A stretch of 64,000 nt of DNA from Burkholderia sp. GAS332 (lineage in GTDB: Bacteria; Pseudomonadota; Gammaproteobacteria; Burkholderiales; Burkholderiaceae). Shown piece after piece: positions 1 to 64,000 of this stretch. Below the pieces are notes generated by a model, which saw only the letters and a program-made list of their open reading frames with translations, had not been told where the DNA came from and did no database searches. Every line of letters starts with the position of its first letter. Within the stretch, counting starts at the first letter, position 1. The DNA is taken from the NCBI GenBank assembly GCA_900142905.1, contig FSRV01000001.1, positions 2,666,001-2,730,000 of the forward strand, written 5' to 3'. Both the position numbers and the translations under genes were made by a program.

Positions 1-123
1 CGACACCCCCATCCAAAGTGTGTCGGCAGGGCCGGCCTCGTGCCCCTGAAGCCTCACACAGCGCATCTGATAGTGATGCGCGGGCTGGTACTCGGGGGCT
101 TTGTTAAATCGCGTTACGTTCAT
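1..123 (-). CDS. Cupin-domain protein, N-terminal part (cut by window edge)
   Basis: The first 41 codons of a gene that runs off the left edge. The ATG is at 123 and AGGAG lies about a dozen bases upstream. The visible N-terminus (MNVTRFNKAPEYQPAHHYQ and on) has the His-rich opening and the GHEAGP stretch seen at the start of small single-domain cupins; the metal-binding barrel itself lies outside the window. It is co-directional with the dioxygenase-BKACE operon but separated from it by about 265 bases that include a hairpin, so it may be the last gene of that operon or separately transcribed. Substrate unknown. Confidence 0.6.
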   Translation of the reverse strand, partial: MNVTRFNKAPEYQPAHHYQMRCVRLQGHEAGPADTLWMGVS

Positions 124-342
124 GGTTTAAGCAGGACTCCTCGGATGACGACCTCAAGCGGCCGGGTCAGCACGGTCGGCGCGCGCTCGAACGCGGGTTT
201 CGCCTTCTCGCGATACCTCACATGCGATGTCCTGGGAAAACGCACGGATGACAATCGTCGCGGGGCGCCGTGTCAGTCGTGTGTCACGCCATGCTTGAGG
301 ATGATTGACAAGAGTTGACGATAGCCAGGCCCAGAACCCAAC

Positions 343-373
343 GCGATCAGCCGAAACAGATTCGGCTGATCGC
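343..373 (-). terminator. 13-bp perfect hairpin after the carbonic-anhydrase-like gene
   Basis: Positions 343-355 and 361-373 are perfect inverted repeats (arm GCGATCAGCCGAA, loop ACAGA), 18 bases past the stop of the gene ending at 391. There is no good T-run on the minus strand, so it may act as a transcript-end stabiliser or Rho-linked stop rather than a classical intrinsic terminator. Apart from this, 124-390 holds only the cupin ribosome site. Confidence 0.5.
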
Positions 374-390
374 ACGCGGAGAACAACCCG

Positions 391-930
391 CTAGAAATTC
401 AATACGACCGGCTTGGAGAACAGATACCGCTGCGCAAGTGCCGCATAACGGTCTGCTGATACGAGCATCCCTGCACGTTCCTGTTCTGTGAGCGGGCGCA
501 GGAGTCTGGCAGGATTGCCAGCCCACAACTCTCCTGATTCGACCACTTTACCTGGCGTTAGCACTGCGCCCGCCGCCAGCATGCCGCCGGTGCGCACGAC
601 TGCGTTGTCGAGGACCCGTGCGCCGAAACCCACAAAAGCCAGGTCCTCGATGATGCACGCATGCAGGATCGCGCCATGTCCCACGGTGACCTGGCTACCG
701 ATCAGGGTCGGCGATCCATTCGTCGTGCCGTGCAGAATCGAACCGTCCTGGATATTCGTTCGCGCACCGATGACAATGCGTTGCACGTCGCCGCGCAACA
801 CGCAGTTGAACCAGATCGACGCGTGCTCGCCAATCTGGACATCGCCAATAATCGACGTGCCGTGAGCGATGAATACGGTTCGATGAACAGATGGCGTCCC
901 GAACTGCCGGGCATCCTGATCCTCGCTCAT
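391..930 (-). CDS. Gamma-carbonic anhydrase family protein (CaiE/PaaY/YrdA-like)
   Basis: 179 residues, the usual length for this trimeric left-handed beta-helix family. The three metal-ligand histidines are in place: one in DGSILHG and two in VGHGAILHAC. Hexapeptide repeats run through the middle, and a helical tail with LRPLTEQE follows. Members act as carbonic anhydrases or, like PaaY, as thioesterases attached to CoA-dependent catabolic clusters. The ATG overlaps the stop of the upstream BKACE gene by four bases (ATGA), so translational coupling is likely. Because it sits with a CoA-using cleavage enzyme, a PaaY-like housekeeping thioesterase role is plausible but inferred. Confidence 0.85.
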   Translation of the reverse strand: MSEDQDARQFGTPSVHRTVFIAHGTSIIGDVQIGEHASIWFNCVLRGDVQRIVIGARTNIQDGSILHGTTNGSPTLIGSQVTVGHGAILHACIIEDLAFVGFGARVLDNAVVRTGGMLAAGAVLTPGKVVESGELWAGNPARLLRPLTEQERAGMLVSADRYAALAQRYLFSKPVVLNF

Positions 931-1808
931 TTCACCAACCCCAGTTGCTCGCGCGCCTCGCGTGGCGTCGCAATCTCGCCACCGAGCGACAACACGATGT
1001 CCCGGGCCCGGGCCACCAGCACCGCATTGGTTTCAGCCAGTACGCCTTTGGAGAGGTAGATGTTGTCTTCGAGGCCCACACGTACATGACCGCCGGCCAG
1101 CCATGCCTGGGCAACGATGGGAAATTCCGCGCGGCCAATGCCGAAGGCCGACCACGCCGCACCCTGCGGGAGAAAGTTACGGGCATATAGCAGCGTTTCC
1201 GGCGTCGCAGCGAAGCCGTACTTCACGCCCAGCACAAACGTCCAGAGTCCCGGTCCGTCCAGGACCCCTTCCTTGATCAGATCCAGCGCGAGATGCAAGT
1301 CACCGGAGTCGAAAATCTCCAACTCCGGCTTGACGCCCGCTTCACGTATCACCTTAGCCATGCGTCGAACGTTCTTCGGCGTATTGATCACCACGTCGCC
1401 ACCTGAATTCATCGTATTCAGGTCGAGGCTGCAGATATCGGGTTTCAACGCGGCGATGTGTTCGACCCGTCTTTCCGGTGGCAGCAGAGTCGTTCCCGGC
1501 GCCGCTACCTTGGGATCGTCCTCGCTCGGAATAAAGCGCCCTCCGGGACCCGTCGTCAGATTGATGATCAGTTCGGGATCGACCGAGCGGATGCGCTCGA
1601 TGACCTGCCGGTACAGGTCGATCTCCATCGACGGCCGGCCGGTTTGCGGGTCGCGCACATGAATGTGAACGACGGCCGCGCCGGCTTGTGCTGCTTCCAG
1701 TGCCGAGGTTGCGATCTGCTGCGGCGTTATAGGCAGGCCGGGATGCTGCTCCGGCTTCGTCAGGTTGCCGGTCACCGCGCAGGTGATGATGGTTTTGCGT
1801 TCATGCAT
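927..1808 (-). CDS. Beta-keto acid cleavage enzyme (BKACE family, Kce-like)
   Basis: 293 residues with the BKACE (DUF849) signature. The zinc ligands are visible as HIH in VVHIHVRDP and as His and Glu in GGHVRVGLEDN; the TTGPGGR segment is also typical. The family condenses a beta-keto acid with acetyl-CoA and cleaves the product to acetoacetate plus a new acyl-CoA; the founding member acts on 3-keto-5-aminohexanoate in lysine fermentation. Here the neighbours are an intradiol dioxygenase and an SDR, not lysine genes, so a beta-keto product of ring cleavage is a better guess. It is coupled to the downstream gene by an ATGA overlap and starts 24 bases after the SDR stop. Confidence 0.9.
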   Translation of the reverse strand: MHERKTIITCAVTGNLTKPEQHPGLPITPQQIATSALEAAQAGAAVVHIHVRDPQTGRPSMEIDLYRQVIERIRSVDPELIINLTTGPGGRFIPSEDDPKVAAPGTTLLPPERRVEHIAALKPDICSLDLNTMNSGGDVVINTPKNVRRMAKVIREAGVKPELEIFDSGDLHLALDLIKEGVLDGPGLWTFVLGVKYGFAATPETLLYARNFLPQGAAWSAFGIGRAEFPIVAQAWLAGGHVRVGLEDNIYLSKGVLAETNAVLVARARDIVLSLGGEIATPREAREQLGLVK

Positions 1809-1832
1809 GATGGATCTCGCTTAAGCTCAAGC

Positions 1833-2582
1833 TCAGTTCAAGCGCCGGCCGCCATCGACCACGATCGTGACGCCTGTGCTGAATTTCAAATGGGTGGCGC
1901 ACGCTTCGATCGCCGCGGCAATATCGTCAGGTGTACCGATGCGTCCGAGTGGTGTGGTCGCAGCGACCTTGTCGTTGAAGTCCGCACCCCGTCCCGGCAC
2001 AAAGCTCGTGTCTACAACACCTGGGGAGACGTTCAGAACCCGGATACGCGGGGCGAGCGCCCGCGCCAGCGACACGGCCATCACATCGAGCCCGGCCTTC
2101 GCCGCACAGTAGGCAATGTTGCTCCCGACGCCCGTGCTGGCGGAAATCGACGATACGTTCACGACCAGACCGTCACCCGATTCGTCGAGCAGAGCGCGAA
2201 AGGCCCGAATGGCCGCAAACTGCGCGCGCCAGTTGACCTTCATGATTTCATCGATGAGTTCGTCAGTCAGCGCATCCAGGTCGGCATGCTTGACCGGCTT
2301 GGTAAAGCCGGCTGTATTGACGAGGATGTCCGCTCGCCCGAACTGGGCCTTGACGCGACTCGCGAGGTCGGCGAGCGACGCGCTGTCGGCAATCGCCGTG
2401 ACCGCCGCGAGGTGACCGCTTCCCGGCAACGAATCGACCACCTGCTGCGCCTTGGCGATGTCAGACTGGCTTGTGACGACGACGGTGGCACCGGCGTTGG
2501 CGAGCCGGGTTGCCGTAGCGGCACCGATGCCACCCGTGCCGCCCAGAATAACCGCCACTTTTCCTTCGAGATCGTTGGACAC
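1833..2582 (-). CDS. Short-chain dehydrogenase/reductase (SDR)
   Basis: I start this gene at the GTG at 2582, which has GGAGA about nine bases upstream and begins a standard SDR (249 residues, VSNDLEGKVAV); an upstream ATG at 2645 would add an Arg/Pro-rich stretch overlapping the dioxygenase gene. Rossmann motif GGTGGIG near the N-terminus, NTAG core, catalytic Ser in SSISAS and YCAAK (Tyr-x3-Lys). A classical cytosolic NAD(P)(H)-dependent oxidoreductase. It starts 13 bases after the dioxygenase stop, so it probably acts on a product of the same pathway; the substrate cannot be read from sequence. Confidence 0.88.
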   Translation of the reverse strand: MSNDLEGKVAVILGGTGGIGAATATRLANAGATVVVTSQSDIAKAQQVVDSLPGSGHLAAVTAIADSASLADLASRVKAQFGRADILVNTAGFTKPVKHADLDALTDELIDEIMKVNWRAQFAAIRAFRALLDESGDGLVVNVSSISASTGVGSNIAYCAAKAGLDVMAVSLARALAPRIRVLNVSPGVVDTSFVPGRGADFNDKVAATTPLGRIGTPDDIAAAIEACATHLKFSTGVTIVVDGGRRLN

Positions 2583-2595
2583 TTGAGTCTCCGCT

Positions 2596-3510
2596 TTACT
2601 TGATGGGGGGCGTCGGGTACGTCGGCGTACCTTCGGCCAGCGCAAAATCGTATTCGAGTGTGTAGTACGGCCCTGTCACGTCCGCATCGGGAGCCTTACC
2701 GTCTTCGTGTAGTGCGAATCTGCCGACCAGCGAGCGGTTCACGCCGAACACGACATCTGAGCCGAGATATTCCGAATCGTCGGCAAAGACCTGGCTGACG
2801 AGCGTTTCGTACCCTTCAGCGATGACGACGAAGTGAATATGAGCGGGCCGATACGGATGCCGTTGCTGCGCCGCCAGCAGCACGCCCACGGGACCATGCG
2901 TGGGGACGGGATAGCCGGCAGGCCTGACGGAACGAAAGCGGAAGTAACCGTCGGCGTCGGTCCTGAAGCGGCCACGCAGATTCATATCGGGCTGATGAGG
3001 ATCCTGGTTTTCGTAAAGGCCCACCGGCGACGCCTGCCACACGTCGACCATGGCATTCGCAACAGGCTGCTGTGCCCGATCGACCACACGGCCACGTACG
3101 AACAGCGGCGCACCGGGCGAACCTTCAACGACAATGCATTCGCCGTTGGCATAGTCCGGGGAATTGCCGCGATAGAACGGCCCAAGCAGCGCGCCGGGCG
3201 TCCGGTCGGTCTTGTCGACCGTATTGAGCAGCGTGACTAGCGTCGAGAAGCCCAGCACGTCAGCGCACAACACAACCTCGTTGTGATCGTCTACCGTGGC
3301 CTGGCCAATCGCCTTGACGAATTCGATGCCCTGCTCAAACTCCCGGTCGGTCAATCTGACTTCCCGGAAGAACGCGTGGGCATGCCGGACCAGCGCATCG
3401 ACGATCTCTTTGAGCCGGGCGTCATCGGTTCGGCTCATTGCTGCTAGAACGACCTCGGTGATCGACTCAGCGTCGTCCACGATACTGTCCAGATGGGATA
3501 AATCGGTCAT
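2596..3510 (-). CDS. Intradiol ring-cleavage dioxygenase (hydroxyquinol/catechol 1,2-dioxygenase type)
   Basis: 304 residues from the ATG at 3510, which has GGAGA just upstream. The open frame continues to 3843, but that part is Arg-rich and unlike the family. N-terminal all-helical dimerisation domain, then the dioxygenase barrel. The non-haem Fe(III) ligands are visible: Tyr in LGPFYRG, Tyr in PAGYPVP, and two His in RPAHIHF. The enzyme opens a 1,2-dihydroxybenzene ring between the hydroxyls, giving a muconate, or maleylacetate from hydroxyquinol. First gene of the operon; no cognate cycloisomerase or maleylacetate reductase is in the window. Confidence 0.88.
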   Translation of the reverse strand: MTDLSHLDSIVDDAESITEVVLAAMSRTDDARLKEIVDALVRHAHAFFREVRLTDREFEQGIEFVKAIGQATVDDHNEVVLCADVLGFSTLVTLLNTVDKTDRTPGALLGPFYRGNSPDYANGECIVVEGSPGAPLFVRGRVVDRAQQPVANAMVDVWQASPVGLYENQDPHQPDMNLRGRFRTDADGYFRFRSVRPAGYPVPTHGPVGVLLAAQQRHPYRPAHIHFVVIAEGYETLVSQVFADDSEYLGSDVVFGVNRSLVGRFALHEDGKAPDADVTGPYYTLEYDFALAEGTPTYPTPPIK

Positions 3511-3939
3511 ACGAGTCTCCTGTGTCGACCAGAGTTGGCGCTTTAGCGCTTCTGGTCCCATGCAAGATGATTGCGATAGGCTCGGCCATTGGAAGCGCGG
3601 CTTCACCGCACTTGCCTCACGATGGCGCTGATAAAGCGCTTGAAAGCGCTCTCGATGGATTTCGCGAGGCCATACGTGGATGCTGCGCCTCTTAGCGAAC
3701 GCGCGGCGGACAACCACTTTCGAGTTTCTGCCAGCCCAGGGCGATCGCCTGGTGACCAGTCGCTTGACGACGGAGGGCTGTGGCCAGCGCTCCGGGAAGG
3801 ATCCTGCGTCTTCGCCGCAGACGAGGACGCACTCCACCTCCACTAACGCCTTGATGAGAAATACGCGCTGTGCCAGTTACTCGCCTCGTTCTGGTGATGA
3901 TCTTTTTTGGCGAATGCTGGACAACGGAGCGGCTGCGAT
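3511..3939. other. Intergenic region between dioxygenase operon and efflux operon
   Basis: About 430 bases with no gene I recognise. Frames are open on both strands over 3589-3846, but their products are Arg/Ser-rich and family-less. It should hold the promoter of the dioxygenase operon reading left, but I see no convincing -35/-10 pair. Confidence 0.5.
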
Positions 3940-3975
3940 GAAAAAAATCGCCCGCGCGTCACGCGAACGTGACGC
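3940..3975 (-). terminator. Intrinsic terminator of the RND efflux operon
   Basis: Arms 3956-3963 and 3968-3975 form a perfect 8-bp stem (GCGTCACG) around a four-base loop. Read on the minus strand the stem is followed after eight bases by a run of seven T (A-run 3941-3947 on the plus strand). It lies 22 bases past the stop of the outer-membrane channel gene. Confidence 0.7.
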
Positions 3976-3996
3976 ACTGACGCTCAATCAGCCCAA

Positions 3997-5469
3997 TCAC
4001 GGGTTCGCTGCTGATGCCCTGGAAGCGCGCGGGTCATGCAGCTCGCTATCCGACCACCCGCCGCCAAGATCGCCGATCAGCGAGACGGCATCGAGCAGGC
4101 GCTGCTGCTGGACGCTCAGCGCGGTTTGCTGATCGTTCAACTGGGTCGTCTGGGCGGTGGCCACGGTGGTGTAATCCACGGTGCCGGCCTGGTACTCGTT
4201 GAACGCGATCTCGGTGCCGCGGGTCGCGTCGCGCACGGCGGTGTCCAGCACGTCGGCTTGCTGGGCGAGAATCCGCAACCCGGAGAGGTCGTTCTCCACA
4301 TTTTCAAACGCGGTCAACACCGTGCCGCGGTAGTTCGCGAGCGATGCCTCATACGCCGCCCTGGCCACCGCCACCTCGCCGCTACGCTCACCGCCGTCGA
4401 ACAGCGTCTCCGTGGCACTCCCGCCCAGCGACCACACATGATTGGCGATGTGCAGCAGACCGGCCAACGGCGACTGCGTAAAGCCGTCCAGTGCCGACAG
4501 CGAAATGTTCGGGTAATAAGCCGCCACCGCAACGCCGATCGCCGCGTTCTCCGCGGCCATCTGGCGTTCCGCGGTGGAAATGTCCGGTCGGCGCTGCAGC
4601 AGGGTCGAGGGCACGCCGGCTGGAATCGTGGGCAGTGTCGGTAGCGCCGTGCTATGCGGGATCGACAGGTCTTCCGGATTCTTGCCCACCAGCACTGCAA
4701 TCGCATGCGCATATTGGGCCCGCGCGACGCCAAGCGCGATCAGGCTGGCCTGGGCGTTCTCGAGCTGGGTCCGCGCGGTGATCAGGTTGGACGGTGGCAC
4801 CGTGCCCGCCGTGTCCTGATCGGCGACGACGCGCAGATATCCCTGGTAGGCATCGACCGTGTGCTGCAGCAGGTCGATGTTGGCGTCGCTGATTCGCAGC
4901 GAGATCACCGCGGTGGCGAGCGCGGTCTGCTCAGAGAGCGTGGCATTGGCGAGCGTCGCTTCGCTCGCCTGGGCGGTCGCGGCGTTCTCTTCGATGTTAC
5001 GGCGGACCTGCCCCCACAGATCAGGCGCCCAACTCACATTGCCTTCGAGCGAGCCCGAGTTATTCACCGACTGAAAATTGCCGAATCCGGCATTAGCGCT
5101 GGCACTACTGGTTGCACTGCGCTGCCGGGTCACCGAGCCGGTGGCACTGAGGGTAGGAAACAACGCGCTGCGCGCGACACGCACCTCGGCAAGAGCCTGC
5201 TGGTAGTTGGCATAGCTCTGACGCACGGTCTGGTTGGACACGGACACCATGGGCTCGAGCTGATCCAGCAGCGGGTCGTTAAACCCAGTCCACCAGTCGC
5301 CCTTCGGCCCCTCGGCGGCGGGCTCGGCTTGCGTCCATCCGGGTGGCGCCTCCTGGTAGGTCGCCGGCACAGGCACCGGCGGCCGGTGATAGTCAGGGCC
5401 GACCATGCAGCCACTCACCAGCAAGGTGACGATCGCGGCCAGAGGGGTGCGGGAAGTGTTCATCTTCAT
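3997..5469 (-). CDS. Efflux outer-membrane channel lipoprotein (NodT/OprM family)
   Basis: 490 residues. The start at 5469 overlaps the stop of the RND gene as ATGA. A short signal peptide ends in the lipobox LVSGC followed by MVGPDY, the usual opening of NodT-family lipoproteins. Two outer-membrane efflux repeats follow, with paired long coiled-coil helices and beta-barrel segments (for example LGVARAQYAHAIAVLVG, LLQRRPDIS). It supplies the trimeric TolC-like exit duct for the pump encoded just upstream. Last gene of a four-gene operon, followed by a strong terminator. Confidence 0.92.
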   Translation of the reverse strand: MKMNTSRTPLAAIVTLLVSGCMVGPDYHRPPVPVPATYQEAPPGWTQAEPAAEGPKGDWWTGFNDPLLDQLEPMVSVSNQTVRQSYANYQQALAEVRVARSALFPTLSATGSVTRQRSATSSASANAGFGNFQSVNNSGSLEGNVSWAPDLWGQVRRNIEENAATAQASEATLANATLSEQTALATAVISLRISDANIDLLQHTVDAYQGYLRVVADQDTAGTVPPSNLITARTQLENAQASLIALGVARAQYAHAIAVLVGKNPEDLSIPHSTALPTLPTIPAGVPSTLLQRRPDISTAERQMAAENAAIGVAVAAYYPNISLSALDGFTQSPLAGLLHIANHVWSLGGSATETLFDGGERSGEVAVARAAYEASLANYRGTVLTAFENVENDLSGLRILAQQADVLDTAVRDATRGTEIAFNEYQAGTVDYTTVATAQTTQLNDQQTALSVQQQRLLDAVSLIGDLGGGWSDSELHDPRASRASAANP

Positions 5470-8400
5470 GCTCTCGTATCCGTTCGGCGGTTCCACGGCA
5501 AGCCGTCGGACCACCTGGCAATCCTGAAACGCAAGCGGTCGAGGTAAAGGTAGATCACCGGCGTCGTGTACAACGTGAAGACCTGACTCACGATCAAACC
5601 TCCCATCACGGTGACGCCCAGTGGTTGGCGCAGCGACGCGCCCTGCCCGATCCCTATCGCCAACGGCACCGCGCCGAGCACGGCCGCGGCGGTGGTCATC
5701 ATGATCGGCCGCAGACGCACCACGGCGGCTTCATGAATGGCCCGCCTCGCGTCCATCCCTTCATTGCGTTGCAACTGGATGGCGACATCCACCATCATGA
5801 TCCCGTTTTTCTTGACGATGCCGATCAGCAAAATGATGCCGATCAGCGCGATCACGGAAAACGGCGTGCCGAAGACGAGCAAGGCGAGCGTCGCGCCAAT
5901 CCCGGCCGACGGCAAGGTGGACAGGATCGTGAGCGGGTGGATCGTGTTCTCGTACAGTACGCCCAGCACGATATAAACGACGACCAGGGCGGCCAGGATC
6001 AGCAACGGCACGGTGCCCATTGACTGCGCATAGGCCTGCGCCGCGCCGGCGAATGCGCCGTGGATCGAGGCCGGCATGTTGATGTCCTGCTCGGCTTTCT
6101 TGATGATGTCGCCCGCCTGGCTGAGGGAGCCGCCGCCTGGCAGGTTGAACGAGATGGTCCCCGCCACGAGGCCGCTCTGATGGTTGACCTGCGTTGCGGT
6201 GTGGCTGTTGGCATAGGTCAGCATCGTTCGAAGCGGCACCATCGTTTCGGCCGCGGTGCTGTCCGCGCTGCCGCTGGAATTGCCGCCCTTGCTATTGGAA
6301 ATGCTGTTGGTGAGCTGATTGGCTTCGGCATTGGCGTTCAGCGCGTTCGTGTTGCTGCTGCTACCTTGCGAGGTGCTCACGGCCACCGCCTGCTGGGGCG
6401 CGGTGACGGTGCCGCCCGGCATCTGCGTCTGCTGCGTGCCGTTCGCGTTGCCTGCGGCCGTGCTCAGGAAGATCTGGTCGAGGGTTTGCGGATACTGCCA
6501 GTACTGCGGCGCCACCTCCATCACCACGAAGTATTGATTGAGCGCGTTGTAGATCGTCGAAACAGTGCGCTGGCCGAATGCGTCGTAGAGCACGTTGTCG
6601 ATCTGGTTCGGCTGGAAGCCGTAACGCGTCGCGGTAGCACGGCTGATATTGAGGTAGGTTTGCAGACCGTTTTGCTGCAGATCCGAGTTGACGTCGAGCA
6701 GTTGCCCGCGGTACTTGCCGAGTTCGGTCATGAGCTTGGGCACCCACTTGAACAACGCATCGGCATCGTCGCTGGTCAATGTGTATTGATACTCGGCCGC
6801 GGCCTGCCGTCCGCCGATCTGCAGATCCTGCTGGGCCTGCAGGAAGAGCCGCGCGCCCGATACCGCATTCAGCTTCGGCCGCAGGCGGTTGACCACCTGG
6901 GTGGCCGATAGATGACGCTGGGCCAATGGCTTGAGTTCGATAAAGACGTTGGCGGTGTTGAGCGCGCGGCCTCCCGTGAAGCCCGCGACCGACGCCACTG
7001 CGGGGTCCTGCTGGACGATCGACTGCAACTGCGCGAGCTTCTTTTCCATCGCCGGAAACGAGATGCTTTGATCGGCGATGATCTGCCCGATCAGGATGCC
7101 GGTGTCCTGCTCCGGGAAAAAGGTGGCCGGCAACAACCTGAACAGGAACACGTTGAGCACGAGCAGCGCGACCAACATGAGGCCGATCAGTAACGAGTGG
7201 TCGAGCACGGCGTCCAGCGAGTGCGAGTAGCCATTCTTGAAACGCTCGAACTGCGCTTCGAACCAGCTCGCCCAGCGTGCCTGCGAGTGCTTCGCATGCT
7301 GATGGCTCAGCACATACGCGCACATGGTCGGCGTAATCGTCAAAGAGATCAGCAGCGAGAACAGAATCGCGATGGACAGCGTCACCGCGAATTCATGAAA
7401 CAGCAAGCCGACAATGCCCGGCATCAACAGGATCGGCAAGAACACTGCGATCAGCGACAGGCTCATCGAGATGACCGTGAAACCCACCTCGGCGCTGCCG
7501 CGCAGTGCGGCCTCCTTGGGATCGAGCCCGGCTTCGAGGTGGCGCACGATGTTCTCCAGCACCACCACCGCATCGTCGACCACGAAGCCGGTGCCGATCG
7601 TCAACGCCATCAGCGAGAGGTTGTCGATGCTGTAGCCGAGCAGGTACATCGGCCCGAACGTGCCGATGATCGACAGCGGCAATGCGACCGCGGGGATCAG
7701 CGTCGCACGCGGCGAAAGCAGGAACACGAAGACCACGCCGACCACCAGCAGCACGGCGATGAAGAGCGTGCGTTCGGTATCGCCCACCGAGGCCCGGACC
7801 GATTCGGAGCGGTCGATCGCCACGTTGACGCGGATGGCGCTCGGCAACGCCGCCTCGATCGAAGGCAGGCGTGCCTGAATCTGCGCGACAGTCTTGACGA
7901 CATTGCTGCCCGGCATCGGATAGACGATCACGAGAACGGACGACTTGCTGTTGTACAGCCCCGCGTTGCGGATGTTTTCGTTCGAGTCGATCACCTGGGC
8001 GACATCGCGCAGCAGCACCGGCGCACCGTCGCGGTACGCGATGATGACGTCACGGTAAGGCGCGGCCTTGCTGATCTGGTCGTTGGACAGGATCTCGTAG
8101 CGCTGGTCGCCCTGGTCGATGTGGCCCTTCGCGCTGTCGGCGTTCGCGGCGCCGATCGCCGCGCGCACGTCTTCGAGCCCGATGCCGTAGCTGCTGAGCT
8201 TGCCCGGCTGCAACTCGACCCGCACCGAGGGCAACGCGCCGCCGCCCAGCGTGATTTGCCCGACGCCATCGACCTGCGAGAGTTGCTGCTGGATCACCGA
8301 ATCGGCGGAATCGTAGAGCTGCGCTTTGGTGAGGGTGTCCGACGTCAATGCGAGCACCATGATCGGCGCCCCCGCCGGGTTGTACTGGCGGTAGGTCGGG

Positions 8401-8777
8401 TTGGCGCGCAGTGTGGTCGGCAGGTCGGCGCGCGCCGCCTGGATGGCCGCTTCGACGTCGCGGGCCGCGCCGTTGATATCGCGGTTCAGCCCGAACACGA
8501 TGACGATCATCGACGAGCCGACATAGTTGGTCGAGGTCAGCTGGCTCACGTCGGCGATCGTGGCGAGCCGGCGCTCCAGCGGCTCGGCCACCGTGGAGGC
8601 CATGATTTCCGGGCTGGCGCCCGCCATGTTCGCCTGCACCACGATGACCGGATAGGCGATGTTCGGCAGCGGCGCAACCGGCAGCCGGAAATAGGCGAGC
8701 GCACCCGACAGCAGGATCGCAACGGCCAGCAAAGTGGTCGCGACGGGCCGCCGGATGAACAGCGCCGAGATGTTCAC
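5466..8777 (-). CDS. mdtC: RND multidrug efflux permease, MdtC-like
   Basis: 1103 residues, an inner-membrane HAE1-type RND proton antiporter with 12 helices and two large periplasmic loops. The proton-relay Asp pair in TM4 is present (GFVVDDAVVV) and the TM10 Lys is in GIVKKNGIMM. It follows a second RND gene with an ATGA overlap (8774-8777), as in mdtB-mdtC, where two different RND proteins build a mixed trimer. Unlike ordinary MdtC (about 1025 residues) it carries an extra Ser/Asn/Gln/Thr-rich segment at about residues 775-840 inside the second periplasmic loop. The symbol is by similarity and gene order. Confidence 0.9.
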   Translation of the reverse strand: MNISALFIRRPVATTLLAVAILLSGALAYFRLPVAPLPNIAYPVIVVQANMAGASPEIMASTVAEPLERRLATIADVSQLTSTNYVGSSMIVIVFGLNRDINGAARDVEAAIQAARADLPTTLRANPTYRQYNPAGAPIMVLALTSDTLTKAQLYDSADSVIQQQLSQVDGVGQITLGGGALPSVRVELQPGKLSSYGIGLEDVRAAIGAANADSAKGHIDQGDQRYEILSNDQISKAAPYRDVIIAYRDGAPVLLRDVAQVIDSNENIRNAGLYNSKSSVLVIVYPMPGSNVVKTVAQIQARLPSIEAALPSAIRVNVAIDRSESVRASVGDTERTLFIAVLLVVGVVFVFLLSPRATLIPAVALPLSIIGTFGPMYLLGYSIDNLSLMALTIGTGFVVDDAVVVLENIVRHLEAGLDPKEAALRGSAEVGFTVISMSLSLIAVFLPILLMPGIVGLLFHEFAVTLSIAILFSLLISLTITPTMCAYVLSHQHAKHSQARWASWFEAQFERFKNGYSHSLDAVLDHSLLIGLMLVALLVLNVFLFRLLPATFFPEQDTGILIGQIIADQSISFPAMEKKLAQLQSIVQQDPAVASVAGFTGGRALNTANVFIELKPLAQRHLSATQVVNRLRPKLNAVSGARLFLQAQQDLQIGGRQAAAEYQYTLTSDDADALFKWVPKLMTELGKYRGQLLDVNSDLQQNGLQTYLNISRATATRYGFQPNQIDNVLYDAFGQRTVSTIYNALNQYFVVMEVAPQYWQYPQTLDQIFLSTAAGNANGTQQTQMPGGTVTAPQQAVAVSTSQGSSSNTNALNANAEANQLTNSISNSKGGNSSGSADSTAAETMVPLRTMLTYANSHTATQVNHQSGLVAGTISFNLPGGGSLSQAGDIIKKAEQDINMPASIHGAFAGAAQAYAQSMGTVPLLILAALVVVYIVLGVLYENTIHPLTILSTLPSAGIGATLALLVFGTPFSVIALIGIILLIGIVKKNGIMMVDVAIQLQRNEGMDARRAIHEAAVVRLRPIMMTTAAAVLGAVPLAIGIGQGASLRQPLGVTVMGGLIVSQVFTLYTTPVIYLYLDRLRFRIARWSDGLPWNRRTDTRA

Positions 8778-11700
8778 GGCGCGCTCCTCGCTGCGCGCTC
8801 AGCGGCTCGGCGGCGGAAACGTTCCGCGATCCGGTCGAAACAGAGGTAGATCACCGGCGTCGTGAACAGCGTCAGCATCTGGCTCAAGGTCAGGCCGCCG
8901 ATGATCGCGAGGCCGAGCGGCCGGCGCAACTCAGAACCCGTACCGGTGCCGAGCAGCATCGGCAAGGCGCCGAGCATGGCCGCAAGCGTCGTCATCAGGA
9001 TTGGCCGGAAGCGCAACAGCGAGGCTTCGAAGATCGCGTCGCGCGGCGACTTGCCGTGGTTGCGCTCGGCGTCGAGCGCGAAGTCCACCATCATGATCGC
9101 GTTCTTCTTGACGATGCCGATCAGCAGCACAATGCCGATAATGCCGATCACGTCCAGATCGCTGCCCGCGATCATCAGCGCGAGCAAGGCGCCGATGCCG
9201 GCGGACGGCAAGGTGGACAGGATCGTCACCGGATGGATATAGCTCTCGTAGAGCACGCCCAGCACGATGTAAACAGCGACCAGCGCCGCGACCAGCAGAT
9301 ACACCTCGCTCTGCAACGAGTCTTCAAACGCCTGGGCCGCACCCTGGAACGAGGACGTAATCGACGGCGGCAGATTCACCGCCTGCTCGGCCTTGCGGAT
9401 CTGGTCCACCGCCGTGCTCAACGAGGCGTCTTTCGCCAGATTGAACGAAATGGTGACGGCGGGGAACTGGGCCAGATGGCTGATCACGAGCGGCGATTTC
9501 GTGACCTTGATCGTGGCGATCCCCTTGAGCGGCACCTGGCCGGTGCTGCTGGTCTGGCTGGGCAGATACAGGTTGCCAAGCGAATCCAGATCGGGCAGCG
9601 CCTCAGGCTTGGCCACGAGAATGACCCGGTACTGATCGGACTGCTCGAAGATAGTCGAGACGATACGCTGGCCGAGCGCATCGTAGAGCGCGTTGTCGAT
9701 GGTCGCCGCCGTGATGCCGTAGCGCGCGGCCAGTTGCCGGTTGACCTCGACATTGACGCTCAGGCCTTGCGTATTCAGATCGCTCGTCACGTCGGTAATC
9801 GCGGCGATCTGCTTCATCCGTGTGATCAGCGCGGGCACGTACTGGTCGAACGCCTGCTGGTTCGGGCCGCGCAGCACGAACTTGTACTGATTCGGCGAGA
9901 CGGTGGTGTCGAGCGTGAGATCCTGCTCGGGCTGGAGATACAGCTTGATGCCCGGCACGTCGGCCACCTCCTGTTGCAGGCGCCGGACGATCTGCTGCGC
10001 GTTCAGCGAGCGGTCGTCTCGAGCCTTCAGATTGATCAGGAAGCGGCCGTTGTTCAGCGTGGGATTGGTCCCGTCGATGCCCACGTAAGAGGTGACCGAG
10101 GTGACGTTGGGGTCTTTGAGAATGGCCTCGGCCAGTGCCGCCTGGCGCACCGCCATCGCCGTGTAGGACACCGAGTTGTCCGCCACGCTGATACCCTGGA
10201 TCACGCCGACGTCCTGGACCGGAAACAGCCCCTTGGGAATCACGATGTACAGGACCGCCGTGAGCACCACTGTGCCAACCGCCACCAGCAGCGTGAGGGT
10301 CTGGTGATCGAGCACCCAGCGCAGCCCGCGTTCATAACCCGAGAGTGTCTTGTTGAACAGGCCCTCGCTGATGCGCTCGAAGCGGCTCGGATGCCGTTGC
10401 GCCTGGGCACGCAGAATGCGCGCACAAAGCATCGGCACCACAGTCAGCGAGACCACGGCAGAGATGACGATGGTGACCGCGAGCGTCACCGCGAATTCGC
10501 TGAACAGACGCCCGATCACCCCGCCCATGAACAGCAGGGGGATCAGCACCGCGATCAGCGAGATGGTCAGCGAAAGAATCGTGAAACCGATCTGTCCGGC
10601 GCCTTCGAGGGCCGCCTCCAGCGGACTCATCCCCTCCTCCAGATAACGCACGACGTTCTCGATCATCACAATCGAGTCGTCGACCACGAAACCGGTGGCG
10701 ATGATCAGCGCCATCAGCGAGAGGTTGTCGATCGAGTAATTGAGCTCGTACATCACCGCCAGCGTGCCGATCAGCGAAACCGGCACTGAGATGCTGGGGA
10801 TGATGGTCGCCGGCACGTTGCGCAGGAACACGAAAATCACCAGCACCACCAGCACCACCGCCAGCACCAGCTCAAAGGCCGCGTCGGAGACCGACGAGCG
10901 GATCACGCCGGTGCTGTCCGAGACGACGGTGACCTGCATGCCCGCCGGCAGCGTGGATTCCAACGCGGGCAGTTGCTTCATGATCTGGTTGACCGTGGCG
11001 ATCACGTTCGCCCCCGGCTGACGCTGCACGTTGAGCACGATCGCCGGCGTGTGGTTGTACCAGGCGCCTCGCTCGACGTCCTGCGGGGCCTGGGTGGCCC
11101 GCGCGACATCGCGCAGGTACACGGGTGCGCCGTTCTGGTAGGCGATCACCGTGTCCAGATAGTCCTTGGGGTCGACGATCTGGTCGTTGGCGTTGATCGT
11201 GTAGTCCAGCTCCGGCCCGTCGAAATTGCCTTTAGGCTGGCTCACGTTGACGTTGGCAAGCAGCGTGCGCAGGTCGTCGAGGTTCAGGCCGTAGGCGGCC
11301 AGTTTCTGCGGGTCCGCCTCCACCCTGACTGCCGGTACATTGCCGCCGGCGAGACCAACGAGGCCCACGCCGGGCACCTCGGAGATTTTCGTGGCCAGCC
11401 GGTTGTTGGCCGCATCCTCCAGTTGGGTCAGCGACATCGACTTGGATGTCACCGCCAGAGTCAGGATAGGCTGGTCTGCGGGGTTCACCTTCGCATAGGT
11501 CGGAGGTGCCGGCAGGCCGCTCGGCAAGTAGCTGTTGGAGGCGTTGATCGCCTGCTGAACGTTCTGCTCTGCGATATCGAGACTGAGCGAGAGATCGAAC
11601 TGCAAGGTGATGACCGACGCCCCTTCCGAGCTGTAGGAAATCATCTGCTGCAGGCCCGGGATCTCCCCCAACTGCACTTCCAGCGGCGCAGTCACGGTGG

Positions 11701-11881
11701 TCGCCATCACGTCCGGGCTCGCCCCTGGATAGAAGGTCTGCACCTGGATCGTCGGGTAGTCGACGGCGGGCAACGAGGAGACCGGCAGAAAGCGCACCGA
11801 GACCAGCCCCACCAGCACGAGGGCGATCATCAGCAGCGAAGTGGCTACTGGCCGAAGAATGAACAGGCGGGAGAGGTTCAT
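8774..11881 (-). CDS. mdtB: RND multidrug efflux permease, MdtB-like
   Basis: 1035 residues, normal length for MdtB. N-terminal MNLSRLFILRPVATSLLM is the typical RND opening. Asp pair in TM4 (GFVVDDSIVMIENVVR) and Lys in TM10 (IVKKNAIMMVDFA) mark an active proton-driven subunit. The gene starts 21 bases after the membrane-fusion gene and overlaps the next RND gene by four bases, so adaptor, two permeases and channel are translated as a set. E. coli MdtABC exports bile salts and novobiocin; substrates here are unknown. Confidence 0.93.
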   Translation of the reverse strand: MNLSRLFILRPVATSLLMIALVLVGLVSVRFLPVSSLPAVDYPTIQVQTFYPGASPDVMATTVTAPLEVQLGEIPGLQQMISYSSEGASVITLQFDLSLSLDIAEQNVQQAINASNSYLPSGLPAPPTYAKVNPADQPILTLAVTSKSMSLTQLEDAANNRLATKISEVPGVGLVGLAGGNVPAVRVEADPQKLAAYGLNLDDLRTLLANVNVSQPKGNFDGPELDYTINANDQIVDPKDYLDTVIAYQNGAPVYLRDVARATQAPQDVERGAWYNHTPAIVLNVQRQPGANVIATVNQIMKQLPALESTLPAGMQVTVVSDSTGVIRSSVSDAAFELVLAVVLVVLVIFVFLRNVPATIIPSISVPVSLIGTLAVMYELNYSIDNLSLMALIIATGFVVDDSIVMIENVVRYLEEGMSPLEAALEGAGQIGFTILSLTISLIAVLIPLLFMGGVIGRLFSEFAVTLAVTIVISAVVSLTVVPMLCARILRAQAQRHPSRFERISEGLFNKTLSGYERGLRWVLDHQTLTLLVAVGTVVLTAVLYIVIPKGLFPVQDVGVIQGISVADNSVSYTAMAVRQAALAEAILKDPNVTSVTSYVGIDGTNPTLNNGRFLINLKARDDRSLNAQQIVRRLQQEVADVPGIKLYLQPEQDLTLDTTVSPNQYKFVLRGPNQQAFDQYVPALITRMKQIAAITDVTSDLNTQGLSVNVEVNRQLAARYGITAATIDNALYDALGQRIVSTIFEQSDQYRVILVAKPEALPDLDSLGNLYLPSQTSSTGQVPLKGIATIKVTKSPLVISHLAQFPAVTISFNLAKDASLSTAVDQIRKAEQAVNLPPSITSSFQGAAQAFEDSLQSEVYLLVAALVAVYIVLGVLYESYIHPVTILSTLPSAGIGALLALMIAGSDLDVIGIIGIVLLIGIVKKNAIMMVDFALDAERNHGKSPRDAIFEASLLRFRPILMTTLAAMLGALPMLLGTGTGSELRRPLGLAIIGGLTLSQMLTLFTTPVIYLCFDRIAERFRRRAAERAARSAP

Positions 11882-11902
11882 CAGCTCGTCGTCCGCCGTG
11901 GT

Positions 11903-13153
11903 TTACGAGGCTTGCGAGGCTTGCGCGGCGCTGGCCGGCGTCTTCTGCCGGTGCGCCTGGGGCGCGCTGGCAGAGGACGCGGACGATGCCGCGCCGGCGG
12001 ACGCCGGCTGCTTCGCCGGGGCGACCTTGATCTGCGCGCCGTCACTCAGCCGGTCCATGCCGTCGGTCACGACCGTGTTGCCCGCCGCGAGGCCGGACGC
12101 GATGACGGTGTGCTTGCCGTCACTCGGGCCGAGCGTGACCTTGTGCACGGACACCGTGTTGTTGGCATTGACGAGATACACATAATCGCCCGGCGCGCCG
12201 CTTTGCACGGCCGGCGTCGGCACCAGCACGGCATTCTGGAGCGTATCGACCAGCAGCTTGACGTTGACGAATTCGCTCGGGAACAGCGCTTCGTCGTCGT
12301 TCGGGAACGTCGCGCGTAACGAGACGGTCCCGGTGCTGGTGGCCATCTGGTTGTTGACGGCATACAGCGTGCCGGTCGCCACCAACGTGCTGTTGTCGCT
12401 GCGGTATGCGGTGACCGGCAGCTTCGCACCGGAGTTGACGCGCTGCAGCACCTGGGCGAGCGCGTTCTGCGGCACGGTGAATTCAACCGTGGTCGGCTTC
12501 ATCGTGGTAATGACCGCGATGCCCGGCTGGCTCGACGCGGTGACGTAGTTGCCGGGATCGACGAGACGCAGGCCGACCCGGCCGGAAACGGGGGCGGTGA
12601 TTCGGCAATACGCCAGGTCGAGTTCAAACTGCGCGATATTGGCTTTGTCGGACTTGATCGCGGCCTCGTCCTGCTGGACGAGGAACTTCTGATCGACGTA
12701 GGTCTGCTCGGCGATCGACTTTCGCTCGTTCAATTGCGAGTAGCGGGTGAGGTCGGAGCGGGCCTGGGCAAGCGCGGCCTCGTCTTTGGCCAGTTGGGCC
12801 TCGGCCTGCTGTTTGCTGATCTCGTACTGGCGCGGATCGATCTGGGCGAGAAACTGCCCTTTCTCCACGTCCTGGCCTTCCCGATAGCCGACCGCTGTCA
12901 GGTAGCCGCTCAATTGAGGCAACACCGTCACCGTCGCCACGGGCGTGACCGTGCCCAGTTCGCTCAGGATGACCGGCATCTCGCCGAGGGTCGCGGCGGC
13001 GGCCGTCACGACCTGCGGCTCCACGCCGGCCTTGGGTGGCTTGGGGCGAAGCAGGTGGACCAGCATCAGGGCGACCAGCGCCAGCACTATCACCGCGAAC
13101 ACGATTCGCCCGCGTCGGGAACGCTTCGGCTGCGTGGACGTCACTTCGCTCAT
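11903..13153 (-). CDS. mdtA: RND periplasmic adaptor (membrane fusion protein), MdtA-like
   Basis: 416 residues. I use the ATG at 13153, which has GGAGG at ideal spacing; an ATG ten codons upstream lacks this. One N-terminal membrane anchor (VFAVIVLALVALMLV) follows a basic stretch. Then come the lipoyl half-motif (LSGYLTAVGYREGQDVEKG), an alpha-hairpin (about residues 100-170), the second lipoyl half (YCRITAPVSGRVGLR), a beta-barrel domain and a low-complexity Ala/Ser tail. First gene of the efflux operon. It bridges the RND pump and the outer-membrane channel. Confidence 0.92.
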   Translation of the reverse strand: MSEVTSTQPKRSRRGRIVFAVIVLALVALMLVHLLRPKPPKAGVEPQVVTAAAATLGEMPVILSELGTVTPVATVTVLPQLSGYLTAVGYREGQDVEKGQFLAQIDPRQYEISKQQAEAQLAKDEAALAQARSDLTRYSQLNERKSIAEQTYVDQKFLVQQDEAAIKSDKANIAQFELDLAYCRITAPVSGRVGLRLVDPGNYVTASSQPGIAVITTMKPTTVEFTVPQNALAQVLQRVNSGAKLPVTAYRSDNSTLVATGTLYAVNNQMATSTGTVSLRATFPNDDEALFPSEFVNVKLLVDTLQNAVLVPTPAVQSGAPGDYVYLVNANNTVSVHKVTLGPSDGKHTVIASGLAAGNTVVTDGMDRLSDGAQIKVAPAKQPASAGAASSASSASAPQAHRQKTPASAAQASQAS

Positions 13154-13306
13154 GCCAACCTCCGAAAACTGCGGCTGCCCCACAAGACCAGGGTGCGTCG
13201 ATTCAACGGACCGGAACGATGATGCAGGTGAAGTCTACCCAACTATGGCGTTGTTTTTGGAACATTGTTCTGTAGGGATATTCCAATTTGTCACAACAAG
13301 CGCTGA

Positions 13307-13323
13307 TGTAACGCCGCGTTACA
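13307..13323. promoter_or_regulatory. Candidate operator in the efflux/ahpD divergent region
   Basis: TGTAACGCCGCGTTACA is a perfect palindrome with 7-bp arms and a three-base centre. It lies in the 362-base region between the divergently transcribed pump operon (starting at 13153) and the AhpD-like gene (13516). It has the form of a TetR- or MarR-type dimer site, but no regulator gene is adjacent, so its factor is unknown. Confidence 0.4.
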
Positions 13324-13515
13324 CGTTGGGGCGCTTTGTAAGCCCACCAGGGATGGCGCAGGCTGTTCCGGAGACACGTCGGACACACCTTGATTCACGC
13401 CTAAAAGTGGTTACCTGAAATTAGACAAAATCGGCTATTTAATAAGGCCAGTCGAACGCCTAATCTTCACTCACCGAACCACACTGAGTGGATCCAGCCA
13501 GCTAAGGAGTGAATC

Positions 13516-13953
<438 letters not shown>

Positions 13954-14024
13954 GTGAGCCGCAGCTCTATTCCGGCCAATTCTCCGGTCAATCGTTTCTG
14001 CATAAACCCTGAAGGAAAGAATTC

Positions 14025-14714
14025 ATGAAAATCATGCACGTCGACGCGAGCGCCAAACGCGAGCGATCGAATTCGCGCGCATTAAGCCGATATTTTCTGG
14101 AGCGCCTGCGTGAAGACGGTGTGGATATCGAGGTCGACTACCTCGACGTCACGGTCGATACGCCGCCGCATGTGAACGAAGCATTCGCCATCGCGACCTA
14201 CACGCCGTCACACGAGCGCACACCCGCCATGAAAGCGACATTGGCGGCATCGGATGCGCTGTGCAAGCGCCTGCTCGACGCCGACGCGCTGGTCTTTGCT
14301 ATGCCCATGTATAACTGGTCGATGCCTTCCGCGTTCAAGGCTTTCATTGACAGCATCACGCGTACCGGGCTGACCTATTTGTTTACGAACGACGGGCAGA
14401 TAGAAGGTCAGCTGGCGCGGCAGAAGGTGCTTTTCATCACGAGTCGCGGTGTTGACTTGCGTGCCGGCTCGCCCTTCTCGTCAATGGATGCGCTGACGCC
14501 GGCGCTGAAGGCGGCTTTCGGATTTCTCGGCGTGGCGGATCCGTCCTTCGTCGACGCGCAGCCGTTGCAGTTTTCAGACGAGGCGGCGCGGATCGAAGCG
14601 CTCGAACGCGCGCGCACCGAGCTCACCGCGGTGGCGGCGAACTGGGCCGCGTCGGCGAAGTCGCAGTCGGCTTCAGCTTTGGACATTCACGCTCGACAAG
14701 CAGTGAGCGCGTAA
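14025..14714 (+). CDS. azoR: FMN-dependent NADH:quinone/azo reductase (AzoR type)
   Basis: 229 residues, slightly longer than E. coli AzoR because of a tail rich in Ala and Ser. Flavodoxin-like fold: N-terminal phosphate-binding turn (DASAKRERSNSRALS), FMN-contact loop AMPMYNWSMPSAFKAF, and the SRG region after strand four. The enzyme makes two-electron reductions of quinones and azo compounds with NADH in the cytoplasm. Good ribosome site (GGAAAG). Its AhpD-like neighbour makes a redox-stress role the natural reading. Confidence 0.88.
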   Translation: MKIMHVDASAKRERSNSRALSRYFLERLREDGVDIEVDYLDVTVDTPPHVNEAFAIATYTPSHERTPAMKATLAASDALCKRLLDADALVFAMPMYNWSMPSAFKAFIDSITRTGLTYLFTNDGQIEGQLARQKVLFITSRGVDLRAGSPFSSMDALTPALKAAFGFLGVADPSFVDAQPLQFSDEAARIEALERARTELTAVAANWAASAKSQSASALDIHARQAVSA

Positions 14715-14725
14715 CGTGAGACGCA

Positions 14726-14747
14726 GGCGGTGCGCTATGGCGCCGCC
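14726..14747. terminator. Hairpin between convergent azoreductase and lipoprotein genes
   Basis: GGCGGTGC (14726-14733) pairs with GCGCCGCC-type bases 14740-14747 with one G-T wobble and a six-base loop. It sits in the 41-base gap between two converging genes, so it may serve both strands. No long T-run. Confidence 0.4.
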
Positions 14748-14755
14748 TCACCCCC

Positions 14756-15127
14756 TTAGAACTTCGGATGACATTCGAAGCTCACTGACGATGCATGCGC
14801 GGACATCATCTGCACGCCGCTGACCGTTTCAGTCGTGACACTGCTGCGCATGCCGAGACGCTCGCAGTAGTCGCGCGCCTCGTTGATTGCTTGATCGTGC
14901 GCGCGGGCCCAAGCCATCCGCCCGCCGGTCGCACTCGCCGCTACCGTGTAAGTGCCGGGTTTGTCGGTGGCGACCACGTCGCTCGCCGATGCGCATCCCA
15001 CCAGGCTGGCGCACGCGGCCACCGCCGCAATAAGCACGCGTGCCCGGTTGAATGACGGGCTTCGGCGCTGCGGTGCCAAGGATTCACCCTCCTGATCCAG
15101 CGCGTGATCTGAGACATTGTTGAACAT
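14756..15127 (-). CDS. Small lipoprotein of unknown function
   Basis: About 123 residues from the ATG at 15127; an ATG at 15214 would give 152 residues with an unlikely long charged leader. A hydrophobic segment (VLIAAVAACASL) ends in the lipobox LVGC, so the mature protein is probably an anchored periplasmic domain of about 75 residues. The domain (YTVAASATGG, an Ala-rich helix, then VSFECHPKF at the end, with two later Cys) resembles small Burkholderia lipoproteins of the TYTV-type, which have no assigned role. The start is uncertain because no position has a strong ribosome site. Confidence 0.6.
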   Translation of the reverse strand: MFNNVSDHALDQEGESLAPQRRSPSFNRARVLIAAVAACASLVGCASASDVVATDKPGTYTVAASATGGRMAWARAHDQAINEARDYCERLGMRSSVTTETVSGVQMMSAHASSVSFECHPKF

Positions 15128-15528
15128 GATGCGTCTACTTTTTTTAACCGTTTTGCCAATCTTGAAATTATGCGCAATCGGGCGTGCCAGATCAGCTTCG
15201 TCAGCTGAAAACACTGTTGCAGACGCTTAAACAATCGCTAACAGTCCGTGCCTGGAAGGGACTCCACGAGGCCACCGCACAACAGATGAACATCGCGTCT
15301 GCGCGGGCCTAGGCCCTGTTTCCGTGGCCCTTCTGTGTCATGCACTTTCCGCACTCTTCTCATAAAAACAATGCACTGGCTTTATTCCGCTAGTTGACTG
15401 AAATTAGCACGGTCATTCCATTTTGCGGTGCGCCGGAATTCGGGTCGGAGAACCCTACCCGGGCTCGCCCCGCAGCAAGACTGTGCAATCAGGTCCGCGA
15501 GAGGCGGATATAAAAAGAGGAGACATGC
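15128..15528. other. Intergenic region upstream of porin
   Basis: About 400 bases between the divergent lipoprotein and porin genes. A GAGGAG ribosome site precedes the porin ATG by a few bases. I find no clear promoter or repeat, and no coding frame worth naming. Confidence 0.5.
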
Positions 15529-16647
15529 ATGCGTTTTATCAATCATGGCGTTTGCGGAGCCACGCTGATTCTTGCCGCCGGTGGCGCTGCGGCAGCCGAC
15601 TCGAGTGTGACCTTGTACGGGGTCGTCGATGCGAACATCCAGTATCTGGACAACGGCGGCGTCCATTCGTACTCGGAAAAGAGCGGCGGCTCGACGGGCT
15701 CGCTGTTCGGCCTGAAGGGCACCGAAGACCTCGGTGGCGGCCTGAAGGCGCAGTTCCAGGTCGAATCGGGTTTTAACGTGAACAACGGCGGCTTGTTCGC
15801 CGACACCACGGCGCTCTTCTATCGTCAGGCATGGGTCGGCCTGAGCGACGACAAATACGGTTCGGTGACTATGGGGCGTCAGTACGAGCCGAGCTTCCGG
15901 GTCATCTATCCCTCCGATCCGTTTCGCGCGAACGAAGTGTTGTCGCCGTTTTCGGCCAACGTCCTTGCCGTCGACCGCAATACGCTGTCGACGCAGTACG
16001 ATTCAGGCCGCGCCAGCAATTCGATCATGTATCAATCGCCGGATCTGAGAGGCGTGAAGCTTTACGGCATGTATGCGTTCTCCGCGACGGTGACCCAACC
16101 TGTGCCGGCCACCACGGGCAACATGCTGAACGTTGGGGCCACCTACTCGGGCTACGGTTTCTACGCCGGCCTCGCGTACGTGAACCAGCATCCGGGACAG
16201 GAAACCATCGCCGGCCTGCCTGCTCCGCTAGCCCTGCTGGGCACCGAGCACTTCATCGGCGCGCTGGCTTACCGGATCGGCATCGTGAACTTCCAGTTCA
16301 ACTACTCATACAACCGCTCGCAGGACCCGGCGCCGGGGTCGCTGGCCGCGCACCTGGGCACGGGCCATTCGCTGAGCATTGCGGAGTTGGGCGCGACGAT
16401 CCAGGCAACCCCGGCCGATACGATCACGATTGCCGGCGTTCAGCGCAGCGTGCGCGGCGCGCATGACAATACGCCGAGCATCGAACTGGGCGTCGATCAT
16501 TCGATCTCCCAACGGACGAGTCTGTACATGCGGGCGGGCTATATGAAGAACAACGGTACCGCCACGGTGAGCTGGCCGGGCGTGACCGTGACCGCACCCG
16601 GAACCAAGCAGATTCTTGCGACGGTGGGTATGACGCATCGGTTCTAA
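15529..16647 (+). CDS. OmpC-type trimeric porin
   Basis: 372 residues, a 16-strand Gram-negative porin of the Burkholderiales type. Signal peptide cut after AAA near residue 23 (GGAAAADSSVTLYGVVD), the conserved SSVTLYG first strand, the GLKGTEDLGGGLKAQFQ segment, and C-terminal Phe (TVGMTHRF) needed for outer-membrane assembly. It allows passive diffusion of small solutes. GAGGAG just before the ATG at 15529; another ATG four bases earlier is out of frame. An MFS anion/sugar-acid carrier follows 229 bases downstream, so the two may serve the same nutrient, but they are not obviously one operon. Confidence 0.92.
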   Translation: MRFINHGVCGATLILAAGGAAAADSSVTLYGVVDANIQYLDNGGVHSYSEKSGGSTGSLFGLKGTEDLGGGLKAQFQVESGFNVNNGGLFADTTALFYRQAWVGLSDDKYGSVTMGRQYEPSFRVIYPSDPFRANEVLSPFSANVLAVDRNTLSTQYDSGRASNSIMYQSPDLRGVKLYGMYAFSATVTQPVPATTGNMLNVGATYSGYGFYAGLAYVNQHPGQETIAGLPAPLALLGTEHFIGALAYRIGIVNFQFNYSYNRSQDPAPGSLAAHLGTGHSLSIAELGATIQATPADTITIAGVQRSVRGAHDNTPSIELGVDHSISQRTSLYMRAGYMKNNGTATVSWPGVTVTAPGTKQILATVGMTHRF

Positions 16648-16876
16648 GGCGAATCGTTGCCAAGGGTACGGCGCAGGAACCTCGGGGTAGCGTCAGGCGC
16701 GCCCCGCCTCCCCCTGCCAGCAACCTGCCCGATGCGCCATCCAGCCGATTGAGGCGCATCGCGGCTCTCTTTGCAGCGTGCGCTGCCACACCGAAACACT
16801 TTCGCAAACGCTCTCCACCGACTAGTCTGTAACGACATCAATCAACCAGCCGGACCCCGAGCCGGAGGAGACGTCG

Positions 16877-18229
16877 ATGGATATCGAAGCACGCACCATT
16901 GCGCGCGTGACGGTTCGGCTCGTGCCGTTTCTGATCGTCTGCTATTTCATCGCCTATCTCGACCGGGTCAACGTCGGTTTTGCTGCACTGCAGATGAACA
17001 AGGCGCTCGGCCTGTCCGCCAGTGCATTCGGCTTCGGCGCAGGCATCTTCTTCATCGCGTATTTTTTCTTCGAAGTCCCATCTAATCTTCTGCTCGAGAA
17101 ATTCGGCGCGCGACGATGGATCGCCCGGATCATGTTTACATGGGGGATCCTCGCAGGCGCGATGGCGTACATCCCGGACCTCGCCCGCCTCACCGGTCTC
17201 TCGCCCGCGCACGTGTTTTACGGCTTGCGCATTCTGCTGGGCGTGGCCGAAGCGGGTTTCTTCCCCGGCATCATTTTTCTGCTGACGCTTTGGTTCCCCG
17301 CCGCCTATCGCGCCCGCGTGGTCGGCTATTTCATGGCGGCTATTCCGCTGTCAACCGTGATAGGCGGCCCAATTTCAGGTGCGCTCCTGTCGATGGACGG
17401 GCACGGCGGGCTGGCCGGCTGGCAATGGGTTTATCTGATCGAAGCGCTGCCCGCGCTGCTGCTCTCGTTCGCCGTGCTGTTCTATCTGACCGACAGGCCC
17501 GCCGACGCCACCTGGCTTGCCGACGATGAACGCAACTGGCTGGTCGCTCGCCAGGCGCAGGAGCGCGAGCATCGCGAGGCCGTGCATATCTTCAGCGTGA
17601 AGGAAGCGCTGTTCAATCCGCGGGTGCTCGCTGTCGCGCTCATCTACTTCGGTGCGAACGCAACCAACTATGGCCTGAGTTTCTTTCTGCCGCAGATCGT
17701 CAAGTCCTTCGGTCTCACCAATCTGCAGACCGGTTTCGTGACGTCGTTGCCTTACATCGTCGGCGTGATCAGCATGGTTTTTTGGGGCCGCCATTCGGAT
17801 CGCAAGCTCGAACGCAAATGGCACGTGGCGATTGCGTTGCTGGTCGCGGCCGGCGGCATCGCGGCCGCGGCCGGGCTCGACAATCCGGTGCAGAAGATGA
17901 TCGCGCTGTCGATTGCCGGGTTCGGCATCTTCGGCTGCCTGCCTGTCATCTGGACCTTGCCGGCCGCGTTCCTGTCGGGCGCGGCGGCGGCGGGCGGCAT
18001 CGCCGCGGTCAATTCCCTCGGTAATCTGGCGGGATTTTTCGGACCTTACGCGATGGGCTGGATCAAGGACAGCACCGGCGGCTTCGGCGCCGGCCTGCTC
18101 TGTTTGTCGGGTGCGGGACTCGTCGGGGTGGCGGCCGTGCTTCTGCTGCATCACGACGCCGCGCTTGAGGCGTCGTGCGGTGTTCCGGACCCGGGGGCGG
18201 AAGGCAGGGCTAAGGTGGTGAGGCCCTAG
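16877..18229 (+). CDS. MFS transporter, anion:cation symporter (ACS) family
   Basis: 450 residues with 12 predicted helices. The opening (RVTVRLVPFLIVCYFIAYLDR then VNVGFAAL) and the TM2-3 region EVPSNLLLEKFGARRWIAR are diagnostic of the ACS family, whose members import tartrate, glucarate, phthalate, 4-hydroxyphenylacetate and similar organic anions. Ribosome site GGAGGAGA before ATG 16877. The last about 25 codons (AALEASCGVPDPGAEG) lie in the first copy of an imperfect tandem repeat, so the C-terminal tail may have been altered by that duplication. No catabolic gene adjoins it, so the substrate is open. Confidence 0.88.
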   Translation: MDIEARTIARVTVRLVPFLIVCYFIAYLDRVNVGFAALQMNKALGLSASAFGFGAGIFFIAYFFFEVPSNLLLEKFGARRWIARIMFTWGILAGAMAYIPDLARLTGLSPAHVFYGLRILLGVAEAGFFPGIIFLLTLWFPAAYRARVVGYFMAAIPLSTVIGGPISGALLSMDGHGGLAGWQWVYLIEALPALLLSFAVLFYLTDRPADATWLADDERNWLVARQAQEREHREAVHIFSVKEALFNPRVLAVALIYFGANATNYGLSFFLPQIVKSFGLTNLQTGFVTSLPYIVGVISMVFWGRHSDRKLERKWHVAIALLVAAGGIAAAAGLDNPVQKMIALSIAGFGIFGCLPVIWTLPAAFLSGAAAAGGIAAVNSLGNLAGFFGPYAMGWIKDSTGGFGAGLLCLSGAGLVGVAAVLLLHHDAALEASCGVPDPGAEGRAKVVRP

Positions 18230-18430
18230 CTAGCGGCACCTTGGCCGGGCAGAGCTGAATCGGGCCGCCTGCCACTACTAGCCCCTTTCACGACGCCTCG
18301 CTCGAAGCGTCTTGCAGTCTTTCGGACCCGGTGGCGGCAGGGGGGCGAAGGTGGCAAGGCCCTGGCTAGCGGCACCTTGGCCGGGGCAGAGCTGAATCGG
18401 GCCAGCTCGTCCGCCCGCCAGGCCCCTTTC
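18152..18430. repeat. Imperfect tandem duplication (about 138 bp, two copies) at the end of the MFS gene
   Basis: Unit one (18152-18288) and unit two (18289-18430) share CACGACGCC starts, the TTCGGACCC/TTCCGGACCC segment, CTAGCGGCACCTTGGCCGG, AGAGCTGAATCGGGCC and a GGCCCCTTTC-like end. Unit one overlaps the last part of the transporter gene and includes its stop; unit two is non-coding. Unit one also begins with a perfect 9-bp hairpin (CACGACGCC, loop, GGCGTCGTG). Confidence 0.7.
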
Positions 18431-18498
18431 AGGCGTGGCGACGCCCATCAGGAAGAACGCCCCGCGTGTTTAGCCACTCGGCGCAATCTGATTAACCG

Positions 18499-21033
18499 TC
18501 AGGGAGATGCACTAGCGCTTGCGGGCGCGCTCATGATCTGAGTGGCGGCACCGCCGGCCTCCGGCGGCCCCACGTCGTCCGGCGTGGGTGTCGGTGCGAG
18601 GGCCGGCTCGCCGCTGCCATGCGCCTCACCGTCGACTGCCCTGTTTGCCGGCACAGACGCTGACGCCGGCGCTTGAAGGAGCGGCGGCTGCGGCGGCAGC
18701 GCGCGCGGTTCCACATCCGCGGCGGCTGCAGATGCGGCGGCCGCCGACGCCACGGATGCCGGTGCAGCAGCAACCGTAGTGGTGACAGCAGCAGGCGCAT
18801 GGCGCGTCGTATTGCGCGTGACAACCGGCGCCTGAGTCTTCGCGGGCGACGCTTCGAACAGATGCTGGAACCACTCTCGCAACCTGCCCGAGCGTTCGGC
18901 AAACCAGCCCGGCTCCTGATCGGTCGCGAACCTGACGCGGCTGTCGACCAGCTTCGCCCTTTGCGCACGCTGGAAAAAGTCGCCGACGATCGGCAACGCG
19001 CTGTGCGCCCCCTGGCCCCAATAGTCGCTACGCAAGGTCACGCGGCTGTCGTTGAAGCCGACCCACGACCCTGCCACGAGCTGCGGGGAGATCAGGATGA
19101 ACCAGCCGTCGGCGTTACCCTGAGTCGTGCCCGTCTTGCCCGCGACATCGCCGCGAATCCCGAAACGGGTACGAATGCTCGAACCCGTGCCCCGGCTCAC
19201 CACGTCGCGCATCACGTCGACGAGCGTGCGGGCGGCGTCCGCCGGCAGTTCCTGTTTGGGCGGCACCGGCGCGAACTCGGCCAGCACTTCGCCGTTGCGA
19301 TTTTCAATCCGCGTGACCATCACCGGCTCCACGTAACCACCGAGGTTGGCGATCGTGCCGTAGGCCGAGACCATTTCCTTCAGCGTGACCGGGCTCGTGC
19401 CAAGCGCGAGCGACGGCACCGGGTCGAGTTCGCTGTCGCGCACGCCCATGGCGCGGGCCAGTCGCGCGACCTTGTTCGGGCCGACCGTTTCCATCAACTG
19501 GGCGGTGATCCGGTTGCGGGAATAAGCCAGGCCGTCGCGCAGGCTGATGGCGCGTTCGCTCGGCTCATCCTCGTCGCCCGGACGCCAGACTTCGCCGCCG
19601 GCCAGCGGGATTTCGACGGGCTTGTCGATAAACGTATCGGAGGGTTTAGCGCCGTCTTCGAAGGCCGCGGCGTAGACGAACGGCTTGAAAGTCGAACCCG
19701 GTTGGCGTCGCGCCTGCTGGACGTGGTCGAACGGGTCCTGGCTGAAGTCGCGGCTGCCGATCCATGCCTTGATCTGGCCATTGCGCGGGTCCATGGCGAG
19801 GAAGTCCGCCTGCACCCGGATCTTGGACTCGCACACCGACTGCACCAGGTTGCGGTCGGAGGAGACGCTCTTCATGGCGTCGTCGTCCGTCAGGCCCGCG
19901 TCTTTTGCGGCGCGATAGTCAGGGGTTTCGCGCAGGAACGTCTGCAGCAGGTCGCGGCCGTTCGCACACCCCGCGCGCGTGCCCCACGCCGAGTTGGCGA
20001 TGCCTTGCAACTGGTTGCCCTGCAGGGTCACGGCCTGAGTGGCCATGGTCTGCAAGCGGGAATCGATGGTGGTGCGCACCACCAGTCCGTCGGAATACAT
20101 GTTGTAGTCGTTGCGATCGGCCCATGCCGCGAGCCACTTGCGCAGTTGCTGCGCGAAGTGCGGCGCGGGTCCGGGCGGCTCGGTCTGCCGCTCGAAATCG
20201 ATGCGCAAGGGACGGCGCGAAAGCGTCGCGTAGGCCGCCGGCGTGAGTTTGCCGTACTTGACCATTTGCGCCAGCACCGTGTTGCGCCGCTCCAGGGCGC
20301 GGTCCGGGTTGAGCACCGGGTTGTAGTAGCTATTGCCTTTGAGCATACCGGTGAGCGTCGCGCTTTCCAGCACATTTAGGTCGCCGGCCGATTTGTCGAA
20401 GTAGGTTCGCGCCGCCATCTCGATGCCGTAGGCGTTGTAGAGGAACGGCACCGTGTTGAGGTAGGTCTCGAGGATTTCGTCCTTGGTGTAGAGCGCCTCG
20501 ATCTTGAGGGCTGTGATTGCCTCCTTGATTTTGCGGGTCAGCGTGGGGGCGCGGCCGATCTCGTCCGGATAGAGATTGCGGGCAAGTTGCTGGGTGATGG
20601 TCGAGCCACCCTGGCGGTCGCCGGAAAACGTGTGCAGCGCGGCCGATGCCGTGCGGCGCCAATCCAGCCCGAAATGCTGGTAGAAGCGGTGGTCTTCCGT
20701 GGCGATGAGCGCATTCACCACATTCGGCGAGATGTCCTTGAGGGGCACCCACTCGCGGTTTGAGGGCTTGAATTCGGCCAGCAGTTTGCCGTCTGCCGAG
20801 AGAATTTGTGCTGGTTGCTCGATTTTCGCCTTACGGATGTCGCCGATGCTCGGTGTGAACGGGATCAGGGCGAGCACATACAGGACGAAGAGCGCCGGGA
20901 TGGCGGCACAGGCCCATGTCACGCCGCGGCGGGTGGGATGGCGCAGGTGCCAGAGGGCCTGGGCGATGAGCGGGTTCGCCAGGGTTAGCCCTTTTTCAAG
21001 GATCTGTAGGAATTGGGGGATCAGGCGCTTCAC
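18499..21033 (-). CDS. Bifunctional penicillin-binding protein (class A, transglycosylase/transpeptidase)
   Basis: About 844 residues from the GTG at 21033. One N-terminal membrane anchor (IPALFVLYVLALIPF). The GT51 domain shows ATEDHRFYQHFGLD near residue 110 and GGSTITQQLARNL. The transpeptidase domain has the active Ser in PGSTFKPF (near 445), SRN (near 503) and KTGT (near 631). The last 100 or so residues are an Ala/Pro/Ser-rich tail. It builds and cross-links peptidoglycan at the outer face of the inner membrane. The frame stays open to 21411, but that part is the translation of an intergenic repeat and is probably not protein. The GTG lacks a clear ribosome site, so the start is uncertain. 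Confidence 0.88.
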   Translation of the reverse strand: MKRLIPQFLQILEKGLTLANPLIAQALWHLRHPTRRGVTWACAAIPALFVLYVLALIPFTPSIGDIRKAKIEQPAQILSADGKLLAEFKPSNREWVPLKDISPNVVNALIATEDHRFYQHFGLDWRRTASAALHTFSGDRQGGSTITQQLARNLYPDEIGRAPTLTRKIKEAITALKIEALYTKDEILETYLNTVPFLYNAYGIEMAARTYFDKSAGDLNVLESATLTGMLKGNSYYNPVLNPDRALERRNTVLAQMVKYGKLTPAAYATLSRRPLRIDFERQTEPPGPAPHFAQQLRKWLAAWADRNDYNMYSDGLVVRTTIDSRLQTMATQAVTLQGNQLQGIANSAWGTRAGCANGRDLLQTFLRETPDYRAAKDAGLTDDDAMKSVSSDRNLVQSVCESKIRVQADFLAMDPRNGQIKAWIGSRDFSQDPFDHVQQARRQPGSTFKPFVYAAAFEDGAKPSDTFIDKPVEIPLAGGEVWRPGDEDEPSERAISLRDGLAYSRNRITAQLMETVGPNKVARLARAMGVRDSELDPVPSLALGTSPVTLKEMVSAYGTIANLGGYVEPVMVTRIENRNGEVLAEFAPVPPKQELPADAARTLVDVMRDVVSRGTGSSIRTRFGIRGDVAGKTGTTQGNADGWFILISPQLVAGSWVGFNDSRVTLRSDYWGQGAHSALPIVGDFFQRAQRAKLVDSRVRFATDQEPGWFAERSGRLREWFQHLFEASPAKTQAPVVTRNTTRHAPAAVTTTVAAAPASVASAAAASAAAADVEPRALPPQPPLLQAPASASVPANRAVDGEAHGSGEPALAPTPTPDDVGPPEAGGAATQIMSAPASASASP

Positions 21034-21204
21034 TCGGGGGTACCGTTCTGCTTGACGAAGGCGGTATCGTATCAAGAGGGGGCCGGGTGGCGGTTTTGGT
21101 TGTTGTTTGGGCGCCTGCGGCGCGGGGGTTGTTTGGGGTTTTTGCCTGCGCGGCGCGGGTTTTTGTGTGCCTGTGGCGTTGGGCTTTCCTTGATCTATTT
21201 GCCT

Positions 21205-21443
21205 TCGCGGCGCTTGTTTCTGTTTGCCTACGGTGTTGGCCTTTCCTTGATTTCTTAGTGGTTTATTAGCGTTGCCCCTGTGCGGGGCGGCACTTACTTT
21301 CTTTGCCGCCGCAAAGAAAGATAAGCAAAGAAAGCGGCTAGAACCCCCTGCTAAGCGGGTCCCTCGCACAGTTACGGTAGTGGTGCATCTGGAATCTGGG
21401 TTCTCGCACATTCGGCGTCAGTGACAAGGGCGTCATACTTCCG
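21205..21443 (-). repeat. Intergenic repeat family, copy A (upstream of the penicillin-binding protein)
   Basis: Read on the minus strand it runs: GAAGTATGAC, CCTTGTCACT, a conserved CAGATTCCAGATG block, GGGACCCGCTTAGCAGGGG, a perfect hairpin (21297-21320, arm CTTTCTTTGC, four-base loop), GTGCCGCCCCGCACAGGGGC, AACGCTAAT, AAGGAAAGGCCAAC, then decaying short repeats of the form GCCGCAGGCAAA. Two more copies occur near 21815-23505 and 44455-44700. The copy reads toward the penicillin-binding-protein gene. Boundaries are approximate. Confidence 0.85.
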
Positions 21444-21569
21444 GCGGCGCTGCGCGCGCCGAAGCGTAACTTCTTAAAACCGCCCGCTACGGTTTGGCGT
21501 TCGAGCTTTACTCAACATTGCGCCTCGCCGTTGCATCACCACCGCAACCACACCTGCCACCGCGACTGG

Positions 21570-21611
21570 GGTCTGGGTCTGGGTCTGGGTCTGGGTCTGG
21601 GTCTGGGTCTG
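21570..21611. repeat. Hexanucleotide microsatellite (GGTCTG x7)
   Basis: Seven exact tandem copies of GGTCTG in non-coding DNA between repeat copies A and B. In one minus-strand frame it would encode a Thr-Gln run, but that frame is short and has no support as a gene. The rest of 21444-21814 holds no recognisable gene. Confidence 0.9.
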
Positions 21612-21814
21612 AGGCCGGCGGCTACGACTACGGCTAAAGGTGCAGGTGCAACTGTGGCTGCGCCCATCACACACTGATATTTCATTCCAAGTAGGGGCTC
21701 ATGCGTAATTGCAGCGGGGTCTCGCCGAGGCGAAGCCGATGGCTCCCATCGCCCTTGAACGAAGCTCAGGTTTCCCTGGCAGACCCATCCGCGACGCACG
21801 CAGTGCGGAGTGGG

Positions 21815-21979
21815 AGCTGATGAGTGCTTTGTCACTAACGCGGAGTGTGCGAGGGCACGGATTCCAGATGCACCACTACCGTGGCTGTGCGGGGGACCCG
21901 CTTAGCAGGGGCTTCGAGCCCGCTTTCTTTGCTTATCTTTCTTTGCGGCGGCAAAGAAAGTAAGTGCCGCCCCGCACAG
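21815..21979 (+). repeat. Intergenic repeat family, copy B, left part (interrupted by the IS)
   Basis: Matches copy A and C from the GCTTTGTCACT block through the hairpin (21937-21960) to CCCCGCACAG, where it is cut by the insertion sequence. The remainder resumes at 23349. In copy C the same sequence is continuous, which proves the interruption. Confidence 0.88.
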
Positions 21980-23348
21980 CAATGCTCTCAACTTAAGCCC
22001 CATTTCATCAAGCAAGCTTGTACGCGAGATGGTGATGGGGCTTGGCTTTTCTGGGCGGTCGTGGGTAAGAGCGCGAGGGCTGGATACGACATCGGGCCTG
22101 GTGGATGGCCGGCATGACTTTGGGCAGCAGGTTCAGGCAGTGTTCAATCCGTAGCAGGCACGCGCCGAGGATCGGCTTGAGGGCACCCAGCGCATAAACA
22201 CGGTCAGGACGGCTGGCAGGTGCGTCATCGTGAGACGCATCGTCGAGATCGCTGAGCAGTGTGCACAGGTTGTCGGCGACGGTTTTTGCGCCGAAGTCCT
22301 GCTGCAGCGCCAGGTAGTCCAGCCCCGTGACGGCCTCCAGCCGCAGCCGGTGCTTGAGCCGTTTGAACGCTTCCTCGATGCGCCAGCGCTGATGATAGAG
22401 CGCCCCGAAGGTGGCAGCCGGATAGCGCTGGCGATCGAGCAGCGAGGTCATCAGCACGCGAACACGTCCGCCAGGAGTGACATCGCGGATCAGGCGCACC
22501 GTGGTGGGCGTGCGCACCAGTTCATAGTCAAGGGCGTCCTGTTCATTGGGCGCGGCCAGTGTCACGATTCGCTCAGCCTCGCCACTGCGCGCAAAGGCGG
22601 TGACGCACGTCCAGGCGCGTGCATCCACGCGCAGACAGAACGGGATCTCGCGCTGCGCCAGCGCGGCCACCATCATGTTGCCGAGATAGCCGCGATCGAG
22701 CAGCAGCAGATCGGTGTGCGGTTGCAGTACGTCCAGCGCTTCGAACAGCATCTGCCGCTCGGAGCCGTCGGCCGGATGAAGCGCGGCGTGCAGGGTCAGT
22801 TCGGGCCCCGGCAGGAACAGCGCAAATGCGTAGTGGTCGGCGCGCAGATCATGGCCTTCGCGCGTGCCTACCCGCAGACGGCTACCGTCGGCTGCGACCA
22901 GCCTCAGGCCATTCCAGCGCATCGAATCAATGTAGGGTTGGGCCAGCTCGATCAGGCGCGCGCGGGCCAGTTCGAACAGCTCGGCCGACAGGCCGCGGCG
23001 CGCCTTGCTGAAGGCCTGTGCACTTACCGCCCGGGTGCGCACCGTTTGCCCGCGCAACGCGCCAAACAGCCCATCGAGCTCGGCCTGCACGCTCGTGCGC
23101 ATGCCCGACATCATCAACGCTGCTATGCGTGGCAGCGTCAGGATGCGATTGCGGGTAAAGGCAGTGGGAGAACGGCGAACACGCTCAGCGAGCGCCGGAT
23201 CGAACAGGAAATCGGAGAACTCAGCCAGGAGTTGGGAAGACGCTGGTATTTGAGTTCATATCGTTTATTTATCAATCAGTTATGCGATGAAGTTTACAGG
23301 GCAAACGCCCCGTATACAAGCCCTTTCGGGCTTAAGTTGAGAGCATTG
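21980..23348 (-). mobile_element. IS4-family insertion sequence, 1369 bp
   Basis: Bounded by 21-bp perfect terminal inverted repeats beginning CAATGCTCTCAACTTAAG and flanked by a 10-bp direct repeat CCCCGCACAG (21970-21979 and 23349-23358). The target is single in the uninterrupted copy C, so this is a true target-site duplication, within the size expected for IS4 elements. One transposase gene reads on the minus strand. Perfect ends and an intact duplication suggest a recent insertion. Confidence 0.93.
22008..23117 (-). CDS. IS4-family transposase (5' end uncertain, possibly frameshifted)
   Basis: 369 residues from the first in-frame ATG. DDE residues: Asp in VAADGSRLRVG, Asp in LLLDRGYLG, Glu in the YREK box (YHQRWRIEEAFKRLK with Tyr-2-Arg-3-Glu-6-Lys, exact for IS4). 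The family-like sequence continues upstream in this frame without an ATG (for example LLAEFSDFLFDPALAERVRR, LTLPRIAALMMSG) up to a stop at 23256-23258. The natural ATG at 23259 is one base out of frame. So the gene either starts at a rare codon or has lost its start by a frameshift. Confidence 0.85.
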   Translation of the reverse strand: MMMSGMRTSVQAELDGLFGALRGQTVRTRAVSAQAFSKARRGLSAELFELARARLIELAQPYIDSMRWNGLRLVAADGSRLRVGTREGHDLRADHYAFALFLPGPELTLHAALHPADGSERQMLFEALDVLQPHTDLLLLDRGYLGNMMVAALAQREIPFCLRVDARAWTCVTAFARSGEAERIVTLAAPNEQDALDYELVRTPTTVRLIRDVTPGGRVRVLMTSLLDRQRYPAATFGALYHQRWRIEEAFKRLKHRLRLEAVTGLDYLALQQDFGAKTVADNLCTLLSDLDDASHDDAPASRPDRVYALGALKPILGACLLRIEHCLNLLPKVMPAIHQARCRIQPSRSYPRPPRKAKPHHHLAYKLA

Positions 23349-23505
23349 CCCCGCACAGGGGCAACGCTAATAGACCAATAACAAATCAAGGAAAGGCCAA
23401 CGCCGTAGGCATACAGACAGAAAGCGCCAAGCAGGCAACCAGCTCAACGAAATCCCAACGCCGCAGGCAAACAGACGAACAAACCGCCGACCAGGCAAAA
23501 CACCA
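23349..23505 (+). repeat. Intergenic repeat family, copy B, right part
   Basis: Resumes with the duplicated target CCCCGCACAG, then GGGCAACGCTAATAGACC, AAGGAAAGGCCAACGCCG and degenerate CAGGCAAACAGAC-type units until just before the fabV promoter region. Co-oriented with fabV. Confidence 0.85.
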
Positions 23506-23510
23506 ACCAC

Positions 23511-23516
23511 TATAAT
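23511..23516 (+). promoter_or_regulatory. Candidate -10 box of fabV
   Basis: A perfect TATAAT, 28 bases before the fabV ATG, in a region otherwise made of the intergenic repeat tail. No good -35 hexamer is visible about 17 bases upstream, so the promoter may be weak or activator-dependent. Confidence 0.45.
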
Positions 23517-23543
23517 GTCGGCAATTCTGACAAGAGGTGCTTC

Positions 23544-24740
23544 ATGATCATCAAACCGCGCGTGCGTGGCTTCATCTGTGTATCGACCCATCCGACCGGC
23601 TGCGAAGCCAACGTCAAGGAACAGATCGAATACGTCAAGGCACGCGGCCCCATCGCCAATGGCCCGAAGAAAGTGCTCGTGATCGGCGCCTCCACCGGCT
23701 ACGGCCTCGCCGCCCGCATCAGCGCCGCGTTCGGCGCCGACGCCGACACCCTCGGCGTGTTCTTCGAGCGCGCAGGCAGCGAAACCAAAGCCGGCACCGC
23801 AGGCTGGTACAACACCGCCGCCTTCGAGAAATTCGCCAGGGAAAAAGGCCTGTACGCCACCAGCATCAACGGCGACGCCTTCTCCGACGAAGTCAAACAA
23901 CGCACCATCGAGGTCATCAAGCGCGATCTCGGCCAAGTCGACCTGGTGGTCTACAGTCTCGCCGCGCCCAAGCGCACGCATCCGAAAACCGGCGAAGTAT
24001 TCACCTCGACCCTGAAGCCGGTCGGCAAGGCCGTCAATCTGCGTGGCATCGACACCGACAAGGAAGTCATCAAGGAAACCGTCCTTGAACCCGCCACGCA
24101 AGAGGAAATCGACAACACCGTCGCAGTGATGGGCGGCGAAGACTGGCAGATGTGGATCGATGCCCTCCTCAACGCCGGCGTGCTCGCCGACGGCGCGAAG
24201 ACGACCGCATTCACGTACCTCGGCGAAAAAATCACGCACGACATCTACTGGAACGGCTCGATCGGCGCGGCCAAGAAAGATCTCGACCAGAAAGTGCTCG
24301 GCATCCGCGAAAAACTCGCGGCCAAGGGCGGCGATGCACGCGTCTCGGTGCTCAAGGCCGTCGTGACGCAAGCCAGTTCCGCGATCCCGATGATGCCGCT
24401 GTATCTGTCGCTGCTCTTCAAGGTCATGAAGGAAAAAGGCACACACGAAGGCTGTATCGAGCAGGTCTACGGACTCTACAAAGACAGCATGTACGGCGCG
24501 ACCCCGCACATCGATGAAGACGGCCGTCTGCGCGCCGACTACAAGGAACTCGATCCCGAGGTGCAAGCCCGCGTCCAGGCACTCTGGACTCAGGTGACCA
24601 ACGATAACATCTACGAACTCACCGACTTCAGCGGCTACAAGACCGACTTCCTGCGTCTGTTCGGATTCGAGATCGCCGGCGTGGACTATGAAGCCGACGT
24701 CAATCCGGACGTGCAGATTCCCGGACTCGTGCAGGTCTGA
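23544..24740 (+). CDS. fabV: Enoyl-[acyl-carrier-protein] reductase, FabV type
   Basis: 398 residues, exact FabV length. N-terminal [12 protein letters not shown] and the long-form Rossmann motif [14 protein letters not shown] identify the family. The active-site Tyr-x8-Lys is seen as [10 protein letters not shown]. The enzyme performs the last reduction of fatty-acid elongation using NADH. FabV enzymes are known to be much less sensitive to triclosan than FabI. Ribosome site AAGAGGTG. Its upstream region is a repeat copy split by the IS; the TATAAT at 23511 lies on the fabV side, so expression need not depend on the interrupted part. Confidence 0.96.
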
Positions 24741-24745
24741 CGTTT

Positions 24746-24774
24746 GTTTGCGGGGTTCATACGACCCCGCAAAC
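24746..24774 (+). terminator. Hairpin terminator after fabV
   Basis: GTTTGCGGGG (24746-24755) and CCCCGCAAAC (24765-24774) form a perfect 10-bp stem with a nine-base loop, five bases past the fabV stop. A short T-rich stretch follows. Confidence 0.65.
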
Positions 24775-24834
24775 CGTGCGTTTCAGTGTGATCGGCAGCT
24801 CATCCTGGGCTAACAACACGAGGACCGGCGCACG

Positions 24835-25413
24835 ATGACGTTCGAGGCAGGCGAAGCGGCGATGTGGCGGCTCGTACAGCGCCACACAGGGCGAGTGGGA
24901 TACCGGCGCGGCGTCAAGTCCGAAGGACTTTTAGCGAACCCGCCGGTCATCGATTGCTCAGGATGGACCGCCCTGCTTCTTACGCAGGCGCTGCAAGCGG
25001 AAAACGAGGCGGCTTCCCGCGGGGCGGCCCCCCACATGGTGTTTGCCGCTGACGACATCGAAGCGCTGCACGTGTGGTCCGATCGGATCATTCACGAGAT
25101 CGAGCGCCGCACAGGATTCATTCTCCAGGGGGCCGAAGTCACGGCCCACACCCTTGCGCGCTGTGCAACCGTCGGCTTGAAAATGGGGGATCCCGCATGG
25201 GCGATCAACCATCCCCGGCCACGCGGGATCACCCACATCGTTCAGATCGTCCGCCGCCCGGAGGATGACGCGCCATTCGTTTCCGAAGCGTTCGGCGGTT
25301 CGGTTGCGGCAGGAATAAGTCTTACGCCGCTGGCGGAGTGGCTTGCCCGCTCGCAGCCGCATATTCTCGCGAACGAAGTGTGGGCAGTGGACCCGTTCAA
25401 AATGGCGTCGTAG
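24835..25413 (+). CDS. Possible NlpC/P60-like cysteine peptidase fold protein
   Basis: 192 residues. The segment VIDCSGWTALLL matches the DCSG nucleophile motif of NlpC/P60 enzymes. A later His in RGITHIVQIVRR and the SEAFGG strand fit the remaining catalytic positions. There is no signal peptide, unlike most cell-wall hydrolases, so a cytoplasmic or exported-by-other-means role is open. GAGG lies 13 bases before the ATG, a loose ribosome site. It stands alone between the fabV terminator and a small secreted protein. The family call is a motif-level inference. Confidence 0.5.
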   Translation: MTFEAGEAAMWRLVQRHTGRVGYRRGVKSEGLLANPPVIDCSGWTALLLTQALQAENEAASRGAAPHMVFAADDIEALHVWSDRIIHEIERRTGFILQGAEVTAHTLARCATVGLKMGDPAWAINHPRPRGITHIVQIVRRPEDDAPFVSEAFGGSVAAGISLTPLAEWLARSQPHILANEVWAVDPFKMAS

Positions 25414-25575
25414 CCGTGATCATCAAGCGTAAAACGGGCGACACCTGCTGGCTGAAACGCTGCCGGTCTGTGCGCTAGACCACACGCCGATCCATGCAAC
25501 CGGTGTAGCGTCGCCCGACGGACGGTTGCCCCATCGTCCGAAAGCCAGTCGTTGCCAACAACGCGGAGACACTCG

Positions 25576-25956
25576 ATGAAATCCCTGCTCGTTCTTGCCG
25601 TCATGATGCTGCCTGCTCTCGCCGCGATGGCGCAGACCACCGGTTCGACGGCATTTCCCGACGATGCCGCAGCGGCATCGGCCTCCGACATTCAGCAGCG
25701 GCTATCCGGTAAGACCTTCAACATCAAACTGGCTGATGGGAGCCTCTGGCACGTCCAGTACAGCACAGATGGCGCATACGACTTCAGCACCAACAAAGGC
25801 TTCACGGACAAGGGCGAATGGAAAGCGGAAGACGGCAAGGTCTGCAGCAAAGGCCACAAGATCGGCAGTTCCTGCAATGAAATTCGCACCAAGGGCGACG
25901 CGATCTTTCTGAAGCGCGACAACGGCGAGGTGGTCGAGTTCGTCGAGCAGCATTGA
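25576..25956 (+). CDS. Small secreted protein of unknown function
   Basis: 126 residues from the ATG at 25576 (GGAGA upstream); an ATG eight codons earlier would spoil the signal peptide. Clear signal peptide MKSLLVLAVMMLPALAAMAQ, so the mature form is about 105 residues in the periplasm. The body has alternating short strands (FNIKLADGSLWHVQY, AYDFSTNKGFTDKGEW) and two Cys (KVCSKG, GSSCNE), resembling small lipocalin- or DUF995-like proteins. I do not recognise a function. Confidence 0.65.
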   Translation: MKSLLVLAVMMLPALAAMAQTTGSTAFPDDAAAASASDIQQRLSGKTFNIKLADGSLWHVQYSTDGAYDFSTNKGFTDKGEWKAEDGKVCSKGHKIGSSCNEIRTKGDAIFLKRDNGEVVEFVEQH

Positions 25957-26033
25957 GCCGCGTTGAACCGCCGGACTACCGGAACCGGTCACGAGACAGC
26001 GTCGGCCGAGCGCCGCCTCTTCAGCGCCCCCTA

Positions 26034-26378
26034 TCAGCAGGGAAACGCCGCCTGAAGCGTGCGCAGAATGGCGAGGCCGATCGGAAAATCGTCTGAAAGG
26101 CCCGGATGATTGGTGAAAAACTGATCAAGCAGCGGATAGACGTTCTGGTTGCCAATCGCGAGATTCTGCGGCGGACAGAACAGCGGCGGACGCTTCTTCG
26201 TCACCAGATCCCCGTTCGCCCATCCCAGCGCGTTGATCGTGCCCGTGATGTAAGCCGCGTAGACCGAGTTGTTGTCGCTATGCGCCCAGAGCTTGTACTG
26301 CGCAGCCGTCATCTCGGCGCTTGCGTTGAGCGTAAAACAGGCCGTCAGCACAGCCAGTGCAAATTTCAATACCCGCAT
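26034..26378 (-). CDS. Rap1a/Tai-like immunity-family protein, secreted
   Basis: 114 residues from the ATG at 26378; the frame is open upstream, but the signal peptide (MRVLKFALAVLTACFTLNASA) fixes this start. The mature part shows the Rap1a/Tai pattern: AAYITGTINAL, then LFCPPQNLAIGNQ, then a C-terminal helix ending LQAAFPC. The family includes periplasmic immunity proteins that neutralise type VI amidase effectors, but many members are orphans of unknown role. No effector gene or type VI component is in the window, so this one may be an orphan or protect against foreign toxins. Confidence 0.65.
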   Translation of the reverse strand: MRVLKFALAVLTACFTLNASAEMTAAQYKLWAHSDNNSVYAAYITGTINALGWANGDLVTKKRPPLFCPPQNLAIGNQNVYPLLDQFFTNHPGLSDDFPIGLAILRTLQAAFPC

Positions 26379-26575
26379 CTTTGAACCTTCAATCTGTGTC
26401 GCAAAAGCGGCCATTGTAGGCGAGTCGGGGGATGCTGCGCAGTAGCACTCGTCGATCAGGAATCCGTAAGCATTTGGCGAGTATTTTTGTAAGCATTCCG
26501 GCGCGATGCAGATCCTTTGTGCCGAAGCCACCGCGCTCACGTTAATGCGTCACGTGAGCAGTGCAAATGCGCTGC

Positions 26576-27199
26576 TTAAGGCGTGCCATTGCGGCAGTAC
26601 GCCAGGTAGCCCGGGCGTGTGGCAAGGCGCGCCATGTAAGCCGTCAGCGCGGGAAAATCGGCGTGTTGCAATGGCGTCTCGAGCCAGCGGTTGACCGAGA
26701 GTGCGATCGGAATGTCCGCCAGCGAAAACGATGACCCGGCGATAAAAGCGCCGGTCGCCTCCAGTTGCCTGTCGACGATGGCAATATGCCTCGCCCAGTT
26801 CGCGCACGACAGATCGATCTGCTGAGGATCCTGATGCGCCGGCGAATGCCGGACCAGCGCGAGAAACGCGTAGCTCCATGCCCGGTTCAATTCGCTCGCC
26901 TGCCAGTCGATCCATTGATCGCACTTCGCGCGCTCGCAAGGGTCGCTCGGATAGAGTGACTTGCCGTCATAGCGGCCGGCCAGGTAACGGATGATTGAGT
27001 TGGATTCCCACAGCACGAACTCGCCGTCCCGGATCACCGGCACCATGGCGTTGGGGTTCAGCGCAACGAATTCGGGCGCGTCAGTCGCCCTGAATCCAGC
27101 ACCCCAGTCCTCCCGTTCAAACGGCAAGCTGAGTTCGGCACATGTCCACAGCACTTTGCGGACGTTGATGGATGAGGCTTTGCCTAGTATCTGGAGCAT
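26576..27199 (-). CDS. Glutathione S-transferase family protein
   Basis: 207 residues from the ATG at 27199. Thioredoxin-like N-domain ([20 protein letters not shown], then [25 protein letters not shown] with the cis-Pro and the glutathione-binding Glu-Ser), then an all-helical C-domain with the SLADIPIA N-capping motif. The active residue is probably Ser in SSINV. Cytosolic; substrate unknown. An upstream in-frame ATG at 27298 would add an unrelated 33-residue leader. It is transcribed alone. Confidence 0.88.
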
Positions 27200-27477
27200 G
27201 GGATCGTCGCCGCTCGTTCGGTCGCTATGGAAGAATTTCACCGGGAATCCGGTTCGAATCGTAGCGTATCCGTGGTGCGATGACGCGGACATAGACACTT
27301 TGCGCGGCGTGCGCTGGGCCAGCCGCCAACCATGCCTTGTTGCGGCTTTATCGGTTAAGCGCCCTTACATTCACTGTGACGAGAAAGTCGCCAACACCGC
27401 GCTGACTGTGCTGAACCCCTTCGCTCACAGTCAGCCGGCGTCAAAACAGAGGGCCGGTTAAAGCCAATTCAAACCCG

Positions 27478-28509
27478 TCAAACCGACTCAAACCCCGTCA
27501 GCACATTCACGGCGTTCACCCCGATCGCCGCGACCGCGTAGCCGCCTTCCATCACGAACAAAGTCGGTTTCCCCAATCGTCCGATCGCCTCGCCGATACG
27601 CAGATAGTCGACGCTACGCAGCTTGAACTGCGAAATCGGGTCTTCTTCGAAAGTATCGACACCGAGCGACACCACCAGCGCATCCGGCGCGTAATCAGCG
27701 ACACGCGCACACGCCGCGTCGAGCGCCACCGTATAGTCCGCCCACGCCGTACCCGGTTGCAGCGGGAAGTTCGCGTTGAAACCGAGGCCCGCGCCCGTGC
27801 CGGTTTCGTCGGCGTGCCCGAGAAAGAACGGATACTCAGTGCGCGGATCGCCATGCAACGACGCGAACAAGACGTCCGGACGGTGATAGAAAATGCTCTG
27901 CGTGCCGTTGCCGTGGTGATAGTCGACGTCGAGAATCGCCACACGTTTCGCGCCCGCGTCGAGGAATGACTGTGCCGCTACTGCCGCGTTGTTGATGTAG
28001 CAGTAGCCGCCCATATAGTCCGCTGCGGCGTGGTGCCCGGGCGGGCGGCACAGCGAGAACGCGCCGCGCGCACCTTCCCTCACGTGGCGTGCGCCAGTGA
28101 GCGCAACGTCCACTGCATCGCTCACGGCGGCCCACGTGCCCGCGGTGATCGGCACACCCGCATCCATCGAGTAGTAGCCGAGCTTGCCATCGATATCTTC
28201 CGGCACGCGGTCCTGCCGCATGCCGCGCACCGGCCATATGAGCGGTAGCGCGTCGTGCTTGCGGCCGAGCGTACTCCATTCCTCCCATGCGCTGCCGAGA
28301 AACGCAATGAAGCGCTTGTCGTGAACACGATGCACCGGTTCGAGTCCGAACGATGCGGGCGCAATCACGTCGCCGAGCTTCGTTTCGCGCACCCGTTCCA
28401 ATATGAAATCAGCGCGGCTCGGCATCTCGAAGCAAGGCTTCATTTCGCCGTCGATCAGTTCAGCATGACCATGGTGCAGCCGGTGCCGATCGCTATACAC
28501 AGTCAACAT
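27478..28509 (-). CDS. Acetylpolyamine amidohydrolase / histone-deacetylase-family protein
   Basis: 343 residues from ATG 28509 (GGAGA upstream). Arginase/deacetylase fold: RPPGHHAAADYMGGYCY (tandem catalytic His), DVDYHHGNGTQ (Zn ligands Asp and His) and the VSLGVDTFEEDP region. These match bacterial acetylpolyamine amidohydrolases, which remove acetyl groups from acetylputrescine or acetylcadaverine so that the amine can be catabolised. It is followed in the cluster by N-carbamoylputrescine amidase, PuuA and an aminotransferase, which supports polyamine rather than protein deacetylation. It lies 80 bases downstream of the amidase gene, same strand. Confidence 0.88.
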   Translation of the reverse strand: MLTVYSDRHRLHHGHAELIDGEMKPCFEMPSRADFILERVRETKLGDVIAPASFGLEPVHRVHDKRFIAFLGSAWEEWSTLGRKHDALPLIWPVRGMRQDRVPEDIDGKLGYYSMDAGVPITAGTWAAVSDAVDVALTGARHVREGARGAFSLCRPPGHHAAADYMGGYCYINNAAVAAQSFLDAGAKRVAILDVDYHHGNGTQSIFYHRPDVLFASLHGDPRTEYPFFLGHADETGTGAGLGFNANFPLQPGTAWADYTVALDAACARVADYAPDALVVSLGVDTFEEDPISQFKLRSVDYLRIGEAIGRLGKPTLFVMEGGYAVAAIGVNAVNVLTGFESV

Positions 28510-28589
28510 GCAATGTCTCCTCAAGATGCTTGCTGTTCGAATCCGTCACTCAACCGACCGAGGTCGGCCACGCATCGTGGATGCAATGC

Positions 28590-29483
28590 TCAAGGTCGCC
28601 CCTCATGGGTACGGTGTTCGCCATCGCTCGTCGCGAGGAGGCCGTAGCAGGCCGGACGCCGGTCGCGAAACACGCCCCATGCATGACGAGTCGCGGCAAC
28701 CGCATCCAGATCGAAACGATGCAGCAGGATCGCGGGCTCGTCGCGCCCTGCTTTCTTCACCTGCTCGCCGTACTGATCGGCGATGAACGACGAGCCGTAA
28801 TAGCGCTGCGGGAAGTCGCGGCCCTGCTCGCGGCCAGTGCGGTTCGCGGCGATCAGCGGCAAGACGTTCGCGCCTGCGTGGCCCTGCATCACGCGCTGCC
28901 AGTGCGCGCTACTGTCGAGCGAGGGGTCTTGCGGTTCGCTGCCGATCGCGGTCGGATAGAACAGCAGTTCGGCGCCGAGCAGCGCCATCGCGCGGGCCGT
29001 CTCCGGGAACCACTGGTCCCAGCAGATACCGACGCCGAGTGTGCCGTAGCGCGTCGGCCAGACACGAAAGCCCGTGTCGCCGGGCGTGAAGTAGTACTTC
29101 TCGCTGTAGCCCGGGCCATCGGGGATATGGGTTTTGCGGTAGCGGCCGAGCACGCTGCCATCGGCGTCGATCATCGCCACCGTGTTGTAGAAGACGTTGC
29201 CGGCCCGTTCGAAGAAGCTGATTGGCAGGACGACGTTCAATTCCGCCGCGACGCGGCTAAAGCGCGTGATGGCGGGATGGCCCTCGTACGGCAGCGCATG
29301 ACGGAAGTGCTTTGCGTCCTGCTCAGTGCAGAAGTACGGCAACTCGAACAGCTCGGGCAGCAGAATCACCTGCGCGCCCTGTGCTGACGCTTCGCGCACC
29401 AGGCGCTCAGCCTCGGCGAGGTTGGCCTCGCGATCCCATCCCGGCACGGCCAACTGGATTGCCGCCACACTGACTTCGCGCAT
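28590..29483 (-). CDS. aguB: N-carbamoylputrescine amidase
   Basis: 297 residues, nitrilase superfamily. The Glu-Lys-Cys triad is visible: Glu in LLPELFELPYFC, Lys in YRKTHIPDGPGY, Cys in GVGICWDQWFPE. The motif YSEKYYFTPGDTGF is typical of AguB, which hydrolyses N-carbamoylputrescine to putrescine, CO2 and ammonia. Strong ribosome site (GAGGAGA). No agmatine deiminase (AguA) is within the window, so either it is elsewhere or this enzyme acts on imported carbamoylated amines. Co-directional with the acetylpolyamine amidohydrolase, giving two routes to free putrescine. Confidence 0.9.
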   Translation of the reverse strand: MREVSVAAIQLAVPGWDREANLAEAERLVREASAQGAQVILLPELFELPYFCTEQDAKHFRHALPYEGHPAITRFSRVAAELNVVLPISFFERAGNVFYNTVAMIDADGSVLGRYRKTHIPDGPGYSEKYYFTPGDTGFRVWPTRYGTLGVGICWDQWFPETARAMALLGAELLFYPTAIGSEPQDPSLDSSAHWQRVMQGHAGANVLPLIAANRTGREQGRDFPQRYYGSSFIADQYGEQVKKAGRDEPAILLHRFDLDAVAATRHAWGVFRDRRPACYGLLATSDGEHRTHEGRP

Positions 29484-29695
29484 CTCGTGTCTCCTCTGTA
29501 TTCGTCTGGGAAAATTCTGCCCGAGGTGCGCGGATGAGCGATACCGGAGAAGCGGTCATCGAGGGGATAAATGTGGCCAATGTGACGGGGGCGGGAGTGC
29601 CTCAGGACGTGACTTCACAGCGCGTGGCCGCGCCGCCGATACCGTGGGTATCGTCAGTACAGTGGGTTCAATGAAACTTTCGACCTAACTCCGGG

Positions 29696-30736
29696 CTACA
29701 CGGCGCAGCGGTAGTCGCTCGGACAATGGCCCGTCCAACGACGGAACGCGTGCCGGAAGCCGGCCGTTTCGCTATAGCCGAGCCGCTCGGCGATATCCGA
29801 CATGGACAGACGTGTACGCACCAGGTAATCGAGCGCGAGATCGTGGCGCACGCGGTCGAGCAACGCCTGGAAGGCGGAGCCGCTACCCGCCAGACGCCGC
29901 CTGAGCGTGCGTTCCGACACGCACAACGCATCGGCGAGCGCGCGCAGCGAACCGTAGCGACGTGGGTCGGAATACAGCAGGCGCAGGCTGCGCGCGGTCA
30001 CGTCGTTGCCGGCCGAGGTGGCCCATTCGCGCTCCAGCTGCGCGCATTGCTGGCGCGACATCAGATAGCTCACCGGCTCGGCGAGGGGCAACGGTTCGTC
30101 GAGCCAGTTGGCCGGAAAAATCAGCGCATTTTCTGCCGCCTCGAAGGTGGCGCGGCGGCCTATCCGTTCTTCGTAGGCCTCCGCATGGGCAGGTGCGCCA
30201 AAGCTCACCTTAAGCTCGGACGGCGCGCGCTGCGCCGACAGCACGTCGCAGACGATCGCCCACATCGACGCGAGGCACATATCCGTATTGATCACCGTGA
30301 GATCCGGCCGGTAGTGATAGTCGGCCGCGACGATCGCCGCTTCGTCTGCGTTGCGGCGCAGCGAAACCTTGAAGTAGCTGCCGAGCAATACGGGAAAGTC
30401 CTCGGCGCATTGCAGTGCGTCGCCGAGCGTGGGACTCACCAGCATCGCGTACCCGAGGATGCCGTAGCTCGAAATATGCATGGCGCGGCCGATATCGAGT
30501 CCGATGCGCGTATCGCCACAGACGCGCAGCGCGTTGGCGAACACGATCAACTCCTGCGCGTGGGTGACGAGCCCGGACGGCTTGCGCAAATCCCCCTCGC
30601 TAATGCCGCTTCCCGCCAGCAGCACCGCCGCGCCGATCCCCTGTCGCGCCAGCAAGGAGGCGGTGGCGGCGGTCGTATGCAGGGTCGCGACGCATTGGGC
30701 TGGCGACGGGCGTGGCGAACAGGATGCATCGGTCAT
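29696..30736 (-). CDS. AraC-family regulator with arabinose-binding-type N-domain
   Basis: 346 residues from the ATG at 30736. N-terminal ligand domain of the OruR/ArgR-like group (YGILGYAMLVSPTLGDAL); C-terminal double helix-turn-helix (SLRALADALCVSERTLRRRL and MSDIAERLGYSETAGFRHAFRRWTG). Divergently placed to the puuA-like gene, with two identical palindromes in the shared 186-base region, so it is the obvious candidate regulator of puuA and the aminotransferase. AraC proteins usually bind direct repeats, so the palindromes may instead belong to another factor, for example the nearby GntR protein. Confidence 0.9.
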   Translation of the reverse strand: MTDASCSPRPSPAQCVATLHTTAATASLLARQGIGAAVLLAGSGISEGDLRKPSGLVTHAQELIVFANALRVCGDTRIGLDIGRAMHISSYGILGYAMLVSPTLGDALQCAEDFPVLLGSYFKVSLRRNADEAAIVAADYHYRPDLTVINTDMCLASMWAIVCDVLSAQRAPSELKVSFGAPAHAEAYEERIGRRATFEAAENALIFPANWLDEPLPLAEPVSYLMSRQQCAQLEREWATSAGNDVTARSLRLLYSDPRRYGSLRALADALCVSERTLRRRLAGSGSAFQALLDRVRHDLALDYLVRTRLSMSDIAERLGYSETAGFRHAFRRWTGHCPSDYRCAV

Positions 30737-30771
30737 GGGCGATTCTCGGGTTCCCTCGATGCACCGATGAT

Positions 30772-30823
30772 ATTTGATCAAATTTCCCAAAAGGAAAAAT
30801 CCGTGTCATGATTTGATCAAATC
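30772..30823. promoter_or_regulatory. Twin palindromic operators between araC-type gene and puuA
   Basis: ATTTGATCAAAT occurs exactly at 30772-30783 and 30811-30822, 39 bases centre to centre, the second extended to GATTTGATCAAATC. A palindrome this AT-rich repeated in a short stretch of GC-rich DNA strongly suggests a cooperative protein-binding site. It lies 36 bases from the AraC start and 100 bases from puuA. Confidence 0.65.
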
Positions 30824-30922
30824 TCATCATGCAAAACGCCCAGCTTTCCCGAACAGGCGGTTCGTCGCGCAAGGTTTGCAGCCGCGCTTCGCGCCGTCTT
30901 CATCAACCGACTGGAGTCAACC

Positions 30923-32272
30923 TTGCAAAGCGACCTACGCGACGACCTGCGTGAATTCCTGGAACATCACCACATCCATGAAGTGGAATGCGTGATACCG
31001 GACATGACGGGCGTCGCGCGCGGCAAGATCGTGCCGAAGAACCTGTTTCTCTCGGAAGGCAAGATGCACATGTCGAACGCGCTCCTGATGATCACCGTCA
31101 ACGGCGAGTTCGCGGATTTCGAGCGCTTTGTCGGGCCGAGCGATCCCGACATGGTCTGCATCCCCGATCCCAACACGGTACGGCTGGTACCGTGGGCCAT
31201 CGAGCAGGTCGCGGTCGTGATCCACGATTGCGTCGGACTCGACGGCAAGCCGATCGGCATTTCGCCGCGCGCGGTATTGCGGCGGGTGCTGAAGCTCTAT
31301 GAGGAAAAAGGCTGGCGTCCCGTGGTCGCGCCGGAGATGGAGTTCTACCTGATCGCGCAGAACAAGAATCCGCATGAACCGCTGCGCCCGCCGCTCGGCC
31401 GCGCGGGGCGTCACGAAGCCGGCCGCCAGTCGTTTTCGATCGACGCCGTCAACGAATTCGATCCGTTCTTCCAGGAGCTGTCGCGTTTCTGCGAGATGAC
31501 GCATCTCGGCGTCGAAACGCTCGTGCATGAAGTCGGCGCGGGGCAAATGGAAATCAATTTTTCTCACGGCGACGCGCTCGATCTCGCCGACCGCGTGTTT
31601 CTGTTCAAGCGCGCGGTGCGCGAAACCGCCTACCGTCATGGCATTTTCGCGACTTTCATGGCCAAGCCGATGGAGCATGAGCCTGGCAGCGCGATGCATA
31701 TTCATCAGAGCATTGTCGATCGCAAAACCGGCGAGAACATCTTTTCACTGCCCGACGGAACAGCGAGCCCGCTGTTTTTCAACTATATCGGCGGCTTGCA
31801 GAAGTACATGCCGCAAGCCATGCCGATGTTCGCCCCCTACGTGAATTCCTACCGGCGTCTGTCACGCTTCACTGCCGCGCCGATCAATGTGCGCTGGGGT
31901 TACGACAACCGCACCTGCGGGATCCGCGTGCCGAATTCCGGGCCGGACGGACGGCGGCTCGAAAACCGCGTGCCGGGCGTCGACGTCAATCCGTATCTGG
32001 CGATGGCGGCCACCCTCGCCTGCGGTTATCTCGGCATGGTCGAAAAACAGGAAGCCTCGGCGCCAATGGTGCAAAGCGCGTACGACCTCGAATACGAATT
32101 GCCGCGCGGTCTCGAAGATGCGCTCAAGGCACTCCTGAAGTGCACGGAACTCGCGGACGTGCTGGGCGAAAACTTCGTGCAGGCCTATTGCTCGGTGAAG
32201 GAGAAGGAATTCGAAACCTTCTCGCAGGGCATTACCGCGTGGGAACGCGAGCACTTGCAACTGCTCGTCTGA
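30923..32272 (+). CDS. puuA: Glutamine-synthetase-family gamma-glutamylputrescine synthetase (PuuA-like)
   Basis: 449 residues. The start is a TTG at 30923 with GGAG nine bases upstream. GS fold: N-terminal beta-grasp (VECVIPDMTGVARGKIV), catalytic domain with PEMEFYL, GAGQMEINF and GSAMHIHQSI metal and ATP sites, and RLSRFTAAP. In this family PuuA joins glutamate to putrescine using ATP, the first step of the glutamylated putrescine route. Substrate assignment rests on family and on the carbamoylputrescine amidase and acetylpolyamine hydrolase next door; related enzymes use other amines. The aminotransferase gene follows after 13 bases. Confidence 0.83.
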   Translation: MQSDLRDDLREFLEHHHIHEVECVIPDMTGVARGKIVPKNLFLSEGKMHMSNALLMITVNGEFADFERFVGPSDPDMVCIPDPNTVRLVPWAIEQVAVVIHDCVGLDGKPIGISPRAVLRRVLKLYEEKGWRPVVAPEMEFYLIAQNKNPHEPLRPPLGRAGRHEAGRQSFSIDAVNEFDPFFQELSRFCEMTHLGVETLVHEVGAGQMEINFSHGDALDLADRVFLFKRAVRETAYRHGIFATFMAKPMEHEPGSAMHIHQSIVDRKTGENIFSLPDGTASPLFFNYIGGLQKYMPQAMPMFAPYVNSYRRLSRFTAAPINVRWGYDNRTCGIRVPNSGPDGRRLENRVPGVDVNPYLAMAATLACGYLGMVEKQEASAPMVQSAYDLEYELPRGLEDALKALLKCTELADVLGENFVQAYCSVKEKEFETFSQGITAWEREHLQLLV

Positions 32273-32285
32273 ACGCGGGCGGCTT

Positions 32286-33671
32286 ATGGAAACATCATTG
32301 GAGAAGCTGGATTTGAATACCCGTCAAGGCATCAACTGGGAGCGTGCGCAAGCGCTCGTCGAACGCGAACGCCGCGCGTTTGCGAAGGCCATGCCGAAAT
32401 CTCGCGCGCTATCCGAACGCGCCGCGCGCCACCTGTTGTTCGGCGTGCCACTGCACTGGATGAACGACTGGTCGACGCCCTTCTCGCTGTATGTCGATCA
32501 AGCGCGCGGTGCCTCGTTCACCGACGTGGACGGTCATCGCTACGCGGACTTCTGCCTCGGCGACACGGGCGCGATGTTCGGCCACTCGCCCGCCCCCGTG
32601 GCCCGCGCGCTGGCTGCCCAGGCTGAGCGCGGCTTGACAACCATGCTGCCGAGCGAGGATGCCGCATGGGTCGGCGAAGAACTCGCGCGGCGTTTCGGGC
32701 TGCCTTACTGGCAGTTCGCGATGACGGCGAGCGACGCCAACCGCTTTGCGTTGCGCTGGGCGCGCGCGGCGACCGGACGCCGGCAGATCGTAATCTTCAA
32801 CGGCTGCTATCACGGCACCGTGGACGACGTGTTCGTCGATCTCGTCGACGGCAAGCCGCAACAGCGCGACAGCCTGATCGGCCAGGTGCACGATCTGCTC
32901 GAGACCACGCGCGTGATCGAATTCAACGATCTTGCCGCACTGGAAAACGCACTGAAAGATGGCGACGTGGCCTGTGTGCTGGCCGAACCGGCGATGACCA
33001 ACATCGGCATGGTGCTGCCCGAACAGGACTACTGGCGGCAAGCGCAAGCGCTCATGCGCCGCTACGGCACGCTGCTCGCCATCGACGAAACCCACACCAT
33101 CAGTTGCGGGCCGGGTGGTTACTCGACGGCGTACGGCCTCGAACCCGACCTGTTCATTCTCGGCAAACCGGTGGGCGGCGGCTTTCCGTGCGCGGTGTAC
33201 GGTTTCAGCGCCGAGTTGGCGGCCCGTGCGCAGCACGCCAAACGCAGCGCACCGCCTGGCCACTCCGGCATCGGCACCACCCTCACGGCGAACATGCTGG
33301 CGATGAGCGCGATCCGCGCCACGCTTGCCGAGGTGATGACCGAGGCCGCCTACGAGCACATGTTCGCGCTCGCCGAGCGGATCGAGGACGGGCTGAAAAG
33401 TGCGATCGCGCGCCATGGTCTCGCGTGGTGCGTGACGCGCGTTGGCGCCCGCACCGAATTCCAGTTCACGCCGACACCGCCGCGCAACGGCGCCGAAGCC
33501 GGCCGCCAGCTCGACTCGGAGCTGGAGCAGATCGTGCACCTGTACCTGCTCAATCGCGGCGTGCTGATCACGCCGTTTCACAACATGATCCTGGTATGCC
33601 CTGACACGTCGACGGCCGACGTCGAGAAACTGGTTTCCACGTTCGACGCCTGCCTTGCCGAACTGACCTGA
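32286..33671 (+). CDS. Class III (glutamate-1-semialdehyde-type) aminotransferase
   Basis: 461 residues, PLP fold type I. Landmarks: GHRYADFCLGDTGAMFGHSP, the cofactor loop with FNGCYHGTVDD, Asp in LLAIDETHT, and the Schiff-base Lys in LFILGKPVGGGFPC. It is nearest the glutamate-semialdehyde aminomutase/omega-aminotransferase group. It is translated just after the PuuA-like gene, so it may transaminate putrescine, its gamma-glutamyl derivative or a product such as 4-aminobutyrate. No PuuB, PuuC or PuuD gene is nearby, so this would be a variant of the pathway (inference). Confidence 0.85.
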   Translation: METSLEKLDLNTRQGINWERAQALVERERRAFAKAMPKSRALSERAARHLLFGVPLHWMNDWSTPFSLYVDQARGASFTDVDGHRYADFCLGDTGAMFGHSPAPVARALAAQAERGLTTMLPSEDAAWVGEELARRFGLPYWQFAMTASDANRFALRWARAATGRRQIVIFNGCYHGTVDDVFVDLVDGKPQQRDSLIGQVHDLLETTRVIEFNDLAALENALKDGDVACVLAEPAMTNIGMVLPEQDYWRQAQALMRRYGTLLAIDETHTISCGPGGYSTAYGLEPDLFILGKPVGGGFPCAVYGFSAELAARAQHAKRSAPPGHSGIGTTLTANMLAMSAIRATLAEVMTEAAYEHMFALAERIEDGLKSAIARHGLAWCVTRVGARTEFQFTPTPPRNGAEAGRQLDSELEQIVHLYLLNRGVLITPFHNMILVCPDTSTADVEKLVSTFDACLAELT

Positions 33672-33785
33672 GCGTTTTCTGCTCGAGGCTGATCGAGATT
33701 GGTCGCGCGCGGCCGGCGCTAAACTAGCGGCCTTGTTGCAGTCTTCTTTCAGCTTTTTTCGGCCCCGGCCTCAGTACCGAGCTTT

Positions 33786-34433
33786 ATGAAAACTTCGCGC
33801 CATCACACGCTGCAGGACCAGACCTACGAAACGCTGCGGCAATGGCTGACGATCGGGCGCTTCGTGCCAGGCGAGCGCATCAAGATCCGTCACGTCGCCG
33901 CCGAACTCGGCGTGGGCGAGATGCCGGTGCGCTCCGCCTTGCAGCGCCTCGCGGCCGAATCGGCGCTGGTGAACGTGCCTAATTGCGGCGTCACCGTGCC
34001 ACGTCTGTCGAAAGAACAATTCGACGATGTGCTGCGCGTGCGCCTGATTCTCGAAGGCCAGGCTGCCGAACTGGGTGTGCCGCATCTCAGCGCGCACGAT
34101 CTGGACACGCTGGAAAAACTGAACGATGGTATGGTGCGGGCCCTGCGGACTGCCGACGCCAAGGGCTATCTCGATGCCAACGAAGCGTTCCATCTGATTC
34201 TGTACCGCGCGGCCGGCTCACCGCTTTTGCTTGAATTGATCGAAACAGTGTGGCTGCAGGTCGGGCCGATTTCGAATCTGTTGTTTGGCGATGCGCAGTT
34301 TGCCGGCACGCTCAACGATGCGCACGACGAGTTGCTGACCGCCGCGAACGCACGTGACGCAGCCGGCGTGCGGCGCGCGATCGAGCATGATCTGAGTCAT
34401 GCGGCGAGTTGTTTGCGCGCGCAGTGTCTGTAG
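33786..34433 (+). CDS. GntR-family regulator (FadR-type C-domain)
   Basis: 215 residues. N-terminal winged helix (YETLRQWLTIGRFVPGERI then HVAAELGVGEMPVRSALQRLAAE) and an all-helical FCD ligand domain with the metal-binding His pattern (NEAFHLILY, HDELLTA, IEHDLSHA). Members repress catabolic genes and release DNA on binding an organic acid. It lies 114 bases after the aminotransferase on the same strand and converges with a LysR gene with only three bases between. Likely regulator of the polyamine cluster, alongside the AraC protein. Confidence 0.88.
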   Translation: MKTSRHHTLQDQTYETLRQWLTIGRFVPGERIKIRHVAAELGVGEMPVRSALQRLAAESALVNVPNCGVTVPRLSKEQFDDVLRVRLILEGQAAELGVPHLSAHDLDTLEKLNDGMVRALRTADAKGYLDANEAFHLILYRAAGSPLLLELIETVWLQVGPISNLLFGDAQFAGTLNDAHDELLTAANARDAAGVRRAIEHDLSHAASCLRAQCL

Positions 34434-34436
34434 GGG

Positions 34437-35333
34437 TCACGCTTTCAGCGTCGCCTGTTCGAGAATCATGTCATAGAGCGCCTGCGCCGCCGGCGACAAC
34501 TGAGCAGTCTTGCGCGCCACCAGAACGAGCGTGCGCGAGACCACCGGATGCGTGAGCTCGACGGTGCGAACCGTCGGATACGCACCCTTCTGAAGGGCGA
34601 GCGCCGGCACGACAGCCGCGCCCACGCCCTGAGCGACCAGGCCAACAGCAGTCGAACTGCGTTGCACTTCATAAAACGAGCGCAACGACAGTTCGCTCTT
34701 TTCCAATGCGACATCGAGCAACGCGCGATTGCCGCTGACCTCGCCGGCAAAGATCAGCGGATACGGTTGCAGTTGCGGCCAGGCGATGCGCCGCCGCTTC
34801 GCCAGCGGATGATCTTCATGGCAAATCAGCACATAGCGGTCTTCCGTCAACGGCACGCTGGCGAGATCCGGATGATGCTCGCCGGCGATATTGATGCCGA
34901 ACTCCACCTCCCGGCGCAGCACCGCCTCCTCCACCGCGGACGACGCGTGATCGAGAATCTTGATGCGGTTATGCGGATAACGCGCGGCATACGCCTGCAG
35001 AATGCGCGGCAGATACTGCACGCCCACCGTCGGCACGCAGGCAATCGACACGTCGCCGCGACGGGCCACACCCGTCTCGCGAATCTCAACCAGCGCATCG
35101 GCAAGCTCGCCCAACAAACGGCGCGCCTGCGGCAGAAAACTGCGCCCGATTTCCGTCAGCGCCATGGAGCGGGTGGTCCGCTCGATCAGCGTAACGCCGA
35201 GAAACGTTTCGAGCTTACGCAAGCGTTGTGTAATAGCCGTTTGCGTGACGTGCAGCGAATCGGCGGCGCCTTGAAAGCTGCCGCGATCCGCGATCGCCAC
35301 AAACGCCTGAACGCCGAGCGTGTCGATTTTCAT
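34437..35333 (-). CDS. LysR-family regulator
   Basis: 298 residues. Winged helix at the N-terminus (FVAIADRGSFQGAADSLHVTQTAITQRLRKLE), then a periplasmic-binding-protein-like effector domain (EFGINIAGEHHPDLASVPL, GVGAAVVPALAL). Divergent from tam, with an 8-bp inverted repeat in the shared 147-base gap, so it could regulate itself and tam. LysR proteins usually control the divergent gene, but a link between a methyltransferase for trans-aconitate and this regulator is only positional. Confidence 0.9.
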   Translation of the reverse strand: MKIDTLGVQAFVAIADRGSFQGAADSLHVTQTAITQRLRKLETFLGVTLIERTTRSMALTEIGRSFLPQARRLLGELADALVEIRETGVARRGDVSIACVPTVGVQYLPRILQAYAARYPHNRIKILDHASSAVEEAVLRREVEFGINIAGEHHPDLASVPLTEDRYVLICHEDHPLAKRRRIAWPQLQPYPLIFAGEVSGNRALLDVALEKSELSLRSFYEVQRSSTAVGLVAQGVGAAVVPALALQKGAYPTVRTVELTHPVVSRTLVLVARKTAQLSPAAQALYDMILEQATLKA

Positions 35334-35337
35334 TAGA

Positions 35338-35370
35338 AAAATGAAGGAATTGGAATGATAAATTCATTTT
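35338..35370. promoter_or_regulatory. Inverted repeat between lysR and tam
   Basis: AAAATGAA (35338-35345) and TTCATTTT (35363-35370) are perfect arms 17 bases apart, with a nested AATGA/TCATT pair at 35354-35368. It begins five bases upstream of the LysR ATG, in AT-rich DNA unlike its surroundings, as expected for an autoregulatory LysR site. Confidence 0.45.
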
Positions 35371-35480
35371 ACTCCGCCCTCACCGCCGCACAAAATGTGT
35401 GGATTGGATCGGTTTGACACCGCACACCGTGAGCGGATGTCGGCAAACATGGCCCGGCGGCCAGCATTTAGGAGCGAGAG

Positions 35481-36257
35481 ATGACTTCAACAACGAATTG
35501 GGCTGCAAAGCAGTACGTGATGTTCGAAAACGAGCGCACGCGTCCGGTCAGGGATCTGCTGGCGGCGGTCCCGGCATCGGATGTGCGGGTGGCGGTAGAC
35601 ATCGGCTGCGGCCCCGGCAATTCCACCGAGGCACTGGCGGCCCGCCTGCCCGGCGCGACGGTCAGCGGGATGGACAGTTCCGCCGACATGATCGCGGCGG
35701 CCACCAAGCGCCTACCGCAACTCCAGTTCGAGGTGAGCGACATTGAGACGTGGGATGCGCCGGGCCCTTACGACCTGATTCTCGCCAATGCCGTGCTGCA
35801 GTGGGTGCAGAATCATGAACAGCTGTTTCCGTCGCTGGTGAAGAAACTTGCGCCCGGCGGCAACCTTGCCGTGCAAATGCCGGACAACCTCGACGAACCC
35901 GCGCACCGTCTGCTGCGCGAAATCGCGGCGGACGGCCCTTGGGCCAGCAAACTCAAGGGGGTGGAGCGCACCATGCGCTACGGCGCCGACTGGTACTACT
36001 CGCTGCTCAAGCCGCTGTGCGCGCGGGTCGACGTGTGGCGCACCGTCTACTATCACCCGCTGGCGGGCGGTGCGGACGCGGTGGTCGAATGGTTCAAGGG
36101 CAGCGCACTGAGACCGTTTTTGGCCGAGCTCGACGACAGCGAGGAAGGCGCCTTCCTGGAACGCTACCGGGATGCGATCGCGCGAGCTTATCCCGCCCAG
36201 GCTGACGGCACCGTGCTGCTGCCGTTCCCGCGGCTGTTTATCGTCGCGACGCGCTAA
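35481..36257 (+). CDS. tam: Trans-aconitate 2-methyltransferase
   Basis: 258 residues, class I SAM-dependent methyltransferase. Motif I AVDIGCGPGNST, motif II region SGMDSSADMIAAA, and FEVSDIETW plus LILANAVLQWV, which match Tam; the WYYSLLKPLCARVDVWRTVYYH stretch is also Tam-like. It methylates trans-aconitate, a spontaneous inhibitor formed from cis-aconitate, removing its block on the TCA cycle. Good ribosome site (AGGAGCGAGAG). Cytosolic. Confidence 0.9.
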   Translation: MTSTTNWAAKQYVMFENERTRPVRDLLAAVPASDVRVAVDIGCGPGNSTEALAARLPGATVSGMDSSADMIAAATKRLPQLQFEVSDIETWDAPGPYDLILANAVLQWVQNHEQLFPSLVKKLAPGGNLAVQMPDNLDEPAHRLLREIAADGPWASKLKGVERTMRYGADWYYSLLKPLCARVDVWRTVYYHPLAGGADAVVEWFKGSALRPFLAELDDSEEGAFLERYRDAIARAYPAQADGTVLLPFPRLFIVATR

Positions 36258-36431
36258 CAGAGATCGGCGCGGCGGCCGGTTGCCCATTCCTGCCGTGTGG
36301 TGTTTGTGGCGCCGGCGTCGCCAGGGTCAGTCAGGCATTGCCGCTCGTGAATTCTGCGTGATATTGTGTAACGAAGCGGGGGACGGCCTGCCGTCCTCAC
36401 CGGAACGCAAATTACAGCAGCGAGCGTCGCC

Positions 36432-36797
36432 ATGAGTGATGTACGCCATCATCTGAGTCCACGGGACCGTTTGGAGCTGTTGTGCTGGCTCACATGCGGC
36501 TGCCTTGGCGCTTATTACCTGAATGAGGACTGGCCTGACGCGGCATTTCACGTGCAGGCCGCCCATAAGTGGCTCGACCATCGGTCGCGCGAGGCAGACT
36601 GGCTGAGTATCGCCAGGTTATCGGCAACCGCACTGGAGATTGCGCAGCGGCACGCGAAGTTTGTCGATGCCGATTGGGCGCGGGATGCGGTCGAGGAGAT
36701 TCTCGATACGGACGAACTCGACCCTCAAGCGCGGCTGGTGCGGCAGGTGCTGGCGGATTGCCAGAACGCCCTTGCTGACAAACGCCTGGCAGATTAA
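36432..36797 (+). CDS. Small protein of unknown function
   Basis: 121 residues, acidic and mainly helical, with a conserved-looking middle (WPDAAFHVQAAHKWLDH) and a tail with DELDPQARLVRQVLADCQ. No signal peptide or membrane segment. Codon use is typical of its neighbours, and the frame is flanked by a hairpin at 36833-36873, so I take it as a real gene. I recognise no family. Confidence 0.55.
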   Translation: MSDVRHHLSPRDRLELLCWLTCGCLGAYYLNEDWPDAAFHVQAAHKWLDHRSREADWLSIARLSATALEIAQRHAKFVDADWARDAVEEILDTDELDPQARLVRQVLADCQNALADKRLAD

Positions 36798-36832
36798 CTT
36801 TTTCTCCGTTCGGCAGGTCGAGTGGTTCGCCA

Positions 36833-36873
36833 GGCGGCGTTGGCTCTGCTCATCTGTTTGCCAGCGCCGCGCC
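36833..36873. terminator. Hairpin between convergent small gene and porin
   Basis: GGCGGCGTTGGC (36833-36844) can pair with GCCAGCGCCGCGCC (36860-36873) with one wobble and a two-base bulge, across a 15-base loop, in the 82-base gap between two converging genes. No T-run, so call it tentative. Confidence 0.35.
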
Positions 36874-36879
36874 GGCAGA

Positions 36880-38094
36880 TTAAAAATTGTGCCGCACGCC
36901 GACGATCACAGAGAGTTGTTTATCCGTATCCGAATTGACGATATTCGGAATCTGCGCCAGATTCTCCGTCTGCCCGGTTGTCGGATTGATTCCCAGTCCG
37001 GCGCCGGAAGATTTCTGCCCAATTGCCACCGCATAGACCGCCGTCCGCTTCGACAGGCTGTACACCGCGCCAAGGTTGATCTGATGCACGCGTGTTGAAG
37101 CACTGCTACTCGGTTTGGCATCGTTGAAAATATACGCGAAGCCAAGCTGCAAATCGGGCGCGAGCATATAGGTCGTATTCAACTCGGCAATGTCGAACGA
37201 TATATCGGCCCCGGCAGGCGTCGCCGCACTCGCGAAATACTGGCTCTGCGACAAACGCGTATGCGTATAGGTAAGCGCCACGCTCGCCTTGCCGAATGCA
37301 TACGAGCCCCCTGCTCCGAAAATCCTCACCTTCCTCGCCTGCTGCAGCAGACAATACGACGCGTCGGCATTCGCGCAACTGAAATCGCCGATATACCCGG
37401 CAGTCCCGCCTAAGGCCGCCTGCAACGGCTGATTCAACTCCAGATAGCCCGCGCTCAACGACAACGGTCCCTGTGCGTAATTCGCTGCCAATGCCCAGCC
37501 CTTGTTTTGCGAAAAATTCCCCGCCACGCCACCCAGGCTGAACAAGCCGCCGACAGTCAAACCACCGAAACTGGGACTGATGTACTTGATCGAGTTGTTG
37601 AAGTTGAACGCTTCGTTGAGGTTGTCGACGTCGCCAAAATGCGAGCCGTACAGCGTCGCCCAGTTATTGCTCGACGCATATGCACCCATGTAGTCGGAGA
37701 ACGGATCGTATTGACGGCCGAATGTCAGCGCACCGTACGTGCCGTTGTTCAAACCGACCCATGCGTTGCGGTTGAACAGCGTATTCGATTGCAACATCGC
37801 GCCGTTGCCAATCAGAAAGCTGTTCTCCAACGTGAAGTTCACTGTGGTGCCGCCACCGATATCCTCAGCGCCCGTCAAACCCCAACGCGACGGCACCAGA
37901 TTGCCGCCCGCCAGTTGATAATTCGCGTGACCGTTGGTGCTGCCGTTGGCGAGCGTCGTCTGCTGGTTGGTGGTGTACACGACGCCGGCGTCGACCGTGC
38001 CATAGAGCGTTACCGAAGATTGCGCATGTGCGCCCATCGCGAGGCCGCACGTGGCCAGCGCAAGCGCCGAGCGCTTGACGAATTTGTCTGCCAT
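36880..38094 (-). CDS. OmpC-type porin (second copy type)
   Basis: 404 residues. Signal peptide ending AMGAHAQ, first strand SSVTLYGTVD, GLTGAEDIGGG and C-terminal Phe (VIVGVRHNF), as in the other Burkholderiales porins. Longer than the porin at 15529, with two Cys in one extracellular-loop candidate (DFSCANADASYCLLQQ) that could form a disulfide. The ATG has no obvious ribosome site. It lies beside an amine permease gene on the same strand but 161 bases downstream of it; no terminator is evident between them, so read-through is possible. Confidence 0.9.
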   Translation of the reverse strand: MADKFVKRSALALATCGLAMGAHAQSSVTLYGTVDAGVVYTTNQQTTLANGSTNGHANYQLAGGNLVPSRWGLTGAEDIGGGTTVNFTLENSFLIGNGAMLQSNTLFNRNAWVGLNNGTYGALTFGRQYDPFSDYMGAYASSNNWATLYGSHFGDVDNLNEAFNFNNSIKYISPSFGGLTVGGLFSLGGVAGNFSQNKGWALAANYAQGPLSLSAGYLELNQPLQAALGGTAGYIGDFSCANADASYCLLQQARKVRIFGAGGSYAFGKASVALTYTHTRLSQSQYFASAATPAGADISFDIAELNTTYMLAPDLQLGFAYIFNDAKPSSSASTRVHQINLGAVYSLSKRTAVYAVAIGQKSSGAGLGINPTTGQTENLAQIPNIVNSDTDKQLSVIVGVRHNF

Positions 38095-38255
38095 ATTTTT
38101 GTCGAAAGTTGAGTGGTGAAATCAGCAAGAACAAACAGGAACAATCAGGACGAACCGGACGAACGACACCGCTCCGCTGCCGTCCGAGAACGGCAGAAGT
38201 CGATCGTTAGAACGTGACGAGACGGCGTGCGCTGAGTGCCTTGCGCGCCGTTCGA

Positions 38256-39707
38256 TTACTGCCCGAAGCGCGCGTAGATATCCGGCCGCTTCTTACGCAG
38301 GATGAGACCGATCACGACGCCGAAGAGCGCCACCGCGAATACGATCCAGGGGAAAGACTTGACGATCGGGCTATCGGAGCCGCTGAGCGCATCGAGATTG
38401 CGCACCAGAATCACACCGATATACAGCAGGCCGATGCCACCAACGAGGGGCGCGACAAACGAGTGCCATACGCGCGTGTCCTTGCGCGTCTTGCGGAAGA
38501 ATGCGATGACGGAAAAGCTCGTCACCGCTTGCAGCATCACGATACCGATCGTGCCGAGCGCCGAGCTCCAGCTGAATACGATGTTGAACGCATCGCTGCC
38601 TGCCGCGATGAAGAGCCCGAGCAGGACGCACACGGAGAGCGTCTGCAGATAGCTCGCCACATACGGCGAACGGTATTTTTCGTGCACCCGAGTGAGCGCT
38701 TGCGGCAGGATGCCCTCCAGGCTCAGCGCGTGGATATAGCGCACCAGCGTGTTATGGAAAGACAACAGACTCGCGAAGATACTGCTGAGCAACAGGAAGC
38801 TCATTACGGTCGTGACCGCACCACCCAGATACTTGCCGGATTGAATGAACCAGAAATCGCCCGGCTGCTTTGTCGCCACCGCGACCACGTCGTTCAATCC
38901 GTACGCGCAAACAATCGTCCACGTGACGAACGCGAAGAACACGAGAATCAGCATCACCGAGACATACGTCGCGCGGGGCACCGTCACCTTCGGGTCCCGG
39001 CATTCCTTGCCGTAAATCGCCGTCGCTTCGAAGCCGATAAACGACGCAAAGGCGAACATCACCGCAATGCCGAGGTGGCCGCTGAACACATGTTCCGGCG
39101 TGAACGGCGCGAGCGTGAGGCCGTTCGGGCCACCGCCATGCACGACGATCGCTATCGCGAGCAGCAGCAGAATGCCCAGTTCAAGACACATCAGCACGCC
39201 GAGCAGCCGGCTATTCAGATCGATACCGCGGATGCCGGTGAATTGCACCACCGCCACACAGAGCAGCGAATAGCCGTACCAGGGCATGGCCGTGTGCAGG
39301 AGCGGAGAAAGAATCACCGTGCAGAAAAATCCAAACAGCCCATACAGCGCGATCTGGATGAACGTGTACGACATCAGCGCGACGAGTGCGCCGGCCATGC
39401 CCAACGGCCGTCCGAGTCCGGCGGTGATGTACGCGTAAAAGGCGCCGGCGCGCACCACATGCCGGCTCATCGAGGCGAAGCCCACGCTGAAAATCAGCAG
39501 CACGACACCGGCAATCACGAACGCGCCCGGAATGCCCGCGCCATTACCCAGGCTGATCGCAGGCGGCACCGCACCGAGCATGCCGGTAAGGGGCGCTGCC
39601 GCGGAAATCACGAGGAACACGATTTGCCACAAGCCCAGCGTATTGCCCTTCAGTTCCACAGGGTTCTCCGCGTCGATCAGACGGGTCGGAGAGTAGGGTT
39701 CATTCAT
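38256..39707 (-). CDS. APC-superfamily amine/amino-acid permease
   Basis: 483 residues with about 12 helices. The first helix has the APC signature ISAAAPLTGMLGAVP, and SFIGFEATAIYGKECRDPKVTVPRA is the conserved helix-6 region of the family. Ribosome site AGAGG before ATG 39707. The gene lies next to an AraC regulator and a copper amine oxidase, so it probably imports the amine substrate. A 29-bp element with two TTGGCGCA repeats sits 139-167 bases upstream and reads toward this gene, the same motif as before the amine oxidase. Confidence 0.88.
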   Translation of the reverse strand: MNEPYSPTRLIDAENPVELKGNTLGLWQIVFLVISAAAPLTGMLGAVPPAISLGNGAGIPGAFVIAGVVLLIFSVGFASMSRHVVRAGAFYAYITAGLGRPLGMAGALVALMSYTFIQIALYGLFGFFCTVILSPLLHTAMPWYGYSLLCVAVVQFTGIRGIDLNSRLLGVLMCLELGILLLLAIAIVVHGGGPNGLTLAPFTPEHVFSGHLGIAVMFAFASFIGFEATAIYGKECRDPKVTVPRATYVSVMLILVFFAFVTWTIVCAYGLNDVVAVATKQPGDFWFIQSGKYLGGAVTTVMSFLLLSSIFASLLSFHNTLVRYIHALSLEGILPQALTRVHEKYRSPYVASYLQTLSVCVLLGLFIAAGSDAFNIVFSWSSALGTIGIVMLQAVTSFSVIAFFRKTRKDTRVWHSFVAPLVGGIGLLYIGVILVRNLDALSGSDSPIVKSFPWIVFAVALFGVVIGLILRKKRPDIYARFGQ

Positions 39708-39845
39708 CGCTGCCTCTATTTTGTTGGCTAGTCTGGAACTCGCCTAAACCCGGGTAATGCTGGTGAAGGCGCTCGGTTGACCGACGTTCGATGTCTCGGT
39801 GTGAGCGCATGGTAGGTAGCTAAAAAATAAAGCGACTTCGCGAAC

Positions 39846-39874
39846 TGCGCCAAATTTTCGATAATTTGCGCCAA
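39846..39874 (-). promoter_or_regulatory. Direct-repeat operator upstream of the permease
   Basis: On the minus strand: TTGGCGCA, thirteen bases that include TTATCG, then TTGGCGCA again, repeat start to start 21 bases. Half-sites on one helical face and 21-bp spacing are the usual form for AraC-family binding. The same element occurs at 41056-41084. Confidence 0.7.
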
Positions 39875-40000
39875 TGCTCGCGAGCGTGTCAGACATTGCG
39901 GTTCGCAGCGAATAGTTAGGAAACGAAAGTTTTTCTTTTCGTGTGACGATTGACGAATGTGGCCTCGCTTACCTTCAGAATGAAAGTATTGGCCACGCCA

Positions 40001-41005
40001 TCATCCTTTATTGTTTTTCCAGTTGCGCGTGGCGCGCCACAGTACGGTTGCGTCGGCATAACCTACGGCCCGGGCGATCGCCGCATTGGTGAGCCCGTCG
40101 TGTTCAAGTAGTCCTTCCACACTGCGCTGCCGCTCTTCCCGCACGATCTGCCGCACGGAAGTCCCCGCCTCGGTTAGGTGCCGTTGCAACGAGCGATGCG
40201 AGAGACCGAGATCTTTCGCGATGTCGGCGACGATCAGCTTTTCATGCGCGAGCCGCCGCGTCACCAGATCGCGCACCTGCTCGACGATGCTGTGGGGCAC
40301 GGCGTCACGCGCAATCAGATCGGTGGCATGGCGCTCCATCATGCGCGCCATTTGCGTGTCGGCGCTCTTGAGCGGCGCATCGAGATCCAGTGGACGCAGA
40401 ATGACGCCATTGAAAGGCTGCTGAAAGCGCACCGGTGCGCGGAAAGTGCGCGCATACGGTTTGAGATCGGCGGGCGCAGCATGTTCGAAATGCAGTTCGA
40501 CGGGATTCCACGCCGCGCCGCGCACCAGCCGGATCATATTGCACATCGTCGACAGGCTGTATTCCGCATCTTGCCGGCGCGGCCAGATTTGCGGATTGGC
40601 GATCTGATAGGTCCAGACCGGCCATTCGCCGTCGCGCAGCAACTCGCAGGCCGTGGCGTTCTGCCACGACGCGAGGGCGAGCGTGAACTTGCGCATCGCC
40701 GCGTTCAAGGTCGGCGACGATAGAAACACGAGACCCGCCGGCCCCAGCTCCGTCAATTGCAATTCGCTGCCGAGCCGCAAGCCAAGCGACGGTTCGCCGA
40801 GTACTTCGGCCGCGCGCTCGAATGCCGCCACATAACGTGTGAGCGGCAGGATTTCGTACGGATTCGACAGGAGCTTGCGGCTCATGCCGAACTCCTCCAG
40901 CAGTGCGTCGCAATGGGCGCCTGATGCATCGAGTGCGCGCACAACCGGTCCCATGACCGCGGCGCGGATCATCGGGAAACTGCCGTTGAGCGTGACTTTT
41001 TTCAT
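40001..41005 (-). CDS. AraC-family regulator of the amine block
   Basis: 334 residues. N-terminal arabinose-binding-type domain (LGPAGLVFLSSPTLNAAM); C-terminal helix-turn-helix pair (VADIAKDLGLSHRSLQRHL and TNAAIARAVGYADATVLWRATRNW). The C-terminus ends about ten residues earlier than usual for the family, just after the last recognition region. Ribosome site GGAGA. It lies between the permease (same strand) and the amine oxidase (opposite strand); both have the paired TTGGCGCA element upstream, so this protein is the likely activator of both. Confidence 0.9.
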   Translation of the reverse strand: MKKVTLNGSFPMIRAAVMGPVVRALDASGAHCDALLEEFGMSRKLLSNPYEILPLTRYVAAFERAAEVLGEPSLGLRLGSELQLTELGPAGLVFLSSPTLNAAMRKFTLALASWQNATACELLRDGEWPVWTYQIANPQIWPRRQDAEYSLSTMCNMIRLVRGAAWNPVELHFEHAAPADLKPYARTFRAPVRFQQPFNGVILRPLDLDAPLKSADTQMARMMERHATDLIARDAVPHSIVEQVRDLVTRRLAHEKLIVADIAKDLGLSHRSLQRHLTEAGTSVRQIVREERQRSVEGLLEHDGLTNAAIARAVGYADATVLWRATRNWKNNKG

Positions 41006-41055
41006 GCTGAGCGTCTCCTCTCAAGTCTTCGCTGATGTGCTGCGTGTTATTCCTC

Positions 41056-41084
41056 TTGGCGCACTTTATCGTTCATTTGGCGCG
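41056..41084 (+). promoter_or_regulatory. Direct-repeat operator upstream of the amine oxidase
   Basis: TTGGCGCA (41056-41063), thirteen bases including TTATCG, then TTGGCGC (41077-41083), 21 bases repeat to repeat. It reads toward the amine oxidase, whose ATG is 121 bases on, and is 51 bases upstream of the AraC start on the other strand, so it could also autoregulate. Confidence 0.7.
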
Positions 41085-41204
41085 ATAAGCAAGCGCGAAA
41101 ATAATATTGAGTTCCTACGATTTGCCATCGACTCAGCGTTCGCCGCGCTTCACTCCGCCGCGCGGGAATGTGGTCCGGTCCAGCACACTCCTTACGGGAA
41201 CCTT

Positions 41205-43190
41205 ATGAACACGAATGCCACGAAAGCCGCTCACGCGCCCGTTCATCCGCTCGATCCGCTGAGTTCGGACGAAATGCAGCTTGCCTGCGATCTCGTGAAG
41301 GCCGCCGAAAACCTCGACGGGCACGTACGCTTTCCGATGGTCGAATTGCGCGAGCCACCGAAGGCTGAAGTCGTCGCATTCAAGACCGGCGAATATTTTC
41401 CGCGCACGGCGTTTGTTCTGGCAATCGATCGCACGAATGGGACGACGATTGAATACAACGTGGACCTGAGAGAGAAAAGAGTCGCCTCGCGCAACGAGCT
41501 GCCATTCGATCAGGCGCCTTACGGCCAGCCGCCGATCATGATCGAAGATTTCATGAACGCCGAGCAGATCGTCAAGAACGACGCCGCATGGCGCGTTGCC
41601 ATACTGAAGCGCGGCTTGACCGAGAAGGATCTGGAGAACGTGCAGGTGGATCCGTTTTCCGCCGGCTGCTTCGACCGCGAGAACGAGAACGGCCGGCGCC
41701 TCGTCCGCTGCGTGAGCTACTACCGTGAGACCGTGACCGATAACGGCTACGCGCATCCGATCGAGGGCGTGGTCGCGGTGGTCGATCTGCTCGAGAAGAG
41801 AGTGATCGAACTGGTGGACGACGGCCGCATCATTCCGATTCCGCGTGCGAAGCACAACTACGACACGCCGAGCCTCGGCGAGCCGCGCAGCACGCTCAAG
41901 CCGCTGTCGATCAGCCAACCCGAGGGCCCGAGCTTCAAGATCGACGGCTGGCACGTGAGCTGGCAGAACTGGAACTTCCGGGTCGGCTTCACGCCGCGCG
42001 AAGGGCTGGTGCTACATCAACTGTCGTGGGACGACGGCAAGAATGCGCGGCCGATCATCTACCGTGCGAGCGTGACGGAGATGTGCGTGCCCTACTCCGA
42101 CCCGAGCACGAACCACTACTGGAAGAGCGCCTTCGATGCCGGCGAGTACGGCCTCGGCAAACTGGCGAATCAACTTGAACTCGGTTGCGATTGCCTCGGC
42201 ACGATCCGCTATTTCGACATTCCGTCCGCCGACGATTTCGGCAATGCGTTCCTGATGAAGAACGCCGTGTGCATGCACGAAGAGGATTACGGCACCCTGT
42301 GGAAGCACTACGAGTTTCGCACCGGTGTTTTCGAAATGCGCCGCTCGCGACGCCTCGTGATCTCCTTCTTCGCGACGGTCGGCAACTACGACTACGGCTT
42401 CTACTGGTACCTGTATCAGGACGGCACGATTCAACTCGAATGCAAGCTGACCGGCATCGTACAAACGTCGGCGGTAGCGGACGGCGACACGTATCCGTGG
42501 GGTGGCATGATCACCGAGAACCTCGGCGGCCCCACCCACCAGCACTTTTTCAATGCACGGATGCACATGATGGTGGACGGTGAGCGCAACACGGTGACCG
42601 AACACGAATTCGTGCCGCGTCCGATGGGCGAAACGAATCCGTACGGGAATGTCTTCGACACCACGAAGCACGTGTTCAGGACCGAAAGCGAAGCCGCGCG
42701 TCTTGCGAACGGCCGCACGGGACGTTACTGGAAGGTGACCAACCCGAACGTGAAGAACGCTGTCGGTGCGAATCCTGGCTACAAGCTGATTGTGAACGAC
42801 TCGCCACTGATGCTGGCCGACGAGCGCTCGAAGGTCCGCCAGCGCGGCGGCTTTGCCACGCGTCACGTGTGGGTCACACCGTTCGACCCGGCGGAGCGCT
42901 ACGCGAGTGGCGACTATCCGAATCAGCACGCGGGCGGTGACGGCTTGCCGCGCTACATCGAGGCGAACCGCAACATCGAGAACGAAGACATTGTCTTGTG
43001 GCACAGCTTCGGTCACACCCACGTGTGCAAACCCGAGGACTTCCCGGTGATGCCGGTGGAATACGCCGGCTTCATGCTCAAGCCGAACAACTTCTTCTCC
43101 GCCAACCCGACGATGGACTTACCGTCCGAGCGTGATCAGAACAGCGTTGAAGACGGCAAGTCCGCGGATCATGGCTGCTGCAAACGCTGA
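41205..43190 (+). CDS. Copper amine oxidase (TPQ-dependent primary amine oxidase)
   Basis: 661 residues from ATG 41205. The tyrosine that becomes topaquinone is in VGNYDYG; the catalytic-base Asp is in AFDAGEYGLG; the copper ligands are in THQHFFNARM (His-x-His) and GHTHVCKPEDFPVMP. It oxidises a primary amine such as tyramine, phenethylamine or histamine to the aldehyde, giving ammonia and hydrogen peroxide. No signal peptide is visible, as in the cytoplasmic Arthrobacter-type enzymes and unlike periplasmic E. coli TynA. Operators upstream and a downstream aldehyde dehydrogenase support an import-oxidise-dehydrogenate pathway. Confidence 0.94.
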   Translation: MNTNATKAAHAPVHPLDPLSSDEMQLACDLVKAAENLDGHVRFPMVELREPPKAEVVAFKTGEYFPRTAFVLAIDRTNGTTIEYNVDLREKRVASRNELPFDQAPYGQPPIMIEDFMNAEQIVKNDAAWRVAILKRGLTEKDLENVQVDPFSAGCFDRENENGRRLVRCVSYYRETVTDNGYAHPIEGVVAVVDLLEKRVIELVDDGRIIPIPRAKHNYDTPSLGEPRSTLKPLSISQPEGPSFKIDGWHVSWQNWNFRVGFTPREGLVLHQLSWDDGKNARPIIYRASVTEMCVPYSDPSTNHYWKSAFDAGEYGLGKLANQLELGCDCLGTIRYFDIPSADDFGNAFLMKNAVCMHEEDYGTLWKHYEFRTGVFEMRRSRRLVISFFATVGNYDYGFYWYLYQDGTIQLECKLTGIVQTSAVADGDTYPWGGMITENLGGPTHQHFFNARMHMMVDGERNTVTEHEFVPRPMGETNPYGNVFDTTKHVFRTESEAARLANGRTGRYWKVTNPNVKNAVGANPGYKLIVNDSPLMLADERSKVRQRGGFATRHVWVTPFDPAERYASGDYPNQHAGGDGLPRYIEANRNIENEDIVLWHSFGHTHVCKPEDFPVMPVEYAGFMLKPNNFFSANPTMDLPSERDQNSVEDGKSADHGCCKR

Positions 43191-44487
43191 TCCGACGCCG
43201 CGCGACGCAGGGTCTGCGGCTGCATCCGTAGCCGACGTGGCACGCGTACATCCCACGATTGCGGCCGGCCCGGCATGCGGGCTGATTGCGAGCGTGGGTA
43301 ATGCGGCGCATGGGCTGAATGCGAGCGTAGGTGACACGGCACGTGGGCTGATCGCGAGTGTGGGCGGTGCGGCACGCGCGCTGATTGCGAGCATGAGTCG
43401 GACGGCCTGTGTGCTGACTACGAGCATGAGCGGCTCGGCCCGTGTGTTGATTGCGAGCGTAGGTGGCGCGGCCTGCGTGCTGCTCGTGAGCGGCGCTGCG
43501 ACGCTGGTGACGCAAGCTGGCCTCGGCCAGCGAGCCAGCGCGCTGTGGATGAGCGCGTTGGCGTTGGCAACGATGACGACCGTGCCGTTGTTAATGTCTC
43601 GCCTGTCGAGGCGGCACATCACACTGGCGACGGCTGTGACGCTGATCGCAACGATGAGTGCGATGGGCGTTGTGCCTGCGTACGTGGGCGGGTTCGAGCA
43701 TGGCGTCGCGATAGCCGCGTTGGCTGTTGCGCTGGGTAGTGTATTGCTGTTTTACGGGTGGCACCTTGCTAGCGAGACGGCCTCGCCACCTGCAACGGCA
43801 TCATCACCTGAACACTCCAATCGAAATAAATACGCAAACCAGAACACGGACGAGTCGACTAAGACCAAGCACGCGACTGGCGCGGCGGCGCTGCTCGCAT
43901 TGCTTGCGGGCTTATCGAGTGGAAGTCTCGCGCGTTTCCAGTTCTATGCGATTTGCGGCATGCGTGGCGCGCAGCCGATGTGGGAGATAGCGCTTTCTCT
44001 GGGTGCTGTTTGCGCGTTGGCGTTGATTGCCGACCGATCCGGCAACGACAACCGGATGTTGATTGTGCTGTACGTGCTACGAGCGCTGTTGATTGGAGCG
44101 CTCGCGGCCGTAGACAGTCCGATGCTTGCCCTGCTCACGGCAAAGATGTTTCTGGTTCTCGACTGCCTGACGATTCCATCGCTCATGAAACTGTTGGGCA
44201 AATCGCGCAGCGCAATGCGCGTGGGCTGCCCTGGCGCGGCACACCACATTGGGATGGTATTGGGAGCGACGATATCGACGACGCCCTACTTTTTCGGCGA
44301 CGGATTCATGGTTCTGTATGTGCTGAGCGCGATTGCGAATCTGATATGTGCTGGCACGTTAGCAACCAATTGGTTCGAGAAAAGACCATTCCCAAAGCAC
44401 TTAAACCATCACCACCGTCATGCGGACCTTTCCGACGAGCACGAAGTGCGAGGCGGGAAGTATGACTGCCTTGTCACTCAGGGATGA
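43171..44487 (+). CDS. Membrane protein, MFS-like, with 33-bp in-frame tandem repeats
   Basis: About 438 residues from ATG 43171, which overlaps the oxidase stop; a GTG at 43132 is also possible. The first part (residues about 35-110) is seven 11-residue repeats of the form G-L-I-A-S-V-G-x-A-A-R, then hydrophobic helices (MTTVPLLMSRLSRRHITLATAV, the MFS helix 2-3 loop pattern) and a second helical bundle (LLTAKMFLVLDCLTIPSLMKLLG). Roughly eight to ten helices in all, so a reduced or degraded MFS carrier. Function unknown; perhaps an exporter or importer for the amine pathway by position. Confidence 0.55.
   Translation: MAAANADPTPRDAGSAAASVADVARVHPTIAAGPACGLIASVGNAAHGLNASVGDTARGLIASVGGAARALIASMSRTACVLTTSMSGSARVLIASVGGAACVLLVSGAATLVTQAGLGQRASALWMSALALATMTTVPLLMSRLSRRHITLATAVTLIATMSAMGVVPAYVGGFEHGVAIAALAVALGSVLLFYGWHLASETASPPATASSPEHSNRNKYANQNTDESTKTKHATGAAALLALLAGLSSGSLARFQFYAICGMRGAQPMWEIALSLGAVCALALIADRSGNDNRMLIVLYVLRALLIGALAAVDSPMLALLTAKMFLVLDCLTIPSLMKLLGKSRSAMRVGCPGAAHHIGMVLGATISTTPYFFGDGFMVLYVLSAIANLICAGTLATNWFEKRPFPKHLNHHHRHADLSDEHEVRGGKYDCLVTQG
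43272..43502. repeat. 33-bp minisatellite, seven units, coding
   Basis: The core CTGATTGCGAGC or a variant starts at 43282, 43315, 43348, 43381, 43414, 43447 and 43480, exactly 33 bases apart. Units diverge from one another, the first and third being closest to the consensus. The period is a multiple of three and keeps the reading frame. Confidence 0.93.
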
Positions 44488-44700
44488 ACGAGCGAGGACA
44501 CAGATTCCAGATGTTCCACTACCGTGGCTGCGCGGGGGACCCGCTTAGCAGGGGGCTCTAGCCGCTTTCTTTGCTTATCTTTCTTTGCGGCGGCAAAGAA
44601 AGTAAGTGCCGCCCCGCACAGGGGCAACGCTAATAGACCACTAAGAACTCAAGGAAAGGCCAACGCCGCAGGCAAACAGCAAAACAGCAAATCAGGTCCC
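44455..44700 (+). repeat. Intergenic repeat family, copy C (intact)
   Basis: Continuous version of the family: GGGAAGTATGACTGCCTTG, CAGATTCCAGATG, GGGACCCGCTTAGCAGGGG, hairpin 44579-44602, GTGCCGCCCCGCACAGGGGC, AACGCTAATAGACC, AAGGAAAGGCCAACGCCG. It overlaps the last about 30 bases of the preceding frame and reads toward the aldehyde dehydrogenase. It is the reference that proves the IS insertion in copy B. Confidence 0.88.
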
Positions 44701-44754
44701 AAAAGCGACAAACGAATACCACCGCCAATCTCACCCCAACGGAGACAAAGCAAA

Positions 44755-46236
44755 ATGACCGAACAAAAAAACCGAGCAGCGCAGCTACCCCAAACCATGT
44801 TCATCAACGGCGAAAGAACCTCCAGCGCCGCAGGCAAAACCTTCCCCATCTACAACCCAGCGACAGGAGAAGAACTAGCCCAACTCCCAGACGCATCAGA
44901 AACCGACATCGACCACGCGGTCAAAACCTCAAGAGCAGCTTTCGAGTCAGACGCCTGGCGCAGGATGCCGCCCGCCACCCGCGAACGCCTGTTGCTAAAA
45001 CTAGCCGACCTGGTAGAACACCACACCGACGAACTAGCCACACTAGAAACCCTGAACCAGGGAAAACTAATAGCATTCTCAAAGATGCTGGAGGTCTCGG
45101 GCAGCGTCCAATGGCTGCGCTACATGGCTGGTTGGGCCACCAAGATTGAGGGCACGACTTTCGACCTATCGATCCCCTTCCCACCGGGCACCCGCTACAA
45201 CGCCTCAACAAAACGCGTCCCAGCGGGCGTGGTCGCGGCAATTGTGCCGTGGAATTTCCCGTTACTGATGGCGGTCTGGAAAATCGCCCCGGCACTCGCA
45301 TGTGGCTGCACCGTCGTGCTAAAACCGGCGGAAGAAACGCCCCTAACGGCGATCCGCCTGGCCGAACTGGCACACGAAGCCGGCTTCCCAGCGGGCGTAT
45401 TCAACGTGGTCACCGGCCGTGGCGAGACCGCCGGCGCAGCGCTGGTCAAGCATCCCTTGGTGAACAAAGTCACCTTCACGGGATCAACCGAAGTGGGCCG
45501 CATCATCGGCCGCCAATGTGCTGACGATCTGAAGCGGGCCTCGCTAGAACTAGGTGGCAAGAGCCCCGTAATCGTGCTGGAAGATTGCGACCCGAAGAAA
45601 GCAATCGAAGGCGCAGCCGGCGCGATTTTCTTCAACCACGGCCAGGTCTGCACCGCAGGTTCACGCCTGTACGTCGCACGATCGATTTACGACGAAGTGG
45701 TGCAAGGCATCGCCGCAGTGGCCGATGGAATCGCATTGGGCTCCGGTTTCGATGCCGCAACGCAAATGGGACCGATGGTTTCCGCGCGGCACCGCGACAA
45801 GATCATGGGAATGATCGCGCAAGGCCGCCAGGAAGGCGGTGAGATCCTGTCGCGCGATGCGGCCGTCGACACGGACGGCTTTTTTGTCCGCCCGACGGTC
45901 ATTGCCAATCGCGCCTGCAAGCCGCTTTCGGTCGTCAGGGAAGAGGTATTCGGACCGGTGCTGGTGGCAATGCCCTATGACGATATCGACGAGGTGCTGA
46001 CTCAGGCCAACGCATCCGAATATGGCCTCGGCGCGAGCGTCTGGACGAATCAACTCGATAAGGCGTTGAGGCTGGTTGACGGCATCGAAGCGGGCACCGT
46101 TTGGGTCAACACCCATAACATGGTCGACCCCGCCATGCCGTTTGGAGGCTTCAAGGCGTCGGGGATCGGCCGCGAGCACGGCAAAGCCATTGTGGATGCT
46201 TATACCGAGAGCAAGTCGGTCTGCATCGCTTATTGA
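44755..46236 (+). CDS. Aldehyde dehydrogenase, phenylacetaldehyde-dehydrogenase-like
   Basis: 493 residues from ATG 44755 (GGAGA upstream); the open frame before it is repeat DNA. Catalytic Cys in NHGQVCTAGSRLYV, general-base Glu in LELGGKSP, NAD loop FTGSTEVGR. Closest in style to FeaB/StyD enzymes that turn phenylacetaldehyde to phenylacetate, which fits a neighbouring amine oxidase, but substrate is not proven. The first 600 bases use many CTA, TCA and AGA/GGA codons unlike the rest of the gene and its neighbours, a possible sign of mosaic origin. Confidence 0.88.
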   Translation: MTEQKNRAAQLPQTMFINGERTSSAAGKTFPIYNPATGEELAQLPDASETDIDHAVKTSRAAFESDAWRRMPPATRERLLLKLADLVEHHTDELATLETLNQGKLIAFSKMLEVSGSVQWLRYMAGWATKIEGTTFDLSIPFPPGTRYNASTKRVPAGVVAAIVPWNFPLLMAVWKIAPALACGCTVVLKPAEETPLTAIRLAELAHEAGFPAGVFNVVTGRGETAGAALVKHPLVNKVTFTGSTEVGRIIGRQCADDLKRASLELGGKSPVIVLEDCDPKKAIEGAAGAIFFNHGQVCTAGSRLYVARSIYDEVVQGIAAVADGIALGSGFDAATQMGPMVSARHRDKIMGMIAQGRQEGGEILSRDAAVDTDGFFVRPTVIANRACKPLSVVREEVFGPVLVAMPYDDIDEVLTQANASEYGLGASVWTNQLDKALRLVDGIEAGTVWVNTHNMVDPAMPFGGFKASGIGREHGKAIVDAYTESKSVCIAY

Positions 46237-46250
46237 TCGCTAACCGCGAT

Positions 46251-46294
46251 TGCACGTCTTGCGGCACGAAAGCATCGTCGCCGCAAGACGTGCA
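46251..46294 (+). terminator. Strong hairpin after the aldehyde dehydrogenase
   Basis: Perfect 14-bp arms, TGCACGTCTTGCGG (46251-46264) and its complement (46281-46294), with a 16-base loop, 15 bases past the stop. No T-run follows, so it may be Rho-assisted or a stability element. Confidence 0.55.
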
Positions 46295-46377
46295 GGACTA
46301 TAGCGCCTCAAGGGCAACACAGTAAAATACCCAGCACCCGCGCCGCCGCGCGTCAGCCTACCCTTCGGTGCCAGATC

Positions 46378-47325
46378 TTGAAACGCAAAATGCCCGCGCT
46401 AAACGCGCTAAAAGCCTTCGAAGTGGCTGGCCGCACGGGCAGCTTCACCCGCGCAGCGGAGCTGCTGAACGTAACGCAAAGCGCGGTCAGCCGGCAAGTC
46501 CGGCAACTCGAAGCCCAACTCGGCGAGACGTTACTCCAGCGTCACCATCACCACCTCGAACTCTCCGCCGCCGGCCGCATCCTCCTGCAAGCACTGCAAC
46601 AATCATTCGACCGGATCGAACTCACGGTCCGCAGCCTGCAGGAGAAAACCCACCGCAACCGCCTGCGTATCAACGCGCCACCCACCTTCACGAGCCGCTG
46701 GCTGATGCCGCGTCTCGGACGTCTGCGTGACGCGCATCCGCATCTCGAACTCAGCCTGTCGACCCGCGTCGACGACAATCTCGCCGAATCGGGCGTGCTC
46801 GACTGCGCCATCCGCTTCGGCAACGGCGAGTGGGAAGGCGTCGACAACCGCTTGCTGATGAATGAACGGCACATTGCCGTCTGCGCCCCCGCGTTGCTCG
46901 CGCGCGAGGCAGGCCGCGCGGCCATCGATCTGAATCAGTTCACGCTGCTGCACGTGCTCGCCAGCGCCGATCAGCGCTATCTGACCTGGCAGCACTGGTT
47001 AAAGGCCGCCGGCATCGAAAACGTCGACACTCGCGGTGGCTACGAATTCGATCTGCTCGATCATGCGATCCAGGCCGCTATCGACGGGCTTGGCGTAACC
47101 ATCGCCGATCGTCACATGATCGGGCGCGAACTCGCGGAGGGCCAACTCGTGCAGGTGCTGAACGTGCACGTCGACGGACATCAGTCGTATTGGCTCGTTA
47201 CGCGTGCGGAACAGGACGAGCTGCCGCACGTCGCGCTGTTCCGCGACTGGCTGCAGCAGGAGATCTGGTTGACCGAGCGCGCGATCGATTCGTCGGAGTC
47301 GGCGCAGTTGGGCGAAGCGGATTGA
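46378..47325 (+). CDS. LysR-family regulator, GcvA-like
   Basis: 315 residues if started at the TTG at 46378; the ATG at 46390 gives 311. The N-terminus (MPALNALKAFEVAGRTGSFTRAAELL) and VTQSAVSRQVRQLE are GcvA/AmpR type, a group that often controls one adjacent operon. Effector domain with TFTSRWLMPRLGRLRDAHP. It converges with the GMC oxidoreductase gene, 11 bases apart, so it may control the sugar/alcohol operon to its right or the ALDH to its left; no site was found. Confidence 0.88.
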   Translation: MKRKMPALNALKAFEVAGRTGSFTRAAELLNVTQSAVSRQVRQLEAQLGETLLQRHHHHLELSAAGRILLQALQQSFDRIELTVRSLQEKTHRNRLRINAPPTFTSRWLMPRLGRLRDAHPHLELSLSTRVDDNLAESGVLDCAIRFGNGEWEGVDNRLLMNERHIAVCAPALLAREAGRAAIDLNQFTLLHVLASADQRYLTWQHWLKAAGIENVDTRGGYEFDLLDHAIQAAIDGLGVTIADRHMIGRELAEGQLVQVLNVHVDGHQSYWLVTRAEQDELPHVALFRDWLQQEIWLTERAIDSSESAQLGEAD

Positions 47326-47336
47326 GCCCGACGAAG

Positions 47337-48998
47337 TCAGGCAGCCGCAACCAGCTCCGCCGCTTCGCGGTTAAAGGCCGCATCGATCGCGGCGTCCTCG
47401 AGAATCATCTCTGCGCCCTTCTCCGCCACCATCATCGTCGGCGCATTGATGTTGCCCGACGTGATGTTCGGGAAGATCGACGCATCGACCACGCGCAGAC
47501 CTGCAATCCCGTGCACCCGCAAACGCGCATCGACCACCGAGGTGCGCGGATCGTCGCCCATCGCGCACGAGCCGCACAGATGGTAGATCGAACCCGATTG
47601 TTCGCGGAAATACTGCAGGAACCCTTCACGCGTATTCACCTGCGGCCCCGGCGAAATTTCCTCGACCGTGATCTCTTTCAACGCCGGCGATGCCATCACC
47701 TTGCGCACCAACTCGCAGCCCTGGATCACTTCGTCGATGTCCTTCTCCGTGGTCAGCGCGTTGATGCGGATTTTTGCGGCGTCTTCCGCACGGTTCGATG
47801 CGATCTCGATCGATCCGCGGCTAGTCGGCCGGCACGGGTTGAATGCCAGCAGGAAGCCCGAATACGGTTCGGGCTCGAGATTGGCCTTATTGCTCTTCGG
47901 AATCCGGTACGACAGCGGATTGAAGTACAACTGCAGATTCGGCTGCGCTTCCTGATCGTTGCCCTTGAAGAACCCGCCCGACTGGTTCACGCTCATCGCG
48001 AGCGGCCCCTTGCGCGTGAACAGATACTGCAGACCGAGCTTGAGCTTGCCAAGCAGCGGACGCATCTCGTCGTTCAGCGTCTTCACGTTCGCGCGATAGT
48101 AAAAACTCACACACAGATGGTCCTGCAGATTCTGCCCCACAGCGGGCAGATCCTTGACCATCGCGATGCGATGCTTCGCCAGCAATGCGCTATCGCCTAC
48201 ACCCGAGAGCTGCAGCAGCTTGGGCGAATCGACCGCGCCCGCCGCGAGGATCACCTCACGGTTCGCCATGAACTGCCGCGTAGCGCCGTTCTGCGTCACG
48301 CTCACGCCGATGGCCCGCTGGTTGCCGTCGAATAGCACGCGGCTGGCCAGCAGGTCACGCTCGACCGTCAGGTTCTTGCGCGTCAATACCGGATGCAGGT
48401 ATTCGAAGCTGCTCGACGAACGCTGCCCATTGCGCGTGTTCACGTCGTAGATCCCCGCGCCTTCGAATCGCGCACCATTGAAATCGTCGCTGCGCTTGTA
48501 GCCGGCCTGGTCGCAGCCTTTCAGGAACACGTGGCAAATCGGATGGACGGCATCCTTCATCGGCGAGATACGGATTGGGCCGTCCGCGCCGTGATACTCG
48601 GTGTTGCCAAGCGGATGCGATTCGAGCTTGCGGAAATACGGCAGCACGTCGCGAAAGGCCCAGCCCTTGTTCCCCGCCGCGGCCCAGTCGTCGAAATCGC
48701 GCGGCTGGCCGCGCACGTAGATCATCGCGTTGATCGAGCCGGAGCCGCCCTGCACTTTGCCGCGTGGGCAATAGATCGGCCGGTTGTCGAGTTCCTTCTC
48801 GGGCTCGCTGTAGTACATCCAGTTGTAGGTTTCGTTGTAGTACGTCTTGGTGAAACCCACCGGAATCTTGAACCAGAACGAGCTGTCCTTGCCGCCCGCT
48901 TCGAGCAGCAGCACCGAATGGTGACCCGACGCCGAAAGGCGATTGGCGAGAATGCAGCCCGCCGACCCCGCGCCGACGATAATGTAATCGTAGTTCAT
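47337..48998 (-). CDS. GMC-family FAD oxidoreductase (choline-dehydrogenase-like)
   Basis: 553 residues. N-terminal FAD motif [19 protein letters not shown] signature [14 protein letters not shown], the second signature [17 protein letters not shown], and the C-terminal catalytic region [11 protein letters not shown] with [15 protein letters not shown] and a [17 protein letters not shown] tail. It oxidises a primary alcohol to the aldehyde, with electrons leaving through FAD. Last gene of a minus-strand operon with an aldehyde dehydrogenase (first gene), so alcohol-to-acid conversion is likely. It begins 105 bases after the enolase-superfamily gene. Confidence 0.92.
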
Positions 48999-49103
48999 GC
49001 TCTATGTCGCCAAACGGCGCCCAATCCATTGAATGCGTGACACTGGTTGAAACCCGCAGTTCGAAACCCACAGGCCGAAACCCGCGGGTTCAACTCAGCA
49101 GGT

Positions 49104-50321
49104 TCAACCCTTGGCCGGCGCGAGGTTTTTCACGTCGGCGGGAAGCGCGGCCATTTGCAGATGCAGACGCTCGCCGGTGTACGGCGTGTGCTGCCTGACG
49201 ACGTCCATGTTCAACTCCACGCCCAAGCCCGGTTCCTGCGAAGGAATGATGTAGCCGTCTTCCCATTGAATCGGCTTCTTCAACACGGCCGCATGGAAGC
49301 CATCCCACGTGCCGATGCTTTCCTGAATCAGGAAGTTCGGCGTGCAGGTGGCGAGCTGAATGCTGGCAGCCGCGCCGATCGGCCCGTTGTACAGATGCGG
49401 TGCGATCTGCGCGTAATACACCTCGGCGATCGCCGCGACTTTCTTCGCTTCGAGCAGGCCACCCACGCGCGCCACGTTCAATTGCAGAATCGACGCCGCA
49501 CCCGCTTCAAGCAGCTTGAAAAATTCATACTTGGTGGTCAAGCGCTCGCCCGCGGCAATCGGAATACTCGTGTGCTGCGCAACTTGCGCCATTGCGCCTT
49601 CCTGCCCCGGCGGCACCGGTTCTTCGAACCACAACGGATCGTATTTCTCGAGCCGCTTGGCAAGCCTGATCGCCGACGACGGCACCATCTGCCCATGCGT
49701 GCCGAACAGCAGGTCGGCCTTGCTGCCGACGGCTTCGCGCACGCGACGGCAGAAAGTCTCGCAACGGTCGAGCACTTCCATCGACAGCTGATGACCCGAG
49801 TAAGCCGTGTACGGCCCCGCCGGATCAAACTTCACCGCGGTAAAGCCACGCTTGACGTTCTCTGCGGCGCATTCGGCGGCGAGATCGGGATCGTCGTAGT
49901 CGTATTCACCGCGACTGTTCTTCGGATACAGATAGGTGTACGAGCGCAGACGCTGGTTCACCATGCCGCCGAGCAGTTCGTACACCGGCTTGTTCGCTGC
50001 CTTGCCGATGATGTCCCAGCACGCCATTTCCAGCCCGCTGACCACGCCCATCATCGTCAGATCGGGGCGTTGCGTGAAGCCGCTCGAGTACGCTTCGCGC
50101 CAGAGCCGCTCGATATGGTGCGGATCTTTATCGAGCAGATAGCGGCCGAATACATCGTCGATGATGTGAGTCATCGCCTTCGGATGAAACGTCGCCGAAT
50201 AGATTTCGCCGACGCCTTCAATACCGCAATCGGTCTTGAGCTTGACGAAGATCCAGTACATGCCGCCCACGTGCGGCGGCGGTACGGCGACGATATGCGT
50301 TTCGAGCGAGACGACTTTCAT
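49104..50321 (-). CDS. Enolase-superfamily (mandelate racemase/dehydratase-like) enzyme
   Basis: 405 residues: capping domain, then a barrel. Expected metal ligands: Glu in WFEEPVPP (near 230) and Glu in AAGERLTTK (near 256) are present. Where a DxN or DxH ligand is usual, it has FGTHGQ (near 205), Gly in place of Asp, keeping a His. QLNVARVGG has Asn where Asp is common, and IAPHLYNGP supplies a His. These pairs resemble a subgroup of sugar-acid dehydratases of unknown specificity. The ATG abuts the upstream MFS stop with no gap and uses AAGGGG. It probably dehydrates the acid imported by that MFS carrier. Confidence 0.82.
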   Translation of the reverse strand: MKVVSLETHIVAVPPPHVGGMYWIFVKLKTDCGIEGVGEIYSATFHPKAMTHIIDDVFGRYLLDKDPHHIERLWREAYSSGFTQRPDLTMMGVVSGLEMACWDIIGKAANKPVYELLGGMVNQRLRSYTYLYPKNSRGEYDYDDPDLAAECAAENVKRGFTAVKFDPAGPYTAYSGHQLSMEVLDRCETFCRRVREAVGSKADLLFGTHGQMVPSSAIRLAKRLEKYDPLWFEEPVPPGQEGAMAQVAQHTSIPIAAGERLTTKYEFFKLLEAGAASILQLNVARVGGLLEAKKVAAIAEVYYAQIAPHLYNGPIGAAASIQLATCTPNFLIQESIGTWDGFHAAVLKKPIQWEDGYIIPSQEPGLGVELNMDVVRQHTPYTGERLHLQMAALPADVKNLAPAKG

Positions 50322-51644
50322 TTACGCAACCCCTTTCCTATTAAGCATGTTTCTCAGCGCAAGACCGGCAAAGCCGCCGAGCGCCGCCATTCCGGCCACA
50401 TAGCCGAAGTAAAGCTGGTAACCGAAGACGCCCGGGAAGTTCTGCGTCAGATAGCCGTTGATCAACGGCAGGAACACGTCGGGCGAATAGCCGAGTACGG
50501 AGATCAGGCCAATGGCGAGGCCCATCGTTTCGACCGGAATATTGCAGCGATCCAGCAGCGACCAGTACAGACCGCGAATCGCGTAAGTCAGAATGCCGAT
50601 GAAGAGCACAAGGAACACCAGCAGCACGTGGCTCGAGATACGCGGCGCCGCCATCAGACCCAGCAGTGACAGCGCGGCGAGAAAGAGCGCGATCACCAGC
50701 ACCGAGACCTTGGAATAACGGTCGCCGAGAAACCCGCCGCCGATGCCGCCGATCGGCCGCATCCACAGCTTGAGCGTGGTAATCGTGCCGGCCATCACCA
50801 CGGTCAAACCGATCTCACCCTCATGCAGATACGCTGAGAAGCTGTACGTCGCCCAGAACACCTGATAGCCGCAGAACACAATCGCCGCGACCAGCCACAA
50901 CTCGGGAATCGACGCGAGCGTTTTCAGATCGACCAGCACGTTGCTGCGTTTCTTCGCGGCACGATTGGCGGCGGCATCGCTAGCGCCTTGCGGGTCTTTG
51001 ACGAGCGCGAGCACCACGCCAAGTGCAATGCAAATAAACGCGTACATGTAGACGACCAGCCTGAAACCGGCCGCAACCGGCTCGCCTTTGGTCTGCGTGA
51101 ACCACGCGAACAGCGAGATCGCGATGGTCGCGAGCATGGCTTCGATCAAGCCGCGTCCGCCGTCGAGCAAACCGAAGAAGCGGCCCTGCTCGTGCGTGCC
51201 GGCGATCATCGTCACGCGCTTGATCACCGCGGCCCAGAACGTCAAACCGGTCGACAGACCCCAGCCGCCGAAGATCAGCATCAGCATCTGGAAAGACGGC
51301 GCGGTCGAATACCACAGGCCGAGCACACCGGTTGCGATCAGGGAAAAACAGATCAACAGGCGCGGTGCAATCCGGTCGGCGAGCCAGCCGCTCGGCAAGT
51401 AACTCAACAGAAAGATCGTGCCGAGCGACGAATACAGATAGCCGAGTTGACTATCGGTGATGTGGAACACTTCGAGCATCGTCGGCTGATAAACCTGCCG
51501 CAGATACAGAATCGGGTAAATCGCGCCGGCCGCCAGCACCAGCAAGATGAGCTGGACGTAGCGTTGAGCGTTGCTGTTTTGCAGCGCGGCTTCTGCTTCG
51601 CTCGCGGCGAGCGAAGCGGTGGTTTGAACGGGTTGAGATGACAC
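50322..51644 (-). CDS. MFS transporter
   Basis: 440 residues, 12 helices, with the helix 2-3 loop SGWLADRIAPRLLICF and a central Lys/Arg-rich loop (AAKKRSNVLVDLKTLAS). YLRQVYQPTMLEVFHITDSQLG at the first loop is an organic-acid/sugar-acid style MFS. Ribosome site CAGGAG. It runs directly into the enolase-superfamily gene, so its substrate is probably the one dehydrated by that enzyme. Exact specificity unknown. Confidence 0.85.
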   Translation of the reverse strand: MSSQPVQTTASLAASEAEAALQNSNAQRYVQLILLVLAAGAIYPILYLRQVYQPTMLEVFHITDSQLGYLYSSLGTIFLLSYLPSGWLADRIAPRLLICFSLIATGVLGLWYSTAPSFQMLMLIFGGWGLSTGLTFWAAVIKRVTMIAGTHEQGRFFGLLDGGRGLIEAMLATIAISLFAWFTQTKGEPVAAGFRLVVYMYAFICIALGVVLALVKDPQGASDAAANRAAKKRSNVLVDLKTLASIPELWLVAAIVFCGYQVFWATYSFSAYLHEGEIGLTVVMAGTITTLKLWMRPIGGIGGGFLGDRYSKVSVLVIALFLAALSLLGLMAAPRISSHVLLVFLVLFIGILTYAIRGLYWSLLDRCNIPVETMGLAIGLISVLGYSPDVFLPLINGYLTQNFPGVFGYQLYFGYVAGMAALGGFAGLALRNMLNRKGVA

Positions 51645-51794
51645 GGGAACGCTCCTGAGAGACCCAGCGCCGGTCCACCGGTCTGCCGGATCTCCAAATT
51701 TTTTTATTAGTGCAGCGGTGTGCTGCGTTTCTGTGGGTTTTAAGGCGACGCGTGCCGTCTACTCCGAATCGCGCGGCACGCGCCGTTTTCAGCT

Positions 51795-53219
51795 TCAGTA
51801 CTTCATGACCACGAGACGGGTCTGCGTGAATTCGAGCATGCCGTGCTTGCCGTCGTCGCCGCCGAGACCCGAACGCTTCCAACCCGCGTGGAAACCTTGA
51901 TACGGATCGGCCGGTGTGCGGTTCACATACAACTCGCCTGCCTCGATGCCGTTGGCGATCTTCATCGCGCTGCGGTAGTTCTCGGTATAGAGGACCGACG
52001 ACAAACCAAACTGATGGTCATTGGCCATCTCCAGTGCTTCGTCGAGCGTGCGGTACTTGACGACCGGCATGATCGGACCGAAGGTTTCTTCCTGGATGAT
52101 TTCCATGTCCTGACGGCAGTTCGACAGCAACGTGGCCGGGTAGAAGAAGCCCTTGCCCTGCGGCAGCCTGCCGCCGGTTTCCAGCGTGGCGCCTGCCGCA
52201 ATCGCGCGCTCGACCATGCCGTGAATCGACTGGCGCGACGCGTCGTTGACGAGCGGGCCCATCAGCGCAGGCAGTTCGCTGCGATCGCCGCTTTCCACCG
52301 CGCTCATGTGCTTCTTCAGCAGTGCGACGAAACGGTCATGCACGCTTTCCTGCACGTAGACGCGTTCGATCGCCGTGCACAACTGGCCGCAGTGCGTAGT
52401 CTTCGACGCGACCAGGTCGCGCGCGGCTTTCTCCAGATCGGCATCCGCCTCGATGATCGCGGGCGTCTTGCCACCGAGTTCGAGCGACGGCTTGGCGATA
52501 TTCGCCTTGCAGTATTCGAGCACCTTGCGGCCCGCGCCGACACTGCCGGTCAGCGTGATCATGCCGACCTTGGGGTGCGTGCAAAGCGCCTCGGCGGTTG
52601 CATGATTCATCGCGAGAATGTTCACGACACCGGCCGGCAGCCCGGCCTTCTCAACCGCTCTCGCGATTTCGAACGCGGAGGTCGGCGTGTTGTTGCTCGG
52701 GCGCACCACCACGGTGTTGCCGGCGATCAGAGCCGGCGCGACCTTGCGCATGAACGTATAGACCGGGTAATTGAACGGGATCAGGCATGCGACCACGCCG
52801 ATCGGCTCGCGATGCAGGACGAGGTTTTCGTCAGGTGTGTCGCTCGGGATCACCTCGCCTTCGATGCGGCGCGCCCATTCGGCGTGGTAGCGGGTGATCT
52901 GGCCGGCGTAGATCGCTTCGTTGGTGGCGTCGGCGACGCTCTTACCCGACTCCAGCGCAAGCGCCGCGCCGATGGCGGGCGCGCATTCGGTGAGGGCGTC
53001 GGCAAGCTTGTGCAGATAGACCGCGCGCTCGGCCGAGGGCAGCTTGCGCCAGCCCTTCTGGGCGGCAGCGGCGGCGTCGACTGCGGCGATGGCCTCGGCC
53101 TGGGTGGCGCCCGTGACGTGAGCAATCACGGCTTCGGTGGCCGGGTTGGTGACGGCGATGAGCTCGTCGCTTGCCGCGTCGATAAAGCAGCCGTTAGCAA
53201 AATTCCGATCGAGTCGCAT
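51795..53219 (-). CDS. Aldehyde dehydrogenase (lactaldehyde/glycolaldehyde type)
   Basis: 474 residues from ATG 53219 (AGGAGA upstream); the open frame to 53348 is not family-like. NAD loop LTGSVGAGRKVLEY, general-base Glu in LELGGKTP, catalytic Cys in HCGQLCTAIERVYV, and YQGFHAGWKRSGLGGDDG near the end, typical of AldA-like enzymes. First gene of the operon with MFS, dehydratase-like and GMC genes: import, dehydration and two oxidations would convert a polyol or sugar acid to a simple acid. A porin is divergent 285 bases away. Confidence 0.9.
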   Translation of the reverse strand: MRLDRNFANGCFIDAASDELIAVTNPATEAVIAHVTGATQAEAIAAVDAAAAAQKGWRKLPSAERAVYLHKLADALTECAPAIGAALALESGKSVADATNEAIYAGQITRYHAEWARRIEGEVIPSDTPDENLVLHREPIGVVACLIPFNYPVYTFMRKVAPALIAGNTVVVRPSNNTPTSAFEIARAVEKAGLPAGVVNILAMNHATAEALCTHPKVGMITLTGSVGAGRKVLEYCKANIAKPSLELGGKTPAIIEADADLEKAARDLVASKTTHCGQLCTAIERVYVQESVHDRFVALLKKHMSAVESGDRSELPALMGPLVNDASRQSIHGMVERAIAAGATLETGGRLPQGKGFFYPATLLSNCRQDMEIIQEETFGPIMPVVKYRTLDEALEMANDHQFGLSSVLYTENYRSAMKIANGIEAGELYVNRTPADPYQGFHAGWKRSGLGGDDGKHGMLEFTQTRLVVMKY

Positions 53220-53504
53220 CTCGTCTCCTGAAAAACCTGGTGCAGTGGCGCATTGCCTTCGGCTATCGCTTTCATGCCAAAGGTGCATGGACCGAATTTT
53301 TCTCTCGGGCACGGCGCGCCACAAGCGAATAATTCGCGGGATAAACATTCGAAAAAATCACGTTTATCCAGGGATGTGCCTTATACGCGATTCCCATCTC
53401 GAATAGCAGAATCCGGGCTTTGCCAAATAGCAGCGGCCTTTGCGAGCGTTCGAACCCCGTTTCGAATGGCCAGGGCCGTTCAAGACCAACGTTTGGAGCT
53501 CACA

Positions 53505-54662
53505 ATGAAAAAGAATGTCATCGCCACCGCGGCACTCAGCGCACTCACCTCGCTGGCAGCCCCATCGGCCTTCGCGCAAAGCAGCTTGACGCTGTACGGC
53601 GTGCTCGATGAGGGCATCGATTACACCAACAACGCCGGGCGCGGCGCGGTCTGGGAAATGGCGAGCGGCTATGCGCAAGGCAGCCGCTGGGGCATGACCG
53701 GTTCGGAGGATCTGGGCGGCGGCATGAAGGCGGTGTTCCAGCTGGAAAACGGCTTCGACGTGAGCTCGGGACGGCTCGGCCAGGGCGGCCGCATGTTCGG
53801 CCGCCAGGCTTACATGGGCTTGAGCGACGGCCGGTTCGGCACGGTCACGCTCGGGCGCCAGTACGACTCGGTGGTCGACTACCTCGCGCAGACCACCGCC
53901 AACGGCAACTGGGCCGGCTACCTGTTTGCGCATCCGTACGACAACGACAACACGGACAACTCGTTCCGGCTCGGCAACAGCGTGAAGTACGCGAGCCCGG
54001 AGATCGCGGGCTTCAAGTTCGGCGGCGTGTACAGCTTCAGCAACGACACGAACTTCGCGAACAACCGCGCCTATAGCTTCGGCGGCCAGTATGCGAATGG
54101 CGGGCTGCTGATTGCCGCCGCGTACCTGCAGGCGAACAATCCGGGCGCGGGTTCCACCGGTGCGATCACCGCGAACGACGCGAGCTTCATCGCCGGGCGC
54201 ATGCGAGTGTTTGGCGGCGGCGTCAACTACACGTTCGGTGCGGCGACCGCTGGGTTTGCTTACACCAACTCCAACTATAAGGATCCGACTGGCAACGGCT
54301 ATATCGGCATCCCGCTGGCGGCATCCGGCGTCAGGTTGAATACGCTGAAGTACCAGAACTTCGAAGTGAACGGCAAATACCAGTTCACGCCGGCCTTCTT
54401 TATCGGCGCGCAGTATGTGTACACGATGGAGAACTACGATGCATCGACTGGCAGCGTGAAGCCGAAGATTCACTCGGTCGGTTTGATGGCGGATTACAAC
54501 CTGACGAAGCGCACGGACGTTTACGTGCAGGGCGAATACCAGAAGGTCGCGGGCGATTCGACTAATTCGATTCTCGACAACGCGTTCATTCCGGGCGTGC
54601 AGGCGCCGTCGTCAACGGGGAATCAGGTCGTCGCGCGGGTCGCGCTGCGGCACAAGTTCTGA
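53505..54662 (+). CDS. OmpC-type porin (third)
   Basis: 385 residues from ATG 53505 (GGAG upstream); earlier in-frame start codons precede a non-porin sequence. Signal peptide ending AFAQ, SSLTLYGVLDEG, MTGSEDLGGGMKAVFQLENGFD and the C-terminal VALRHKF mark a trimeric porin. Divergent from the sugar-acid operon, so it may admit the same substrate. Followed by a hairpin at 54684-54706. Confidence 0.93.
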   Translation: MKKNVIATAALSALTSLAAPSAFAQSSLTLYGVLDEGIDYTNNAGRGAVWEMASGYAQGSRWGMTGSEDLGGGMKAVFQLENGFDVSSGRLGQGGRMFGRQAYMGLSDGRFGTVTLGRQYDSVVDYLAQTTANGNWAGYLFAHPYDNDNTDNSFRLGNSVKYASPEIAGFKFGGVYSFSNDTNFANNRAYSFGGQYANGGLLIAAAYLQANNPGAGSTGAITANDASFIAGRMRVFGGGVNYTFGAATAGFAYTNSNYKDPTGNGYIGIPLAASGVRLNTLKYQNFEVNGKYQFTPAFFIGAQYVYTMENYDASTGSVKPKIHSVGLMADYNLTKRTDVYVQGEYQKVAGDSTNSILDNAFIPGVQAPSSTGNQVVARVALRHKF

Positions 54663-54683
54663 GGATTCGCGCTTTGATGGGCC

Positions 54684-54706
54684 GGAGTCGCGTCGTTAGC
54701 GGCTCC
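54684..54706 (+). terminator. Hairpin after the third porin
   Basis: GGAGTCGC (54684-54691) pairs with GCGGCTCC (54699-54706), one wobble, seven-base loop; a T-rich stretch follows about 18 bases on. Confidence 0.45.
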
Positions 54707-54792
54707 AACCCCTGAGTGTTCAAATTTTTATGATGTTCACGTTCCGTATACACCCTGATTTTCTGAGCGACCCGGGGCGGCCGCTTCGCCCT

Positions 54793-55158
54793 TCACTCCT
54801 CCACCACCGCCTTCAACCTCAGCAACGCCTGATCCCACTGCTGCGAGATCGCTTCGAGCGCGCACCGCGCTTCGTCGAGGTGCGCCGGTTCGAACGCCCA
54901 TAAACGTTCACGGCCCACCTTGATGTCACGCACAAGGCCCGCATTGGCAAGCACCTGCAAATGCTGCGTGACGGACTGCCGCGTGATCTCCGTTCCTGCG
55001 GTCAACTGCGCGATCGACATCGCACTGCCCGCGCACAACACGGCGATCAGACGCAGGCGCGTTTCGTCGCCGAGCGCCGCAAAAATCTGTGCGGAGCTTT
55101 GCAGCATGGCGGCCTTCACACGCGCATGACCGGTGGCCGGCTTAGCCCTTGGCGACAT
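54793..55158 (-). CDS. ArsR-family regulator
   Basis: 121 residues, winged helix: ALGDETRLRLIAVL, then TEITRQSVTQHLQVLANAGLV. It has one Cys (VLCAGSA) and lacks the clustered Cys/His of metal sensors, so it is the ArsR subtype paired with SRPBCC proteins. It overlaps the end of the SRPBCC gene by 17 bases and is translated after it. Such pairs often control one another or a nearby dehydrogenase; the ligand is unknown. Confidence 0.9.
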   Translation of the reverse strand: MSPRAKPATGHARVKAAMLQSSAQIFAALGDETRLRLIAVLCAGSAMSIAQLTAGTEITRQSVTQHLQVLANAGLVRDIKVGRERLWAFEPAHLDEARCALEAISQQWDQALLRLKAVVEE

Positions 55159-55627
55159 ACTTTTCGATGTTGACCATCTGCTCTTCCCAGCCGCCGCTAT
55201 TCATGCGGAACGCTTCCCCGCGACGCGCGGCGGGGATCCGATCAAAGCCCGATTCGATCACGCGCAACAACGTGCCCGAATCGACCTCGCTCAACTCGAA
55301 TACGACTAGCGTGGTGGGCTCCGGCGAGTAGTCGACCGAAGCATCCACCGCGGCCGGATGCCAGCGAAACGACAGATGATGTTCCGGCTCGATCCGCTCG
55401 ATCAGCACGTCCATCACGAGATGCTCATAACCCGGATAGGTGATGTTGCCTTGGATGGATTGGCCGGCCACAAACCGCTTCCCGCTGAAATCCACGCAAA
55501 ACCAATTGCCGAATTCTTCGGCGTTGGACACCGCTCGCCATACTCGCGAGCGCGGCGCCTTCAGCAGAATCTGCTTTTCGATGCGATCGGTTGATACGTT
55601 TTTCGATGCGTTTGATGAGTTGTCCAT
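55142..55627 (-). CDS. SRPBCC (AHSA1-like) protein
   Basis: 161 residues, helix-grip fold: IEKQILLKAPRSRVWRAVSNAEEFGNWF, then GNITYPGYEHLVMDVLIERIEP and C-terminal GGWEEQMVNIEKYV. AHSA1-like members carry hydrophobic ligands or bind client proteins; no catalytic residues are evident. Strong ribosome site AGGAGG. Its stop lies inside the ArsR gene, so the two are translated together. Confidence 0.9.
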   Translation of the reverse strand: MDNSSNASKNVSTDRIEKQILLKAPRSRVWRAVSNAEEFGNWFCVDFSGKRFVAGQSIQGNITYPGYEHLVMDVLIERIEPEHHLSFRWHPAAVDASVDYSPEPTTLVVFELSEVDSGTLLRVIESGFDRIPAARRGEAFRMNSGGWEEQMVNIEKYVAKG

Positions 55628-55720
55628 ATGCAGCCTCCTGACTGCATATTAGGCTCGTCATCCACAACATGCAAGTATTTGCCTGCCTATTTTCCAGCGC
55701 GAGGCAAACGCCTCCCCGCC

Positions 55721-56737
55721 TCAATCGTTGACCTTGACCACCACCTTGCCGAACGCACCGCGTTCGAGATGCGCCAGCGCGGGCGGCAGTTCGTCGAATG
55801 CGTAGACCGTATCGACGACCGGCTCAAGGCCAAGCATATCGACCGCGCGCACCAGATCCTCGAGTGCGCGCCGATGCCCGACGCCGATGCCCTGGATCGT
55901 CGGCCGGCCAATGAACGACGGGATACTCGGCAGCGACATGCTGTATCCATCGAGCGTGCCGATCAGCGAAATGCGGCCGCCCTGACGTAGCGCGCGCAAC
56001 GAGGCACCGAGGTTATCGCCGCCCGCCAGTTCGAACACGTGATCGACGCCACGTCCGCCCGTCATCTCGCGCGCAACGCGATCCCAATCCGGCGCCTCGA
56101 TGCGGTCGACACCATGAGTCGCGCCGAGTTCGCGCACGCGGCGCAGCTTGGCGGCGCTGCTCGAGGTAACGACGACCTGCGCGCCGTGGGCGCGGGCGAG
56201 TTGCACGCCGAACAGCGCAACGCCGCCGGTGCCTTGCATCACCACGGTCTGGCCAGCACGTACCGCGCCCTTCTCGACCAGTGCGAACCACGCGGTGAGC
56301 CCGGCGCAGGGCAGTGTGGAGGCTTGCACCGCACTCAGCGTATGCGGCGCGCGCACGGCCCACGCTTCATGCAACAGGACATACTGCGCCAGCACACCGG
56401 GCAACGAACCGCCGAGCACGCCGGCCTCAGGCGGACATTCGCCGTCGAGCCACCCCGCCCAGAAGGTGCCGAGCACGTCGTCACCCTCGCTAAAACGGGT
56501 CACCCCCGCGCCCGTGGCCACCACTACGCCGGCCAGATCGGAGCCGGGTGTGGCCGGCAGGGTCAACGGCGCTCCTGACTCGCCGCCGTTAATGAAACCC
56601 AGATCGCGGTAATTCAACGCAACCGCCGCCACGCGCACGACGATTTCCCCCGCGCCAGGTGCAGGCACGACCGTTTCTTCCAGTTTCAGATGCTGCACGC
56701 CCGCTTCCCGCAAAACCCATTTGCCCATCGTCTGCAT
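55721..56737 (-). CDS. Zinc-free MDR oxidoreductase (quinone-oxidoreductase-like)
   Basis: 338 residues. GroES-like N-domain with VALNYRDLGFINGG, where zinc alcohol dehydrogenases have a Cys ligand, so it is zinc-free, then a Rossmann domain (VMQGTGGVALFGVQLAR). Such enzymes reduce quinones or enones with NADPH. It is divergent from a LysR gene (56875), a common pairing in which the LysR protein activates the reductase. It stands alone on its strand. Confidence 0.88.
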   Translation of the reverse strand: MQTMGKWVLREAGVQHLKLEETVVPAPGAGEIVVRVAAVALNYRDLGFINGGESGAPLTLPATPGSDLAGVVVATGAGVTRFSEGDDVLGTFWAGWLDGECPPEAGVLGGSLPGVLAQYVLLHEAWAVRAPHTLSAVQASTLPCAGLTAWFALVEKGAVRAGQTVVMQGTGGVALFGVQLARAHGAQVVVTSSSAAKLRRVRELGATHGVDRIEAPDWDRVAREMTGGRGVDHVFELAGGDNLGASLRALRQGGRISLIGTLDGYSMSLPSIPSFIGRPTIQGIGVGHRRALEDLVRAVDMLGLEPVVDTVYAFDELPPALAHLERGAFGKVVVKVND

Positions 56738-56874
56738 GTCGGCTCCCGCCTGCTCGTTATCGATGGCAGAAAGTTTACGGTTTCCTTATTCGATCCAGTG
56801 ACGGATAATTTTCGCTGAGCTGTAGCGTTTTTGGCACCAATGACAATGGCATGCGCCAGCTGGGAGAACCTTCG

Positions 56875-57789
56875 ATGAGAGACCGTCTGAGCGGAATCGC
56901 TGCCTTCGTTAATGCGGCTGAAGCCGGCAGCTTCGCGCTCGCCGCCGAGCGCATGCATCTGTCACGCTCGGCAGTCGGCAAAACCATCGCTCGTCTGGAA
57001 GACCAGCTCGGCACGCGGCTCTTTCATCGCACCACACGCAGTCAGAGCCTGACCGAAGACGGCCACGCGTACTACGAGCGCTGCGTGCGCGCACTGGCAG
57101 AACTCGACGCCGGCGAAGCAACGCTGCAGGCGGGGCGCCGCGATCCGCAAGGACGCCTGCATGTCAGCGTGCCGGTGCTGTTCGGGCGGCGCTGCGTTGC
57201 GCCGATTCTGCTGGAGTTGGCGCAGCGATATCCGCAACTGGAGTTGCAGATCAGCTTCACGGACCGGGTCACCGATCTGGTCGACGAAGGGATCGATCTG
57301 GTGGTGCGAAGCGGACGCCTGCGTGACGCGCCGGCGGGATTGGTGGCGCGCAAGCTTGGCGAGCAGACGATGACGCTATGCGCGGCGCCCGCCTACCTGG
57401 CGAAGCACGGCACGCCCCGCACGGTCGCCGACCTCGCCACCCATGAGGGCATCTTCTATGTGACTGGGCGGCAAGAAGCGGCGTGGCCGTTGCCGGATGA
57501 AAACGGCGACTGGCAGAGCGTCGTGGTCCGGCATCGCTTGCGTCTCGACGACCTCGAGACCATGCTCGCCGCCACCGTCGCGGGTGCGGGAATCGCACGT
57601 ATGCCGTGCTGGCTGATCGCGGACGCGCTCAATAGCGGCGCGCTGGTCAAGGTGCTGCCCGAGCTACCCGGGCCGCGCATCGAGCTTCATCTGGCCTGGC
57701 AACAGACACGGCATCTGCCGTCGAGAATGCGCGTGGCGATCGATGAACTCGCGGCACGGGTGCCCGGCATTCTCGCCCCATCGCTCTAA
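56875..57789 (+). CDS. LysR-family regulator
   Basis: 304 residues from ATG 56875 (GGGAGAA upstream). Helix-turn-helix FVNAAEAGSFALAAERMHLSRSAVGKTIARLE, then the effector domain (SFTDRVTDLVDEGIDLVVRSG, TVAGAGIARMPCWLIADAL). Divergent from the MDR oxidoreductase with a 137-base gap, so the two are likely linked. It converges with the nitrate transporter gene. Confidence 0.92.
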   Translation: MRDRLSGIAAFVNAAEAGSFALAAERMHLSRSAVGKTIARLEDQLGTRLFHRTTRSQSLTEDGHAYYERCVRALAELDAGEATLQAGRRDPQGRLHVSVPVLFGRRCVAPILLELAQRYPQLELQISFTDRVTDLVDEGIDLVVRSGRLRDAPAGLVARKLGEQTMTLCAAPAYLAKHGTPRTVADLATHEGIFYVTGRQEAAWPLPDENGDWQSVVVRHRLRLDDLETMLAATVAGAGIARMPCWLIADALNSGALVKVLPELPGPRIELHLAWQQTRHLPSRMRVAIDELAARVPGILAPSL

Positions 57790-57822
57790 GCGGCATCCGC
57801 CCCGCACGGCCGTCAACGGCAG

Positions 57823-57867
57823 GCACGCCACGACGCGGAGGTCTCCTTGCTTCACTCCGTGGCGTGC
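57823..57867. terminator. Hairpin between convergent lysR and nitrate-transporter genes
   Basis: GCACGCCACG (57823-57832) and CGTGGCGTGC (57858-57867) are perfect 10-bp arms over a 25-base loop; the right arm lies within the last codons of the transporter gene. It may serve both strands. Confidence 0.45.
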
Positions 57868-59219
57868 GCATGAATCACGCCGGTGTGCATCGACCACGCC
57901 ATCCACGGACGGCGCAGTGCGACGATCGCGACGAACGCGCAAGCCGCCAGCGCGCCGAAGGTCGCAAAGCCCATCTGATAGCTGCCCGTGCTTTCCTTCG
58001 CGATGCCCATCACGACCGGCAGATAGAACCCGCCGATGCCGCCCGCGGCGCCGACGATACCCGACATCAACCCGGTGCGGCCCGCCCAGCGATGCGGCAC
58101 CAACTGGAAGGTCGCGCCATTGCCGAGACCGAAGGCCACATACAGGCACAGCAGCAACGCAATCCCACCCACAATCGACGGCATCGCGGCAGCGAAGACG
58201 AAGTCGCACAGAGAAATGATCGCGAGCAGGAAGGTCAGCGCGCGCACGCCGGACACCTTGTCAGCAACCAGGCCGCCAAGCGGTCGCACCATCGCGCCGG
58301 TTGCGGCAAGCAGCGCCATGAACAGACCCGCGTCGATCTTCGACAACTGATACAGGTTGGTCAGCAGCAGCGAAACATACGACGACATGCCGACAAAACC
58401 CCCGAACGTGATGCTGTACACCAGCATGATCACCCACGTGTCGCGTTCGGCCAGCACCGCGCGATAGCGCTTGGGCAGCACCGCAATCGCCAGCAGCGCA
58501 CCGATCACCGGCAACAGCAGCACACCGGTCTTGCCCGAACCGAACAGGCCCGCTTCGACCAGCAGCACGAGCACGATCAAACCCACGAGCGTCACGGCAA
58601 AACTGCCGAACGCGCGCAGCACGCTGCCCGATTTAATGCCGGAATCGTTGGCCCAGAAGTACAGCGTGATCGCGGCGATAGCGAGCAGCGGCAGTGCGCC
58701 GGCGGTCGCCATTTGCCAGCCGTAGTGCGTCGCGAGTTGCGGGAACAGGAAGCCGTCGAGCACCGCGCCGATGTTGCCGGCAGCGGCAAGCCCCAGCACC
58801 AGGCCCTGCACTTTCGGCGGATAGTTGCTGCCGGCCATCGGCAGCGCCACCGCGAAGCTCGCCCCACCCACACCGAGGAACACGCCGAGCACCAGCAGCA
58901 AGGTGTACGACGGCACGAACGACAACAGCGGCAGCACGATCGTCGGCACCGCCGACAGCAATACGCCCATCAGCGCAATGCGTTTGCCATGCGCCGATTG
59001 ATAGAGGTTACCGAGCGTGACCCGCAGGATCGCTGCCGACAGCACCGGCACGGCAACCAGCAAACCTTGCTGCGCGGGCGTCATCGCAATGCTCTTGCTG
59101 ATGAACGGCGCGAGCGGGCCATAAAGGACCCAGACGGTGAAGCCGGTGTCGAAATAGAGGAAACACGCTACCAGCGCGCGCCAGTCTCCACTTTTTAATG
59201 AGTTCATCACGTTTTTCAT
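57852..59219 (-). CDS. NarK-type MFS nitrate/nitrite transporter
   Basis: 455 residues, 12 helices. Nitrate-porter signatures are visible: LGLAAAGNIGAVLDGFLFP in helix 5 and GLGNGATFQLVPHRW in helix 11. Ribosome site AAGGAT. It takes up nitrate, or exchanges nitrate and nitrite, and sits 205 bases downstream of the nitrate reductase fusion on the same strand, as in nas operons. That gap has no gene and no hairpin I trust. Confidence 0.92.
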   Translation of the reverse strand: MKNVMNSLKSGDWRALVACFLYFDTGFTVWVLYGPLAPFISKSIAMTPAQQGLLVAVPVLSAAILRVTLGNLYQSAHGKRIALMGVLLSAVPTIVLPLLSFVPSYTLLLVLGVFLGVGGASFAVALPMAGSNYPPKVQGLVLGLAAAGNIGAVLDGFLFPQLATHYGWQMATAGALPLLAIAAITLYFWANDSGIKSGSVLRAFGSFAVTLVGLIVLVLLVEAGLFGSGKTGVLLLPVIGALLAIAVLPKRYRAVLAERDTWVIMLVYSITFGGFVGMSSYVSLLLTNLYQLSKIDAGLFMALLAATGAMVRPLGGLVADKVSGVRALTFLLAIISLCDFVFAAAMPSIVGGIALLLCLYVAFGLGNGATFQLVPHRWAGRTGLMSGIVGAAGGIGGFYLPVVMGIAKESTGSYQMGFATFGALAACAFVAIVALRRPWMAWSMHTGVIHAHATE

Positions 59220-59424
59220 TAGGCATCCTTAAATATACTGATTGTTTGCTAATCATGGTGCACGGCGCTGTCACATTGCGCTGGGACGCGGCACACCGGA
59301 ATGGTCACGAGGTTGAATACCGGTCTGAACATGCAACCTTCATGCCATCCGGGGCCTTCTTCTGAAGCTTGACTGCGTGCTCTCTGAAACTGTGATCCCG
59401 CGCCTGTGCCGGACGCGGCAGAAA

Positions 59425-62400
59425 TCAATAAACGTCGCGTACGTAGCGCTTTTCCTGCGCTAAACGGCTCACATACCCGGCGGCTTTTTCTTCGCTCATC
59501 CCACCGTGCTGAGCGACCACGTGCTTGAGCGTCGCGTCGACGTCTCTCGCCATCCGGCCTGCATCGCCGCAGACGTAGAAATGCGCACCTTCTTCAAGCC
59601 ACGCCCACAGTTGCGCACCCTGTTCGCGCATGCGGTCCTGCACGTAGATCTTTTCTGTTTGATCGCGCGAGAACGCGACGTCGAGCCGGGTCAGCACACC
59701 GCTGTCGCGCATCGTTTCGAGTTCGTCGCGGTAGTAGAAATCAGTGGCTGCATGTTGCTCGCCGAAGAACAACCAGTTGCGACCCTTATCGCCGCGTGCA
59801 CGCCGCTCGTGCAGAAAGCTGCGGAACGGTGCAACGCCCGTGCCCGGACCCACCATGATGATCGGCGTGTCCGAAACATGAGGAAGCCGAAAGTGTGCGG
59901 ATTGCTGCACGAATACCGGCACATTCACGTCGCCGGCACGGTCGGCGAGAAAGGTCGACGACACGCCCTTGCGATGGCGACGGCCATTGCTGTAGCGAAC
60001 CGCTGAGACCGTCAGATGAACTTCGCCCGGATGCGCCTTCGGGCTCGATGCAATCGAATACAAACGCGGTTGCAGGCGCTTGAGCATGCCGGTCAATTCG
60101 GTGGCTGTCAGGTTGACGGGAAATTCGTGGAGTACGTCGGCGAGTTGTTGGCCCCACAACCATTGTTTGAGGTCGGCTTTGCGCTCTGTAGAGAGCAGAT
60201 CGCGCAGCGCGCCGTTGCGGCTGCGCGCGGCAATGAACGCGAGCGCATCCGGGCTGGGACGTGCGATCTCATAGTGCCTGGCGAGTGCGTCGGCGAGGGG
60301 CATGTCACCCGCGCCGGACACGTTGACCGCAGCGTCGGCACTCAAGCCGCTCAGGCTGATCAATTCGTCGACCAGTTCGGGGCAATTGCTCGGCCATACG
60401 CCTAGCGCATCGCCGGCTTCGTATTCGAGGCCCGAGTCGCCCGTGCTCAAGGAAAAGTAGCGCGTATCCTTCGCGGCACCCTGTTTGTTCAGTTGCAGGT
60501 TCCTGACGAGCCGCGAGGCGGCCGGACGCGTTTTGGTCGGCATGGCGCCAGGCACCACAGCGTTGATCATGCCGCCCGGGGGCACCGCATGCAGCGCCGC
60601 ATCTTCTTCCTTGATGCGCACGATGATGCTGTCGAGCCACGCGTCTGCATCCTCCTGATACTCGCTGTCACAGTCGACACGAGCCCTCAAACGCAGCGCG
60701 CCAAGCGCTGCGAGACGCTCATCGAGTCGGCGGCCGTGGCCGCAGAACTCATCGTAGTTGCGGTCGCCCAGCGCGAGCACCGCGTAGCGCACGCCGTCGA
60801 GACGAGGCGCTGCGTCGCCGGCCAGTTGGGACCACAAACTTTGCGCGTTATCGGGCGGATCGCCATCGCCAAAGGTGCTCGACATCAGCAGCACGTATTG
60901 CGCTTTCGCGAGCACCGAGACCTGATAGTCCGCCATGCACGACGTGCGGATTTCGAAGCCCGACTCCATCAGACGCGTGGCATAGCGTTCGGTCAGCGAT
61001 TCGGTGTTGCCGGTTTGCGAGGCCCACAGCAGGGTCACTTTGGGTCGTATGCGCAAGATACGCACACCGGATGCATGCGCCGCGTCGGACTGCGGCGCGG
61101 CAAGCGCACCTGCTGACATGGCAGCGGGTGTGCCACTGCGGCTATAAAGTCCGGCCAGCAAGCCGTCCACATACAAGCGGTTCGCCGGATCAAACGGTGC
61201 GCTGGCCGGCAGGACCGGCACGCTGTCAAAGCCCTGTCCTTCAGCCGAACGCAGCCCACTGACGAAACCGCCCAGATAGGCCCGCTCGGTTTCCGTGAAC
61301 GACGGCACGGGTGTCGGTGGAAGTTGCAGCAGACTCGTCAGCGCATTGATGCGGGGCATGTCCAGGTCCTCGGTGTTCGCCGATATAGCGCTTGCCGCCG
61401 CCGCGTCGACGCCGACGGCGGGTGCATCGATGAGCGTCTCGTCGCCCGCATTCGAAACCGGCTCGATGGATACGACCGCAACCGGGCTCAGCGCGACCGC
61501 GCAAAACTTGAATTCGGGTTGCTGGGAGACCGGATCAATGGCATCGCTGGTTACCGCGTTGATGCACAGATCGTCACCGAAGACATCGTTCCAGTGCATC
61601 GGCGCAAAGCAACTCCCTGCTTGGACGCGCTCCGTGACGACCGCCGGCAACACCGCACGCCCGCGCCGCGAACGGATCTCGACCGGATCCTTGGCCTTGA
61701 TGCCGAGCGTGGCGGCGTCTTCGGGATGAATCTCCACGAACGGGCCCGGGTTCAGCTTGTTGAGCATCGCGACCTTGCCGGTCTTGGTCATGGTGTGCCA
61801 TTGATGCTGCAAGCGGCCCGTATTCAACACGATCGGAAATTCCCGATCGGGCAATTCGGCCGGGGCTGCAAAGGCGCGAGCGAAGAACACGGCTTTGCCG
61901 CTTGCGGTTGGAAACACGAACCGCGGACGGCTGCCATCGGGCCGTTCTTTCAGCGTCTGGCTGACGCCGTCGTTGATATAGCGAATGGGATTGCGCTCGG
62001 CTGCATTGTCGGCCGCAAGCGGCCATTGCAGCGGCGTGTCCTTCAGCCGGCGATGGCTCGCACCACGCAGGTCGTAGCCGGTTTTTGGATTCGACGCGCG
62101 GGTGATTTCCGCGAAAACTTCTTCGGCGCTTGTGTAGGTAAAACCATCGGCGAAACCCATTTCGCAGGCAACGCGCGCAATGATCTGCCAGTCCGGCAGC
62201 GCGGCGCCCGGCGGCTCGATGCCCTTTTGCATCAGCGTCAGATTGCGCTCGGAGTTGATCATCACGCCTTCGGCCTCGGCCCACAGCGCGCCAGGCAAGA
62301 GCACGTCGGCGTAACGGTTGGTCTCGGTGTCGAGAAAGGCGTCCTGCGCAATCACGAGTTCCGCGGCGCGCAACCCGGAGATCACGTTCTGACGGTTCGC

Positions 62401-63657
62401 GACGCTCGCCACCGGATTCGTGCAGATGATCCAGCACGCCTTGATCTCGCCCGCGGCCATGCGGGTGAACATATCGATGGTGCCGTTGCCGACGTCCGTT
62501 CTCAACGTGCCCTTCGGAATGCCCCACAGGTCTTCGATAAACACGCGGTCTGCTTCGACCAGCACCGAACGCTGCCCCGGCAAACCGGCCCCCATGTAGC
62601 CCATTTCGCGGCCGCCCATCGCGTTGGGCTGGCCGGTCAGCGAGAACGGTCCGCTACCACGGCGGCAGATCTTGCCCGTCGCCAGATGCAGATTGCAGAT
62701 CGCGTTCGTGTGCCACGTGCCATGCGTGCTCTGATTCAGGCCCATGGTCCAGCAGCTCATCCACTCCGGCGCGGCGCCGATCATCCTCGCGGCCCCGCGA
62801 ATCGCTTCTACAGAAAGACCGGTAATCGCCGACACTTTCTCCGGCGTATAGTCCGCGAGGAAAACTGGCAGCCCGTCCCAGCCTTTCGTGAACTCAGCGA
62901 TAAACGCCGCATCCGTATCGCCGTTTTCGTGCAACAGATGCAGCAGACCATTGAGCAACGCCAGATCGGTGCCCGGCTTGATCTGCAGAAAAAGATCGGC
63001 CTTATCAGCGGTCGTATTGCGGCGCGGATCGACCACGATCAGTTTCGCGCCCGCCTTCACGCGATCCATCATCCGCAGGAACAGAATCGGGTGACAGTCG
63101 GCCATATTCGCGCCGATCACGAAGAACAGATCGGCATGATCGATGTCTTCGTATGACCCCGGCGGCCCGTCCGCACCGAGCGAGAGCTTGTAGCCGCTGC
63201 CCGCGCTCGCCATGCAAAGACGCGAATTCGATTCGATGTTGTTGGTGCCAACAAAGCCCTTCGCTAGCTTGTTGACAAGGTACTGCGCCTCGATCGACAT
63301 CTGCCCGGACACATAAAACGAGAGCGCGTCCGGTCCATGTGCGTCGAGCAGGCCGCGCAAACGCGCCGCCGTGTCGCTGATCGCCTGCGCCATCGGCAGC
63401 GGCGCCGGATCCTGGTCGCGGGCATGACGCACGAAGGCGCCTTCCAGACGGCCCGATTTGCGCAACGCGACGTGCGCCGATTGGCCCTTCGTACACAGCC
63501 GTCCGAAGTTCGCCGGGTGCTCTTTGTCGCCTGAGATCTTCACGACCTGGCCGTCCTCGACGTGCAGCACCATTCCGCAGCCAACGCCGCAGTATGGGCA
63601 CACGGTTTTTACGCTAGTGGAGGACATGGTGGATAACGTCGTCGAAGAAGATGGCAA
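59425..63657 (-). CDS. Assimilatory nitrate reductase fused to CysJ-like NADPH flavoprotein
   Basis: 1410 residues. Part one is a molybdopterin nitrate reductase: [4Fe-4S] Cys at 20, 23, 27 and 55 (CPYCGVGCG, LCTKG), catalytic Mo domain to about 510, dinucleotide-binding domain to about 715 (TGRLQHQWHTMTKTGK). Part two, from about 872, is a diflavin reductase: FMN flavodoxin (WASQTGNTESL), FAD domain (RLYSIASSP near 1199), NADPH domain (MVGPGTGVAPFRSFL near 1266). So NADPH electrons can reach nitrate inside one chain, making nitrite. The linker (residues 764-835) carries two CysJ-like motifs (AYLGGFVSGL, LYVDGLLAGL). nirD ends 12 bases upstream. ATG 63657 or 63627. Confidence 0.94.
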   Translation of the reverse strand: MPSSSTTLSTMSSTSVKTVCPYCGVGCGMVLHVEDGQVVKISGDKEHPANFGRLCTKGQSAHVALRKSGRLEGAFVRHARDQDPAPLPMAQAISDTAARLRGLLDAHGPDALSFYVSGQMSIEAQYLVNKLAKGFVGTNNIESNSRLCMASAGSGYKLSLGADGPPGSYEDIDHADLFFVIGANMADCHPILFLRMMDRVKAGAKLIVVDPRRNTTADKADLFLQIKPGTDLALLNGLLHLLHENGDTDAAFIAEFTKGWDGLPVFLADYTPEKVSAITGLSVEAIRGAARMIGAAPEWMSCWTMGLNQSTHGTWHTNAICNLHLATGKICRRGSGPFSLTGQPNAMGGREMGYMGAGLPGQRSVLVEADRVFIEDLWGIPKGTLRTDVGNGTIDMFTRMAAGEIKACWIICTNPVASVANRQNVISGLRAAELVIAQDAFLDTETNRYADVLLPGALWAEAEGVMINSERNLTLMQKGIEPPGAALPDWQIIARVACEMGFADGFTYTSAEEVFAEITRASNPKTGYDLRGASHRRLKDTPLQWPLAADNAAERNPIRYINDGVSQTLKERPDGSRPRFVFPTASGKAVFFARAFAAPAELPDREFPIVLNTGRLQHQWHTMTKTGKVAMLNKLNPGPFVEIHPEDAATLGIKAKDPVEIRSRRGRAVLPAVVTERVQAGSCFAPMHWNDVFGDDLCINAVTSDAIDPVSQQPEFKFCAVALSPVAVVSIEPVSNAGDETLIDAPAVGVDAAAASAISANTEDLDMPRINALTSLLQLPPTPVPSFTETERAYLGGFVSGLRSAEGQGFDSVPVLPASAPFDPANRLYVDGLLAGLYSRSGTPAAMSAGALAAPQSDAAHASGVRILRIRPKVTLLWASQTGNTESLTERYATRLMESGFEIRTSCMADYQVSVLAKAQYVLLMSSTFGDGDPPDNAQSLWSQLAGDAAPRLDGVRYAVLALGDRNYDEFCGHGRRLDERLAALGALRLRARVDCDSEYQEDADAWLDSIIVRIKEEDAALHAVPPGGMINAVVPGAMPTKTRPAASRLVRNLQLNKQGAAKDTRYFSLSTGDSGLEYEAGDALGVWPSNCPELVDELISLSGLSADAAVNVSGAGDMPLADALARHYEIARPSPDALAFIAARSRNGALRDLLSTERKADLKQWLWGQQLADVLHEFPVNLTATELTGMLKRLQPRLYSIASSPKAHPGEVHLTVSAVRYSNGRRHRKGVSSTFLADRAGDVNVPVFVQQSAHFRLPHVSDTPIIMVGPGTGVAPFRSFLHERRARGDKGRNWLFFGEQHAATDFYYRDELETMRDSGVLTRLDVAFSRDQTEKIYVQDRMREQGAQLWAWLEEGAHFYVCGDAGRMARDVDATLKHVVAQHGGMSEEKAAGYVSRLAQEKRYVRDVY

Positions 63658-63669
63658 AAAATCAGTGGC

Positions 63670-64000
63670 TCACATCGCGACCCACACCTGCCCGTCTTCC
63701 ACCCGCGCGGTGAACGCGCTGACGGAATACGCCGGTGTTTCGAGACACTCGCCGGTGCGCAGATCGAAGTGATGCTTGTAGATCGGGGAAGCGACGACAA
63801 GGCGCTCGCCGAGACTGCCAATCAGCCCGCGCGAGAGCACGGCGGCTTGCGAACCCGGATCGTAGTTTTCGATCGCATACACGGCGGTGTCCTCGTCGCC
63901 GTTGTTCACATGAAATATCGCGACCTGTTCGCCGTTGACCAGCGCACAAACCCCCGTGTTGGGGACGATGTCGTCGAGCGAGCAAATCGGCGTCCAGGCA
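63670..64000 (-). CDS. nirD: Nitrite reductase small subunit NirD (C-terminal part)
   Basis: The 3' end of a gene running off the right edge; about 109 codons are visible. Rieske-like nitrite reductase small-subunit pattern: ICSLDDIVPNTGVCALV near the N-terminus, AIENYDPGSQAAVLSRGL, SPIYKHHFDLRTGECLE. NirD pairs with NirB to reduce nitrite to ammonium with NADH. Its gene, 12 bases before the fusion enzyme on the same strand, marks a nirBD-nasA operon; nirB is probably just beyond the window. Confidence 0.9.
   Translation of the reverse strand, partial: AWTPICSLDDIVPNTGVCALVNGEQVAIFHVNNGDEDTAVYAIENYDPGSQAAVLSRGLIGSLGERLVVASPIYKHHFDLRTGECLETPAYSVSAFTARVEDGQVWVAM

Follow-up and report, generated by a model that had tools for sequence, protein, structure and literature searches.

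Two closely matching repeat elements flank the gene of an AraC/XylS-family regulator, one upstream of an amine or amino acid permease gene and the other upstream of a copper amine oxidase gene. We predict that they are operators of one local activator, encoded between them, and put the probability of this reading at about 0.9. It rests on sequence comparison: the sites are conserved, occur together with the regulator, are lost or relocated along with their target genes, and have an AraC/XylS-type geometry. All of this supports the earlier note's proposal that these are paired operators of the 40001-41005 regulator.

Gene content of the amine locus

The window, a stretch of 64,000 nucleotides, covers positions 2666001-2730000 of contig C1 of the genome (G000; 10,416,547 bases in three contigs). 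Eight of its proteins were scanned, among them the permease, the copper amine oxidase, a porin and the aldehyde dehydrogenase. The first putative target gene (38256..39707, minus strand, ATG at 39707) encodes an APC-type permease for amine or amino acid uptake, matching PF00324 and PF13520 above cut-off. The second (41205..43190, plus strand) encodes a phenylethylamine-oxidase-like copper amine oxidase that passes the primary amine oxidase model PRK11504 with 961.3 bits against a cut-off of 651, and the nearest solved chains are phenylethylamine oxidases. Judged by eye, its N-terminus is unlike an export signal, and a permease would be useful for an oxidase that apparently is not exported. A StyD-like phenylacetaldehyde dehydrogenase gene lies at 44524..46236 (plus strand; NF045735, 931.5 bits, cut-off 850) and likely provides the next pathway step. 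Its annotated start is probably too early, the family match running from residue 88 on. Between oxidase and dehydrogenase, a reading frame at 43132-44487 overlaps the end of the oxidase gene, has no Pfam match and contains a 33-bp tandem repeat (43279-43473; 5.9 copies, 72% matches). A LysR-type protein is encoded at 46378-47322.

The regulator (40001..41005, minus strand, 334 aa) combines the N-terminal domain PF12625 with HTH_18, a C-terminal double helix-turn-helix domain (PF12833, 41.7 bits, cut-off 33.6). Its top NCBIfam match is QhpR (NF049968), at 221.8 bits under the equivalog cut-off of 250, and no Qhp enzyme was found among the eight scanned proteins. Identification as FeaR (NF007243) was rejected at 24 bits versus a cut-off of 199, with a match spanning only residues 240-319. 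VirS was the best of three solved structures (2.7e-13). AraC proteins usually carry a C-terminal tail beyond the last recognition helix. This regulator ends shortly past that helix (RNWKNNKG), and the tail is either absent or replaced in those aligned Burkholderiaceae homologs that are unbroken; a W-T-G-x-x-P-S tail is present in the distant homolog P0068, and P0059 has one like it.

Sequence and rarity of the two elements

Both elements follow the pattern TTGGCGCA-N13-TTGGCGC and, when the sequence was re-read, stood where the earlier note had placed them, each directed at its own gene. The permease-side candidate operator occupies 39874-39847 on the minus strand (TTGGCGCAAATTATCGAAAATTTGGCGC) and the oxidase-side candidate 41056-41083 on the plus strand (TTGGCGCACTTTATCGTTCATTTGGCGC). 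The claimed shared length of 29 bp holds for 28 bases in register; the 29th differs, being A on the permease side and G on the oxidase side. The repeat period of 21, the common placement of TTATCG and the distances to the ATG of 139 bases (permease) and 121 bases (oxidase), counted from the 28-base ends, were all reproduced. Between the oxidase-side element and the start codon of araC there are 50 bases. Ortholog comparison reduced the initial pattern to a 17-base core, TGGCGC-N4-TATCG-N6-TGGCGC, and the refined module of each promoter reads TGGCGC-N4-TATCG-N6-TGGCGC-N32-TACnAT.

The earlier note had held that chance could hardly account for the two copies and had proposed a genome-wide motif search. 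That search bears the argument out: the only matches to TTGGCGCA-N13-TTGGCGC without mismatch in the genome are the two reported places. The core has three perfect places in the genome, compared with 0.004 expected under a base-composition model, and the third precedes the permease gene in another copy of the cluster, which lies on contig C3. Looser matches to the motif are noise. With up to two mismatches, the first pattern matched 97 times versus 73 times in the reversed control, and for this reason its matches with one or two mismatches were taken as chance. With up to three mismatches the core gave 266 matches versus 142 in the control, and looser matches in the window numbered 7 versus 7.2 in shuffles.

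A composite search, in which the core is combined with TACnAT, was more discriminating. In the own genome (up to three mismatches, 32 bases) it returned the two window sites and a decayed C3 site only, with 0 in the control, and a larger regulon in this genome was rejected on that basis. The C3 permease site, which has a spacing of 33 bases, was recovered by the core search and by a search with variable spacing. Chance likeness of the elements was ruled out by the pattern and core searches above, by this search and by the composite search of 398 genomes described below, each with controls. No further composite site was present in the window at up to five core mismatches, so there is none before the aldehyde dehydrogenase gene. 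The lack of a site at this gene of the pathway counts against the operator reading.

Conservation of the promoters

A regulator-based scan of genome contigs yielded 40 loci, all from Paraburkholderia, two of them listed as Burkholderia sp., with regulators 76-98% identical over the best segment. The nearest named regulator, from Paraburkholderia polaris, is 98% identical. The oxidase-side core is unbroken in all 40 loci and the permease-side core in 38; the exceptions are L035, where the contig ends, and L024, where the permease promoter was to all appearance lost through deletion while the permease frame is still open (483 codons). All 17 columns of the oxidase-side core are invariant (680/680 base comparisons identical), as are the five fixed columns of TACnAT in the oxidase promoter (200/200), and identity in the flanks is 58.5% upstream and 59.2% downstream. 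The permease promoter shows 97.2% identity in the core and 92.0% in TACnAT (184/200 base comparisons), both with the two site-less loci counted, and 50.5% and 66.2% in the flanks. Fourfold-type third positions of araC, examined in 10 loci, have an identity of 0.52-0.56 in five distant and 0.69-0.87 in five near loci.

Conservation also bears on a different explanation, namely that the repeats are promoter parts, with the TTGGCG of the second repeat as a -35 box followed 17 bases later by AATAAT, and that the likeness of the two elements reflects coincidence or promoter duplication. A consensus scan indeed picks TTGGCG-17-AATAAT at 41077-41105, with two promoter-like sites in 1.7 kb versus 0.7 in shuffles. 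However, the same scan gives no such -35/-10 pair at the permease site, and in the orthologs shown AATAAT varies whereas TACGAT is constant. The first TGGCGC and TATCG, both as conserved as the second TGGCGC, would be left unexplained. We therefore consider promoter parts a very improbable explanation and continue with the operator reading.

Distribution of site and regulator

Operator and TACnAT were searched together in 398 genomes of the family at spacings of 25 to 45 bases (21 spacings). There were 48 places in 25 genomes, and none in the reversed control. The spacing was 32 bases in 47 of them; the single place with 33 bases is the C3 permease copy. Perfect cores without the TACnAT box occurred at 20 more places in 19 other genomes, with one place in the reversed control, and these places count against the operator reading; the surroundings were viewed for one of them (G343). 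Several of these cores are near-identical across genomes (TGGCGCGCGTTATCGG..) and perhaps belong to one conserved coding stretch.

Among 144 genomes of the genus, 57 had a match (32 bases, up to two mismatches). One site per strand was found in 53 of the 57, and 52 were paired on one contig. The pair is split over two contigs in G842, G213 has two pairs, G839 has one site, and G809 has two sites on two contigs. The single sites of G808 and G820, each with two mismatches, look like chance.

At E <= 1e-50 the regulator was present in 27 of the 398 family genomes: 25 in the genus, with at least 76% identity, and two in other genera, G343 (69%) and G292 (64%). These 25 genus genomes, each with a regulator at least 76% identical, are exactly the ones that carry the composite; it is absent from the other 373. 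Fisher's test gives p of about 1e-37 for the association when all 27 genomes with the regulator are counted and kinship is ignored. No regulator was found at 1e-40 in 80 non-genus genomes, a set without a positive control. Among 369 class genomes, three matched at 1e-30, i.e., the own genome and two with only 24% and 31% identity. A protein search at 1e-50 gave 141 relatives; among the 120 matches listed, names from Trinickia, Burkholderia and Caballeronia appear at 60-71%.

The match between site and regulator also weighs on the idea that another regulator uses the sites, such as a different AraC protein or the LysR-type protein encoded at 46378-47322. A loose first search for the regulator turned up 53 candidates in the own genome, and in one locus (L052, see below) the sites persist although araC is broken, which would both fit this idea. 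It conflicts with the finding that composite sites and 40001-41005-type regulators share the same 25 genomes out of 398, with the position of the sites on either side of the 40001-41005 gene and their AraC/XylS-type geometry, and with the variant sites beside homologous regulators in L084 and L092. Use by a different regulator thus seems highly unlikely, and the 40001-41005 protein is the preferred candidate.

Promoter layout and direction of control

A likely -10 box follows each operator at 32 bases: TACCAT at 39809..39814 (minus strand) in the permease promoter, at equal distance in orthologs and replaced by TAACAT in some, and TACGAT at 41116..41121 (plus strand) in the oxidase promoter. 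Each element consists of two directly repeated 15-bp half-sites, and the repeat period is 21 bp. The upstream half-site has both boxes (TGGCGC-N4-TATCG), and the downstream half-site keeps only the first (TGGCGC); its second box is not TATCG and has a consensus near GC.A, a point against the operator reading. The upstream half-site thus looks the stronger one. If transcription is assumed to start 7 bases past the -10 box, the upstream half-site spans -71 to -57 and the downstream one -50 to -36. Provided that TACnAT is the -10 box, the downstream half-site adjoins the presumed -35 region. In a class II position, the downstream half-site adjoins or overlaps the -35 region.

This position of the half-sites makes activation the likely mode of control. 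The direction of control cannot be told from sequence alone, and the 40001-41005 regulator might instead act at these promoters as a repressor relieved by amines. Such a role appears improbable, if less so than the two alternatives above, because a half-site by the presumed -35 region, a poor -35 and a weak downstream half-site make up the layout of AraC/XylS activators in the available excerpts of PMC4514859 and PMC5481539. Activation by the regulator is the reading we retain.

The closest parallels in geometry are XylS, MekR and MtlR. XylS binds at Pm of the Pseudomonas putida TOL plasmid to TGCA-N6-GGNTA-N6-TGCA-N6-GGNTA, with 15-bp half-sites and a 21-bp period, according to the accessible parts of PMC4514859 and PMC5481539. 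The elements studied here share the two direct-repeat 15-bp half-sites with boxes A and B and the period. They differ in the boxes themselves, here TGGCGC and TATCG, and box B is not kept downstream. Other differences are the N-terminal domain, here PF12625, the amine genes in place of benzoate genes, and the presence of two promoters that flank the regulator gene. XylS and MekR, according to the same two papers, both have the geometry seen here: 15-bp half-sites, a 21-bp period and a second half-site abutting the -35 region, which for the elements here is a presumed one. For MtlR at PmtlE of Pseudomonas fluorescens, PMC4514859 places the upstream half-site at -72 to -58 and the downstream one at -50 to -36, nearly equal to the positions obtained here on the assumed start; the MtlR repeats are AGTGC-N5-AGTAT-N7 with a 22-bp period, and they control mannitol genes. 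A stronger upstream than downstream half-site is described for MtlR, MelR and RhaS in PMC4514859 and PMC5481539.

Two regulators are comparable in function. QhpR, the regulator of quinohemoprotein amine dehydrogenase genes, is likewise tied to amine catabolism and is the best NCBIfam match, but the regulator studied here falls under the equivalog cut-off; according to PMC5023235, the qhpR gene sits in a qhp cluster. No QhpR operator was found in the literature searched, which consisted mostly of papers outside subscription. FeaR of E. coli, as presented in the available portion of PMC4640556, is an AraC-family regulator of tynA/feaB, whose products are likewise a copper amine oxidase and a dehydrogenase of phenylacetaldehyde.

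Displaced and decaying sites

The genome G809 appears to be that of locus L024. On its contig C134 the operator of the oxidase side is retained, and there is none on the permease side within three mismatches. On contig C122, a 77%-identical permease gene is preceded by TGGCGCAATATATCTTCTAATTGGCGC-N32-TACTAT, and the regulator was not recognized by eye among the 10 listed ORFs of at least 220 aa in a 12.5 kb stretch around it. Because the C122 permease bears the operator and the permease site beside araC in L024 is gone, the site can move with the permease, away from araC. Behind the unlinked operator-bearing permease (L094:1465-6222) there are two ORFs on the same strand, of 465 and 607 aa, which are possibly further targets.

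The second porin-permease-araC-oxidase cluster (L009) lies on C3, the smallest contig (G000:C3:99000-112000). Its oxidase gene has shrunk to a 272-codon ORF and its oxidase-side site has two core mismatches and TACGAA, suggesting that this operator decays in step with its gene. The C3 permease is intact, with a perfect core and TACCAT at 33 bases. In L052, from an uncultured Paraburkholderia symbiont (6001-7000), the araC frame is broken and both cores persist, which argues against strict coupling of site and regulator; the permease promoter has a changed -10 box, TGCTAT, which stands at 33 bases. The loss of araC in L052 may be recent.

Variant sites of related regulators

L084 is a second regulator of G213, with 65% identity. 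Its permease-side site has one core mismatch and TACCAT at 32 bases, and a perfect core pointing away from araC has TATTTT at 32 and faces a different reading frame. The exact composite is absent in both genomes with a 64-69% regulator (L091 and L092), which counts against the operator reading. In L091 (69%), a perfect core stands some 118 bases upstream of a gene for tyramine oxidase subunit B and lacks TA at 32; the site beside araC is worn, with three mismatches.

For L092 (64%), none of the nine ORFs listed is a permease or copper oxidase like those in the window. Three sites have one or two core mismatches (0.007 expected at up to two): one lies before PaaK, one before a deacetylase-like gene and the last downstream of a gene for an aminotransferase. 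Of four sites with four mismatches (0.9 expected at up to four), one precedes a gene, an aldehyde dehydrogenase gene; it has a -10-like box and is a selected, weak case. Among the four promoter-type sites of L092, TACTAT or TACTCT stands at 32 bases in two and at 33 in one, and no such box is found before PaaK.

L091 does not keep the strict module, and L084 and L092 keep it only in part. Conservation of the DNA-binding versus the N-terminal part of the regulator is 0.78 versus 0.66 in L091, 0.74 versus 0.59 in L092 and 0.66 versus 0.65 in L084. The variant sites favor the view that amine genes may share a slowly drifting operator language. More tentatively, and at slightly below even odds, one AraC subfamily might carry a rigid, portable promoter module, TGGCGC-N4-TATCR-N6-TGGCGC-N32-TACnAT, across amine routes of the Burkholderiaceae. 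Most members of this subfamily would have a DNA-binding domain that ends soon past the last recognition helix. The routes would be those of the permease and copper amine oxidase in Paraburkholderia, of tyramine oxidase subunit B in L091 (core only) and, in L092, of phenylacetate-CoA ligase and perhaps an aldehyde dehydrogenase.

Proposed mechanism and implications

Most likely, a regulator dimer would fill the weaker downstream half-site in response to an inducer and recruit RNA polymerase. Uptake by the permease and oxidative deamination by the copper amine oxidase would then be turned on together. The inducer would most likely be an aromatic amine, such as phenethylamine or tyramine, or the corresponding aldehyde; the enzyme families point to these two amines. 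We infer that the pathway is likely an aromatic monoamine route to phenylacetate, given the phenylethylamine-type oxidase, the StyD-like gene downstream and the sites of relatives before PaaK and tyramine oxidase genes.

In the literature searched by title and beginning of abstract, mostly outside subscription papers, we found no paper on the site or the regulator. The operator pair is strongly supported; it would represent an ordinary kind of gene control, normal for soil bacteria, with a target sequence not found in print in that literature, and the general understanding of AraC-type regulation is unchanged. If the module is indeed portable, it would amount to an undescribed portable amine regulon, not the switch of one locus. 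The regulator group of Paraburkholderia gains a predicted binding site, a target list and a promoter geometry to the base. Its biology thereby becomes directly testable, with a candidate amine-responsive promoter pair and with relocated and decaying copies that serve as natural tests of the site.
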